Virus record (IMG/VR): IMGVR_UViG_3300007735_000698 | Location: 1 to 38,259 of that record | From: a virus | Direction: 5' to 3' (one strand) | Length of the DNA: 38,259 bases | Shown here: positions 1 to 38,259 of the stretch, piece after piece | How positions within the stretch are numbered: position 1 is the first letter of the stretch | Layout: every line of letters begins with the position of its first letter | The notes under the pieces: model-generated | The model's input: the letters and a program-made list of their open reading frames with translations, nothing else | Told to the model about the DNA's origin: nothing | The model's database searches: none | Program-made: the position numbers and the translations under genes

Positions 1-154
1 ATCTCTGGGCACGGAGGACGCAGCGAGAATGCGCCATAAGCGTGCAATCAAACGCCTAGTAAATAAGCTAGGCGGGTATAAACCGTACAATGATGAAGAC
101 TTCAAGGATGCCAAGGAAACAGAAGAGACAGAAGAATCCCCAGACCAAGAATAG
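1..154 (+). CDS. C-terminal end of sigma-factor-like protein (continues from right end)
   Basis: This open frame enters from the left edge (first full codon at base 2) and stops at 152-154. Its first 18 codons repeat the last complete codons of the gene that runs off the right edge (37692 on), so the two pieces are one gene on a circular molecule. The piece finishes the region-4-like helix-turn-helix and adds a short acidic tail rich in Glu and Asp. Base 37 is T, giving His, where the right-end copy has G, giving Gln. This is the only difference in the 56-base overlap and looks like population variation or an assembly artefact. See the right-end entry for function. Confidence 0.85.
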   Translation, partial: SLGTEDAARMRHKRAIKRLVNKLGGYKPYNDEDFKDAKETEETEESPDQE

Positions 155-232
155 TATAGGTTAGAATGGTCATGGCTAGCAAGAAGACCACCAGTAAGGT
201 TAGCGGTGCGAACTTGACTAGCCATTTCCATA
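155..232. other. convergent intergenic gap with possible hairpin
   Basis: A 78-bp gap lies between the end of the rightward sigma-like gene and the end of the leftward operon. It holds an 8-bp inverted repeat, ATGGCTAG at 172-179 and CTAGCCAT at 218-225, separated by 38 bases. It could act as a weak bidirectional terminator between the converging transcription units. The loop is long and there is no clear T tract, so this is tentative. Confidence 0.3.
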
Positions 233-694
233 TCACCAAGTATCACTCTCATCGTAGCCAATGGAATCACCATTGCTCATGAGTGCGTCGATGTAATCAT
301 CTTCGCTAGCAAAGTCAGGGTACCACTCAAGGATTTGGACTCCATTGGATACATCTAACTCTGCCACCTTGGTATCAACTCCAGCCTCTACATCTGTGTA
401 ATCTTCGAACTCTAGTCGAAGCAGTGAGAGATTGAATTGAAAGATACCTTCAGGTGTGACTGCTATGAACAACGAACTATAGTCCGCGCTCGACGCGCCC
501 ATAGTAATCTTGTCATGCTCGTCTTTGGTAATCACGATATTGCTATTTGGGAATAGCTTGACCATACCATAGAACTTATCATCATCGCTGCGAACAGCGG
601 TATAGTCTTCGACATTAGTAATATCCAAGTCTTCACAGAGGTGGGACTTGATTAGATTACTTACTTCTTCTGTGTTCAATTCATGCGTAATCAT
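233..694 (-). CDS. acidic hypothetical protein, 153 aa
   Basis: I do not recognise a family. The protein is strongly acidic, especially in the last 60 residues (many Asp and Glu, few Lys or Arg), and has no membrane segment or cysteine cluster. The middle part alternates hydrophobic and polar residues, as in a small beta-rich fold. The ATG at 694 follows the FmdB-type gene directly (TAA then ATG with no gap), and the GGAGG just upstream lies inside that gene's last codons, so the two are translationally coupled. It is the last gene of the leftward operon. Small acidic early proteins often inhibit host enzymes, but nothing here shows that. Confidence 0.75.
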   Translation of the reverse strand: MITHELNTEEVSNLIKSHLCEDLDITNVEDYTAVRSDDDKFYGMVKLFPNSNIVITKDEHDKITMGASSADYSSLFIAVTPEGIFQFNLSLLRLEFEDYTDVEAGVDTKVAELDVSNGVQILEWYPDFASEDDYIDALMSNGDSIGYDESDTW

Positions 695-868
695 TTATCC
701 TCCAGTTTTATAGAACCCAGTACCCTTGAACTGAATACCGGGGGCGTTGTATATTCTTGTTGACTCGAAGCCACAGGCGCACGAGACTGGCTCGTCTCGC
801 TCGTCTATGGTGCGGGAAAGTATAGTAAGTGAGTCACACTTACCACATCTGTATTCGTATGTTGGCAT
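695..868 (-). CDS. FmdB-type zinc-ribbon protein, 57 aa
   Basis: A 57-residue protein opening with MPTYEYRC, the hallmark start of the FmdB/CxxC-CxxC putative regulatory family. Zinc ligands are C8 and C11, then C30 and C32, so the second knuckle is CxC rather than the usual CxxC. It ends in a GTGFYKT motif, which in this family normally follows the ribbon. The family is assigned to transcription regulation on weak evidence; phage copies are common. The ATG at 866-868 overlaps the upstream stop by one base (TAATG). Its stop abuts the next start. The identification is solid and the role unknown. Confidence 0.85.
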   Translation of the reverse strand: MPTYEYRCGKCDSLTILSRTIDERDEPVSCACGFESTRIYNAPGIQFKGTGFYKTGG

Positions 869-1098
869 TACCCCTCCAGCGTTGAGCCCTCAGGTTGCGG
901 TGCGGTTGCTAGTGTACCACAATCAGCGCACTCCATGTCTGTAAAGTACAGGGCAATAGTGCCATCGTCTTGGTCAAAGATTGTCTTCAAACTCCATATC
1001 TCCGAGCCACACGGGCAGACTGTCGTCGGTGTACCCCGTATGTCCATCGCCTTCTTGTAGTCTGGCTTTAGCTCTGTTATGTGTCTTGGTTCTGTCAT
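868..1098 (-). CDS. small zinc-ribbon protein, 76 aa
   Basis: The protein has two cysteine pairs, CPC at residues 28-30 and CADC at 57-60, separated by a Phe/Tyr-rich strand region, which is a zinc-ribbon layout. Similar small proteins with a CPCG and a C-x2-CG knuckle are familiar from actinophage early regions and have no known function. I chose the ATG at 1098; one in-frame upstream start (1140) and one downstream (1047) are possible, and none has a strong ribosome binding site. It overlaps the upstream gene by 125 bp in another frame, an unusually long overlap for this compact operon. Confidence 0.65.
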   Translation of the reverse strand: MTEPRHITELKPDYKKAMDIRGTPTTVCPCGSEIWSLKTIFDQDDGTIALYFTDMECADCGTLATAPQPEGSTLEG

Positions 1099-1282
1099 TC
1101 TGTCTGTACCAATCCTTTGGTAGTGGTTGGGCATCGGCACACTCTCGTGCCGTGTTATGGAATATTTCTTTTTTCAGTTTCCTAGTTGAAGGAACTGTGT
1201 ACATATTATCACCTACGATAGGCTTACCGCAAGAGTAACATAGCATTAGTCGGTCACGGATAGAGCCATAGGATTTACCCAT
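974..1282 (-). CDS. small basic zinc-knuckle protein, 102 aa
   Basis: The ATG at 1282 overlaps the stop of the lysozyme-like gene by one base (TAATG) and is preceded by a GAAGAAGGG ribosome binding site, which decides the start. C15 and C18 form a CYSC knuckle near the N-terminus and a further Cys sits near residue 48, so it may bind one zinc ion. The second half is basic (Arg/Lys-rich), compatible with nucleic-acid binding, and the last 20 residues are acidic. No family is recognised. The C-terminal 40 codons overlap the following zinc-ribbon gene; one of the two reading frames may be shorter than called. Confidence 0.55.
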   Translation of the reverse strand: MGKSYGSIRDRLMLCYSCGKPIVGDNMYTVPSTRKLKKEIFHNTARECADAQPLPKDWYRQNDRTKTHNRAKARLQEGDGHTGYTDDSLPVWLGDMEFEDNL

Positions 1283-1683
1283 TAGTGCCAACCCTTCTTC
1301 TTGAAGTGAGCCCAAGCTCGACAGGGGGTTTGGTATCTATAAAAGATATACTCAAGCCCTCTGTCGATTTGCTTGGTAGGGGGTGTGTTTGGGTCAAGCC
1401 CTAGTAGTTGTGGGATACCGCCAGCATTTCTGCCCATGACTTTTATTTTATTGTATGCGTCGGGGTTCCATGCTGATTCCTTACCCCACAACATACTAAG
1501 GCAGGACATCTGTTTGTCTCGCCATGAACTGAGTTTGTCATAGGCGTAAGCCTTGCTATCCTCTTTAGTCCATGTGTTCTGTTGTGGATATTTATGAGGT
1601 GGCTTGAGTGGTTCTACGATGACGACTGTGAATACCATTACAAGGGTAATGATTACAGACAGCCTTATCCAATAGTTTGCCAT
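1282..1683 (-). CDS. membrane-anchored lysozyme-fold (SLT-like) protein, 133 aa
   Basis: The N-terminus has one strong membrane segment (about residues 5-24) and a short Pro-rich linker. A compact lysozyme-fold domain follows. The motif LWGKESAWNP places a likely catalytic Glu at residue 69, GGIPQLLG follows about 25 residues later, and the end (RYQTPCRAWAHF..KGWH) matches the usual C-terminus of phage and actinobacterial transglycosylase-like domains. Expected role: cleaving peptidoglycan glycan strands from the outer face of the membrane. It lies in the early leftward arm, far from the endolysin cassette, and overlaps the end of the WhiB gene by 19 bp. It could be a second lysis enzyme or an entry or superinfection factor. 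Confidence 0.75.
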   Translation of the reverse strand: MANYWIRLSVIITLVMVFTVVIVEPLKPPHKYPQQNTWTKEDSKAYAYDKLSSWRDKQMSCLSMLWGKESAWNPDAYNKIKVMGRNAGGIPQLLGLDPNTPPTKQIDRGLEYIFYRYQTPCRAWAHFKKKGWH

Positions 1684-1985
1684 GCTCTTACTCCCTCTGC
1701 GAAAGCGATTGCTTGCTCTCTAATCGTACCTGTTCTACGGCTTCTCGCAAGGATAATCCTATCACCTGCCATCATACCGCCCCATATACCATGCTCGATA
1801 TTTTCCTCAGCCATGCCTAACTCTAGACATTTGGCACGAACTGGACATCCCTGACATATCGCCATAGCGGTTACGGCGTTGTCAATCATGCGCCTGTGTG
1901 CTGCCCGTGATGGTCTACCCTGTGAGACTTGTGTCTCGGGAAACCACATGTCGGGGTTGGGGTGTGTCGAGCATGAGCCTTTCAT
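1665..1985 (-). CDS. WhiB-family iron-sulphur transcription regulator, 106 aa
   Basis: This has the complete WhiB signature: four cysteines at residues 5, 44, 47 and 53 (C...CxxCxxxxxC), which hold a [4Fe-4S] cluster in this family, followed by the GIWGG turn at 66-70 and a basic C-terminal segment used for DNA binding. WhiB proteins occur only in Actinobacteria and their phages and usually act by binding the sigma-A region 4 domain. Phage copies such as mycobacteriophage TM4 WhiB can block host WhiB function and cause superinfection exclusion. The AGAGGAT binding site sits in the last codons of the upstream gene. This gene is the strongest host marker in the window. Confidence 0.93.
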   Translation of the reverse strand: MKGSCSTHPNPDMWFPETQVSQGRPSRAAHRRMIDNAVTAMAICQGCPVRAKCLELGMAEENIEHGIWGGMMAGDRIILARSRRTGTIREQAIAFAEGVRAWQTIG

Positions 1986-1986
1986 G

Positions 1987-2229
1987 TTATCCTCTATTCG
2001 TGGTAGGGGTACAGATTGGGTGGATAGTTACGATACCTGTTAGTAGTTCAGCCCACTTGGTAGCATCGTCGATGGTATCGAATGGGCCGTAGAATATTGC
2101 GCTCTCGCTAGTGTCTTTAGGAAAGACTAGTACAGCATAGGCACCAACAAGCATACCTGCTGGTGCCTTTGCTATTGCTACTTGACTAGGCTGAGAAGAT
2201 GACGCTTGTGTATCCGTCGAGTCGGTCAT
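1987..2229 (-). CDS. hypothetical protein, 80 aa
   Basis: No family is recognised. The first 25 residues are Ser/Thr/Gln-rich and look disordered. The rest has an alternating hydrophobic pattern ending in a WAELLTGIV helix, reading like a small alpha-beta domain (FYGPFDTIDDATKWAE is a typical small beta-alpha turn). I chose the ATG at 2229, which overlaps the upstream gene by 44 bp and has AAGAAGGGA upstream; an in-frame ATG at 2256 would lengthen it by nine residues. It ends one base before the WhiB start and carries the WhiB ribosome binding site. Confidence 0.65.
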   Translation of the reverse strand: MTDSTDTQASSSQPSQVAIAKAPAGMLVGAYAVLVFPKDTSESAIFYGPFDTIDDATKWAELLTGIVTIHPICTPTTNRG

Positions 2230-2476
2230 GAGTTGTGACCAATCCCTTCTTGCCATTGAGGTGGCGGTAGGTGCCGTCGCCTAGTGATACCCACATAGAC
2301 TTGGGCTTGAATCGTGCTTGGGTTGGTAGTGCCTTGAGAATTGTACCGCGTGGGTAGTAGTTCTCTGATTGCTCAACCTCGGTTACAAGTGAGCGTAGTT
2401 CGTCAGCGATTGAACTGAATGAATCGATACGATATGCTAGGTGGTCTAACATATCTGCTAGGACTGCGTTTGTCAT
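2186..2476 (-). CDS. hypothetical protein, 96 aa
   Basis: No family is recognised. The N-terminal 40 residues are amphipathic helix (LADMLDHLAYRIDSFSSIADELRSLV) and the C-terminal half looks like a small beta domain with WVSLGDGTYRHLNGKKG, resembling a short SH3-like barrel. It is the first gene after a consensus promoter at 2528-2556, which makes it the head of a sub-operon that includes WhiB and the lysozyme-like gene. Confidence 0.65.
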   Translation of the reverse strand: MTNAVLADMLDHLAYRIDSFSSIADELRSLVTEVEQSENYYPRGTILKALPTQARFKPKSMWVSLGDGTYRHLNGKKGLVTTHDRLDGYTSVIFSA

Positions 2477-2503
2477 GGGACTTGCTTACCTTTCGTTAGT
2501 TGG

Positions 2504-3409
2504 TTAGATTAGTGTATCTTGGTACTTATTATACACCCTTACCCATTGGTTGTCAAAGTCGAACTCTCTGTAAGACTTAGCGGACTTGGGTGTGTAGCAC
2601 ATACAATCTTGGTAGTTAGAATAGCATGACACACATGACTCGCAGTATTGGCAGTACTCTGCGGATACATCTATGTCAATAAGTGCCTCGCACATAGGAC
2701 ATTGGTCGATGATTATGTAGCCCTCTTGGTCTGACTTCTCAGATAGTTCCTTGTAGTAGGCTTGCTCTTCATCGAAGGTGTCGTATGCGATAGTATCAAC
2801 GACGGGGTGTGAGTCGGCTTTGTAGTAGGTGGTTGTGGTATAGGTACTACGTTTGTAACTTGAGTTACTCCACCATACACCATTGTCGTCCCAATGCCCT
2901 AACTTTTCGTTGATAAGATAGAGTTGGTATTCTGCTTTAGGATTGACAGTAAGCACGGCTATCTTGGAACCGCTTGCCCACCCTTCAATCATGCGGTACA
3001 GATTCTCATCTTCCAGAGCGCAAACACCACCGAGTTTAGGTAGTGTATCCTCAGCGAAGATACGCGTATCGCTACGCTTGTCATCTTTCCCTATGAAAGT
3101 ATCTAGCACACCATTGTGTGCGAGTACAGTATCAGCATCGTCGCCCACTTGGAATGGGTGACAGTTATCTTCATTCTTTACGCCATGCGTAGCATAACGA
3201 GCATGCCATATCGCATAGCCTTGAGGATATTGTTGGCGCATGTGTATGAACTTACCTACCGCCTTACGAGCAGACATGGTACGATAACGGAATATCTTTC
3301 CGTCAATAATCATGGCGAACCCGTAGCCGTGTGGATTAGCACACGCGCCTTCTGTAAGTTCCTCACGCTTTGGTATTGCGTTAGGCTTACAGACAACTAA
3401 TAGACACAT
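2504..3409 (-). CDS. class II glutamine amidotransferase-like protein, 301 aa
   Basis: After removal of Met1 the N-terminal residue is Cys2 (MCLLVV), the nucleophile of class II (Ntn-type) glutamine amidotransferases, which release ammonia from glutamine. Supporting motifs are NPHGYGFAM near residue 26, HARYATHG near 70 and LAHNGVL near 95, in the family order. After about residue 190 comes a variable part ending in a Cys-rich zinc ribbon (several CxxC pairs around 235-270). The gene follows the amidoligase gene with a 13-bp gap carrying an AAGGGGGGG binding site. Ammonia made here could feed, or the enzyme could reverse, the amide ligation of its neighbour; that link is inference from context. 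Confidence 0.82.
   Translation of the reverse strand: MCLLVVCKPNAIPKREELTEGACANPHGYGFAMIIDGKIFRYRTMSARKAVGKFIHMRQQYPQGYAIWHARYATHGVKNEDNCHPFQVGDDADTVLAHNGVLDTFIGKDDKRSDTRIFAEDTLPKLGGVCALEDENLYRMIEGWASGSKIAVLTVNPKAEYQLYLINEKLGHWDDNGVWWSNSSYKRSTYTTTTYYKADSHPVVDTIAYDTFDEEQAYYKELSEKSDQEGYIIIDQCPMCEALIDIDVSAEYCQYCESCVSCYSNYQDCMCYTPKSAKSYREFDFDNQWVRVYNKYQDTLI
2528..2556 (-). promoter_or_regulatory. consensus sigma-70-type promoter, leftward
   Basis: Read on the minus strand, TTGACA (2551-2556) and TATAAT (2528-2533) are separated by exactly 17 bp, a 12/12 match to the bacterial vegetative promoter. It lies inside the last codons of the amidotransferase gene and would start transcripts near 2521, ahead of the gene starting at 2476. 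Confidence 0.7.
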
Positions 3410-3422
3410 TGAACACCCCCCC

Positions 3423-4631
3423 TTAGGCGTTGATTAGTGGCCTGTTATCAAGTGATACGCTAGGCACTTTGGACATGCGTAGGTATAGGTTAGGGTATCT
3501 GCCGTTGTTAGCGGACACCCAATCAGCGAACCACTCCCACTTGAGCATGCCCAACTTGACATCGGACACGGACAAGTCGCGTGTGTATTCTGCTGAAGCG
3601 TGGCACAACTCGAGTGCCGTCATGACACCCTCGCGCTTCATATTGCCACGGAAGAAGCGCAACTCTAGTGTGTAGTCATTACCCGTATTGACCGCAGCAT
3701 AACGCTCGGTGCGATAGGTATTGTGTATCTTGTCACGCAAGTCGAAGCGTGGGATACCCCACTCGTCGGGCTTGTAGACATCATCGAACTTAGCATAGCG
3801 CGAATTCTTGCGCCCCGCTAGTTTCATCATCTCTTTAGGGTTGCGGTATATCAACGACAACCAGCGATGAGTATGTGCGCCCGACTTGAACGCCGAGCGT
3901 GACACATGGACATGTAGCCCACATGTATCGGTATCCCACGAGCGAGCATTGAACTCGGTGCGTAGTCTCTCGATATAATTCCATAAGTCGTTGGCTTGTT
4001 CATACGCTGTGAGTGTATGTGGGTGCGTGACTAACTCGAATCCTTGCCCGTTGATACTGCCGTCTCGCTTGAGATAGCAGACTTCGTTAGACTCTAACTC
4101 TGATACGCCGTCTACCGCTTCACGGAAGCGTGTCGTGTTGTTGAGTTCCATTTCTAACTCGAACCCCATGTATAGATTGTTGTCGTTAGTGCCATGAAAG
4201 ATTGGGTTAGGCTTGTAACTGTAATCGTGAACCACACCGCCGTCGCAACGTACACACCCGTCGTTATCGTCTGCTGTGTATTCGTCGCAGTTGTCGCAGT
4301 AATTGGCGTTGTCACTCGTACAATGTTCGCACCAATCCTCGCGCCAACCCTGACCATGAACTGTGTACCAACTTATTCTGTCGTCGTCGTAGGTGTATTC
4401 GCAACGAACACAATGCCACGAATGGTCGCTCCAGCAACCCTCGCACCACGAGTCGTCATCAACTGTGTACCATGAGTCGTCGGTAGTGCCAACCCAATCG
4501 CAACGCTGGCATGATTGAACGCAATCGTTACAGACATACTCACTATTGTTAGTGACTAGCATGTCGTCAGGGTTGGACTCGGTGGCGCATGATACGCACT
4601 CGACCAACTCTACTTCATCATCATTAGGCAT
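3423..4631 (-). CDS. amidoligase-family enzyme with N-terminal zinc ribbons, 402 aa
   Basis: The C-terminal two thirds match the putative amidoligase (COOH-NH2 ligase) family. GFELEMEL at residues 156-163 supplies the Glu residues of the glutamine-synthetase-like active site, and CGLHVHVSR near 235-243 gives the conserved His pair. A LELRFF strand with an Arg follows near 325. The first 140 residues contain at least six CxxC pairs, forming several zinc ribbons that could recognise a protein or peptide target. The family forms amide bonds between carboxyl and amino groups using ATP and is often encoded beside a glutamine amidotransferase, as here. The substrate is unknown. A consensus promoter lies just upstream (4667-4695) with its own GGGGGG binding site. 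Confidence 0.85.
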   Translation of the reverse strand: MPNDDEVELVECVSCATESNPDDMLVTNNSEYVCNDCVQSCQRCDWVGTTDDSWYTVDDDSWCEGCWSDHSWHCVRCEYTYDDDRISWYTVHGQGWREDWCEHCTSDNANYCDNCDEYTADDNDGCVRCDGGVVHDYSYKPNPIFHGTNDNNLYMGFELEMELNNTTRFREAVDGVSELESNEVCYLKRDGSINGQGFELVTHPHTLTAYEQANDLWNYIERLRTEFNARSWDTDTCGLHVHVSRSAFKSGAHTHRWLSLIYRNPKEMMKLAGRKNSRYAKFDDVYKPDEWGIPRFDLRDKIHNTYRTERYAAVNTGNDYTLELRFFRGNMKREGVMTALELCHASAEYTRDLSVSDVKLGMLKWEWFADWVSANNGRYPNLYLRMSKVPSVSLDNRPLINA

Positions 4632-4666
4632 GTTATCTCACCCCCCTTAGGTGTTGTTGTTGCCCA

Positions 4667-4695
4667 ATTATATCATGCGCTTACGCGCTTGTCAA
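4667..4695 (-). promoter_or_regulatory. consensus promoter for amidoligase-amidotransferase unit
   Basis: On the minus strand TTGACA (4690-4695) and TATAAT (4667-4672) are separated by 17 bp, and TGA directly before the -10 makes an extended -10. All twelve consensus bases match. The -35 lies in the 3' end of the upstream gene; transcripts would start near 4660, giving a short leader with CAA repeats before the binding site of the amidoligase gene. Confidence 0.78.
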
Positions 4696-4873
4696 TTCTC
4701 GTGTGTGCTTGGTCTATCATCTGATTGCTAATATTATCTCTAAGATTATCGGTGTGGGCGCGTAGCCCATCGAAGCCCTGTTGTCTGAGTCTAGCCGACT
4801 CGTTGCGTAGGGCGGTGCGTAGGTAATCTAAATCTGTCACGCTTAGCGTGATGATGAAATCATCGGGACTCAT
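4673..4873 (-). CDS. small helical hypothetical protein, 66 aa
   Basis: The protein is predicted to be almost entirely helical, with heptad-like Leu/Ile spacing (LSVTDLDYLRTALRNESARLRQQ) and many Arg residues. It could be a short coiled-coil or a DNA-binding accessory protein; no family is recognised. The ATG overlaps the stop of the small membrane-protein gene by one base (TAATG). Its 3' end doubles as the -35 region of the amidoligase promoter. Confidence 0.65.
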   Translation of the reverse strand: MSPDDFIITLSVTDLDYLRTALRNESARLRQQGFDGLRAHTDNLRDNISNQMIDQAHTRIDKRVSA

Positions 4874-5019
4874 TAGCCACGCTTAGCCTTGAGTATCTTG
4901 CGAGCGATTACCAAGCCGAAGGCTAGGATAATCAACCCCCATGATAGGTTGAAATATAGTGGATTGCTTGAGAATGTAATCCCCCAACTATCCACGCTAA
5001 ACTTTAGGAACTCGTCCAT
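4873..5019 (-). CDS. small single-pass membrane protein, 48 aa
   Basis: This 48-residue open frame has one clear hydrophobic segment (LSWGLIILAFGLVIA, about residues 25-39) followed by a Lys/Arg-rich tail ending KAKRG. By the positive-inside rule the C-terminus would stay in the cytoplasm. It overlaps the next gene by one base (TAATG), which supports translation. Such tiny phage membrane proteins can be holin partners, antiholins or host-membrane effectors; nothing chooses between these. GAAGGGA upstream may serve as the ribosome binding site at a somewhat long spacing. Confidence 0.65.
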   Translation of the reverse strand: MDEFLKFSVDSWGITFSSNPLYFNLSWGLIILAFGLVIARKILKAKRG

Positions 5020-5048
5020 AGTCTAGCATATCCCTTCTATGTTGTCAA
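5020..5048 (-). promoter_or_regulatory. promoter-like site, leftward
   Basis: On the minus strand TTGACA (5043-5048), a 17-bp spacer and TAGACT (5020-5025) preceded by TGC (extended -10). The predicted start near 5013 lies just inside the small membrane-protein gene, so it would serve the genes from 4873 downward or an internal start. The same TAGACT hexamer occurs in the promoter at 5662-5690. Confidence 0.5.
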
Positions 5049-5120
5049 GTCTGCGGATACTTTCCGCGTGTCGCGCTAGGGTCATGAACCCTTGCCGTCT
5101 ATCGGTGCGCGACTATCCTT

Positions 5121-5291
5121 CTAGGATAATCCTAACTTCATGCCCACGAGTCGTGTCTGCTTACTCGCTGGCTTCCAATCTTGTCGGGCTAGGATTACCC
5201 GTTGTCCGAATACTTCTCGCTTCTGCTCGCGTTCATGAGCGCGGTTGAGTCGCTCATAGTCGGCGAGTATCTCCTCGATACTGCGTGCCAT
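5121..5291 (-). CDS. small charged helical protein, 56 aa
   Basis: A 56-residue frame beginning MARSIEEILADYERLNRAHE with a long charged amphipathic helix, then a basic tail (WKPASKQTRLVG). No family is recognised. It starts six bases after the stop of the 109-aa gene, consistent with operon packing. The alternation of charged and hydrophobic residues and the codon use resemble neighbouring genes. A 97-bp stretch between its stop and the next gene holds only a 20-codon frame and a promoter-like site. Confidence 0.6.
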   Translation of the reverse strand: MARSIEEILADYERLNRAHEREQKREVFGQRVILARQDWKPASKQTRLVGMKLGLS

Positions 5292-5297
5292 GTGTCC

Positions 5298-5627
5298 TCA
5301 CTTGTCGTGTACGTTGAACGCTTGGGCGCGTGGTTGCGCGTTAGCGTGTAGTGCGTTGAGTATAGCCGTCTCTTGTGCTTCTGTCAAGTCGGGCGTTAGG
5401 TTGCGTTGTCCTGCCATAGCGACTTTATAGGTGCGCTTGTGTAGGCGTACTACTTGACCTGTAACAAGTGGCGCGACGACTCGCGTAGTGCCATGCTTGT
5501 CGGTTATCGTAACGGGTGAGCATTTTGCGCCCGTTAGATTGTAGTTGCGCTTTCCCCACGGGCGACTAGCCCTAATGGTTGGCGGTACTGCTACCCAACT
5601 TCCCGACCCTTGATAGGGTCGTGACAC
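5298..5627 (-). CDS. basic hypothetical protein, 109 aa, first leftward gene
   Basis: This is the first gene of the leftward arm. It appears to start with GTG at 5627 behind a purine-rich GGGAGAAGGGAAA stretch. The protein is basic, Pro/Gly-rich for the first 35 residues, then has a small beta-rich core (VTITDKHGTTRVVAPLVTGQVVRLHKRTYKVAM), and ends in a helix and a polar tail. No family is recognised. Being promoter-proximal, it is probably made early. A TTGACA-17-TATACT promoter lies inside it at 5359-5387. Confidence 0.65.
   Translation of the reverse strand: MSRPYQGSGSWVAVPPTIRASRPWGKRNYNLTGAKCSPVTITDKHGTTRVVAPLVTGQVVRLHKRTYKVAMAGQRNLTPDLTEAQETAILNALHANAQPRAQAFNVHDK
5359..5387 (-). promoter_or_regulatory. 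promoter-like site inside the first leftward gene
   Basis: On the minus strand TTGACA (5382-5387) and TATACT (5359-5364) are 17 bp apart, 11 of 12 consensus bases. It would start transcription near 5352, ahead of the 56-aa gene. It sits in coding sequence, so chance cannot be excluded, but three similar sites occur in this arm. Confidence 0.4.
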
Positions 5628-5651
5628 TTTCCCTTCTCCCTTCTCTCGTAC

Positions 5652-5662
5652 TTACTAGGTAA
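5652..5662. repeat. palindromic operator-like element, copy 1
   Basis: TTACTAGGTAA, an 11-bp near-palindrome (TTAC-TAG-GTAA). It covers the predicted start point of the leftward promoter at 5662-5690. An identical copy lies exactly 100 bp away at 5752-5762. The position suits a repressor or WhiB-linked operator. Confidence 0.45.
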
Positions 5663-5690
5663 GTCTATCACACTTTTCAATCTTTCACAA
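5662..5690 (-). promoter_or_regulatory. leftward arm promoter, proximal copy
   Basis: On the minus strand the -35 is TTGTGA (5685-5690), the spacer 17 bp and the -10 TAGACT (5662-5667), preceded by TGA (extended -10). The predicted start falls in the TTACTAGGTAA element, about 28 bp ahead of the first leftward gene. The -10 lies in a segment duplicated about 157 bp upstream. Confidence 0.5.
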
Positions 5691-5714
5691 CTTGAGAGAG
5701 ATAGTCGGCGTGTC
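5664..5714. repeat. duplicated regulatory module, proximal copy
   Basis: This segment and 5821-5869 share TCTATCACACTTT at one end (13/13), TTGAGA in the middle and TCGGCGTGTC at the other end (10/10) in the same order and nearly the same spacing. On the minus strand both therefore carry a GACACGCCGA box about 36-37 bp upstream of an AAAGTGTGATAGA -10 region. Confidence 0.65.
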
Positions 5715-5801
5715 GGTCGGTTGTGTCGTGTTACCCATAGGCGACCTATTGTTACTAGGTAACTAGTCGAGACTTGCGAAACCTATTGCGACTATCTCTC
5801 T
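5695..5801. repeat. 13-bp inverted repeat spanning the leftward leader
   Basis: AGAGAGATAGTCG at 5695-5707 is perfectly complementary to CGACTATCTCTCT at 5789-5801, with 81 bp between. In a transcript from the distal promoter these arms could pair and sequester the proximal promoter region and the second TTACTAGGTAA copy in a large loop. Confidence 0.5.
5752..5762. repeat. palindromic operator-like element, copy 2
   Basis: Identical TTACTAGGTAA, here extended to a 13-bp palindrome by flanking G and C (GTTACTAGGTAAC, 5751-5763). It lies between the two leftward promoter copies, exactly 100 bp from the first. Confidence 0.45.
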
Positions 5802-5818
5802 ATTTAGTTGTAATCCCG

Positions 5819-5848
5819 ATTCTATCACACTTTGGGGATATTCCCTAA
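5819..5848 (-). promoter_or_regulatory. leftward arm promoter, distal copy
   Basis: On the minus strand TGTGATAGAAT (-10 TAGAAT at 5819-5824 with an extended TGn) matches the proximal copy; the -35 region (TTAGGG or TAGGGA) is poor. A perfect 6-1-6 palindrome overlaps the upstream edge, suggesting activator dependence. Confidence 0.45.
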
Positions 5849-5869
5849 TTGAGACTCAATCGGCGTGTC
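5821..5869. repeat. duplicated regulatory module, distal copy
   Basis: Second copy of the module described at 5664-5714, with the same end boxes and a two-base shorter interior. Confidence 0.65.
5848..5860. promoter_or_regulatory. perfect 13-bp palindrome (operator candidate)
   Basis: ATTGAG-A-CTCAAT, perfect 6-1-6 dyad symmetry, just upstream of the poor -35 of the distal leftward promoter. This is a typical place for an activator or a dimeric regulator to bind. Confidence 0.45.
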
Positions 5870-5952
5870 TTGATAATCTTTCGATTACCTAATCACAAGC
5901 GCATTATTTCACAAGTTCAAGCCTAAATCAAATCAGACTCACGCTCAAATAA

Positions 5953-5968
5953 TGTGAATTGGGTCACA
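5953..5968. promoter_or_regulatory. Crp/GlxR-type binding site 1
   Basis: TGTGA-ATTGGG-TCACA matches perfectly the TGTGA-N6-TCACA dyad bound by the cAMP-receptor family (Crp in mycobacteria, GlxR in corynebacteria). It lies between the leftward promoters and the rightward control elements, so it could affect either direction. Confidence 0.6.
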
Positions 5969-6041
5969 TATTCTAAAATGGGGCAAATCGGACATTCCCG
6001 CATTATAGCAGGATAGACTAGACATGACCGATATTAAATCG

Positions 6042-6057
6042 TGTGATGTCGCTCACA
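6042..6057. promoter_or_regulatory. Crp/GlxR-type binding site 2
   Basis: TGTGA-TGTCGC-TCACA, a second perfect dyad 89 bp from the first, ending five bases before the first 11-bp repeat array. Confidence 0.6.
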
Positions 6058-6062
6058 TAGTA

Positions 6063-6106
6063 TTCTGAGAATTATCTGAGAAGTTCCTGAGAATATGCTG
6101 AGGGGC
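6063..6106. repeat. array A: four 11-bp repeats with CTGAG core
   Basis: CTGAG cores begin at 6065, 6076, 6087 and 6098, exactly 11 bp apart, so all lie on the same face of the helix. The unit is roughly NCTGAGAANTT; the fourth copy is GC-rich (GCTGAGGGGC). The array is the mirror image of array B across the rightward promoter. Confidence 0.8.
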
Positions 6107-6172
6107 TAAGGGCATGGGGAGAGAGTCGGTAATCGAACATTTGTACTATGGTGGAAATCACATTTATAATGC

Positions 6173-6202
6173 TTGACATAACCTACTAAGTCATGGTATA
6201 AT
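6173..6202 (+). promoter_or_regulatory. strong rightward promoter for the packaging and virion operon
   Basis: TTGACA (6173-6178), 18-bp spacer, TATAAT (6197-6202), with TGG before the -10 (extended -10): all twelve consensus bases match. It lies between the two 11-bp repeat arrays and would start transcripts near 6209, giving a leader of about 390 nt before the terminase gene. Confidence 0.8.
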
Positions 6203-6211
6203 GGAAGGTTT

Positions 6212-6225
6212 AGCCCGATAGGGCT
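6212..6225 (+). promoter_or_regulatory. 5'-end stem-loop of the rightward leader
   Basis: AGCCC-GATA-GGGCT, a perfect 5-bp stem with a four-base loop, starting about three bases after the predicted transcript start. It may protect the 5' end. Its last base begins array B. Confidence 0.45.
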
Positions 6226-6266
6226 CAGGTAACTATCAGGATACTCTCAGGAAACACTCAGGAAGT
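6222..6266. repeat. array B: four inverted 11-bp repeats with TCAGG core
   Basis: TCAGG cores begin at 6225, 6236, 6247 and 6258, exactly 11 bp apart. Read on the minus strand the units are CCTGAG-type and match array A (three CTGAG, one CTGAT). The GC-rich unit again lies nearest the promoter, so the pair of arrays is a symmetric 4+4 dyad. Array B is inside the transcribed leader. Confidence 0.8.
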
Positions 6267-6363
6267 TCTAAGATTGACCCCATGCTTGTTAAATCAGGGG
6301 TGCTGGGCTGATATAGTCTCACCCTAAAATTTTCTGTTATAAGCCCCCCTATACCTATCTGAC

Positions 6364-6379
6364 CTGGGCTTTTGCCCAG
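6364..6379 (+). terminator. stem-loop in the rightward leader (possible attenuator)
   Basis: CTGGGC-TTTT-GCCCAG, a perfect 6-bp stem with a four-base loop, followed by an AT-rich stretch rather than a T run. It may pause or partly terminate transcription. Confidence 0.4.
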
Positions 6380-6406
6380 AAATATATACCCCCTAAAAAT
6401 ATATAA

Positions 6407-6441
6407 AGGAAACCTGTTCGGTTTCCTGAAATGAACAGGTT
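6407..6441 (+). promoter_or_regulatory. mutually exclusive hairpin pair 1
   Basis: AGGAAACC at 6407-6414 pairs with GGTTTCCT at 6420-6427 (8 bp, 5-base loop). Alternatively AACCTGTTC at 6411-6419 pairs with GAACAGGTT at 6433-6441 (9 bp, 13-base loop). The two helices share bases, so only one can form at a time, as in attenuators and riboswitch expression platforms. Confidence 0.5.
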
Positions 6442-6462
6442 ATCTTATATGTAATAATAATT

Positions 6463-6503
6463 CCATATAAGAGCGAGCTTCGCTCTATGGCTCGCTCGCT
6501 TAT
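6463..6503 (+). promoter_or_regulatory. mutually exclusive hairpin pair 2
   Basis: AGAGCGA at 6470-6476 pairs with TCGCTCT at 6480-6486 (3-base loop), and the flanks CCATA (6463-6467) and TATGG (6486-6490) add potential pairs. Alternatively GAGCGAGC at 6471-6478 pairs with GCTCGCTC at 6490-6497, extendable by ATAAG/CTTAT past a small bulge. The alternatives exclude each other. Confidence 0.5.
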
Positions 6504-6538
6504 ATATAATATATATAATTATATAATATAATATATAT
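6500..6538. other. alternating A/T tract upstream of terminase
   Basis: About 40 bp of nearly pure A and T made of TATATAAT-type units. It resembles the tract at 32167-32271. It could help strand opening (packaging initiation or origin) or insulate the ribosome binding site from structure. Confidence 0.5.
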
Positions 6539-6549
6539 GGGGATGCTCT

Positions 6550-6567
6550 GCCCGTTTTCTGACGGGC
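6550..6567 (+). promoter_or_regulatory. stem-loop just upstream of the terminase start
   Basis: GCCCGT-TTTCTG-ACGGGC, a perfect 6-bp stem, 33 bp before the terminase ATG. It leaves the GGAGG binding site (6586-6590) free. Confidence 0.45.
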
Positions 6568-6600
6568 GTTATTAGTGTGATTTAACGGAGGTTACAGGCT

Positions 6601-8469
6601 ATGGGACGAAAGCCAGGTAAGGTCGACATCCCTATGGCTGAGGCCAAGGAGAAGGTCCTACTGATGCTAGGTCAGGGTAGTACCATTACCCAGGCTATGG
6701 CCTCTGTCAACCGAAATGAGGTTACCTTCCGTCAATGGACGATGAAGGATGCTGACTTTAAACAGAGAGCCGACGAGGCCCGCCTAGAGGGCAAGGGCGT
6801 CAAGGCTGACTTGAAGAACCTCAAGGACATCAGCTTCGAGGAGTTCAGCGAGCAGTTCCTAGATACCAAGCTCTTTGACCATCACCTTGACTGGGTAGAT
6901 TTGATTGAGGGGCGCGAGCCCCGTTGGTACCACCCGGCGATGACATACGAGCCAGGGGCGGCTAACCGAGTCCTGATTAACGTTCCCCCCGAGCACGCTA
7001 AGTCGACAGTCATCACGATTAACTACGTGACCTATAGACTGGCGACTGACCCGAATGTACGCATCATCGTAGTCTCCAAGACTCAGGGTATGGCACGTAA
7101 GTTCCTCAGCGCCATCAAGACAAGACTTTCCCACCCTAACTGGATTAAGCTCCAGACGGCCTTTGGCCCTAACGGTGGATACAAGGCTGACTCCCAAACG
7201 TGGAGCGCCGATATGATTTACCTAGGTAGCGGACGAGACTCTGGCGAGAAAGACCCTACGGTACAAGCCCTAGGCTTTGGCTCACAGATTTACGGTGCTC
7301 GTGCCGACTTGATTATCCTAGACGATGTTGTGATGAACTCCAATGCCCACGAGTGGGAGAAGCAAATTGAATGGCTTCAAAAAGAAGTCATCACACGCTT
7401 AGGCCGACACGGGAAACTACTTATCGTAGGGACCCGTGTTGCGCCCGTAGACTTATACAAGATGATTCGGGATGGGCAACAGTGGACTGGTGGCAAGAGC
7501 CCCTTCACATACTTTGCTCAACCAGCCGTATTAGAATTTGACGAAAAGCCCAGCAACTGGAAAACACTATGGCCATGGACAGATAGGCCTGAGGGCGAGA
7601 AAGACGAACCAAATGAACAAGGACTCTACCCAAAGTGGGACGGCCCCTCTCTCTTCACTAGACGAAGCGAAGTGGCGCCTTCTGTCTGGGCAATGGTCTA
7701 TCAACAAGAAGACGTCATCGAAGACGCTATCTTTTCGCCAGCAGCAGTTGCAGGATGTGTCAACGGTATGCGAAAGCGCGGCCCTCTTAAACCAGGTGCT
7801 CCGGGGCATCCGAAACATTTAGAATCTGCTTATACGGTTATTGGTCTTGACCCTGCGATGACGGGGAACACGGCAGCGGTGGTCTTGACTTATAACCGAA
7901 GTGATAGTATGATTTATGTGTTGGATGCTGTCAATATGACTGACCCAACACCAATGAAGATTAGAGCCCTGATTGAAGAATGGGTTCAGAAGTACAAGCC
8001 ACAAGAACTAAGAATTGAAATCAATGCCCACCAGAAAGCATACGCACTCGATGACGACTTGCGTAACTGGCTCTCGATGTATGGGTGTCAGCTCAACTCT
8101 CACTTCACTGGTAAGAATAAGTGGGATACTAACTTTGGTGTGGCTTCTATGGCAAGCCTTTTTGGTAGCCTTAGAGATGGAAGACATCAAGATAACAACT
8201 CAATAGAACTACCCAGCAACGAAGGTAGCGAAGGACTCAAGGCACTGGTACAGCAGTTGATTACCTGGAAGCCTGAGACTAGAAACCCTAGTGACTGTGT
8301 GATGGCTCTCTGGTTTGCAATCATTCGCGTCCGCGAGTTGATGCAGCAACATTCCCAGTCAGCTAGATGGATGCAGAATAGATGGGCTACACGCGCTCAG
8401 ACAGAGCGTAAATTCTCAATTAACTTAGATGATGCTATTGCAGAACAATGGCAACAAACATACGGATAG
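6601..8469 (+). CDS. terL: terminase large subunit with fused small-subunit-like HTH, 622 aa
   Basis: This is the DNA-packaging motor. Residues 1-62 look like the helix-turn-helix of terminase small subunits (ITQAMASVNRNEVTFRQWTMKDADFKQRADEAR), so DNA recognition may be built in; no separate small-subunit gene is seen. The ATPase follows, with a variant Walker A, PPEHAKST near residues 128-135 (Glu and Ala where many have Gly), and Walker B DLIILDD near 236-242. The RNase-H-like nuclease starts at VIGLDPAMTG near 413, and a later acidic residue lies in SDCVMALW near 565. The ATG at 6601 has GGAGG 10 bases upstream. Packaging uses ATP to fill the prohead through the portal encoded next. Confidence 0.93.
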   Translation: MGRKPGKVDIPMAEAKEKVLLMLGQGSTITQAMASVNRNEVTFRQWTMKDADFKQRADEARLEGKGVKADLKNLKDISFEEFSEQFLDTKLFDHHLDWVDLIEGREPRWYHPAMTYEPGAANRVLINVPPEHAKSTVITINYVTYRLATDPNVRIIVVSKTQGMARKFLSAIKTRLSHPNWIKLQTAFGPNGGYKADSQTWSADMIYLGSGRDSGEKDPTVQALGFGSQIYGARADLIILDDVVMNSNAHEWEKQIEWLQKEVITRLGRHGKLLIVGTRVAPVDLYKMIRDGQQWTGGKSPFTYFAQPAVLEFDEKPSNWKTLWPWTDRPEGEKDEPNEQGLYPKWDGPSLFTRRSEVAPSVWAMVYQQEDVIEDAIFSPAAVAGCVNGMRKRGPLKPGAPGHPKHLESAYTVIGLDPAMTGNTAAVVLTYNRSDSMIYVLDAVNMTDPTPMKIRALIEEWVQKYKPQELRIEINAHQKAYALDDDLRNWLSMYGCQLNSHFTGKNKWDTNFGVASMASLFGSLRDGRHQDNNSIELPSNEGSEGLKALVQQLITWKPETRNPSDCVMALWFAIIRVRELMQQHSQSARWMQNRWATRAQTERKFSINLDDAIAEQWQQTYG

Positions 8470-8476
8470 GAACTAA

Positions 8477-10240
8477 ATGTTATCTATTGAACAGATTGCC
8501 GCACGCGTCGACTCGCTGCGCTTTCGTAACTCAGACAGGGACGCACGCAATCAAGACGTCCTTGCTGTCCGTAAGGGTGAGATTGCCAGTGTATACCCAG
8601 ACTTCTTCCCAGATGGAGTAGATGCCAATGTCGTTGCGAATTTTATTGACATTGTTGCTAGAGACCTATCGGAAGTTATGGCACCACTGCCAGCAGTCAA
8701 CTGCTCAGCAGCAAACCAAACGTCTGACAGGGCCCGCAGTTTTGCTGACAAGCGTACTCGCATTGCTAGCAATTATTTTGCTCACTCTGACCTATCCGTT
8801 CAGATGTACTCGGGAGCGGACTGGTACCTAACTTACGGCTTCCTTCCATTCATTGTTGAACTTGATACAGAAGCAAACCTACCTCGTATTCGCCTAGAAA
8901 ACCCAATAGGTTCCTATCCAGAGTTCGACCGTTATGGTCGTTGCATCGCATTTGCGAAGCGTTATCAAATGACTCTAGGCGAGCTTGTAGCACAATTCCC
9001 TGAGTATGAGCGCTCGCTCCTTGGGGGACTTGGTTACAAGCAAGACTTGAACTCTCTCATTGAGATGGTTCGCTACTATGACAAAGACCAATCGGTAATC
9101 TACTTACCAGACAAAAACAATCTTGTATTGTCATCTGTAAAGAATCCTCTCGGCAAGATGATGATTATTGTAGCTCGCAAGCCATCTATCGATGGTGAAC
9201 TACGTGGACAGTTTGATGATATCCTAGGTATCCAGTTGCTACGCAACCGCTTTGCACTCCTTGCTATGGAAGCTGCAGAAAAGTCGGTACAATCTCCAAT
9301 CGTACTTCCACAAGATGTTCAGGAACTACAGCTTGGTGGAGATGCTATTATCCGCACCAGCAATCCAGCAGGTGTACGCCGCGTAGAACTAACACTACCA
9401 CAAGGCGCATTCACAGAACAGACTCTATTAAACCAGGAACTACGCGTTGGCGCTCGTTATCCTGAGGGACGTACAGGAAATGTCAACGCATCTATTGTCA
9501 CGGGTCAGGGCGTTCAGGCTCTCATGGGCGCGTTCGACACCCAGGTCAAATCTGCACAGGCAATCTTTGCTAGCGCCCTCCGTGATGTAATCCAACTTTG
9601 CTTTGAAATTGATGAGAAGATTTTCCCGAACGAAAAGACAATTCGTGGCGTAGATGCAGGTGCTCCATATGAAATTACATACTCGCCTAAGAAAGACATC
9701 AAGAGTGATTACTCTGCAGATGTACGCTATGGAATGCTTGCTGGTCTTAATCCTGCTCAAGGTCTTATCTTTATGCTCCAGGCTTTGGGTGGTAAACTCA
9801 TCTCTAAAGATATGGCTATGCGTGAACTACCGTTTACCGTTAACGTTAGCCAAGAAGTTGAAAAGATTGAGATTGAAGATATGCGTGCTGCGTTACTTGC
9901 TTCGCTCCAAGCATACACACAGGCTATTCCTCAGCTTGCCGCTGGCGGTGGAGACCCTAGCCAAATCGTCGTTAAGATTGCACAAGTAATCAAGGCTCGC
10001 CAAAAGGGACAGGCGATTGAAGATGCAATTGAAGAAATCTTCCCTGCCCCACAACAACAGGTTCCTCCTGCTGGCGCACCAATGGTTGAGCAACCGTCCC
10101 CTGCTCCCGCTGCTCCGGCAGGAGGCGCTATTCTTCCTGGACCAGAAGCTGGCGGACCACCAGATATCATGAGTTTACTATCAGGCATCACTGGAACTGG
10201 AGAGCCTACAGCAAGCGTTCGAACTATTCGACGCCGATAA
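8477..10240 (+). CDS. portal protein, 587 aa
   Basis: This is the dodecameric ring at one capsid vertex through which DNA passes. The assignment rests on position directly after terminase, length, and the portal-like course of an N-terminal helical region, a central crown/wing region and a long C-terminal helical region (about residues 470-525) followed by a Pro/Ala/Gly-rich tail to residue 587. AGGAACTAA provides the ribosome binding site. No catalytic motif is expected or seen. The Pro-rich tail is unusual and may reach into the capsid. Confidence 0.82.
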   Translation: MLSIEQIAARVDSLRFRNSDRDARNQDVLAVRKGEIASVYPDFFPDGVDANVVANFIDIVARDLSEVMAPLPAVNCSAANQTSDRARSFADKRTRIASNYFAHSDLSVQMYSGADWYLTYGFLPFIVELDTEANLPRIRLENPIGSYPEFDRYGRCIAFAKRYQMTLGELVAQFPEYERSLLGGLGYKQDLNSLIEMVRYYDKDQSVIYLPDKNNLVLSSVKNPLGKMMIIVARKPSIDGELRGQFDDILGIQLLRNRFALLAMEAAEKSVQSPIVLPQDVQELQLGGDAIIRTSNPAGVRRVELTLPQGAFTEQTLLNQELRVGARYPEGRTGNVNASIVTGQGVQALMGAFDTQVKSAQAIFASALRDVIQLCFEIDEKIFPNEKTIRGVDAGAPYEITYSPKKDIKSDYSADVRYGMLAGLNPAQGLIFMLQALGGKLISKDMAMRELPFTVNVSQEVEKIEIEDMRAALLASLQAYTQAIPQLAAGGGDPSQIVVKIAQVIKARQKGQAIEDAIEEIFPAPQQQVPPAGAPMVEQPSPAPAAPAGGAILPGPEAGGPPDIMSLLSGITGTGEPTASVRTIRRR

Positions 10241-10254
10241 TTTAGGAGGGGACG

Positions 10255-10794
10255 ATGACAACGATTATTGGTATCGAGTATGACGACAAGAGCGTTGTCA
10301 TTGCAGATAGCAGAGTAACTGGTGAGGATGGAAGAATCTATTCACATCCAGTTATGCGTAAGATTGCAAAGCGCGGAGCACTGCTAATAGCAGGAGCTGG
10401 CGAAGTTGCGCCATGCGACGTAGCTCAGAATATCTGGGTTCCACCAGCATTCACTGCTAAAGATAAAAAAGATGTCTATCGCTACTTAGTAACGAAGGCT
10501 ATGCCTTCTTTACGTAAGTGCTTGATGGAAAATGGTTACAATTTTGAAGAAGCAGATAAGAAGGATGGAATGAGATTCCAGTTTCTTATCTCAGTCGGTG
10601 GAGAATTATTCGACATCGATGAAGAACTCACCGTCATAAAAAGCGATGAGAACTTGTATGCGATTGGTTCGGGCGGGCCGTATGCCCTTGGCGCTCTCCA
10701 TGCTGGCGCAGAACCACTCAAAGCAATGGAGATAGCAGCACAATTAAGTGCTTATACTTCACCTCCATTCTATGTTGAGGAGCAATACAAGTGA
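10255..10794 (+). CDS. HslV-like (proteasome-beta-type) Ntn protease, 179 aa
   Basis: The protein begins MTTIIGIEYDDKSVVIADSR, matching HslV, where Met is removed to expose a Thr nucleophile. D18 in ADSR and a Lys near 36 are in place for the catalytic set, and YAIGSGGPYALGAL near residues 136-149 matches the HslV YAxGSGGPYA signature closely. Length (179) is that of HslV (about 175). No HslU ATPase is present. Lying between portal and capsid genes, it is well placed to act as the head-maturation protease, a job usually done by other folds in phages; that role is inference. AGGAGGGG gives a strong ribosome binding site. Confidence 0.85.
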   Translation: MTTIIGIEYDDKSVVIADSRVTGEDGRIYSHPVMRKIAKRGALLIAGAGEVAPCDVAQNIWVPPAFTAKDKKDVYRYLVTKAMPSLRKCLMENGYNFEEADKKDGMRFQFLISVGGELFDIDEELTVIKSDENLYAIGSGGPYALGALHAGAEPLKAMEIAAQLSAYTSPPFYVEEQYK

Positions 10795-11039
10795 GCGAGT
10801 TCACAGAAGCCATAGATATGGCTATGAGGATTCGTGCACAAGACCTGAAAGACCCAGAGAACCAGATATGTACGGGATGGATTCTCATCAGCGAGTGGTC
10901 AGATTTCGAAGGGACTCGCTATCTCATGACAAGCGTCAGCGACAACATGAATCCTTGGCTAGCAAAAGGAATGCTAGTATCAGCGGAAGAATACTCATAT
11001 AGTCCAGAAGAGGAAGAAGATGGCAACTCAGGAAAATAG
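10791..11039 (+). CDS. small acidic hypothetical protein, 82 aa
   Basis: A GTG start overlaps the protease gene's stop by four bases (GTGA), with GAGGAG eight bases upstream. The protein has a helical N-terminus, a central beta-like part (GWILISEWSDFEGTRYLMTSV) and a very acidic C-terminus (PEEEEDGNSGK). It is unrecognised. Coupling to the HslV-like gene suggests a partner or substrate of that protease. Confidence 0.72.
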   Translation: MSEFTEAIDMAMRIRAQDLKDPENQICTGWILISEWSDFEGTRYLMTSVSDNMNPWLAKGMLVSAEEYSYSPEEEEDGNSGK

Positions 11040-11526
11040 AGGCGGAGCCAACGGTGGCTCACAATACAACCCAAATAAAATCTCTCCTATGGGTGGTAAT
11101 GGCCAGAGTGGCAAGAAGGCTGAAAAGGCTATGCAACTTCGTCCTTCTGGTGGAGGAGAATATGGGGCTACTAAGGCGCTGACAGAACAGATTCAACAAG
11201 GACGCGGAGTAAGAACAACTGCTCCTGCTGCTGCTAATGCAGCTCCTCCAATGCGAGTTTCACCAAGTCAGATGGCCCCATTAGTTGGAATTACTGAACC
11301 AACTCAACGTCCAGAAGAAGATGTTACTACTGGTTCCTTGGCTAATCCAACTGGAATGATGACCCCTGGCCCAGAATCTTTAGTTCTTCCTGGCGGTGGA
11401 ATGGGCGACATTAAGTTCGACAACAACATTAAAGCATATTACCCAATCTTGGCTTACATTTCAGGGCGTGATGATACTTCTGAAGACACTCGTCAAATCA
11501 TCAACACATTGATGAGGGCTATCTAA
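11020..11526 (+). CDS. Gly/Pro-rich disordered hypothetical protein, 168 aa
   Basis: The gene overlaps the preceding one by 20 bp behind a purine-rich GAAGAGGAAGAAG. The first 120 residues are low-complexity (Gly, Asn, Gln, Pro, Ala) and probably disordered. The last 45 residues (IKFDNNIKAYYPILAYISGRDD...QIINTLMRAI) are predicted to fold as helices. It ends directly before the giant virion gene. It may be a virion linker or assembly protein; no family is recognised. Confidence 0.75.
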   Translation: MATQENRGGANGGSQYNPNKISPMGGNGQSGKKAEKAMQLRPSGGGEYGATKALTEQIQQGRGVRTTAPAAANAAPPMRVSPSQMAPLVGITEPTQRPEEDVTTGSLANPTGMMTPGPESLVLPGGGMGDIKFDNNIKAYYPILAYISGRDDTSEDTRQIINTLMRAI

Positions 11527-14500
11527 ATGTCAATTTGGAATCGTATAGGTAAACTAGCTAGAGGTACAGCAGACTGGGTTGGCGATGTCGCGCTCGGAGC
11601 CGTATCTATTACTGGTGCTAAGTTTGTTTGGGATGTTGCAACTGCCCCATTCAATGATAGAGAAGAATTCAATGGATTCTACAACACTATACGCCAAGCT
11701 GGTATTGATACTGTAAAAAATGTAGCGCGTCCATTCGGTGGAATCGTTGCTGCTGTCGATAAGACTGCACAGAACGTACTACGAGAGCCGCTAAGCGCAG
11801 CATTTCTCTATGGTTCACAGAAAGACTGGAGCGCTGACGGTCTTCGTCGCGCATGGAATGCAAGAAATGAAATTTCAATTGGTCAATCAGCGGCATCTTT
11901 GCTTCTATCCCCAGCAAGTATACTACCTGACCAGATTACTCCACAGTTTTTAGACAGCGATTTTGATATTTACGATGAGAAACAACGCAAAGAAGCCTTC
12001 TCAAAGAACTTTTTTGGCAAAACAATCTCTGGTGGACTTGATACCATAGCGCAGTTTACCTTGGACCCAACATTGGTTGTAGGAAAAACAGTAAAAGCTG
12101 TCCGCTCTGTAGATGATGCGTGGGAAGCAATCCAAAAGATTCGTCAAGCCAAAGCATCTCCTGACGAAATCGTCAATGAGTACACAAAACTAGCTGAAGA
12201 TTTTGCAAACAATGACGCTGTATGGGCAGCAGCGCACCCATGGGTAAAAGCAACCAACAATGAGACAGATGTTGCTTACCTATTGGGGCAAACTCGTACC
12301 AAAGATGAAGCTTTAGATACAATGCTAGCTATCCTTGGTGACGATTCAGGCATTAAGCGCCTAGAAGAACTCCGTCGCCCAGACTTAGCCGTACCACTAC
12401 GTATCGCTAATGGTGAGTTAGACAGGTCATCACTTAAGATTCTGCTCAAAGAAGAGCAGGCAATGATAGAAGGCCAGCAAGAAGGTATGTTTAACTTCTT
12501 GATGCGTACCCCAGAAGAGATTGCTGCCGACAGGGACTATATCAGAGCCTGGGCCGAGCACGATAAATACTTCGGACAACTGCAGCGTATTGCTGAAGAA
12601 GCGCCTGCCTCACGCGGTGTTGGCCGCGGAGCTGCGGCAACAGGAAAATTCTTAGCAACAGGTCGTACTATACCATATTACAATAGAACTATTGGCGATG
12701 CTAATGTTACCATGTACCAACCTACTGCATTCCATAGAATGTACTCAGTTGTCCAATGGAACCAGCGTGAGCGTCCAAGCGGCATGGTTAACCTCAATGA
12801 TGGTGAATCCATTCGTGAGATTACCGCCACCGTAGATAGACTTCGTAGCAAGAAGCTACTAAGAGATGCTGAGGCTGCTCAGTACATCACACGATATGCT
12901 GCTGCTGCAAGCCCTGAGGCACGTGGGGTAATCGTAAATGAACTAGAGAATACCGGATACCGCAGAATTGCTGGTAAGTATGGTATTGATTTGGATACAG
13001 CAGAAGATTTATTCAATGCTCACGTATCCATTCGCTCAGGCAAGCTTAAAGAAGCCAGAGAAGAAGGATTCCTCTGGGATGCTATCGAGAATCGCATGAT
13101 TCGTGTCCCATTACTTGAGTCCCAAACAGCTAACTTCCTACCTATCGCAAACTTTGATGAGATTGATAGAGTACTTGGAGCGAATAAGAACCTGCTTATT
13201 GCGCTAAAGGGAAGAGCAACAGACATTCAAGAGACGGTGTCTGATTTATGGAAAGCTTCAGTCCTGCTTCGTCTAGGTTATCCTATCCGAAATGCAGTTG
13301 ATTCACAACTTCGTATCTGGGCAACCGTTGGAGCAATGACTTCCCTACGCCATCTAGGTGCTGGAAGTCGTAACCTAATGACCAATGCCTCAGACTATGC
13401 TAAGAAGTCACGCCTTGTTGATAGGTTCAATCTTGTAGAACGCCCTAACCCAGATGCGGTTCGCAAGAACCTACGTACATTGGGTAAGGAAATCACTGAG
13501 CGCGAGAAAGCGCTTAAGATGCTAGATGAGAAACTAGCACTTGACCCAGAAAATGCAGATATTACTGGCAAGATTGTAGCCCTAACACAGGAGCTAAAGA
13601 CTAAACTAGTCGTATACAATAGCCAGAATAAAGCCCTCTCAGAGCTCGAGAAAGCAGCTATAGCTGCAAAGAAGACTAGGGTTGGCGAGGGTGCTCTTGA
13701 TATTGCAAGCATTATCAAAGGCGCAGATGGCGTAACCTACACAGTCAATGACTCCTTTGGCGGACCTAATGGAGAATTGTTTAGGGAGTTGTCCTCATCT
13801 GACTCATCTTTCCGCTCATTGCTACAGGATTACTCAGCACTATACGGCCCACGCATTATGTCAAAGAGCCGTGGTGCTGTACGCCCTACAGACCCACAGT
13901 ATTATCAAGCATGGGTCAAAGCAATCAATGAAGATTTCATGAACTCAGCAACTGTTCGTAGGTTAATCGCTGGTGAAAGAATCGAAGATGTAGCTAAGTG
14001 GTTAGAGGGCGAAGCTGGTCTTCGTGCCCGACTAAACCTTGCACGCACTGATACACTTGAGTATGTAAACACAGTTAAAGGTTTCGTTGATAACTATATC
14101 CCAGATGGGTATGGAATCCGTGAGGAACTATTATTTGGCGGACCCGCTGGCAAGGGTGCAAAGGTAACAGAAAGCTTTTTGCGAGATGCTGTAAAAGACC
14201 CAGACGCACTACCAGTTGTACATGGGCATTTGATTGATGAGAACCTTAACCTTAAGAGTGTGGGCATCTCTCGTCGTATAATCAACCAGTCATTCAAGTG
14301 GTTAGCCACAATGCCTGAAGATGCTTGGGCTCGTCACCCATTGTTCATTGACTTGTACCGCAAGAGCATTACACGTCGTATTGGATTGAATGAGAAACTC
14401 AAGGGCCGCACCCTAACCCGCGAAGAGTTTGACGAAATACAGTTTGGATTAGAGAAGGCAGCCCGTGCTGATGCCCTTAAAGGTGTCAAGGCAACCCTTT

Positions 14501-16083
14501 ATAATATCGAACGACGCACTAATGCTGCACACTTCTTAAGATTCTTTATGCCGTTCTTCTCCGCTCAGGAGAATGCAATCAAGACATGGTTCAAGATTGT
14601 AGGAGATAAGCCTCAGATTGCTTATCGTGCATCTGTACTTTGGAATGCCCCTAACCGCATGGGTCTTGTTACTGATGAGAATGGTGAACCAGTACCACCA
14701 ATGCAGGAGTATAATCCTGATGATACAATGTGGCTTCAGGTTCCAACAGTATTCAAGAAGCTTCCAATCATTGGTGAGGGGCTTTCTTCACTAGACCAGG
14801 TAGGAATCAGTAAGCGAAGCCTAGATGTAGCATTCCAAGGCAATCCATTTGGAGTTAACCTAGGCCCGCTGCGTGCTATCCCTGTGGCTCAGGTAATGAA
14901 ACTAAAACCGGAGCTAGCTGAGGTTATTGGATTTGCATTCCCATTTGGGCCAGATGCTTCCATTAAACAGTTTGCTCCAACATGGTTCCGTCGCCAGTGG
15001 GAGAAGATAGAGGGACAGAATAGCTCGGACTATGCTAAGATGTTCCAGCTAATCTGGCTTACCGAGCAACAAAAGGCTCGTGAAGAGATGCGTCCATATC
15101 TTTCTGAGAAAGAGATTGTCAATAAGGTAAACGCATACTACAACATGCGTACTGCAGCATCTCTACTACTTCCATTTGCTCCACAATTCGATAGTCCATA
15201 TCGCTTCTATATGGATAAGTGGCGTCAGTATTCAGACCAGTATGGATTGCAAGCAGATTCCAAGTTCTTAGAAGATTTCCCAGAATACTTCTCGTTCGCA
15301 ACTACACTATCTAAGAACCCTACTGGCTCACGTGCCACAATGAACGATGTGCAGAATGCTAAGAGATACAGCGGGCTAGTTGCTGAGTTAAACAACTATG
15401 ACCAGACTCTTATTGGGCTAGTTACCCGTGGCAGTAATGCTGCTAAGTACAACCCAACAGCTTACTGGTGGCAATCAGAGACATCGATATCTCCTGGTAC
15501 TCCAGAGAAGTTCCGTGGTAAGCAGACTCCAATGGAGGCAGCAAGAGCCAATCAAGCCCGCGAAGGTTGGGCTAAGTATCGCAAGGTAACTGCTCTTCTA
15601 GATTTAGAGTTGCAAAGACGTGGACTAACGTCTTATGAACAAGACGGTGCCCAAGACTTGAAGGCTATGAAGTCAACCGTAATAGATGCCCTTGCATCTG
15701 AGATTGACCCAGCAACAGGGCAATCCACAGGAGTTCCTTCTGCTTGGTATCAGGACTACAAAGATGTTGATGGTCTAAAGACGGCTAAGACAGTTGTTGG
15801 TTTACGACGCATTGTAGCTAACGAACAGTTCATGAACGATAATGCAGATGACCCTACGTGGAAATCTGTAGCTCTATATCTAAAGATTCGTGATGAATTT
15901 GCACTTAAGCTTATGGCTAGAAGTGTCAGTAGTATCGACGCTAAAGCTAATAGAGACTTGAGGTTAATGTTTGATTTCTATGTTAGCCAGCTCAAGAGGG
16001 GCGACGTAGAGTTTGCTGACATATACGAAAGATATTTATCCAGAGACATGATATTCGACAAATACCTAGATAGCGGAATGTGA
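11527..16083 (+). CDS. giant virion protein, probable internal or ejection protein, 1518 aa
   Basis: This is the longest gene, with no recognised domain. The first 60 residues are mildly hydrophobic (VGDVALGAVSITGAKFVWDVATAPF). A helical region with heptad-like Leu/Lys/Glu spacing lies around residues 640-720, and most of the rest is predicted helical with many Arg and Lys. It sits between portal and scaffold genes with three other large unassigned proteins. Large helical proteins in this size range in short-tailed phages (for example T7 gp16) are packaged in the head and ejected with the DNA. A tape-measure role is less likely, as it lacks tail-gene neighbours and long hydrophobic stretches. 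Confidence 0.7.
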   Translation: MSIWNRIGKLARGTADWVGDVALGAVSITGAKFVWDVATAPFNDREEFNGFYNTIRQAGIDTVKNVARPFGGIVAAVDKTAQNVLREPLSAAFLYGSQKDWSADGLRRAWNARNEISIGQSAASLLLSPASILPDQITPQFLDSDFDIYDEKQRKEAFSKNFFGKTISGGLDTIAQFTLDPTLVVGKTVKAVRSVDDAWEAIQKIRQAKASPDEIVNEYTKLAEDFANNDAVWAAAHPWVKATNNETDVAYLLGQTRTKDEALDTMLAILGDDSGIKRLEELRRPDLAVPLRIANGELDRSSLKILLKEEQAMIEGQQEGMFNFLMRTPEEIAADRDYIRAWAEHDKYFGQLQRIAEEAPASRGVGRGAAATGKFLATGRTIPYYNRTIGDANVTMYQPTAFHRMYSVVQWNQRERPSGMVNLNDGESIREITATVDRLRSKKLLRDAEAAQYITRYAAAASPEARGVIVNELENTGYRRIAGKYGIDLDTAEDLFNAHVSIRSGKLKEAREEGFLWDAIENRMIRVPLLESQTANFLPIANFDEIDRVLGANKNLLIALKGRATDIQETVSDLWKASVLLRLGYPIRNAVDSQLRIWATVGAMTSLRHLGAGSRNLMTNASDYAKKSRLVDRFNLVERPNPDAVRKNLRTLGKEITEREKALKMLDEKLALDPENADITGKIVALTQELKTKLVVYNSQNKALSELEKAAIAAKKTRVGEGALDIASIIKGADGVTYTVNDSFGGPNGELFRELSSSDSSFRSLLQDYSALYGPRIMSKSRGAVRPTDPQYYQAWVKAINEDFMNSATVRRLIAGERIEDVAKWLEGEAGLRARLNLARTDTLEYVNTVKGFVDNYIPDGYGIREELLFGGPAGKGAKVTESFLRDAVKDPDALPVVHGHLIDENLNLKSVGISRRIINQSFKWLATMPEDAWARHPLFIDLYRKSITRRIGLNEKLKGRTLTREEFDEIQFGLEKAARADALKGVKATLYNIERRTNAAHFLRFFMPFFSAQENAIKTWFKIVGDKPQIAYRASVLWNAPNRMGLVTDENGEPVPPMQEYNPDDTMWLQVPTVFKKLPIIGEGLSSLDQVGISKRSLDVAFQGNPFGVNLGPLRAIPVAQVMKLKPELAEVIGFAFPFGPDASIKQFAPTWFRRQWEKIEGQNSSDYAKMFQLIWLTEQQKAREEMRPYLSEKEIVNKVNAYYNMRTAASLLLPFAPQFDSPYRFYMDKWRQYSDQYGLQADSKFLEDFPEYFSFATTLSKNPTGSRATMNDVQNAKRYSGLVAELNNYDQTLIGLVTRGSNAAKYNPTAYWWQSETSISPGTPEKFRGKQTPMEAARANQAREGWAKYRKVTALLDLELQRRGLTSYEQDGAQDLKAMKSTVIDALASEIDPATGQSTGVPSAWYQDYKDVDGLKTAKTVVGLRRIVANEQFMNDNADDPTWKSVALYLKIRDEFALKLMARSVSSIDAKANRDLRLMFDFYVSQLKRGDVEFADIYERYLSRDMIFDKYLDSGM

Positions 16084-16084
16084 C

Positions 16085-17095
16085 ATGGCGACACTAAAAG
16101 AACAGATAACTCAAGCAGAGTCAGACATCAAGCGTTTCACAGCTTTGCTAGCCTCCGCAAATGACTATGCTAAGGCAAATAAACTAAAGGGTAAGACTGA
16201 CGCTCAGAAACAATATGCCAAGGCACTAGATGATGCTAGAAAAAAATTAATTGAACTAAAGGGCAAGTCAGCAGAAAAAGAAAAGACTCCTAAGCAAAAG
16301 CAAGATGATGCAGCTCAAGCTGCTAAAGAATCTTTGCCAACCGCAGTTGATGACAAACTTTGGAATGAAATCCGAAACATTATACCAAATGCCTCCCCTG
16401 AGGTATTCAAACTAGGCGGAGCTGGCGCAGGTATTCTAGTCTATCAAGGCCAAAAGAAGGGCACAACGACAAGCCCAACTGGTGGAACCTATACCACTAA
16501 GATAGATAATATCGCCCTTACTAATGAGGTAACAAATTCTTTCTGGCAAGATACAATAGTACAGAAGAAAATCTTGAATACGCTCATTGCTGCTGGACAG
16601 AAGAACGCAACACAGCTTGATGCTTTTGCCTTATGGCAATCAGCGGTAAACAAGGCAGCAGAACTATACGCTGCTGGTAAGGGTCCTAAGTTTACTCCAA
16701 TGGATATCGTAGATATGATGGCTCAAAAGCTACGCACGCCAGGAGCAAAGACTGGTCCAGATATCACGACATATATTGATATGCCTAAGGATTCCGAGCT
16801 CATGGAAAAACTCAAAGCTCGCATCATGCCGATTATTATGAAAGAGCCAAAAGAGGCAGAAGCTGTATTCCAGAATATCATAAATGATGTCAAGGCTCTG
16901 TATGCCAAGGGAACGACCACCACTACAACAACCGACGCTAAGACTGGAAAGAAGACAGTTAAGCAAACTGGTGGCGTATCTAATGAGATGATTGATTCTA
17001 TAATTAAGAAATACTATAACGAAGGTAATCAAGATTTCCTAGAGGCTAAAAGCCTTGAGGCTGTAGATTATATTACTTCATGGATGAGGAGCTAG
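16085..17095 (+). CDS. helical virion-type protein, 336 aa
   Basis: It starts one base after the giant gene's stop. The N-terminal 90 residues form a Lys/Ala/Glu-rich coiled-coil-like helix. The middle (about 100-230) has mixed structure. A Thr-rich loop (TTTTTTDAKTGKKT, about residues 277-292) precedes a final helical segment. It is unrecognised. Its place in the block of large proteins between protease and scaffold suggests a component of the head or ejection apparatus. Confidence 0.68.
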   Translation: MATLKEQITQAESDIKRFTALLASANDYAKANKLKGKTDAQKQYAKALDDARKKLIELKGKSAEKEKTPKQKQDDAAQAAKESLPTAVDDKLWNEIRNIIPNASPEVFKLGGAGAGILVYQGQKKGTTTSPTGGTYTTKIDNIALTNEVTNSFWQDTIVQKKILNTLIAAGQKNATQLDAFALWQSAVNKAAELYAAGKGPKFTPMDIVDMMAQKLRTPGAKTGPDITTYIDMPKDSELMEKLKARIMPIIMKEPKEAEAVFQNIINDVKALYAKGTTTTTTTDAKTGKKTVKQTGGVSNEMIDSIIKKYYNEGNQDFLEAKSLEAVDYITSWMRS

Positions 17096-17098
17096 CAA

Positions 17099-18313
17099 GT
17101 GGCAGACACTCCAGAGCAAATTGCTTATGACGAAGAACTTGCAAAGATTAGGGCTATGCCCTTTGGCTCGGGTAGAACTAATGCACTAGATAAGTTCTAT
17201 CAGAAGTATCCTACTGGTCGCCCAGGTGGTGGCAAGCCATCGACCACTACTACTACCACTACTACTGCTACTGCAGCTACTACGGTGGCAGCTACCCCTG
17301 AGCAAATAGCATACGATGAAGAGCTTGCCAAGATTCGAGCTATGGCTCCTGGTTCAGGTCGAACCACAGCACTAGATAACTTTTACCAGAAATACCCTAA
17401 CGGACGTCCAGTTAGCACAGCCACAACAACTACGGCATCTACTACAAAACCATTCTCAGAAGCTGAGGCACTTGTTGCTGGTCAAGCGTTTGGTTTCTTA
17501 AAGCAATTCTTGGATAAGTTCCCCAATGACCTTAAGTTAAAAGAAGCTTGGGCTCTCCTTCTACAGAATGATATTGCTGGAGCAAAGCTAGCATTCCAGG
17601 CCAGCGATTATTACAAGAACACACTTCCAACTTCTGATAGCAGATTAAAGAATAAGCTAAGTCGTTATGGTGTATACCAGATTGAATTTGCTCGCTTTCT
17701 TGATGAGCAGATTCGACGCCTTACCCGCGAGGGAATTAAGCTAGACCCTAACGACCCAAAGGTAAAAGAACTATTTGAGGCAGCCTATCTTGCTGCGGAC
17801 ACAGACAATCAGATTGATATCAAGGTTCTTGCTTTTAATAAGGGCAAGGCAATTGGTGGTTCAATCGGTGGCTCGATGGCTGACCTACGCAGTTATGCTA
17901 TGGCCTTTGGTATCAAGTATGGTGACAAAGATTATCAGACTTGGTCAGAGCAGATATTTGATGGCTCAACAACTGTAGCTGATATCCAAGCCAAGATTCG
18001 CCAGGACTCTGCTAGCGCATTCCCAATGTACCAGGAGCAAATCCTTAATGGAGCCTCAATTGATTCAATAGGTTCTGCATACAAGAGTTCTTATGCTAAT
18101 ATCTTAGAAGTAGATGCTGACTCTATCGACTGGACAGACCCATTACTACGTAAAGCTTTGCAATATACTGTTAATGGCAAGCCAGAGGTTATGCCTCTAT
18201 GGCAGTTCGAGCGTGAACTACGCAAAGATGCTAGATGGCAATATACTAACCAGGCTCGTGAATCTGTTTATAATGCTATATACCAAGTCAAGACTGATAT
18301 GGGGTTGATGTAA
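17099..18313 (+). CDS. virion-type protein with duplicated N-terminal motif, 404 aa
   Basis: A GTG start has GAGGAG about 6 bases upstream. Residues 4-42 and 66-104 are near-identical repeats built on TPEQIAYDEELAKIRAM, GSGRT, ALD and FYQKYP, each followed by a Thr-rich linker. The DNA of the two copies differs at many third codon positions, so the repeat is old and kept by selection. The remaining 290 residues are mainly helical without recognised domain. The repeated motif looks like a docking peptide that binds the same partner twice. The stop overlaps the next start (TAATG). Confidence 0.7.
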   Translation: MADTPEQIAYDEELAKIRAMPFGSGRTNALDKFYQKYPTGRPGGGKPSTTTTTTTTATAATTVAATPEQIAYDEELAKIRAMAPGSGRTTALDNFYQKYPNGRPVSTATTTTASTTKPFSEAEALVAGQAFGFLKQFLDKFPNDLKLKEAWALLLQNDIAGAKLAFQASDYYKNTLPTSDSRLKNKLSRYGVYQIEFARFLDEQIRRLTREGIKLDPNDPKVKELFEAAYLAADTDNQIDIKVLAFNKGKAIGGSIGGSMADLRSYAMAFGIKYGDKDYQTWSEQIFDGSTTVADIQAKIRQDSASAFPMYQEQILNGASIDSIGSAYKSSYANILEVDADSIDWTDPLLRKALQYTVNGKPEVMPLWQFERELRKDARWQYTNQARESVYNAIYQVKTDMGLM

Positions 18314-20043
18314 TGGCTTATTTTAGTCCTAAAGAATTAGAGGCTGCCACTGGCAAATTTCTCCCAATGGGAGATAAATTTGGTGGATATCTCAAGTCAG
18401 CTTTTGGTGACTGGAACTTCGAAGATGTTGAATCATTTAAGATAACACGTGAAGCAACAGACCAGTTTGGTATTACACCTTTTAATGTTACCCTTAAACT
18501 TTCTTCAGGTAAGGAAATAAGTCTTAAGCAGAGACTTGATGAAACATATACTGGCGAAAACATTCCACCTTCTGGTAAATTTGAAGCTAGGATTGACCAG
18601 GGACAATACTCTGAGAATAAGGGATTAGCCACAATATCTGAGTACGTCCCAGCATCACAACGTGCCGCTCAGATAGCATTTAAGCAAGCAAATCCTCGTG
18701 GAAGTTCAGACTATCAAGAGTTTGACAGCAGATGGGGTATGCGAGCTTATACCTTTAGGAATCCATCTCAGGGAAGAAATACTGGGTTAGATGGCGATAT
18801 TCCTTTTACTGGTCGTACTTCCTATGGGACGCGAAGCGACCAATTATTCATCAATGGTTTTCCAGTGGATGAGCAGGGTCGAAGACTGACCATGGGTGGA
18901 AATGACCCAAGATATGGAACTATCAATACTGTAATCATTCCAGTAGACTATGATAAGAATCCTATACAGACGCCAATAGTTTCAGACCCAAGCAGCCTTG
19001 AAGGTCAACCATATTTTGTAAATGGAGTTCCTGGTGTATATGGGCCATCAGACACGGCATCAACCAGTACAAGTGGAACAGGTAGAACCTATACTGCAAT
19101 TGATGGGCTAGACTTTACTGACCAACAAGCGTTTGCTACCTATCAATCTGCTTTGATGGCTGACAGGCGAGCGCAACTTGCAGCAGAACAACAAACAGCA
19201 TATGTTAAGGCTGGAGAGAGAGCTGGCAGACAGTCTGCTTTTGATGAACTCTATAGTGAAATGAGCGCACTTGGACTAGGTTCTCTAGTTGACCCGTTGC
19301 GTGGATTCATTGAACAAGATATACCACCATCTGAGTTTGCTGTGAAGTTAAGAGATACAGAAGCATACCAGAAGAGATTCATTGCTAACCAAGCTAGAAT
19401 CAGCAAGGGGCTTCGCGCCCTTAGCCCTGGCGAATACATCAAGAATGAAGATGGATACCGCCAAGCACTTAGAGCTTACGGACTTAGTCAGTTTGATAAT
19501 GACCAATATGTTACTCAGTTTATTGAAAATGATGTATCTCCAACAGAACTATCAAGCCGTCTTTCACTAGCAGTGCAGCGAGTACAGAATGCTGACCCAG
19601 CCATCGCTCGTACACTGCGCGACTATTATGGAATTACTCAGCAAGACTTAGTTGGATATGTACTAGACCCTAAGCAGCAACTACCAGCTTTGGAGCGTAA
19701 GGTTGCTACAGCTGAGATTGGTGCAGCAGCAAGAATCCAAGGAATTGAACCTGGTGCTCAGGTTGCTCAAGGATTGGCTATTCAAGGTGTTACCCAAGCA
19801 GAAGCTCAAAAGGGCTATGCAAAAATTGCTAGCATACTTCCAACAGCTGAGAAGTTATCTCAAATTTATGGTGCTACTATGGAAGGCTATGACCTAACCC
19901 AAGCCGAACAAGAAACATTTAATCAACTCGCATCAGCTCAACGCAGACGTGAGAGACTAACTGAAAGAGAAATAGCCGCATTCTCAGGTCAATCTGGACT
20001 AGGAAGAACTTCCTTAACCCAGACCCAAGGCGGACAATTCTAG
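18313..20043 (+). CDS. large virion-type protein, 576 aa
   Basis: The first 250 residues look beta-rich (FNVTLKLSSGKEISLKQRL, FTGRTSYGTRSDQLFINGFPV). After a Ser/Thr-rich linker near 250-258 comes a long helical second half with many Gln and Ala, ending QTQGGQF. No family is recognised. As last gene of the block before the scaffold, it is probably a structural or ejection protein. Confidence 0.68.
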   Translation: MAYFSPKELEAATGKFLPMGDKFGGYLKSAFGDWNFEDVESFKITREATDQFGITPFNVTLKLSSGKEISLKQRLDETYTGENIPPSGKFEARIDQGQYSENKGLATISEYVPASQRAAQIAFKQANPRGSSDYQEFDSRWGMRAYTFRNPSQGRNTGLDGDIPFTGRTSYGTRSDQLFINGFPVDEQGRRLTMGGNDPRYGTINTVIIPVDYDKNPIQTPIVSDPSSLEGQPYFVNGVPGVYGPSDTASTSTSGTGRTYTAIDGLDFTDQQAFATYQSALMADRRAQLAAEQQTAYVKAGERAGRQSAFDELYSEMSALGLGSLVDPLRGFIEQDIPPSEFAVKLRDTEAYQKRFIANQARISKGLRALSPGEYIKNEDGYRQALRAYGLSQFDNDQYVTQFIENDVSPTELSSRLSLAVQRVQNADPAIARTLRDYYGITQQDLVGYVLDPKQQLPALERKVATAEIGAAARIQGIEPGAQVAQGLAIQGVTQAEAQKGYAKIASILPTAEKLSQIYGATMEGYDLTQAEQETFNQLASAQRRRERLTEREIAAFSGQSGLGRTSLTQTQGGQF

Positions 20044-20161
20044 AATCCTGACGGACCCATCGGCCCCGCCAGTGTATTAGACCGATAGCAAGAGCCAATC
20101 CATTACCCCGAATGAAATTGAGGCTTGCGACTAACAACGAATAGAAGGGTGGAACGTTGCT
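20044..20161 (+). other. 118-bp gap before the scaffold gene
   Basis: This is the longest untranslated gap in the virion operon. It holds no convincing open frame. A weak promoter-like pair (TTGAGG at 20117-20122, 18 bp, TAGAAG) and the AGAAGGGTGG binding site of the scaffold gene lie at its end. It may boost capsid-gene expression. Confidence 0.35.
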
Positions 20162-20641
20162 ATGAGCAACAACTACTGGGATGAAGAAGACGACGACCTA
20201 GATACTACTGACCAATATGTAGGTGATGGCAGTGACTTGTTAAAGAAGTTACGCAAAGCCAAGCGTGCAGATGAGAAGAGAATTAAGGAACTTACTGAGC
20301 AACTTGAGACATTATCCAAGGCGCAGCGTGAGCGACTCGTCAAAGAAGTCCTAGCAAAGAAAGGTGTCAACGAAAAGGCTGCACGCCTTGCAATGAAAGA
20401 TTTGGATGACGTTAACGAGGAGTCAGTGTCACGCTGGCTCGATGAGAACGCAGACTTGTTTGGATTGCAGGTACAGCAAGAAGAGGCACCAGTAAGTCAA
20501 CAGGACCTTGCACGGCTACGCCAGCAAGATGTTCTGACACAAGGTGCTGTGACACCTGATAGAGGATTGGATTTGGACCAACGTCTAAATCAAGCAAGCT
20601 CCGCTGAAGAGTTGCTATCAATTCTCCAGTCACAACAATAA
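20162..20641 (+). CDS. capsid scaffold protein, 159 aa
   Basis: A very acidic N-terminus (DEEDDDLDTTD) is followed by a coiled-coil of Lys, Glu and Leu (LLKKLRKAKRADEKRIKELTEQ, about residues 26-50) and a Gln-rich C-terminal helix. This composition and the position directly before the major capsid gene are the standard picture of a phage scaffold, which nucleates prohead assembly and then leaves or is degraded. The HslV-like protease upstream is the obvious candidate to degrade it. Confidence 0.82.
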   Translation: MSNNYWDEEDDDLDTTDQYVGDGSDLLKKLRKAKRADEKRIKELTEQLETLSKAQRERLVKEVLAKKGVNEKAARLAMKDLDDVNEESVSRWLDENADLFGLQVQQEEAPVSQQDLARLRQQDVLTQGAVTPDRGLDLDQRLNQASSAEELLSILQSQQ

Positions 20642-20672
20642 TCCGTTCATAGTCTAAGGAGACTAAAACCAA

Positions 20673-21875
20673 ATGTCAAACCAATATACCTCAACCGCGA
20701 GCACGTCTCTCGGTGGTTCCGTTGGCGGCGCTGGTCTCGTACAGAAGGCGTATGACCGTCTTCTCGAGTTCGCTCTTCGTTCCGAACCCCTACTTCGTTC
20801 GGTAGCGGACAAGCGTCCAGCTCGCCAAGCTATTCCTGGTTCAACTGTTGTTCTACAACGCTATGTTGACCTAGACCAAAAGACATCAACTCTATCTGAG
20901 ACAGTTGACCCAGATGCAGTTGCATTGTCAACACCGACAACTGTAACCATTACTCTCAATGAGTACGGCAATGCAGTTCTCGTAACCCGCGCTCTTGAGT
21001 TGTTCTCACTCGCAGATGTAGACCCAGCTATTGCAAACATCATTGCATACAACCTCGCTGACTCCATCGACGCAGTCGTTGCAACAACCCTCGTTGGCGG
21101 AACAAATGTTCTTTACGGTGGTGCTCGTACTTCTACAGCAACCATCACCGCATCTGACACAATCGACTCAGCAGACATCCGTAAGGCTGTTGCTAAGCTC
21201 CGTGCTAACAAGGCCAAGGCTCGCCGTGGCTCTTACTACTGGTGCGGTATCCACCCAGAAGTTTCACATGACCTCCGTGCAGAGTCAGGAAACCTCGGCT
21301 GGAACTTCGTCCATGCACAATCAGCTCCAGCTGTTGATAACATCTGGGCTGGCGAAATCGGAGATTACGAAGGCGCGTTCTTCGTTGAGTCTTCACGTAT
21401 GCCATCTGCTAAGGATGGTGCAGACCAGACTGCTCTCGCTACAACTGCTGTAACTGTTGCAGGTACCTCAGCTGGCTTCACCTTCGGTGTTGCTTCAAGC
21501 TCTGTTATCGCACAGCGTGCAGAAGTTGGCGACAAGATTGCTGGAACTGGCATTGCTTCAACAGCAAAGATTTCTGCTATCACCACATCTGGCGATACCA
21601 CGACAATCACTGTAAGCGTTGCAAACACCGCTGCTGTTACCGCTACAACAACTGTAACTGTAACTCCAGTAACCCGCGTATTCGATACACTCCTCTGCGG
21701 ACAGCAAGCACTTGCTGAAGCTGTTGCAGAAGAACCACACATCGTTATCGGTAACGTAACCGACAAGTTGATGCGCTTCCGCCCAATGGGCTGGTACGGC
21801 GTACTCGGCTTCGCTCGCTACCGTGAAGAAGCGTTGTATCGCATCGAAACTGGTTCTTCAATCGCTGCTAAGTAG
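20673..21875 (+). CDS. major capsid protein with inserted Thr/Val-rich domain, 400 aa
   Basis: HK97-fold major capsid protein, closest in pattern to the N4-gp56-like group: an N-terminal arm, YCWG-like IHPEVSHDLRAE near residue 190, an IWAGEIGDYEGAFFVESSR strand near 225-243 and a C-terminal domain ending GWYGVLGFARYREEALYRIETGSS. Residues about 250-331 are an inserted segment dominated by Thr, Ala, Val and Ser with a strand-rich pattern, absent from the compact family core and probably displayed on the capsid surface. The gene uses many C-ending codons, unlike most neighbours, as expected for the most abundant phage protein. An AAGGAGA binding site precedes it. Confidence 0.88.
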   Translation: MSNQYTSTASTSLGGSVGGAGLVQKAYDRLLEFALRSEPLLRSVADKRPARQAIPGSTVVLQRYVDLDQKTSTLSETVDPDAVALSTPTTVTITLNEYGNAVLVTRALELFSLADVDPAIANIIAYNLADSIDAVVATTLVGGTNVLYGGARTSTATITASDTIDSADIRKAVAKLRANKAKARRGSYYWCGIHPEVSHDLRAESGNLGWNFVHAQSAPAVDNIWAGEIGDYEGAFFVESSRMPSAKDGADQTALATTAVTVAGTSAGFTFGVASSSVIAQRAEVGDKIAGTGIASTAKISAITTSGDTTTITVSVANTAAVTATTTVTVTPVTRVFDTLLCGQQALAEAVAEEPHIVIGNVTDKLMRFRPMGWYGVLGFARYREEALYRIETGSSIAAK

Positions 21876-21887
21876 TTGATTGACTGT

Positions 21888-21909
21888 CGGGCAGGAGCAA
21901 TCCTGCCTG
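21888..21909 (+). terminator. stem-loop after the major capsid gene
   Basis: CGGGCAGG-AGCAAT-CCTGCCTG, an 8-bp stem with one G-T pair and a six-base loop, 13 bp after the capsid stop. There is no T run, so it is more likely an mRNA-stabilising or partial-termination hairpin that sets capsid output above downstream genes. Confidence 0.5.
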
Positions 21910-21933
21910 ATGGTGAGTTCACTAGGAGGACTT

Positions 21934-22206
21934 ATGACTAACTGGCTATTCAAGACACCTACTGTCGAAGAGGGCCCAGCAGGTGAACATCGTCTGTTTT
22001 ACTTCTATAAAATTGACAGAGGCATTACAATAGTAATGGGAACTAACGGACAGTGGAAACAGGTTCGTTACTCTGTAGAAGAAGATTTAAATAGCTACCC
22101 TGTAGTATATCAGGGTGGGTATAACCATACAGTAAACGATGCTACCAAGGCATCGTTGATTGCTGGCAATGTTGGAGTGACGGAGGCTAACTTTACAGCG
22201 CTATGA
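21934..22206 (+). CDS. hypothetical protein, 90 aa
   Basis: The ATG at 21934 has a perfect AGGAGGA binding site; a longer upstream frame from 21880 would cross the capsid-gene hairpin and is less likely. The protein begins MTNWLFKTPTVEEGPAGEHRLF, is beta-rich in the middle and ends in a short helix. Small proteins with this start occur after capsid genes in other phages; a decoration or head-completion role is possible but not shown. Confidence 0.72.
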   Translation: MTNWLFKTPTVEEGPAGEHRLFYFYKIDRGITIVMGTNGQWKQVRYSVEEDLNSYPVVYQGGYNHTVNDATKASLIAGNVGVTEANFTAL

Positions 22207-22514
22207 AACATTGGGAACATCACCCTGAGCCAGTGGACGGATGCTTTGGGTGCAAGGGATTGTCCATCCAGATGAATGCAGGAGATGCTGACAGTCGGCG
22301 CAATATGCCGAATAAAGCATTTAACAAAGAATTGGATGCCTACAAAGAGGCGAGAGCCCAGGGCATTCAGCCGAATGGAACTTCTATGAAGAAGATTCAA
22401 GAGGCAGTAAAGGCTAGTGAGATTATGGGTCGTCCTTATGACGGCAACAAAATGCCACCAGCTAAATCAATCAATAATAAATCAGCAGCGGTAATGAAAG
22501 AACTAGGAGTATAG
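22203..22514 (+). CDS. small zinc-knuckle protein, 103 aa
   Basis: The start overlaps the previous stop (ATGA). The N-terminus MKHWEHHPEPVDGCFGCKGLS carries a CxxC knuckle with nearby His residues, a pattern known from conserved small phage proteins of unknown function (His-Pro-Glu, then GCFGCK). The rest is basic and helical. It leads into the run of Lys-rich mini-proteins. Confidence 0.72.
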   Translation: MKHWEHHPEPVDGCFGCKGLSIQMNAGDADSRRNMPNKAFNKELDAYKEARAQGIQPNGTSMKKIQEAVKASEIMGRPYDGNKMPPAKSINNKSAAVMKELGV

Positions 22515-22516
22515 AA

Positions 22517-22678
22517 ATGCCAAAGGTAAACGGAAAGAAGTTCCCATATACAGCTAAGGGCAAGAAGATGGCAAAGGCTTATGCTATGGCTGAAAAGATG
22601 GAATCAAAGTCTGAAAAGAAAATGGAAATGAAGAAGGGCATGAAGAAGGTTGCAAAGAAAGCTGGTAAGAAGAAGTGA
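22517..22678 (+). CDS. Lys-rich mini-protein 1, 53 aa
   Basis: Twenty of 53 residues are Lys and many of the rest are Met, Ala and Glu. It starts MPKVNGKKFPYTAKGKKMAKA and ends in AGKKK. An AGGAGTATAGAA site precedes the ATG, and its stop overlaps the next start (GTGA). The composition resembles histone-tail or protamine-like proteins. Expected to bind DNA or the capsid interior non-specifically; function not established. Confidence 0.75.
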   Translation: MPKVNGKKFPYTAKGKKMAKAYAMAEKMESKSEKKMEMKKGMKKVAKKAGKKK

Positions 22679-22869
22679 AGAAGTCGGCCGTGAAAAAAGG
22701 CATGGGCTTCAAAGCAGCACAGAAGTCAATCGCCAAGAAACAAGGGATTGGCATGGAACGTGCTGGAGCAATCCTTGCGGCTGGTGCTCGCAAAGCAAGC
22801 AAGAAGGCAGTCAAAGCCAATCCGAATCTCAAGAAGGTCCGTGGCATGACTAAGAAGAAGGGCAAGTAA
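22675..22869 (+). CDS. Lys-rich mini-protein 2, 64 aa
   Basis: A GTG start overlaps mini-protein 1 by four bases. It is strongly basic with Lys runs at both ends (KKSAVKKG, TKKKGK) and an Ala/Gly-rich helix between (GMERAGAILAAGARKASKKA), similar to basic helical DNA-binding proteins. It abuts the next ATG directly. No specific family is recognised. Confidence 0.72.
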   Translation: MKKSAVKKGMGFKAAQKSIAKKQGIGMERAGAILAAGARKASKKAVKANPNLKKVRGMTKKKGK

Positions 22870-23112
22870 ATGGCAGGCAATACACGAGTTGGGCCGTTGG
22901 CTCGAATTCAAGGATACCTTGGTAACATCGGAAAAGAAGCAGGAGACTTTGGCCGTGCATACAAAAAAGCATCAGACCTCAGCTCTGCTGTTGGTCCTGG
23001 AACTGACACTGCTGCTAGCAAAGCTCGTAAGCAGCAAGATAAAGAACTTGTCCAACTCGCCATGGCCGTCATCCAAGGTCGTCGTTACGATGATAAGGGG
23101 CGCAGACGATGA
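22870..23112 (+). CDS. basic small protein, 80 aa
   Basis: The ATG follows the previous stop with no gap. Less Lys-biased than its neighbours, it has Gly/Ala/Ser-rich helical segments and ends in a basic DDKGRRR tail. The stop overlaps the next start (ATGA). Unrecognised. Confidence 0.7.
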   Translation: MAGNTRVGPLARIQGYLGNIGKEAGDFGRAYKKASDLSSAVGPGTDTAASKARKQQDKELVQLAMAVIQGRRYDDKGRRR

Positions 23113-23270
23113 AGAAGACTGCCAAGCAAAAGAAAATCTCTAAAGTAATGCGTGAGTTCAAGAAGGGCGAACTCAACATTGGCAAGTCATCCAAGAAAGT
23201 AAAGTCCAAGAAGCAAGCAGTTGCTATCGCCCTATCTCAAGCAGGTATGGCAAAGAAGAAAAAAAAGTAA
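23109..23270 (+). CDS. Lys-rich mini-protein 3, 53 aa
   Basis: Nineteen Lys and one Arg in 53 residues, ending in five Lys. The part MREFKKGELNIGKSSKKV followed by KSKKQAVAIALSQAG matches a conserved short phage and bacterial protein type (FKxGxLxxGxxxKKVxxxxQAIAIALSxAG, DUF6496-like) of unknown role. The start overlaps the previous stop (ATGA) and its own stop overlaps the next start (TAATG). Confidence 0.78.
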   Translation: MKKTAKQKKISKVMREFKKGELNIGKSSKKVKSKKQAVAIALSQAGMAKKKKK

Positions 23271-23410
23271 TGTCGTCAGGAAAATATAAGCCGCATCGTA
23301 AGTTCAATCCAATCCAAATTAAAGATGGCTATGTGGTGCGGCTTAGAAAAGATGGCAGAATCAAAGCAGTACTAGGAAAGTATGGTGAATATGGAAAGCA
23401 GAAAGCGTGA
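23270..23410 (+). CDS. basic mini-protein 4, 46 aa
   Basis: A 46-residue frame linked by TAATG to mini-protein 3. It has a short Lys/Arg-rich N-terminus and a strand pattern (IQIKDGYVVRLRKDGRIKAVLGKYGEYG) suggesting a two- or three-stranded sheet. It overlaps the start of the next gene by 20-29 bp. Unrecognised, but tight coupling on both sides supports it. Confidence 0.62.
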   Translation: MSSGKYKPHRKFNPIQIKDGYVVRLRKDGRIKAVLGKYGEYGKQKA

Positions 23411-23684
23411 CCCACGCCTAGCTCGTGCAGGTGTCTCTGGCTTCAATAAGCCAAAGCGTACTCCCAATCACCCTAAGAAGTCACATATTGTTGTGGCTAA
23501 AGAAGGGGACAAAGTAAAGACTATCCGTTTCGGTGAGCAAGGCGCTAAGACTGCTGGTGCTCCTAAGGCTGGAGAGTCTGACCGTATGAAAAAGAAACGT
23601 GCGTCATTTAAGGCACGCCACTCAAAGAACATTGCCAAAGGAAAGATGTCTGCTGCTTACTGGGCTGACAAGGTGAAGTGGTGA
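23391..23684 (+). CDS. conserved basic phage protein, 97 aa
   Basis: It starts MESRKRDPRLARAGVSGFNK and carries PKRTPNHPKKSHIVVAKEG, IRFGEQG, SFKARHSKNIAKGKMSAAYWADKVKW, a pattern well known from a conserved small phage protein of unknown function. KARH and the end motif are the most conserved parts. I prefer ATG 23391 (the protein-like start); ATG 23382 would add three residues and lies nearer to a GGAAAG site. Basic, probably nucleic-acid-associated. Confidence 0.78.
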   Translation: MESRKRDPRLARAGVSGFNKPKRTPNHPKKSHIVVAKEGDKVKTIRFGEQGAKTAGAPKAGESDRMKKKRASFKARHSKNIAKGKMSAAYWADKVKW

Positions 23685-23809
23685 AGAAATTAACTGCAGC
23701 ACAAAAGTATGCTCAATTAAAACGACAGACTGAATCTGCTGGTATGAAAGTTGCTGAAAAGAATGGCAAGATTCTTGTCAGTAGAAAAAAGAAAGCAAAG
23801 AAAAAATAA
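23681..23809 (+). CDS. Lys-rich mini-protein 5, 42 aa
   Basis: A GTG start overlaps the previous stop by four bases. It contains 13 Lys and 2 Arg in 42 residues, ending RKKKAKKK. The N-terminal half is an amphipathic helix, followed by a short strand pair (MKVAEKNGKILVS). The TAATG overlap to the next gene supports translation. Confidence 0.68.
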   Translation: MKKLTAAQKYAQLKRQTESAGMKVAEKNGKILVSRKKKAKKK

Positions 23810-24204
23810 TGGCATACACCAAACCTGAACTCAGAGAGCGCATCAAAGACCGAGTCATGGCTGGCACAAAAGGTGGCAAAGCTGGACAATGGTCTGCTCG
23901 TAAAGCTCAGATTGTAGCACAAGAATACAAGAAGGCAGGCGGTGGATACACTGGTGCCAAGACTAGCAAACAAAAGTCTTTGTCTAAATGGACTAAAGAA
24001 AAATGGGGAACTAAGTCTGGAAAGCCAAGCACTCAGGGCAAGGAAGCTACTGGTGAACGTTATCTGCCAAAGAAAGCAAGAGAGTCTCTCTCTGCTTCTG
24101 AATACGCTAAGACATCAGCCAAGAAGCGTGAAGACTTACGCAAAGGCAAGCAGTTCTCTAAGCAACCTAAATCAATAGCAAAGAAAACTTCGAGGTATAG
24201 ATAA
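23809..24204 (+). CDS. DUF5872-like basic phage protein, 131 aa
   Basis: It starts MAYTKPELRERIKDRVMAG, followed by KGGKAGQWSARKAQIVAQEYKK and GGGYTG then QKSLSKWTKEKWGT, matching the conserved order of the DUF5872-type phage family. It is basic throughout and ends in a Lys/Arg-rich tail. The role is unknown; the family often sits near capsid or packaging genes. TAATG overlaps join it to both neighbours. Confidence 0.8.
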   Translation: MAYTKPELRERIKDRVMAGTKGGKAGQWSARKAQIVAQEYKKAGGGYTGAKTSKQKSLSKWTKEKWGTKSGKPSTQGKEATGERYLPKKARESLSASEYAKTSAKKREDLRKGKQFSKQPKSIAKKTSRYR

Positions 24205-24479
24205 TGGCAACAGGCACAGCAGGTAGTTCATTTACCAGCGAGCTTAATCGCTTGGCTAATGGTGGCACATATCCAACCATTCCAAATTACTTAGCTCCTA
24301 CTCAGGCTGCTAATGTGTATGCAGGTACTACTGGGCTTGCCATGATTGCTGCCCTCAATAAGAAGGCAGATGCTAACCGCCAGCCTAATGACTATAAGGC
24401 TCTTGGTGGAATCTGCAATGAACTTGCAGGAACGACTAATCTTTCCCCAACTGACGCCCTAAGGAGCATTAACCTGTGA
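24204..24479 (+). CDS. hypothetical protein, 91 aa
   Basis: This protein is neutral, unlike the Lys-rich run before it. It is Ala/Asn/Thr-rich with helices (FTSELNRLANGG, AANVYAGTTGLAMIAALNKKA). It resembles small head-completion proteins in size and place but no family is recognised. TAATG couples it to the previous gene and GTGA to the next. Confidence 0.72.
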   Translation: MATGTAGSSFTSELNRLANGGTYPTIPNYLAPTQAANVYAGTTGLAMIAALNKKADANRQPNDYKALGGICNELAGTTNLSPTDALRSINL

Positions 24480-25396
24480 CAACTACTTTCTCAAACATGG
24501 TAGATGAGGTTTTGATTAACCTCTCTGGTTATACCTACCAGCAAGATAGAAGCACATACCTATCTGCTGCTGTCACCACAACAACTTCTCCTAGTTCATC
24601 TCCTACGATTCTAAGCCTTGGCTCAACCGATAACGTCGGTAAGGGAATCATTGAAGTAGACGATGAGCTTATGTGGGTAGACTCATTTGACCGTATTGCT
24701 AACACAGCAACGATTGCTCCTTATGGACGAGGATACCTCGGCACTACAGCAGCGACACATGCGGTCGATGCCAAGGTTACAGTGTCTCCAATCTTCCCAA
24801 GAAACTCGGTCAAGAATGCTATCAATGATACAATCCGAGCAGTTGGTGGCTCATTGCTTTCTATCAAGCAGACAACATTCACATTTAATTCTGCTGTTAC
24901 AACTTATGAATTTGAAAACCTTGACATCGAGAATATACTTACAATGATGTGGCAGGATATCGGACCATCCAAAGAATGGATTCGTGTCCGTCGCTGGGAC
25001 TTTGACCCATTTGCAGATGTTGCAGTATGGGGAAGTGGAAGCCAGACTGTCACTATCGGTGACTACATTACCCCAGGAAGAACTGTAAAGGTGATGTATA
25101 CTACACGTCCAGCAACATTGACTAGTAATTCAGATGTATTCACTACAGTAACAGGACTACCTGAATCATCAAAAGATGTAATTGTCCTTGGTGCTGCATA
25201 TAGACTACTTGCTTACCTAGACCCAGCTAGAGCCTCTCAGGTTAGCCCACAAGCTGATGAGATTGATGCTCGCCGTGCCTTTGGTTCAGCTAACTCTGCA
25301 GCACGACAACTATTTGCGCTATACACTCAACGCCTCAATGAGGAAGTAAAAGCGCAACAAGCTCAATATCCAACACGAGTTCACTACACCCGATAG
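24476..25396 (+). CDS. head-tail connector or adaptor-like protein, 306 aa
   Basis: A GTG start overlaps the previous gene by four bases. The protein has an N-terminal helix (SNMVDEVLINLSGYTYQQD), a beta domain of about residues 30-110 with VDDELMWV and a GRGYLGTTAATHA turn, and a helical C-terminus (KDVIVLGAAYRLLAYLDPAR) that reads like the helical bundle of phage adaptors that dock to the portal. Position between head genes and tail fibre supports this. Confidence in function is moderate. Confidence 0.6.
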   Translation: MTTTFSNMVDEVLINLSGYTYQQDRSTYLSAAVTTTTSPSSSPTILSLGSTDNVGKGIIEVDDELMWVDSFDRIANTATIAPYGRGYLGTTAATHAVDAKVTVSPIFPRNSVKNAINDTIRAVGGSLLSIKQTTFTFNSAVTTYEFENLDIENILTMMWQDIGPSKEWIRVRRWDFDPFADVAVWGSGSQTVTIGDYITPGRTVKVMYTTRPATLTSNSDVFTTVTGLPESSKDVIVLGAAYRLLAYLDPARASQVSPQADEIDARRAFGSANSAARQLFALYTQRLNEEVKAQQAQYPTRVHYTR

Positions 25397-25404
25397 GAAC
25401 ATAG

Positions 25405-28065
25405 ATGACAACACGCCAATACTCGTCCCGCTCACAGCAGTCAACACTGACTTCTGGTATTACCTCAGGCACCACGTCTATGACAGTGGTATCTGGAACA
25501 GGTCTTCTAGGTGGTGTCACAATCCCATCTGGTCGTACCTTTACTCTGGTACTAGACCCAGATACAGCTATCGAAGAAATTGTAGATGCGACTGCGGTAT
25601 CAACTAACACCTTTACAATCACCCGTGCAGTAGACGGCTCTACAGCGCAAGACCATAGCGCTGGTGCAGTAGTGCGCCATATGGCCATCGGCCGTGATTT
25701 CCGTGACGCCAACCTCCACACTGAAGCTGACGCATACTATAATGACGGTTCTGGCTCAGGGCATACACTCCATGGTATTGGCTCTGGTGAAGGTGTTGTC
25801 GTGGGAACTCTTAAGACACAGACCCTAACTAATAAGACTCTTACAAGCCCTACGATTTCTAATCCTACAATTACTGGAACATCTGGTGTTGAGACTAGTA
25901 TCGTGTTTGAAGGTGCTACACCTGATGCTTATGAAACTACTCTAACTGTAGTTGACCCAACTCAAGACAATACAATCACCCTACCTAATACAACAGGTAC
26001 AGTTGTCATTGTTGATGCTACCCAGACCCTGACTAACAAGACTTTGACTAGCCCAACTATCTCGGGCAGTCCAGTCATAACTGGTCTATCTAGCGCAGGT
26101 ATGATTTCATCTTCTGCTACCCCTAAGGATTACGTAGATAGCATCTTGGGCTCAGCAACGGCTGCAGCAACCTCAGCAGCATCGGCTGCCACTAGTGCTG
26201 CCAGTGCCGCTACAAGCGCCTCTAGCGCCGCTACAAGCGCTTCTAATGCCCTAACTAGCGCCAACAGTGCATCTACTTCAGCCACGGCAGCAGCCACCTC
26301 TGCTACCTCAGCAGCGGCTTCGGCCACGGCAGCAGCAACGAGTGCTACCAGCGCAACAGCCAGTGCTACTACTGCTTCTAACTCGGCTGCAGCAGCAGCC
26401 ACATCGGCTACTTCGGCTTCCAATAGTGCTACTGCTTCTGCTACATCGGCATCTGCAGCAGCCACTAGCGCAACAAGCGCTGCTGCTTCCGCAACGTCTG
26501 CTACTAACTCAGCCAGTGCTGCTGCTACTTCTGCCACTAGCGCTGCTGCTAGCGCAACCGCTGCAGCGACAAGTGCAACTAGTGCAGCAACATCAGCCTC
26601 TAGCGCTTTAACTAGCGCTAATAGCGCTGCCACTTCTGCAGCCAGTGCTGCTGCAGCAGTTACATCAGCGGTTCAACTAAGCACGATTGACGCTAAGGGT
26701 GATTTAATTGTAGGTACTGCAAACGATACAGTTTCTCGTTTAGCATCAGCATCCACAAATGGATATATTTTAAGCGTAAACTCGGCAACCGCAACAGGGC
26801 TTGAATGGATTGCAGCACAGCCTGGAGACATTACTAGCGTAACTGCTGGTACTGGTTTATCTGGTGGCGGAACATCTGGTGATGTAACTCTAAACCTTGC
26901 TAATACTGCTGTGACTGCAGGAGCATATACATATACCTCATTAACAGTTGATGCCCAAGGACGTTTAACCGCAGCATCTAATGGTACTGCTCCAGTTACT
27001 AGCGTGTCAGCAGGTTCTGGTATTAGCGTAACTGGAACTACTACGCCAACAGTAGCGATTGATTCTACTGTGGCTACTTTGACTGGCAGCCAGACCCTTA
27101 CCAATAAGACTGTTGCCCTTGGCAACAATACAGTTTCTGGAACCATCGCTCAGTTCAATACTGCTCTTACTGACGCAGACTTTGCTACTCTCGCTGGTGC
27201 AGAAACTTTGACAAACAAGACGCTTACATCACCAGTAATTAGCACAATTAGCAATACTGGAACAGTAACCCTACCAACAGCAACAGACACCTTAGTTGGT
27301 CGTGCCACGACAGACACTTTAACCAATAAGACAATTGCTTTAGGTAGCAATACTGTAAGCGGTACAATTGCACAATTCAACACTGCACTTACGGATGGTG
27401 ATTTTGCAACTTTAGCGGGCGCAGAAACATTAACCAATAAAACAATTTCTGGAGCAAGTAATACTTTAACTGTTCGTTTAGATAACACTGATGTAACAGG
27501 AACACTAGTAGCAACTAAGGGTGGTACTGGACAATCTACATATGCTGCTGGAGATATTCTTTATGCTTCTGCTACAAACACTCTTGCTAAATTAGCAAAG
27601 GGTACAGATGGACAAATTCTTACCCTTGCCTCTGGTGTGCCTTCCTGGGCAGCAGCATCGGGTCCAACAGATGTTTCTGTACGAGCATATACTGGAACCA
27701 CTGGAACATCTTTTACTACAACTTATACATCAATAAATTTTGATGCCGAAGATTTTGATACCGACTCAATGCACAGCACAACATCAAACAGCAGTCGCAT
27801 AACCTTCAATACAGCAGGCAAATATATAGTAGGTTCATCTATTGCTACTGGTGGAAATATATCTATGGGTATTCGTATCTTGCTTAATGGAACTACAAAT
27901 ATTGCAGAACACAGGGCAGGTAATGGTAGCGAAGACTGCCGTTCTGTATCAACAGTTTATAATTTTGCCGCAAATGACTATATTGAAGTTCAATGTGTTT
28001 CTGGCGGCACAACGACAACTGTTCAAGTAGGTACAAAATCTAATTTCTGGGCAAAGAAGATATAG
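25405..28065 (+). CDS. repetitive tail fibre protein, 886 aa
   Basis: The N-terminus (about 1-130) looks like a beta-rich attachment domain with LDPDTAIEEIVDATAV. Two TLTNKTLTSPTIS motifs follow. Residues about 242-422 are almost only Ala, Ser and Thr in AATSA-like units, a long rod. After that come further TLTNKT units, including two ~37-residue copies around TIAQFNTALTD, and a GGTGQSTYAAGDILYA motif typical of phage fibres. The C-terminal 130 residues form the probable receptor-binding tip. Codons shift toward A/T endings in the last third. An AGGAA site precedes the ATG. It should mediate host recognition. Confidence 0.85.
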   Translation: MTTRQYSSRSQQSTLTSGITSGTTSMTVVSGTGLLGGVTIPSGRTFTLVLDPDTAIEEIVDATAVSTNTFTITRAVDGSTAQDHSAGAVVRHMAIGRDFRDANLHTEADAYYNDGSGSGHTLHGIGSGEGVVVGTLKTQTLTNKTLTSPTISNPTITGTSGVETSIVFEGATPDAYETTLTVVDPTQDNTITLPNTTGTVVIVDATQTLTNKTLTSPTISGSPVITGLSSAGMISSSATPKDYVDSILGSATAAATSAASAATSAASAATSASSAATSASNALTSANSASTSATAAATSATSAAASATAAATSATSATASATTASNSAAAAATSATSASNSATASATSASAAATSATSAAASATSATNSASAAATSATSAAASATAAATSATSAATSASSALTSANSAATSAASAAAAVTSAVQLSTIDAKGDLIVGTANDTVSRLASASTNGYILSVNSATATGLEWIAAQPGDITSVTAGTGLSGGGTSGDVTLNLANTAVTAGAYTYTSLTVDAQGRLTAASNGTAPVTSVSAGSGISVTGTTTPTVAIDSTVATLTGSQTLTNKTVALGNNTVSGTIAQFNTALTDADFATLAGAETLTNKTLTSPVISTISNTGTVTLPTATDTLVGRATTDTLTNKTIALGSNTVSGTIAQFNTALTDGDFATLAGAETLTNKTISGASNTLTVRLDNTDVTGTLVATKGGTGQSTYAAGDILYASATNTLAKLAKGTDGQILTLASGVPSWAAASGPTDVSVRAYTGTTGTSFTTTYTSINFDAEDFDTDSMHSTTSNSSRITFNTAGKYIVGSSIATGGNISMGIRILLNGTTNIAEHRAGNGSEDCRSVSTVYNFAANDYIEVQCVSGGTTTTVQVGTKSNFWAKKI

Positions 28066-28075
28066 GAGAATATAA

Positions 28076-28321
28076 ATGAAACAAACTTATGTTCCAATTC
28101 CTACTGAGTGGGATAATGCTAAATTTGAAAAAGACAATAACTGTATTGCTTATGCTGAGAATGGTATTCTTGTAGTATCTAGCGAAAATGGTGTTGATAA
28201 TTTAGAAGAAAAAATACAAGCCAATATTGCCTATTACACAGGAATATTACAGCAAAAACAAAGTTTGATGAATCGTTTAGGACTAACTCAAGAAGATATT
28301 GAACTATTGCTAATACAATAG
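28076..28321 (+). CDS. small protein after the tail fibre, 81 aa
   Basis: AGGAGAATATAA provides a strong binding site. The N-terminus is beta-like (YVPIPTEWDNAKFEKDNNCIAYAENGILVVSS) and the C-terminus is a helix (EEKIQANIAYYTGILQQKQSLMNRLGLTQEDIELLL). Placed immediately after the fibre gene and with the same A/T-rich codons, it may be a fibre chaperone or a further tip subunit. No family is recognised. Confidence 0.65.
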   Translation: MKQTYVPIPTEWDNAKFEKDNNCIAYAENGILVVSSENGVDNLEEKIQANIAYYTGILQQKQSLMNRLGLTQEDIELLLIQ

Positions 28322-28350
28322 TATAATAATAAATAATAGATAGGGGACAT

Positions 28351-29073
28351 ATGATAGGCAAGAGCGATACAGTCGCTATTGGATGGTGCGATAACGGCAC
28401 CACCGATGGCAAGTTTACTGAAGGGTTAGCAACAGCACTAGTGGCTGGAGCACCGAATGGTATGCCAATACATACCACTATCCGAGTTCAGGGCAATCAG
28501 ATTGGCAGACAACGCCAAGTACTCTTTGACCATTGGGCAGATAAAATTAAGACTGACTGGTTACTCTGGGTTGACTCAGACATAGTACTGAACTTAGAGT
28601 CTATGAAGAAACTCTGGCAGACTGCTGACAAGATTAACAAGCCAGTAGTTAGTGGTGTTTACTTTATCTCTAAGGAAAATGAGGGCAGTCTTATGCGCCC
28701 ATTTCCCGTGCTATTCAATGATGTATCTGAGTATCAGATTCAATATGTACATCCATTGCCACAGGATGAAGTTATCAAAGTAGATAATGCTGGCTTTGGA
28801 TTTGTCTTAATGCACAAGTCTATCGTACCAAAACTTAGAGCAGCACACCCGGACAAGGGTATGTTTATGGAAACTGGCGATGGCAATGACGACCATTTCA
28901 TAGGTGAAGATATTATTTTCTTCCGCCGAATGAAAGCTGCTGGTATTCCACTACATGCTCACACTGGTGCAATAGTTAAACATATGAAGAGATTCAGTCT
29001 TGACTATGATTACTATGCACTATACTGGACTAATGAACATTTGAAAGAAAAACTTAAAGAACAACAAGGCTAG
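28351..29073 (+). CDS. GT-A-type glycosyltransferase-like protein, 240 aa
   Basis: The fold pattern is that of nucleotide-sugar transferases: an N-terminal Rossmann-like part, LLWVDSDIVL with a DxD motif (D75, D77) for metal and sugar nucleotide, then VVSGVYFIS, a NAGFGFVLMHKS segment near 148-160 and a GEDIIFFRRMKAAG acidic motif near 190-205, which in Anp1-like and related families precedes the catalytic base. AGGGGA precedes the ATG. It could glycosylate a virion protein such as the fibre, or alter the host surface. The acceptor is not visible. Confidence 0.75.
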   Translation: MIGKSDTVAIGWCDNGTTDGKFTEGLATALVAGAPNGMPIHTTIRVQGNQIGRQRQVLFDHWADKIKTDWLLWVDSDIVLNLESMKKLWQTADKINKPVVSGVYFISKENEGSLMRPFPVLFNDVSEYQIQYVHPLPQDEVIKVDNAGFGFVLMHKSIVPKLRAAHPDKGMFMETGDGNDDHFIGEDIIFFRRMKAAGIPLHAHTGAIVKHMKRFSLDYDYYALYWTNEHLKEKLKEQQG

Positions 29074-29081
29074 GAGAATAA

Positions 29082-31058
29082 GTGGCTGGTCGTGATATTA
29101 CCGAAGGTCGTGCAACGCGGGCTGTTGCCTTTGACGTAGGCGTACTTTCGGATACATCTATTTGGCAGAACACAGATATAGCTTATGATGTTGCCCTTGC
29201 AGGCATGCCATTCATATATGCAATCTCTGACCAGCGTCCTTATATTCGGCAGACTGCTCCCTACCGCAAGGAACAGTTTGATAATCAGACTGAGCCAGGG
29301 GAGCAGAGCCTTACTGGTTGGTGGATTCGTAGTCAGTCGTCATTCCATGATGGTACCGGCATCGAGTTCTATGACCCAGCTCTTATTTCCGGCGAGGGAA
29401 CATACCAGTTTAAGGATAGCAGGGGTGTTAATGTTTGGGAAGAGGGGCAAGTAACACTACTTAATGCCAGCACTCAAGGACATAATATGACTGGACCCAT
29501 TGCAGCCAATGGTCGTTCTAGTCAGCATATGCGTAGCATTCAATGGAATAATACTAATGGTGTACTTGTACTAGACGAATATGACGTAGATAAGATTGAT
29601 ACAGCAGGAACTGTCACTCATTTTATTGACTATAACTCTGGCGTTGATGATAGAGTTTATGCTATTTGCGATGATGGCACTGATGCCTATTGGGTAACAA
29701 ATGACACTGGTCCATCAGGTAAGTTAGAGGTAAATAGAAAGCCACTTACAGGTAACTCATCTACTTCTGCTACTGTTATGTTTACAGCTAATGGTATTAC
29801 TGTAACCAATGCGGTAATGGAGTTTGTAAAAGAACGTATTGTTATGTGCGCCAATAATGGCGTGTATGAATTCTCAACAGCAGCTTCTTCGTTGCCAACT
29901 GCAATATACACACATCCAGCAACAACCCATGTGTATACCAGCATCACAGCTTCAGGTACAGCAATTTATATTTCTGGATATAATGGTATTCAATCAACAA
30001 TCCAGAAGTTTACATTGAGCTCCACTGGAACGATGCCATCACTAACCTCAGCAGTGGTTGCCGCAGAACTTCCTGTTGGTGAGATAGTCCATCGAATCTT
30101 TTACTACCTCGGGTATATGGCAATCGGAACTAATAAAGGCGTCCGTATTGCTACTGTAGATAACAATGGTTCAATTATTTATGGCCCTCTTATAGTAGAA
30201 ACAACTCAACCGTGCTATGATTTTGCTGCTAGGCAAAACTATCTATGGTGTGCAACTGGAGTAGCTGGCAACCCTGGCGTAATTCGTATCAATCTTGGCA
30301 ACGATTTAGGTGGACTTAGATTCGCCTACGCCAACGACTTATACTATTCCAGTGTCACAGGACATAGAACAACTGCTTGTGCATTCTTAGGCACAACCGA
30401 TAGATTAGCATATTCAACCGCATACGCATCTTCTAATAATGGGTATGTTTATTCTCAATCTGACGGTGCTCTCATAACTAATGGATATATCCAAACTGGT
30501 TATATCAGATACAATACACTAGAGCCGAAGAACTTTAAACGTTTGCTTGGTCGTGGCAACTTTGACTACGGCTCCATGACTCTTGAAACAGTAACTGCTG
30601 ATGGTACAGAATACGATTTGATATCTTACGACTCGACTGTTTCCCCAGTAGAAGTCACAACCAACCAGCCAGCAACTTCACAAGAATATTTAGGTTATAA
30701 GTTCATCTTGTATAGAGATGGAACTGACAATACCAAGGGTCCTATATTTAAGGGATACCAAGCTAAAGCAACCATTGCTACGCCTAGACAAAGGGCACTT
30801 AGATTTCCCGTCTATTGCTTTGACGTGGAGACTGACAAGTACAACGTGCTAGTAGGATACGAGGGTAGAGCCCTTAGTAGACTACAAAGACTTGAAACTA
30901 TCGAACAAGATGGTGACGTTGTAACTTGGCAAGACTTGACAACTGGCGAGTCACGTCAGTGTGTCATCGAGCAAATCAACTTTACCCGTGCAACGCCACC
31001 AGACAGAGGCTTCTCTGGATACGGTGGCATAATTGAGATAACTATAAGGACAGTATAA
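29082..31058 (+). CDS. beta-propeller-like tail protein, 658 aa
   Basis: A GTG start has AGGAG just upstream. The protein is strand-rich throughout, with recurring blade-like units (VYAICDDGTDAYWVTND, IVMCANNGVYEFS, MAIGTNKGVRIATV, YLWCATGVAGNPGVIRI) that suggest a propeller of several blades at about residues 120-460, followed by a beta domain and a C-terminal domain ending RGFSGYGGIIEITIRT. This matches the size and style of tail nozzle or hub proteins of short-tailed phages, though it could be a spike. The stop overlaps the next start. Confidence 0.65.
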   Translation: MAGRDITEGRATRAVAFDVGVLSDTSIWQNTDIAYDVALAGMPFIYAISDQRPYIRQTAPYRKEQFDNQTEPGEQSLTGWWIRSQSSFHDGTGIEFYDPALISGEGTYQFKDSRGVNVWEEGQVTLLNASTQGHNMTGPIAANGRSSQHMRSIQWNNTNGVLVLDEYDVDKIDTAGTVTHFIDYNSGVDDRVYAICDDGTDAYWVTNDTGPSGKLEVNRKPLTGNSSTSATVMFTANGITVTNAVMEFVKERIVMCANNGVYEFSTAASSLPTAIYTHPATTHVYTSITASGTAIYISGYNGIQSTIQKFTLSSTGTMPSLTSAVVAAELPVGEIVHRIFYYLGYMAIGTNKGVRIATVDNNGSIIYGPLIVETTQPCYDFAARQNYLWCATGVAGNPGVIRINLGNDLGGLRFAYANDLYYSSVTGHRTTACAFLGTTDRLAYSTAYASSNNGYVYSQSDGALITNGYIQTGYIRYNTLEPKNFKRLLGRGNFDYGSMTLETVTADGTEYDLISYDSTVSPVEVTTNQPATSQEYLGYKFILYRDGTDNTKGPIFKGYQAKATIATPRQRALRFPVYCFDVETDKYNVLVGYEGRALSRLQRLETIEQDGDVVTWQDLTTGESRQCVIEQINFTRATPPDRGFSGYGGIIEITIRTV

Positions 31059-31261
31059 TGACTCCTGCTGATTGGGCCGGTCTGGCCGTATCTATTGTAA
31101 CACTTGTATCCGCATTGTCTATGGGTGTTAAACACCTAACTAAGCACTACCTATCAGAATTGAAACCTAATGGTGGCTCTAGTATCAAAGACAAAGTCAA
31201 TGTGTTAGAAAATAAAGTAGATTTACTCACCGACCTAGTCAAGGAAGTCTTGAGGAAATGA
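31058..31261 (+). CDS. small membrane protein, candidate holin or antiholin, 67 aa
   Basis: An N-terminal membrane segment (WAGLAVSIVTLVSALSMGV, about residues 6-24) is followed by a basic linker and a coiled-coil of Leu/Val heptads (VNVLENKVDLLTDLVKEVL, about 46-64). One membrane pass plus cytoplasmic coiled-coil suits a holin or holin partner. It begins in the stop of the tail gene (TAATG) and ends exactly before the endolysin ATG, the usual place for such genes. Confidence 0.65.
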   Translation: MTPADWAGLAVSIVTLVSALSMGVKHLTKHYLSELKPNGGSSIKDKVNVLENKVDLLTDLVKEVLRK

Positions 31262-31816
31262 ATGAAACCTGTAGCGAAGGCCGCGAGTCCTGCGGCTACT
31301 GCTGTGCTCAAACAAGCGACAGCACTGTGGCCGAAGCGCAAGAAACTATCCGACGGATTATTGCCATCTCTGGCTCATCAGAAAGCAAATCCGAATTCCG
31401 ACCACAACACGGGTCTTGCTGTTGACTTGACACATGACCCCAAGAATGGGGTTGATTGTGCCCAGATATTCGAGAATCTTAAAAAGGATAAGCGGGTTTC
31501 CTACCTTATCTTCAATAAAAAAATTTGGTCACGCGACAAGGCTAAGTCTGGCAATCGGCCTTACAGTGGTGGCAACCCTCACACTAAGCATCTTCATATT
31601 TCTATCAACGCTGATAGCGCTAATGACACTAGTGATTGGTTTAGCTGGATGAAGCCAAAGCCAAAGACTGTGCCAGTCAAGAAGGCTGTTGATAAGAAAC
31701 CTCAACCTAAGTACAATACCGAGAAATCGATTATCGGTTCATTGTTTGGAAGAGGAGTGAAGAAGGCAACTTGTACATGCAAGACCTGCCCAGTCCACAA
31801 GAAAGGCAAGAAATGA
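31262..31816 (+). CDS. endolysin, M15-type peptidase, 184 aa
   Basis: The zinc peptidase signature SxHxxGxAxD is present as SDHNTGLAVD (H48, D55), and HTKHLHISI gives the later zinc His (H110 or H112), the hallmarks of VanY/M15 D,D-peptidases that cut peptidoglycan cross-links. After about residue 130 comes a Lys/Pro-rich linker and a CTCKTCPVH zinc-knuckle-like tail that may bind the cell wall. It lies between two small membrane proteins, a standard lysis cassette. The ATG directly follows the previous stop. Confidence 0.87.
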   Translation: MKPVAKAASPAATAVLKQATALWPKRKKLSDGLLPSLAHQKANPNSDHNTGLAVDLTHDPKNGVDCAQIFENLKKDKRVSYLIFNKKIWSRDKAKSGNRPYSGGNPHTKHLHISINADSANDTSDWFSWMKPKPKTVPVKKAVDKKPQPKYNTEKSIIGSLFGRGVKKATCTCKTCPVHKKGKK

Positions 31817-32025
31817 AAAAACTTGTAAAGAAGTTAAAGAGCAAAGAGTTCAAGGCTGTATTCAAGTCCTACCTGCGTGCCGTGCTGGCATCGGCTGTGA
31901 CCATGGGAATCGCCTTGCTAACTGACATGGCTCCAGAATATGCTATCCTCATCGGTGGCCTAGCTGCCCCAGCCGTCAAGTGGGCTGATAAGGCAGAAGC
32001 AGAGTTTGGTCGCAAGTTTGACTAG
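31813..32025 (+). CDS. holin candidate, 70 aa
   Basis: The ATG at 31813 overlaps the endolysin stop by four bases (ATGA). After a Lys-rich N-terminus (KKLVKKLKSKEFK) come two hydrophobic segments (AVLASAVTMGIALLTDM and YAILIGGLAAPAVKWA, about residues 20-58) and a charged end (DKAEAEFGRKFD). The layout fits small two-pass holins of the r1t-like type. It is the last gene before the operon terminator. Confidence 0.72.
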   Translation: MKKLVKKLKSKEFKAVFKSYLRAVLASAVTMGIALLTDMAPEYAILIGGLAAPAVKWADKAEAEFGRKFD

Positions 32026-32042
32026 GCTACACAGTAGCCCTT

Positions 32043-32065
32043 TAAACGCCTTCTAAGGCGGTTTA
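32043..32065 (+). terminator. first stem-loop of the virion-operon terminator
   Basis: TAAACGCC-TTCTAA-GGCGGTTTA, an imperfect stem with one bulged G, 17 bp after the holin stop. It leads into the stronger hairpin at 32076. Confidence 0.55.
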
Positions 32066-32075
32066 TAGACACGAA

Positions 32076-32118
32076 ACCCCCCAACCTAGGGTAATTACCT
32101 TAGGAAGGGGGGTCTTTT
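32076..32118 (+). terminator. strong rho-independent terminator
   Basis: ACCCCCC at 32076-32082 pairs with GGGGGGT at 32107-32113, enclosing a second stem (CCTA.GGTAATTACC.TAGG), and is followed by CTTTTGT. It separates the virion and lysis operon from the replication arm. Confidence 0.82.
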
Positions 32119-32143
32119 GTGTTTCCGATAGATAGATAAATAC

Positions 32144-32172
32144 TTGACAGCTTCCCCTCTGTCAGGTATAAT
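32144..32172 (+). promoter_or_regulatory. consensus promoter for the replication arm
   Basis: TTGACA (32144-32149), 17-bp spacer, TATAAT (32167-32172), a perfect match. It lies between the terminator and the nuclease gene, with a start near 32179 and a leader of about 110 nt. Confidence 0.85.
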
Positions 32173-32271
32173 ATATATATTATATAATATAAATAATATA
32201 TATAGACCCCGTAGGGGTCTTATATAATATATATAAATATAATTATAATATATATATAATATATATACAAG
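32173..32271. other. A/T tract with GC hairpin (leader or possible origin)
   Basis: About 100 bp of alternating A and T interrupted once by a perfect hairpin, AGACCCC-GTA-GGGGTCT (32204-32220). In RNA this is a stable stem in an otherwise unstructured leader. In DNA the tract is an obvious easily melted site and so a candidate replication origin next to the replication genes. Confidence 0.5.
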
Positions 32272-32288
32272 TTTTTTGGAAAGGATTC

Positions 32289-32486
32289 ATGGGAGTATAT
32301 CTAACTGACGACTATAAGATACCCGGACATGTATCGTACTCAGCACTGACTACATACATTGACTGTGGATATCTCTACTACCTTGGTCGACTACTCGAGA
32401 TACCTGAACAGCCAGCAGTCTGGTCCGCAGGTGGCTCAGCATTCCACAAGGCGACAGAAGAGTGGGATAAACAACATGTTGAGTAA
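32289..32486 (+). CDS. RecB/Cas4-like nuclease, N-terminal part, 65 aa
   Basis: An AAAGGA site precedes the ATG. The residues HVSYSALTTYIDCGYLYYLGRLL and WSAGGSAFHKATEEW match the start of PD-(D/E)XK nucleases of the RecB/Cas4 type, including the first cluster Cys (C26) and the GxxxH motif. The frame stops at 32486, and the rest of the same nuclease follows in the +1 frame from 32476. Either the gene is split and both parts assemble, or a +1 frameshift or a sequence error separates them. Confidence 0.75.
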   Translation: MGVYLTDDYKIPGHVSYSALTTYIDCGYLYYLGRLLEIPEQPAVWSAGGSAFHKATEEWDKQHVE

Positions 32487-33087
32487 ACAATTATGGGATG
32501 AGGCATGGCATGAGTACACGAAAGACGTCGACCTATCAACGCTTAGGGTTGGTGGCAGGGCTACGAAGGAACGTCCTAACAAAGAAGACGCAGACTTCTG
32601 GCAGGTTGCAGGCCCCGAGTGGGTACAAAGTTACATTGATTGGCGCACGACTAATACGAATTGGAAGATTTGGAAAACGCCTCAAGGCGTTCCTGCGATT
32701 GAACTAGGTATCATACCTGAGTTTGCTGGCGTTCCAGTCAAGATGGTTATCGACCGAGTCTTTGAGGTTGATGGCGAACTAGTAGTTGTGGACTTGAAGA
32801 CTTCACAACGCACACCCGACTCAAGCCTTCAGCTTGGATTCTACAAGGCAGGACTGAAGAAAATATTCGATGTTGATGTCAAGTATGGTAACTACTGGAT
32901 GGCTCGTCAGTCTGGTACTGGAACCATGGTTGACCTGACAAAGTACAGCGATGATATGATTACATACTTCGTAGAAAACTTTGACAAAGCTCGCAAAGCT
33001 GGTGTATTCTTACCAAACACAAACAACTGTAATCGGTGCGGACTCACGGAGCACTGCCCGTTTACTTCGAAGAAAGAGAATAAATGA
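32476..33087 (+). CDS. RecB/Cas4-like nuclease, C-terminal part, 203 aa
   Basis: It holds the catalytic core: IDRVF then VVVDLKTS (Asp and the D-x-K of the PD-(D/E)XK motif) and a Gln in SSLQLGFYKAG, the order seen in RecB-type exonucleases. It ends with CNRCGLTEHC, the three remaining cysteines of a Cas4/AddB-like iron-sulphur cluster whose first Cys lies in the other part. The ATG at 32476 overlaps the first part by 11 bp. It is probably an exonuclease making single strands for recombination or replication. The stop overlaps the next start (ATGA). Confidence 0.78.
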   Translation: MLSKQLWDEAWHEYTKDVDLSTLRVGGRATKERPNKEDADFWQVAGPEWVQSYIDWRTTNTNWKIWKTPQGVPAIELGIIPEFAGVPVKMVIDRVFEVDGELVVVDLKTSQRTPDSSLQLGFYKAGLKKIFDVDVKYGNYWMARQSGTGTMVDLTKYSDDMITYFVENFDKARKAGVFLPNTNNCNRCGLTEHCPFTSKKENK

Positions 33088-33470
33088 ACGAAGAATGGAA
33101 ACTGCAAGTCTCGTATAAGACTGGCACTGGTGACATGATTAACATCCGTGCTAATACTGCAGATGAACTCAGCGTGCTGCTTGAAGGTGTAGGTGACTAC
33201 GCTACGCAGATTGCTGCAACAAACAAGATGCTAGCAGCAGCGTACAATGTAGCCCCTTTATCGACTACAAATTCCACTACAAACACCACGCCTCCAGTCT
33301 CCTCGCCGCCAACCCCGGTCTCGGAAGCGTCAGGTACCGCCGCTCCCACGTGTAAACACGGCGCTCGCATTTGGCGTAGCGGAGTGAGCAAGAATACTGG
33401 TAAGCCGTATGCGTTCTGGGCATGTCCGTCCCCACAAGGAACGCCTGACCAGTGCAAGCCAGTCAACTAA
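33084..33470 (+). CDS. zinc-ribbon DNA-binding candidate, 128 aa
   Basis: An N-terminal small alpha-beta domain (about residues 1-55) is joined by a Thr/Pro/Ser linker (about 58-86) to a C-terminal zinc ribbon with CKHG, then WRSG, FWACPSP and a final Cys, a pattern close to short topoisomerase-type or GRF-like zinc fingers that bind single-stranded DNA. It lies between nuclease and ATPase genes. It could recruit one of them to DNA; no SSB is otherwise recognised. Confidence 0.65.
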   Translation: MNEEWKLQVSYKTGTGDMINIRANTADELSVLLEGVGDYATQIAATNKMLAAAYNVAPLSTTNSTTNTTPPVSSPPTPVSEASGTAAPTCKHGARIWRSGVSKNTGKPYAFWACPSPQGTPDQCKPVN

Positions 33471-33509
33471 ATTAGGAAATCAAATGAGCCGTAGTCAGTT
33501 TATAATGGA

Positions 33510-34325
33510 TTGGCTACGGCTTCTATTCAAAAGGAAAAAGAATTGCGTACACTTGTCAGAAGCGTTGGTCGTCCGAGTATCGGTGGGGAACCGTTACCGT
33601 CATGCTTCAAGGCGTTTGAGTCCAACAAGATTGTCCTCAGGCGGAGTGAAGTGTCGATGTTCGCAGCAGCCCCGGGAGTAGGTAAGTCTACACTTGCCCT
33701 CGCTCTCGCGCTGAAGATGAAAGTTCCCACACTATACATTAGCGCAGACACTAACGCACACACTATGGCTATGCGTTTAGCATCCATGATTAGCGGTAAG
33801 AATCAGGGCGATGTTGAACAATTACTTAATACTGATTTAGGTTGGACACGAGCAGTGCTTGCCAAGGGCAGCCATATTGTTTGGTCATTCGAATCAGCAC
33901 CATCTCTACAGGATATTGACGAGGAAGTACAAGCCTTCGAAGAACTATGGGGATGCCCACCACAACTGATTGTGGTAGATAACTTAATGGATGTTGCCAC
34001 TGATGGTGGCGAAGAGTTCGCTTCAATGCGAGCTATCATGAAGGAGTTAAAGTATCTTGCTCGCGCTACGAATGCTGCAGTGTTGGTACTACATCACACT
34101 AGCGAGGCTGTTGCTGGTACCCCCTGTCAGCCACGTAGTGCCATACAGGGTAAGGTTGCACAGTTACCTGCACTTATATGCACACTCGGTGTTGTTGGAA
34201 CAAGCATGGGTGTCGCGCCTGTCAAGAATCGCTATGGTCGAGCCGATGCTGGCGGAGGACTAATGACGTGGATTGCTTTCAACCCTGAGTATATGTTCGT
34301 TGATGACATACCGGAGAATGTATGA
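33510..34325 (+). CDS. RecA/DnaB-superfamily ATPase, 271 aa
   Basis: Walker A is AAAPGVGKST at about residues 51-60 and Walker B LIVVDNLMDV near 151-160, followed by VLVLHHTSE, the motif-3-like strand of RecA/DnaB folds. There is no separate N-terminal helicase domain, so it is a short single-domain ATPase acting in recombination or helicase loading. The only in-frame start is TTG at 33510, without a good binding site. A strong AGGAAA-ATG at 33484 opens a different frame. So either TTG is used by coupling, or a frameshift lies near the start. The stop overlaps the next start (ATGA). Confidence 0.8.
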   Translation: MATASIQKEKELRTLVRSVGRPSIGGEPLPSCFKAFESNKIVLRRSEVSMFAAAPGVGKSTLALALALKMKVPTLYISADTNAHTMAMRLASMISGKNQGDVEQLLNTDLGWTRAVLAKGSHIVWSFESAPSLQDIDEEVQAFEELWGCPPQLIVVDNLMDVATDGGEEFASMRAIMKELKYLARATNAAVLVLHHTSEAVAGTPCQPRSAIQGKVAQLPALICTLGVVGTSMGVAPVKNRYGRADAGGGLMTWIAFNPEYMFVDDIPENV

Positions 34326-34537
34326 CACACGATGAATTACTAGAAGTATTAGAACATACAGCACAAGATGGTATGGCAGATGAGCCAGTGCTCAAAGCCC
34401 TTCGTGCAGTAGTGGAATTGCATAAGCCAATAGTCAGTAATGATAGAGATGGTCATACCTGTCTTGCTTGTTCGTCTGAACTTTCTGTCGCTTATTCCTG
34501 CCCCACTATTCAGGCTATTGAGAAGGAGTTAGGATGA
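34322..34537 (+). CDS. small zinc-knuckle protein, paralogue A, 71 aa
   Basis: An acidic helical N-terminus, then LKALRAVVELHKP, a CLAC knuckle and SCPTIQAIEKELG. The same course (LLAVVHLHKP, CGHC, PCTTIQVIKKELD) is found in the protein at 37115-37303, so the two are paralogues. The Cys and His residues could bind zinc. Function unknown. Coupled by ATGA to both neighbours. Confidence 0.72.
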   Translation: MTHDELLEVLEHTAQDGMADEPVLKALRAVVELHKPIVSNDRDGHTCLACSSELSVAYSCPTIQAIEKELG

Positions 34538-34764
34538 AAATAAATACAGAACTTGTTGGTGGTGTATTTGATGGGAAGCCTATAGTCCTAGATGGCAAGA
34601 CATTACCGATGGTAATAAAACTTCCTTATGTTCCTAACATTCAGGAGTTACTTGATGTTGCTAATCAAATCCCAAGTGATAATCCCGAAGAACCACTAAA
34701 CCCGTACAGAATGGCAACTTATGTATTAAGTAATGATGGAACATATAAGGTATCTTATGACTGA
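34534..34764 (+). CDS. hypothetical protein, 76 aa
   Basis: A small beta-rich protein starting MKINTELVGGVFDGKPIVLDG and ending in a YVLSNDGTYKVSYD hairpin, the style of phage proteins of unknown role built on one small sheet. The start overlaps the previous stop (ATGA). Confidence 0.7.
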   Translation: MKINTELVGGVFDGKPIVLDGKTLPMVIKLPYVPNIQELLDVANQIPSDNPEEPLNPYRMATYVLSNDGTYKVSYD

Positions 34765-34993
34765 TAAAACTTTTTTTGGATATGATTCATTGGGTCGCCC
34801 AGCGTTGCCACCATTCAGTAAGATTTGGAGCGAAGACAACGAGCCAGGTCTATATAAAGGCTACTCTTACTTTATACAAGACAATAAGTTTTATTTCAAT
34901 GACATTGGAGTTCCAGCAGAGTCCTACTGGGAATCAATAGGACCACATAATTTTGCAAATTGGGGCAGACCTATTGAGAGGGAATTGGGATAA
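34757..34993 (+). CDS. hypothetical protein, 78 aa
   Basis: I chose ATG 34757, which overlaps the previous stop by eight bases; an upstream ATG at 34733 would overlap more. The protein is rich in aromatic residues (Tyr, Phe, Trp), suggesting a compact beta fold. Unrecognised. TAATG joins it to the next gene. Confidence 0.65.
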   Translation: MTDKTFFGYDSLGRPALPPFSKIWSEDNEPGLYKGYSYFIQDNKFYFNDIGVPAESYWESIGPHNFANWGRPIERELG

Positions 34994-35181
34994 TGGATGA
35001 CGACTACCTAGAGATTCACGCTAAAGAGATAGCTATGTCAGAAGTGACAAAGCAGATACATAAATTCATACAGAAGATTGAAGATGCTAAACCACCAGCC
35101 AAGGATGACTATACGCAAGGCATACAGGATGGACTTGACTGGGCAATCAGAATACTAATGAAGGATAAGAGCGCGTCATAA
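34993..35181 (+). CDS. small helical protein, 62 aa
   Basis: An acidic start (MDDDYLEIHAKEI), a charged amphipathic helix (VTKQIHKFIQKIEDA) and a second helix (YTQGIQDGLDWAIRILMKD). It may be a dimerising accessory protein. No family. TAATG overlaps on both sides. Confidence 0.68.
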   Translation: MDDDYLEIHAKEIAMSEVTKQIHKFIQKIEDAKPPAKDDYTQGIQDGLDWAIRILMKDKSAS

Positions 35182-35534
35182 TGGCAAACCCTAACGGTCG
35201 TAAAGGTGCACAGTTTGAGACTGACGTAATGCGATGGTTTCGTGAACACGAAGCAGTAGCAGAGCGCCTCACTAAAGCTGGCGCCAAAGACGAGGGTGAC
35301 TTGTATGTATTCTTGCAGGGCAAGACATACATTATGGAGTTGAAGAATAGAAAGAAGCTAGACTTACCTGCCTTTTGGGACGAAGCGCAGGTTGAGGCAA
35401 AGAACTATGCGAAGGCTAGGGGATTGGCGACCATACCTCCAGCCTTCGTCATAGTCAAGCGACGCAATCGTGGCATAGAAAAGTCATGGGTAATACAAGA
35501 TTTAGAACAATGGATGAGAGAGAGATATGAATGA
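35181..35534 (+). CDS. Holliday-junction-resolvase-like nuclease, 117 aa
   Basis: The pattern is that of PD-(D/E)XK resolvases of the Hjc-like type: GAQFETDVMRWF at the N-terminus (conserved Glu), AKDEGDLYVFL (catalytic Asp) and YIMELKNRKK (E-x-K), then a helix with FWDEAQVEA. Such enzymes cut branched DNA made in recombination or before packaging. It overlaps the primase by eight bases. Confidence 0.78.
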   Translation: MANPNGRKGAQFETDVMRWFREHEAVAERLTKAGAKDEGDLYVFLQGKTYIMELKNRKKLDLPAFWDEAQVEAKNYAKARGLATIPPAFVIVKRRNRGIEKSWVIQDLEQWMRERYE

Positions 35535-35892
35535 CCTCCCAAGTATTAGAGATGTGCTTGTCCACTACGGTGCGAAGCTTGGACGAACACACGGGCAAGT
35601 CAATCTGCGATGTCCATTCCACGGTGATACGCACCAATCAGGTACCGCAAACTTGGACAGCAACATCTTCATCTGCTTTGCATGCGGAGTTCAAGGAAAT
35701 AGTTTGCAAATCATTGCTCAGCAAGAAGGGATTACTGTAAGAGATGCAAAAGAATTCGCAGAAAGAATTACTGGAGAAGGCTACAGCCAAGTATCAGGAA
35801 AACATTTATCAGGCAGAAGCTTACCTAAAAAGCAGGGGTATTCCAATCGAAACAGCACGGCTGGCGCGATTAGGCGTAGTCGTCGAGGCTGA
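35527..35892 (+). CDS. primase zinc-binding domain protein, 121 aa
   Basis: Residues about 29-53 carry CPFH and CFAC, the zinc knuckles of CHC2-type bacterial and phage primases, in the expected context (YGAKLGRTHGQVNLRCPFH...IFICFACGVQGNSLQII). The last 40 codons overlap the TOPRIM gene in another frame and probably matter less. Primases lay down RNA primers. In this phage the zinc domain and the catalytic domain are on separate overlapping frames, an arrangement also known in some actinophages. Confidence 0.8.
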   Translation: MNDLPSIRDVLVHYGAKLGRTHGQVNLRCPFHGDTHQSGTANLDSNIFICFACGVQGNSLQIIAQQEGITVRDAKEFAERITGEGYSQVSGKHLSGRSLPKKQGYSNRNSTAGAIRRSRRG

Positions 35893-36367
35893 GGTAGGAC
35901 ATGAGATATATACTGGCAGACTTAGCATACCGTACATTACTAAGACCGGCGTTGTTGACTTACGGTTTCGTTCGCTCAATCCTGCAGTCGAGCCTAAATA
36001 TATGGGCCTTACTGGGGCCGATACAAAGATGTATAATGTTCTTGATATCGAGCGTGCTGGCGATTTCATTGGTATATGTGAAGGTGAGTTGGATACTCTT
36101 ACTCTTAGTTCCTGCGTTGGTATTCCTTGTGTTGGTGTTCCCGGTGCTAATAGCTGGAAGAAACATTACACGAGGCTCCTCGCCGATTTTGAAAGAGTCT
36201 TTGTCTTCGCAGACGGTGACCAGCCAGGAAAGGAATTCGCTAATAGTCTTGCCAGAGAACTGCCGGTTACTGTCGTCCAATTCCCCGACGGAGAAGACGC
36301 TAACTCATATTATACGACTAACGGGGCGACGGCAATACTTCAGAAAGCAGGACTACTAAATGTTTGA
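35744..36367 (+). CDS. primase TOPRIM-domain protein, 207 aa
   Basis: It contains AEAYLKSRGIPIETARLARLGV, typical of the primase core, and the TOPRIM motifs ICEGELDTLTL (Glu) and VFVFADGDQPGKEFA (the D-x-D-x-x-G). It should hold the nucleotidyl-transfer centre. The ATG at 35744 is the first start after a stop codon in this frame, and overlaps the zinc-domain gene by 149 bp. Either two subunits or a +1 frameshift product. Its 3' end overlaps the next start. Confidence 0.82.
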   Translation: MQKNSQKELLEKATAKYQENIYQAEAYLKSRGIPIETARLARLGVVVEAEVGHEIYTGRLSIPYITKTGVVDLRFRSLNPAVEPKYMGLTGADTKMYNVLDIERAGDFIGICEGELDTLTLSSCVGIPCVGVPGANSWKKHYTRLLADFERVFVFADGDQPGKEFANSLARELPVTVVQFPDGEDANSYYTTNGATAILQKAGLLNV

Positions 36368-36710
36368 TTTTAATAAGAGTGAACTACCCAGTTGTCCTGA
36401 GTGTGGATTCAAGTTCAATGATGCCTTTGAAGCAGTTAACCACATGCTTGAGGATGACCAAGAGTTTGACCCTGCGTTGATACTCCCGGGTGGGTACAAG
36501 TTGATGATTGGTTCTCTACTTCGTGCACTCTTTGACAACAGAGATGATAAAGAATATATATCAGAGATACTACAGTCAGCATACATAACATTATTCACAG
36601 CAGAAACTAACCCTGAGATTATTGGTGAGACTGTTGAGGATATTATAGTAGAAAGTGTAATGGAAGATTTCGATGGGGAAGTCAGAAAACTATTCAAGGC
36701 TGGAGAGTGA
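36360..36710 (+). CDS. acidic protein with N-terminal zinc finger, 116 aa
   Basis: CPEC at residues 12-15 and a His near residue 27 (FEAVNHML) give a C2H2-like zinc finger at the N-terminus, followed by an acidic helical region. No family is recognised. It overlaps the primase end by eight bases. Confidence 0.68.
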   Translation: MFDFNKSELPSCPECGFKFNDAFEAVNHMLEDDQEFDPALILPGGYKLMIGSLLRALFDNRDDKEYISEILQSAYITLFTAETNPEIIGETVEDIIVESVMEDFDGEVRKLFKAGE

Positions 36711-36716
36711 AGAAAT

Positions 36717-37118
36717 ATGGCAGATTATAGAACACCTAGTTGGGATGGGGTATCACGTTACGCAGACCAAATCAGAAGAGGATACCCTAACGGTGACATT
36801 AAGCGTACCACTACTGACAAAGAAGCACGCTTACCCTATTCCTCCCAATTCGAAGACGACGTAAGGATTGTATACGATGAACTCATGTCTGTTCTATTAA
36901 AGAAACACAAGGACTACGGGCCCAAGAATATTGCTGATGCACCCGGTGGCGCGCTCAATGGATTGCGTGTTCGTATCCATGACAAGACTGCTCGTATCAA
37001 TAATCTGATTGATGCTCAGCGCAAGGCTGAGTACGAGTCACTAGAAGATTCTTTCAAGGACTTGGCGAACTACGCCATCATAGCACTACTAGTACTGAGA
37101 GATAAGTGGGATAAGTGA
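36717..37118 (+). CDS. DUF1599-like protein (MazG-type helical), 133 aa
   Basis: The conserved core is present: LLKKHKDYGPKNIADAPGGALNGLRVRIHDKTARINNL and ESLEDSFKDLANYAIIALLVL, the KxxDYG and DxxDLxNYaI pattern of DUF1599 proteins. These are thought to be all-alpha relatives of MazG nucleotide pyrophosphohydrolases, so a role in nucleotide pool control during phage DNA synthesis is likely but inferred. A GGAGAG site precedes the ATG. Confidence 0.8.
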   Translation: MADYRTPSWDGVSRYADQIRRGYPNGDIKRTTTDKEARLPYSSQFEDDVRIVYDELMSVLLKKHKDYGPKNIADAPGGALNGLRVRIHDKTARINNLIDAQRKAEYESLEDSFKDLANYAIIALLVLRDKWDK

Positions 37119-37303
37119 AGCCAATGAGATTTCGCAGACTGAAAAACAATTGCGGTGTAAAAGGGCACGCAGAAAACAGCAACGCACTATTGGCTGTTGT
37201 GCACTTACATAAACCATTCGATGATGACCCAGACGAGTGTGGTCATTGTGGCGATGGATACCCCTGTACGACTATTCAAGTTATTAAGAAGGAACTAGAC
37301 TAA
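37115..37303 (+). CDS. small zinc-knuckle protein, paralogue B, 62 aa
   Basis: A GTG start overlaps the previous stop (GTGA); an ATG nine bases later is possible. It shares LLAVVHLHKP, the CGHC knuckle and PCTTIQVIKKELD with the protein at 34322-34537. Compared with paralogue A its N-terminus is basic instead of acidic. Function unknown. Confidence 0.68.
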   Translation: MKPMRFRRLKNNCGVKGHAENSNALLAVVHLHKPFDDDPDECGHCGDGYPCTTIQVIKKELD

Positions 37304-37695
37304 TGGCTAAGAACTCCTCGTTTGACATTGACTTTGGATATGGGCGCAAGGGTGAGCAGCTTGTTGAAGAGTTGCTTACAGGTGGGCGCACCGTAGAAGT
37401 AAAGCGTGACAGGAAGTGGTGGATTACCAACAACATCTACATTGAAACTGAGTGTTGGTATCAGAAGTCTCAAGCATGGGAGCCGTCAGGATTGTCGGTA
37501 ACTGAGGCTGCGTACTGGGCATTCGTGCTTGAACAATCTACCTTTATCGTACCAACACACATCTTAAAGAAAACAGTCGAACAATTGGGGAGGGAAATCT
37601 CTTGCGAGATTCCACCAAATAAATCTAAAGGTTATCTAATTACTGTAGAAGACTTACTAACTGGCACAAGAAAGTGGAAGAACGACAAGCCATGA
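37303..37695 (+). CDS. PD-(D/E)XK-fold nuclease-like protein, 130 aa
   Basis: GYGRKGEQLVEELL followed by TVEVKRDRKWWITNNIYIE gives the E-helix and the E-x-K plus following strand of restriction-endonuclease-like folds; an Asp in SFDIDFGYG may complete the site. The rest is mixed alpha-beta. It may act in recombination or host DNA breakdown. TAATG and ATGA join it to its neighbours. Confidence 0.68.
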   Translation: MAKNSSFDIDFGYGRKGEQLVEELLTGGRTVEVKRDRKWWITNNIYIETECWYQKSQAWEPSGLSVTEAAYWAFVLEQSTFIVPTHILKKTVEQLGREISCEIPPNKSKGYLITVEDLLTGTRKWKNDKP

Positions 37696-38259
37696 ACTGG
37701 GAACAGATACAAGAATGGGATTACATCGTAACCTCTGTGGCTAATGAGTACCACAAGAAGTTTCCCCTCTGTGATTTTGAAGATATACAGCAGGCTCTTT
37801 ATGTGTGGTTTGCCGAACATCCAAATAAACTAGAGCATTGGAAATCTCTTGGGGAAAGAGACGCAAAGAACCTTATCTATCGTAGCCTTAGGAATCAGGC
37901 TTTAGATTATTGTCAGCGTTGGAAAGCTAAGAGTGTCGGTTACGATATAGGCGACTTGTATTATTATGAACCCGGACTGGTAGAAGTATTACTTCCAACC
38001 GTGCTGATGGGTAACTTTCACATCGCACCTAAGTTACAACTTGGTAAGATTGGCAGACCTGCTGCACCTGCGGAGGGTGGAAACATTCAAGTTATGTTAC
38101 TTGAAATCGACTCCGCGTACTGGAAGTTATCCAAAGAAGACAGGAGGGTAATCTTCTTACGGCACGCAGAGTCGTGTGATTTCAAGGAGATAGCCAACTA
38201 TCTATCTCTGGGCACGGAGGACGCAGCGAGAATGCGCCAGAAGCGTGCAATCAAACGCC
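37692..38259 (+). CDS. sigma-factor-like protein (runs off the right end)
   Basis: The N-terminal half (FPLCDFEDIQQALYVWFAEH, then IYRSLRNQALDYCQRWKA) resembles sigma-70 region 2. The C-terminal part (LSKEDRRVIFLRHAESCDFKEIANYL) is a region-4 helix-turn-helix, with the recognition helix spanning the break and finishing in the piece at 1-154. About 239 residues in total once joined, near the usual ECF-sigma size. It could redirect RNA polymerase to phage promoters. The linker between the two is Pro/Gly-rich. ATGA couples it to the nuclease gene. Confidence 0.8.
   Translation, partial: MNWEQIQEWDYIVTSVANEYHKKFPLCDFEDIQQALYVWFAEHPNKLEHWKSLGERDAKNLIYRSLRNQALDYCQRWKAKSVGYDIGDLYYYEPGLVEVLLPTVLMGNFHIAPKLQLGKIGRPAAPAEGGNIQVMLLEIDSAYWKLSKEDRRVIFLRHAESCDFKEIANYLSLGTEDAARMRQKRAIKR
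38204..38259. repeat. terminal direct repeat matching 1-56
   Basis: The last 56 bases equal the first 56 except for G38240 against T37. This is the overlap of a circular or terminally redundant assembly, not a gene repeat. It changes one codon of the sigma-like protein (Gln or His). Confidence 0.9.

Follow-up and report, generated by a model that had tools for sequence, protein, structure and literature searches.

To our knowledge, phages that use an operator of a host two-component system are represented by few cases, mostly phosphate genes of marine cyanophages. Phased 11-bp repeats also occur on plasmids, as in the parC site of plasmid R1, where a promoter is flanked by two blocks of 11-bp iterons. 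Response regulators of the OmpR/PhoB family bind 11-bp units arranged head to tail (PMC4415409; PMC4832192). PhoP of M. tuberculosis binds TCACAGC-N4-TCACAGC, where the 4-bp spacer is required and three or four units are bound more tightly (PMC4832192), and the Streptomyces PHO-box core is GTTCACC, the reverse complement of GGTGAAC (PMC4415409). Here, two arrays of 11-bp units in an actinophage genome are described, each of which is predicted, with a probability of roughly 0.85, to be a multi-unit operator for the PhoP-type (OmpR/PhoB-family) response regulator of the host, as the unit corresponds to the host PhoP operator in both search directions, with phage- and host-derived matrices matching each other's sites.

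The window, i.e. the whole stretch of DNA analysed (38,259 nucleotides), is a 38.3-kb virus record from IMG/VR whose two ends nearly overlap in sequence and which therefore probably represents a complete permuted map. A gap of about 1 kb separates a leftward arm (WhiB, GATase, amidoligase) from a rightward terminase operon, whose first gene encodes, as the sequence-only reading had stated, a terminase with a fused HTH. Both arrays are located inside this gap, together with the following features (window positions).

5953-5968, no strand assigned: second CRP/GlxR-like palindrome, TGTGAATTGGGTCACA
6002-6007, minus strand: candidate -10 element for leftward transcription (TGC-TATAAT), predicted from sequence; it is located to the left of the left array and its -35 is weak
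6042-6057, minus strand: CRP/GlxR-like palindrome TGTGATGTCGCTCACA, with the left array 6 bp away; this class is enriched in the relatives' gap
6064-6103, minus strand: left array of four PhoP-type units (6064-6070, 6075-6081, 6086-6092, 6097-6103); CTCAG reads leftward, to the left-arm genes
6116-6127, plus strand: G-box GGGGAGAGAGTC with a second AGTC core, where the terminal repeat is predicted to have its left end (6124^6125), by analogy with Beephvirinae
6125-6315, no strand assigned: direct terminal repeat of 191 bp predicted from homology, containing the right array
6135-6146, no strand assigned: degenerate LexA-like box GAACATTTGTAC; perfect GAACN4GTTC in 33 of 63 relatives
6173-6202, plus strand: sigma-A-like consensus promoter TTGACA-N18-TATAAT facing the terminase operon, present also in L001 and L030
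6223-6262, plus strand: right array of four PhoP-type units (6223-6229, 6234-6240, 6245-6251, 6256-6262), reading to the terminase operon
6267-6273, plus strand: degenerate fifth right-hand unit, TCTAAGA, in register
6276-6318, plus strand: GACCCC..TTGTTAA..N..AGTC element; predicted right end of the repeat at 6315^6316, from alignment to the ends of Streptomyces phage direct terminal repeats
6601-8469, plus strand: terminase large subunit (terL) with an N-terminal HTH-like segment (phrog_38, E 9.2e-66), first gene right of the gap

The exact 11-bp spacing claimed earlier was confirmed for the CTGAG cores at 6065, 6076, 6087 and 6098 as well as for the TCAGG cores at 6225, 6236, 6247 and 6258. 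These arrays are the only 11-bp-spaced runs of at least four in the window, and 200 dinucleotide-shuffled versions of the whole window yielded no run of four exact 5-mers at any constant spacing between 8 and 24 bp. The repeat unit is (T)CTCAGG-N4, arranged head to tail, and the layout of a PhoP box, with 7-bp motifs and a 4-bp spacer in head-to-tail orientation, is thus found twice in the window, each time with four units. The description of the arrays as mirror images holds insofar as they form an imperfect inverted repeat (38 nt, 76%), whereas their orientation and side vary among relatives.

In G001, the closest complete relative, six GRTRAAN (GGTGAAC-like) units run in register into four CTGAG units, and the match of the former to the published PHO-box core was the reason for testing the arrays as operators of a host regulator. 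The host set comprised small (0.6-2.2 Mb) actinobacterial genomes, many with rhodopsin, which probably belong to the Nanopelagicales, the order to which the host of two cultured Planktophila phages, E7 and F5, belongs (OX376640 and OX376641; PMC10202952); a copy of the terminase of the window's phage was not found in these genomes. A pattern derived from phage arrays only (CTCAGRWWNNNCTCAGRWW, 8 of 11 positions) gave 18 matches in 121 genomes versus 4 for the reversed-pattern control. Seven of the matches lie directly upstream of one response-regulator/kinase operon (L219-L223, L254, L255) and eight at an operon encoding ferric-reductase-like, FMN-binding and ApbE proteins (L224, L225, L247-L250 with two in L250, L252), while the remaining three comprise one at another operon (L253) and two probable chance hits (L226, L251). 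With regard to a regulator's own promoter and regulon, 15 of the 18 matches are hence concentrated at two operons of the presumed host order.

With a matrix built from 75 phage sites, 28 of 29 loci had their best score immediately before phoP, in every case on the sense strand, with a median of 18.7 bits versus 1.6 bits for the rest of the locus. Conversely, a matrix from 13 host sites gave the window's arrays as its top seven matches (27.4-15.0 bits, the next at 10.3; 27.4, 27.0 and 15.0 bits in the left and 17.3-22.9 bits in the right array), an agreement whose independent parts are the genomic location of the matches, the strand and the non-core positions, since the host sites were found with the phage pattern and both matrices share the CTCAG core by construction. 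The host-site matrix likewise ranks the arrays top in G001, G003, G004 and G009. The background is about 0.006 sites per 500 bp. The units of the host promoters are oriented along the transcript, and the host sites consist of two units each; exact three-unit runs were at chance level in 296 host genomes, and scanning for such runs over all bacteria gave mostly scattered matches, of which none bore the label of the host order. An unrelated genome, Coriobacteriaceae bacterium SIG39, contains four CTCAG arrays with 11-bp spacing and at least three units each, at separate and mostly intergenic places (L146, L156, L172, L208). As for the method, GGTGAAC-N4-GGTGAAC gave 34 matches versus 0 for the control in the same host order, at sites adjoining, among others, pstC, pstS and phoU genes (identified from translated starts), demonstrating that the known box is recovered.

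The response regulator of the host operon has 247 aa, with M. tuberculosis PhoP as nearest solved protein (E 2e-87), and a PhoP-type regulator is kept in 48 of 61 presumed-host genomes. Three of the six published base contacts of M. tuberculosis PhoP are identical in the alignment (Glu215, Tyr217, Tyr220), whereas Asn212, Val213 and Ser216 are replaced by Gly, Ile and Thr, a pattern that fits two related motifs with a shift in spelling, from TCACAGC in M. tuberculosis to TCTCAGG in phage and host. An OmpR-type DNA-binding domain (Trans_reg_C) is not encoded in any of the seven phages scanned, the window's phage included. An MprA box was also considered as a literature match and dropped, as no usable paper was found.

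For comparison among phages, 80 terminase relatives were fetched from IMG/VR, and sites in the gap upstream of terL were counted over 63 loci. The 11-bp phasing is shared, since among close relatives, defined by a TerL identity of at least 89%, nearly all have 11-bp direct repeats as the strongest self-similarity of this gap, and in the complete relatives, searched over whole genomes, arrays of the CTCAG kind are confined to it. Among the annotated phages of the phage collection, similar gap DNA was not found. One left-facing and one right-facing array are present in the window and L001; most other relatives have right-facing arrays only, and L031, L069, L071 and L078 a left-facing pair only. 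Orientation follows position over the 63 loci: the G-box has every minus-oriented array (6 loci) on its left and almost every plus-oriented one (29 loci) on its right. The site is absent from the gap in 30 of the 63 relatives, including phages E7 and F5. The sequence-only reading had named relatives with the same genes and no phased repeats as evidence against itself; about half of the relatives are of this kind and the rest keep the repeats, which argues against an essential packaging role. The consensus promoter flanked by the arrays is present in the window, with an 18-bp spacer, but is found in three close relatives only (window, L001, L030), hence the arrays are independent of it.

Some loci show further repeats. 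About 610 to 490 bp upstream of terL, L001 has ten contiguous 11-bp units, six PHO-box-like (GRTRAAN) followed by four PhoP-type, in register. L069, L071 and L078 have, at about 560 bp before terL, a pair of GATAACGATTT units in register with two CTGAG units; the pair may represent boxes for another response regulator, for example MtrA. Among array-free relatives, the same gap contains an 8-bp tandem repeat ATATGTCG in L058, L060, L062 and L065 and a 15-bp tandem repeat AAGTTACCTATTGGT in L075 and L077. L053 shows an insertion of about 280 bp between the array region and terL, with a tRNA-like stretch (GCCTCATAGTTCAATGG..GGTTCAATTCC) just before terL.

Other sites are concentrated in the gap as well. 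CRP-like TGTGAN6TCACA is present in the gap of 35 of the 63 loci versus 0.000 per 700 bp elsewhere in the same genomes, and LexA-like GAACN4GTTC in 33 of 63 versus 0.011 per 700 bp, suggesting that several host regulators may converge here. On the left side of the window, the array is followed by the CRP-like palindrome 6 bp off and then by a TGCTATAAT -10 with a poor -35; an activator-dependent leftward promoter is plausible from this arrangement. For M. tuberculosis, promoters on which both PhoP and CRP converge have been reported (PMC9645806). On the right side, about 15 bp lie between the predicted start of the TTGACA/TATAAT promoter and the beginning of the right array downstream of it. 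Near phage arrays, -10 elements show a weak enrichment (40% versus 25% in shuffled sequence), and a fixed -10 distance after the arrays was not clearly above chance across relatives.

In the proposed mechanism, PhoP in its phosphorylated form would occupy the four 11-bp units of an array as a head-to-tail row on a single helix face. The left array would serve the leftward arm (GATase, amidoligase, WhiB) and the right one the terminase/structural operon. The leftward promoter would be activated by PhoP at the left array, while at the right array PhoP might either activate or act as a roadblock just past the promoter start. Phage transcription would thereby respond to a signal sensed by the host kinase, and the main control region of the phage appears wired into a host sensing system. 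Of the earlier interpretation, a control region whose sites face one side of the helix and bind a cooperative protein fits this mechanism, as does the guess of a regulatory switch, whereas the parC and terminase-iteron readings are not supported. WhiB or left-arm proteins do not seem to be needed as binders. A 66-aa left-arm protein (4673-4873) was considered and rejected: it is present in array-bearing close relatives with enough flank and absent from L068 and L073, hence its link with the arrays is confounded by descent. Integrase attP arm sites were likewise discarded, as no integrase was present among the genes scanned and the arrays read as promoter operators. More tentatively, and at somewhat less than even odds, a single 500-bp panel in a virulent phage that infects dominant actinobacteria of freshwater could integrate host sensors through PhoP arrays with interleaved CRP-like and LexA-like sites, plus, in a close relative, phosphate-regulon boxes that keep the 11-bp register. 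If so, left versus right expression would be set by the envelope/redox, phosphate, cAMP and DNA-damage status of the host.

The main rival accepts the same binding protein and differs in its effect: as phage copies rise, the arrays could act as titration decoys that soak up host PhoP and blunt the host stress response. Such a decoy would be favoured by the four to five units of each array, a number that host promoters do not reach, and by the predicted position inside the terminal repeat, which would double one array; the weak -10 adjacency points the same way. However, array orientation sorts by side as for promoters, and the arrays lie among CRP- and LexA-like sites of a divergent control region. 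Titration is thus considered unlikely, and transcriptional control is favoured over it.

Much less probable is an array for packaging or concatemer processing, for which the SPP1 pac site and the short repeats next to the T7 ends offer comparisons; here, the terminase or a small terminase protein would bind the phased units beside the repeat ends. The gap does probably hold the direct terminal repeat of the genome, predicted at 6125-6315 by analogy. The six Beephvirinae genomes examined have deposited direct terminal repeats of 253-276 bp at the genome ends, and their terminase is homologous to that of the window (46-48% identity for those listed), the gap being syntenic. In Manuel, a distance of 41 bp separates the first base of GACCCCAGGGTTGTTAA from the right repeat end downstream, and a similar element is found in the other Beephvirinae examined; in the window, the same right-end element starts at 6276, with AGTC at 40 bp versus 41 bp in the Streptomyces phage. 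The arrays would be only 20-50 bp from the predicted cuts. Nevertheless, the G-box is conserved in most relatives, arrays present or not, and the end motifs persist in relatives without arrays (arrays are absent from 30 of 63 loci), hence the arrays are not what marks the ends; moreover, the unit is a host promoter operator. A terminase bound to the arrays, as proposed before, is also at odds with its putative HTH recognition helix, which is the same with and without arrays and differs in the array-bearing L049 and L068. Contig ends were dismissed as physical ends, as contigs neither start nor stop at the predicted cuts.

Next to the predicted repeat, the terL leader (6320-6600) contains several hairpin-like inverted repeats (CTGTTCGGTTT..GAACAGG, GCGAGCTTCGCTC..GGCTCGCTCGC) and is strongly conserved across relatives; Rfam gave no family at its cut-off for this leader. 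A GGGCAAATCGGACATT-like motif recurs in the gap (5980-5996 in the window, and in relatives) and is common to the Streptomyces phages FlowerPower and Manuel.

Least credible of all is a replication origin or a partition site of the R1 parC type with iterons bound by a phage protein, a reading suggested by two inverted four-unit 11-bp arrays around a promoter but contradicted by the same units at host phoP promoters, by the many relatives without arrays and by the lack of partition genes in the scanned proteins, where ParM/ParR, reported as missing by the sequence-only reading, were not found either among the left-arm and neighbouring proteins scanned (part of the small ORFs included).

If each array is an operator for host PhoP, its spelling (TCTCAGG), matching one bacterial order, provides a practical host clue for uncultured phages. 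For cultured strains of that order, we know of no CRISPR spacers that would allow host assignment. Furthermore, the arrays would offer a testable case in which a virulent phage times its development according to what its host senses.

Compared with known systems, the arrays share with the M. tuberculosis PhoP box (structure 5ED4, PMC4832192) the 7 + 4 bp head-to-tail units and a T-C-x-C-A-G core, and the regulators of M. tuberculosis and of the host set belong to the same subfamily; unlike that box, the phage has TCTCAGG-like units, four to five per array, in two divergent arrays that constitute a predicted operator. Streptomyces PHO boxes (GTTCACC direct repeat units; PMC4415409) are alike in repeat geometry, and G001 has six such units, whereas the motif differs and no such array is present in the window. 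The Beephvirinae phages FlowerPower, Manuel and Immanuel3 share the syntenic gap upstream of a homologous terminase and the right-end element, but CTCAG arrays were not noticed in them and the ends of the freshwater phage are predicted only. Plasmid R1 parC differs in that partition genes were not found by the window's arrays and the unit is a host operator. The cyanophage Pho boxes under host PhoB control (P-SSM2 pstS, S-PM2; PMC10976474) are likewise phage-carried operators for a host regulator of the OmpR/PhoB family, with a cognate regulator that is not phage-encoded, as in the seven phages scanned here. Under phosphate stress, however, the cyanophage boxes act at metabolic genes and at some genes of replication (PMC10976474), whereas the window shows a different regulator, long arrays and the main divergent control region of an actinophage by a predicted terminal repeat. 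Hence, the arrays are best read as a variation on this known strategy rather than as a new class of element, the novelty being copies of a PhoP-type operator that are assembled into long arrays and occupy the main divergent control region in a freshwater phage group of high abundance.
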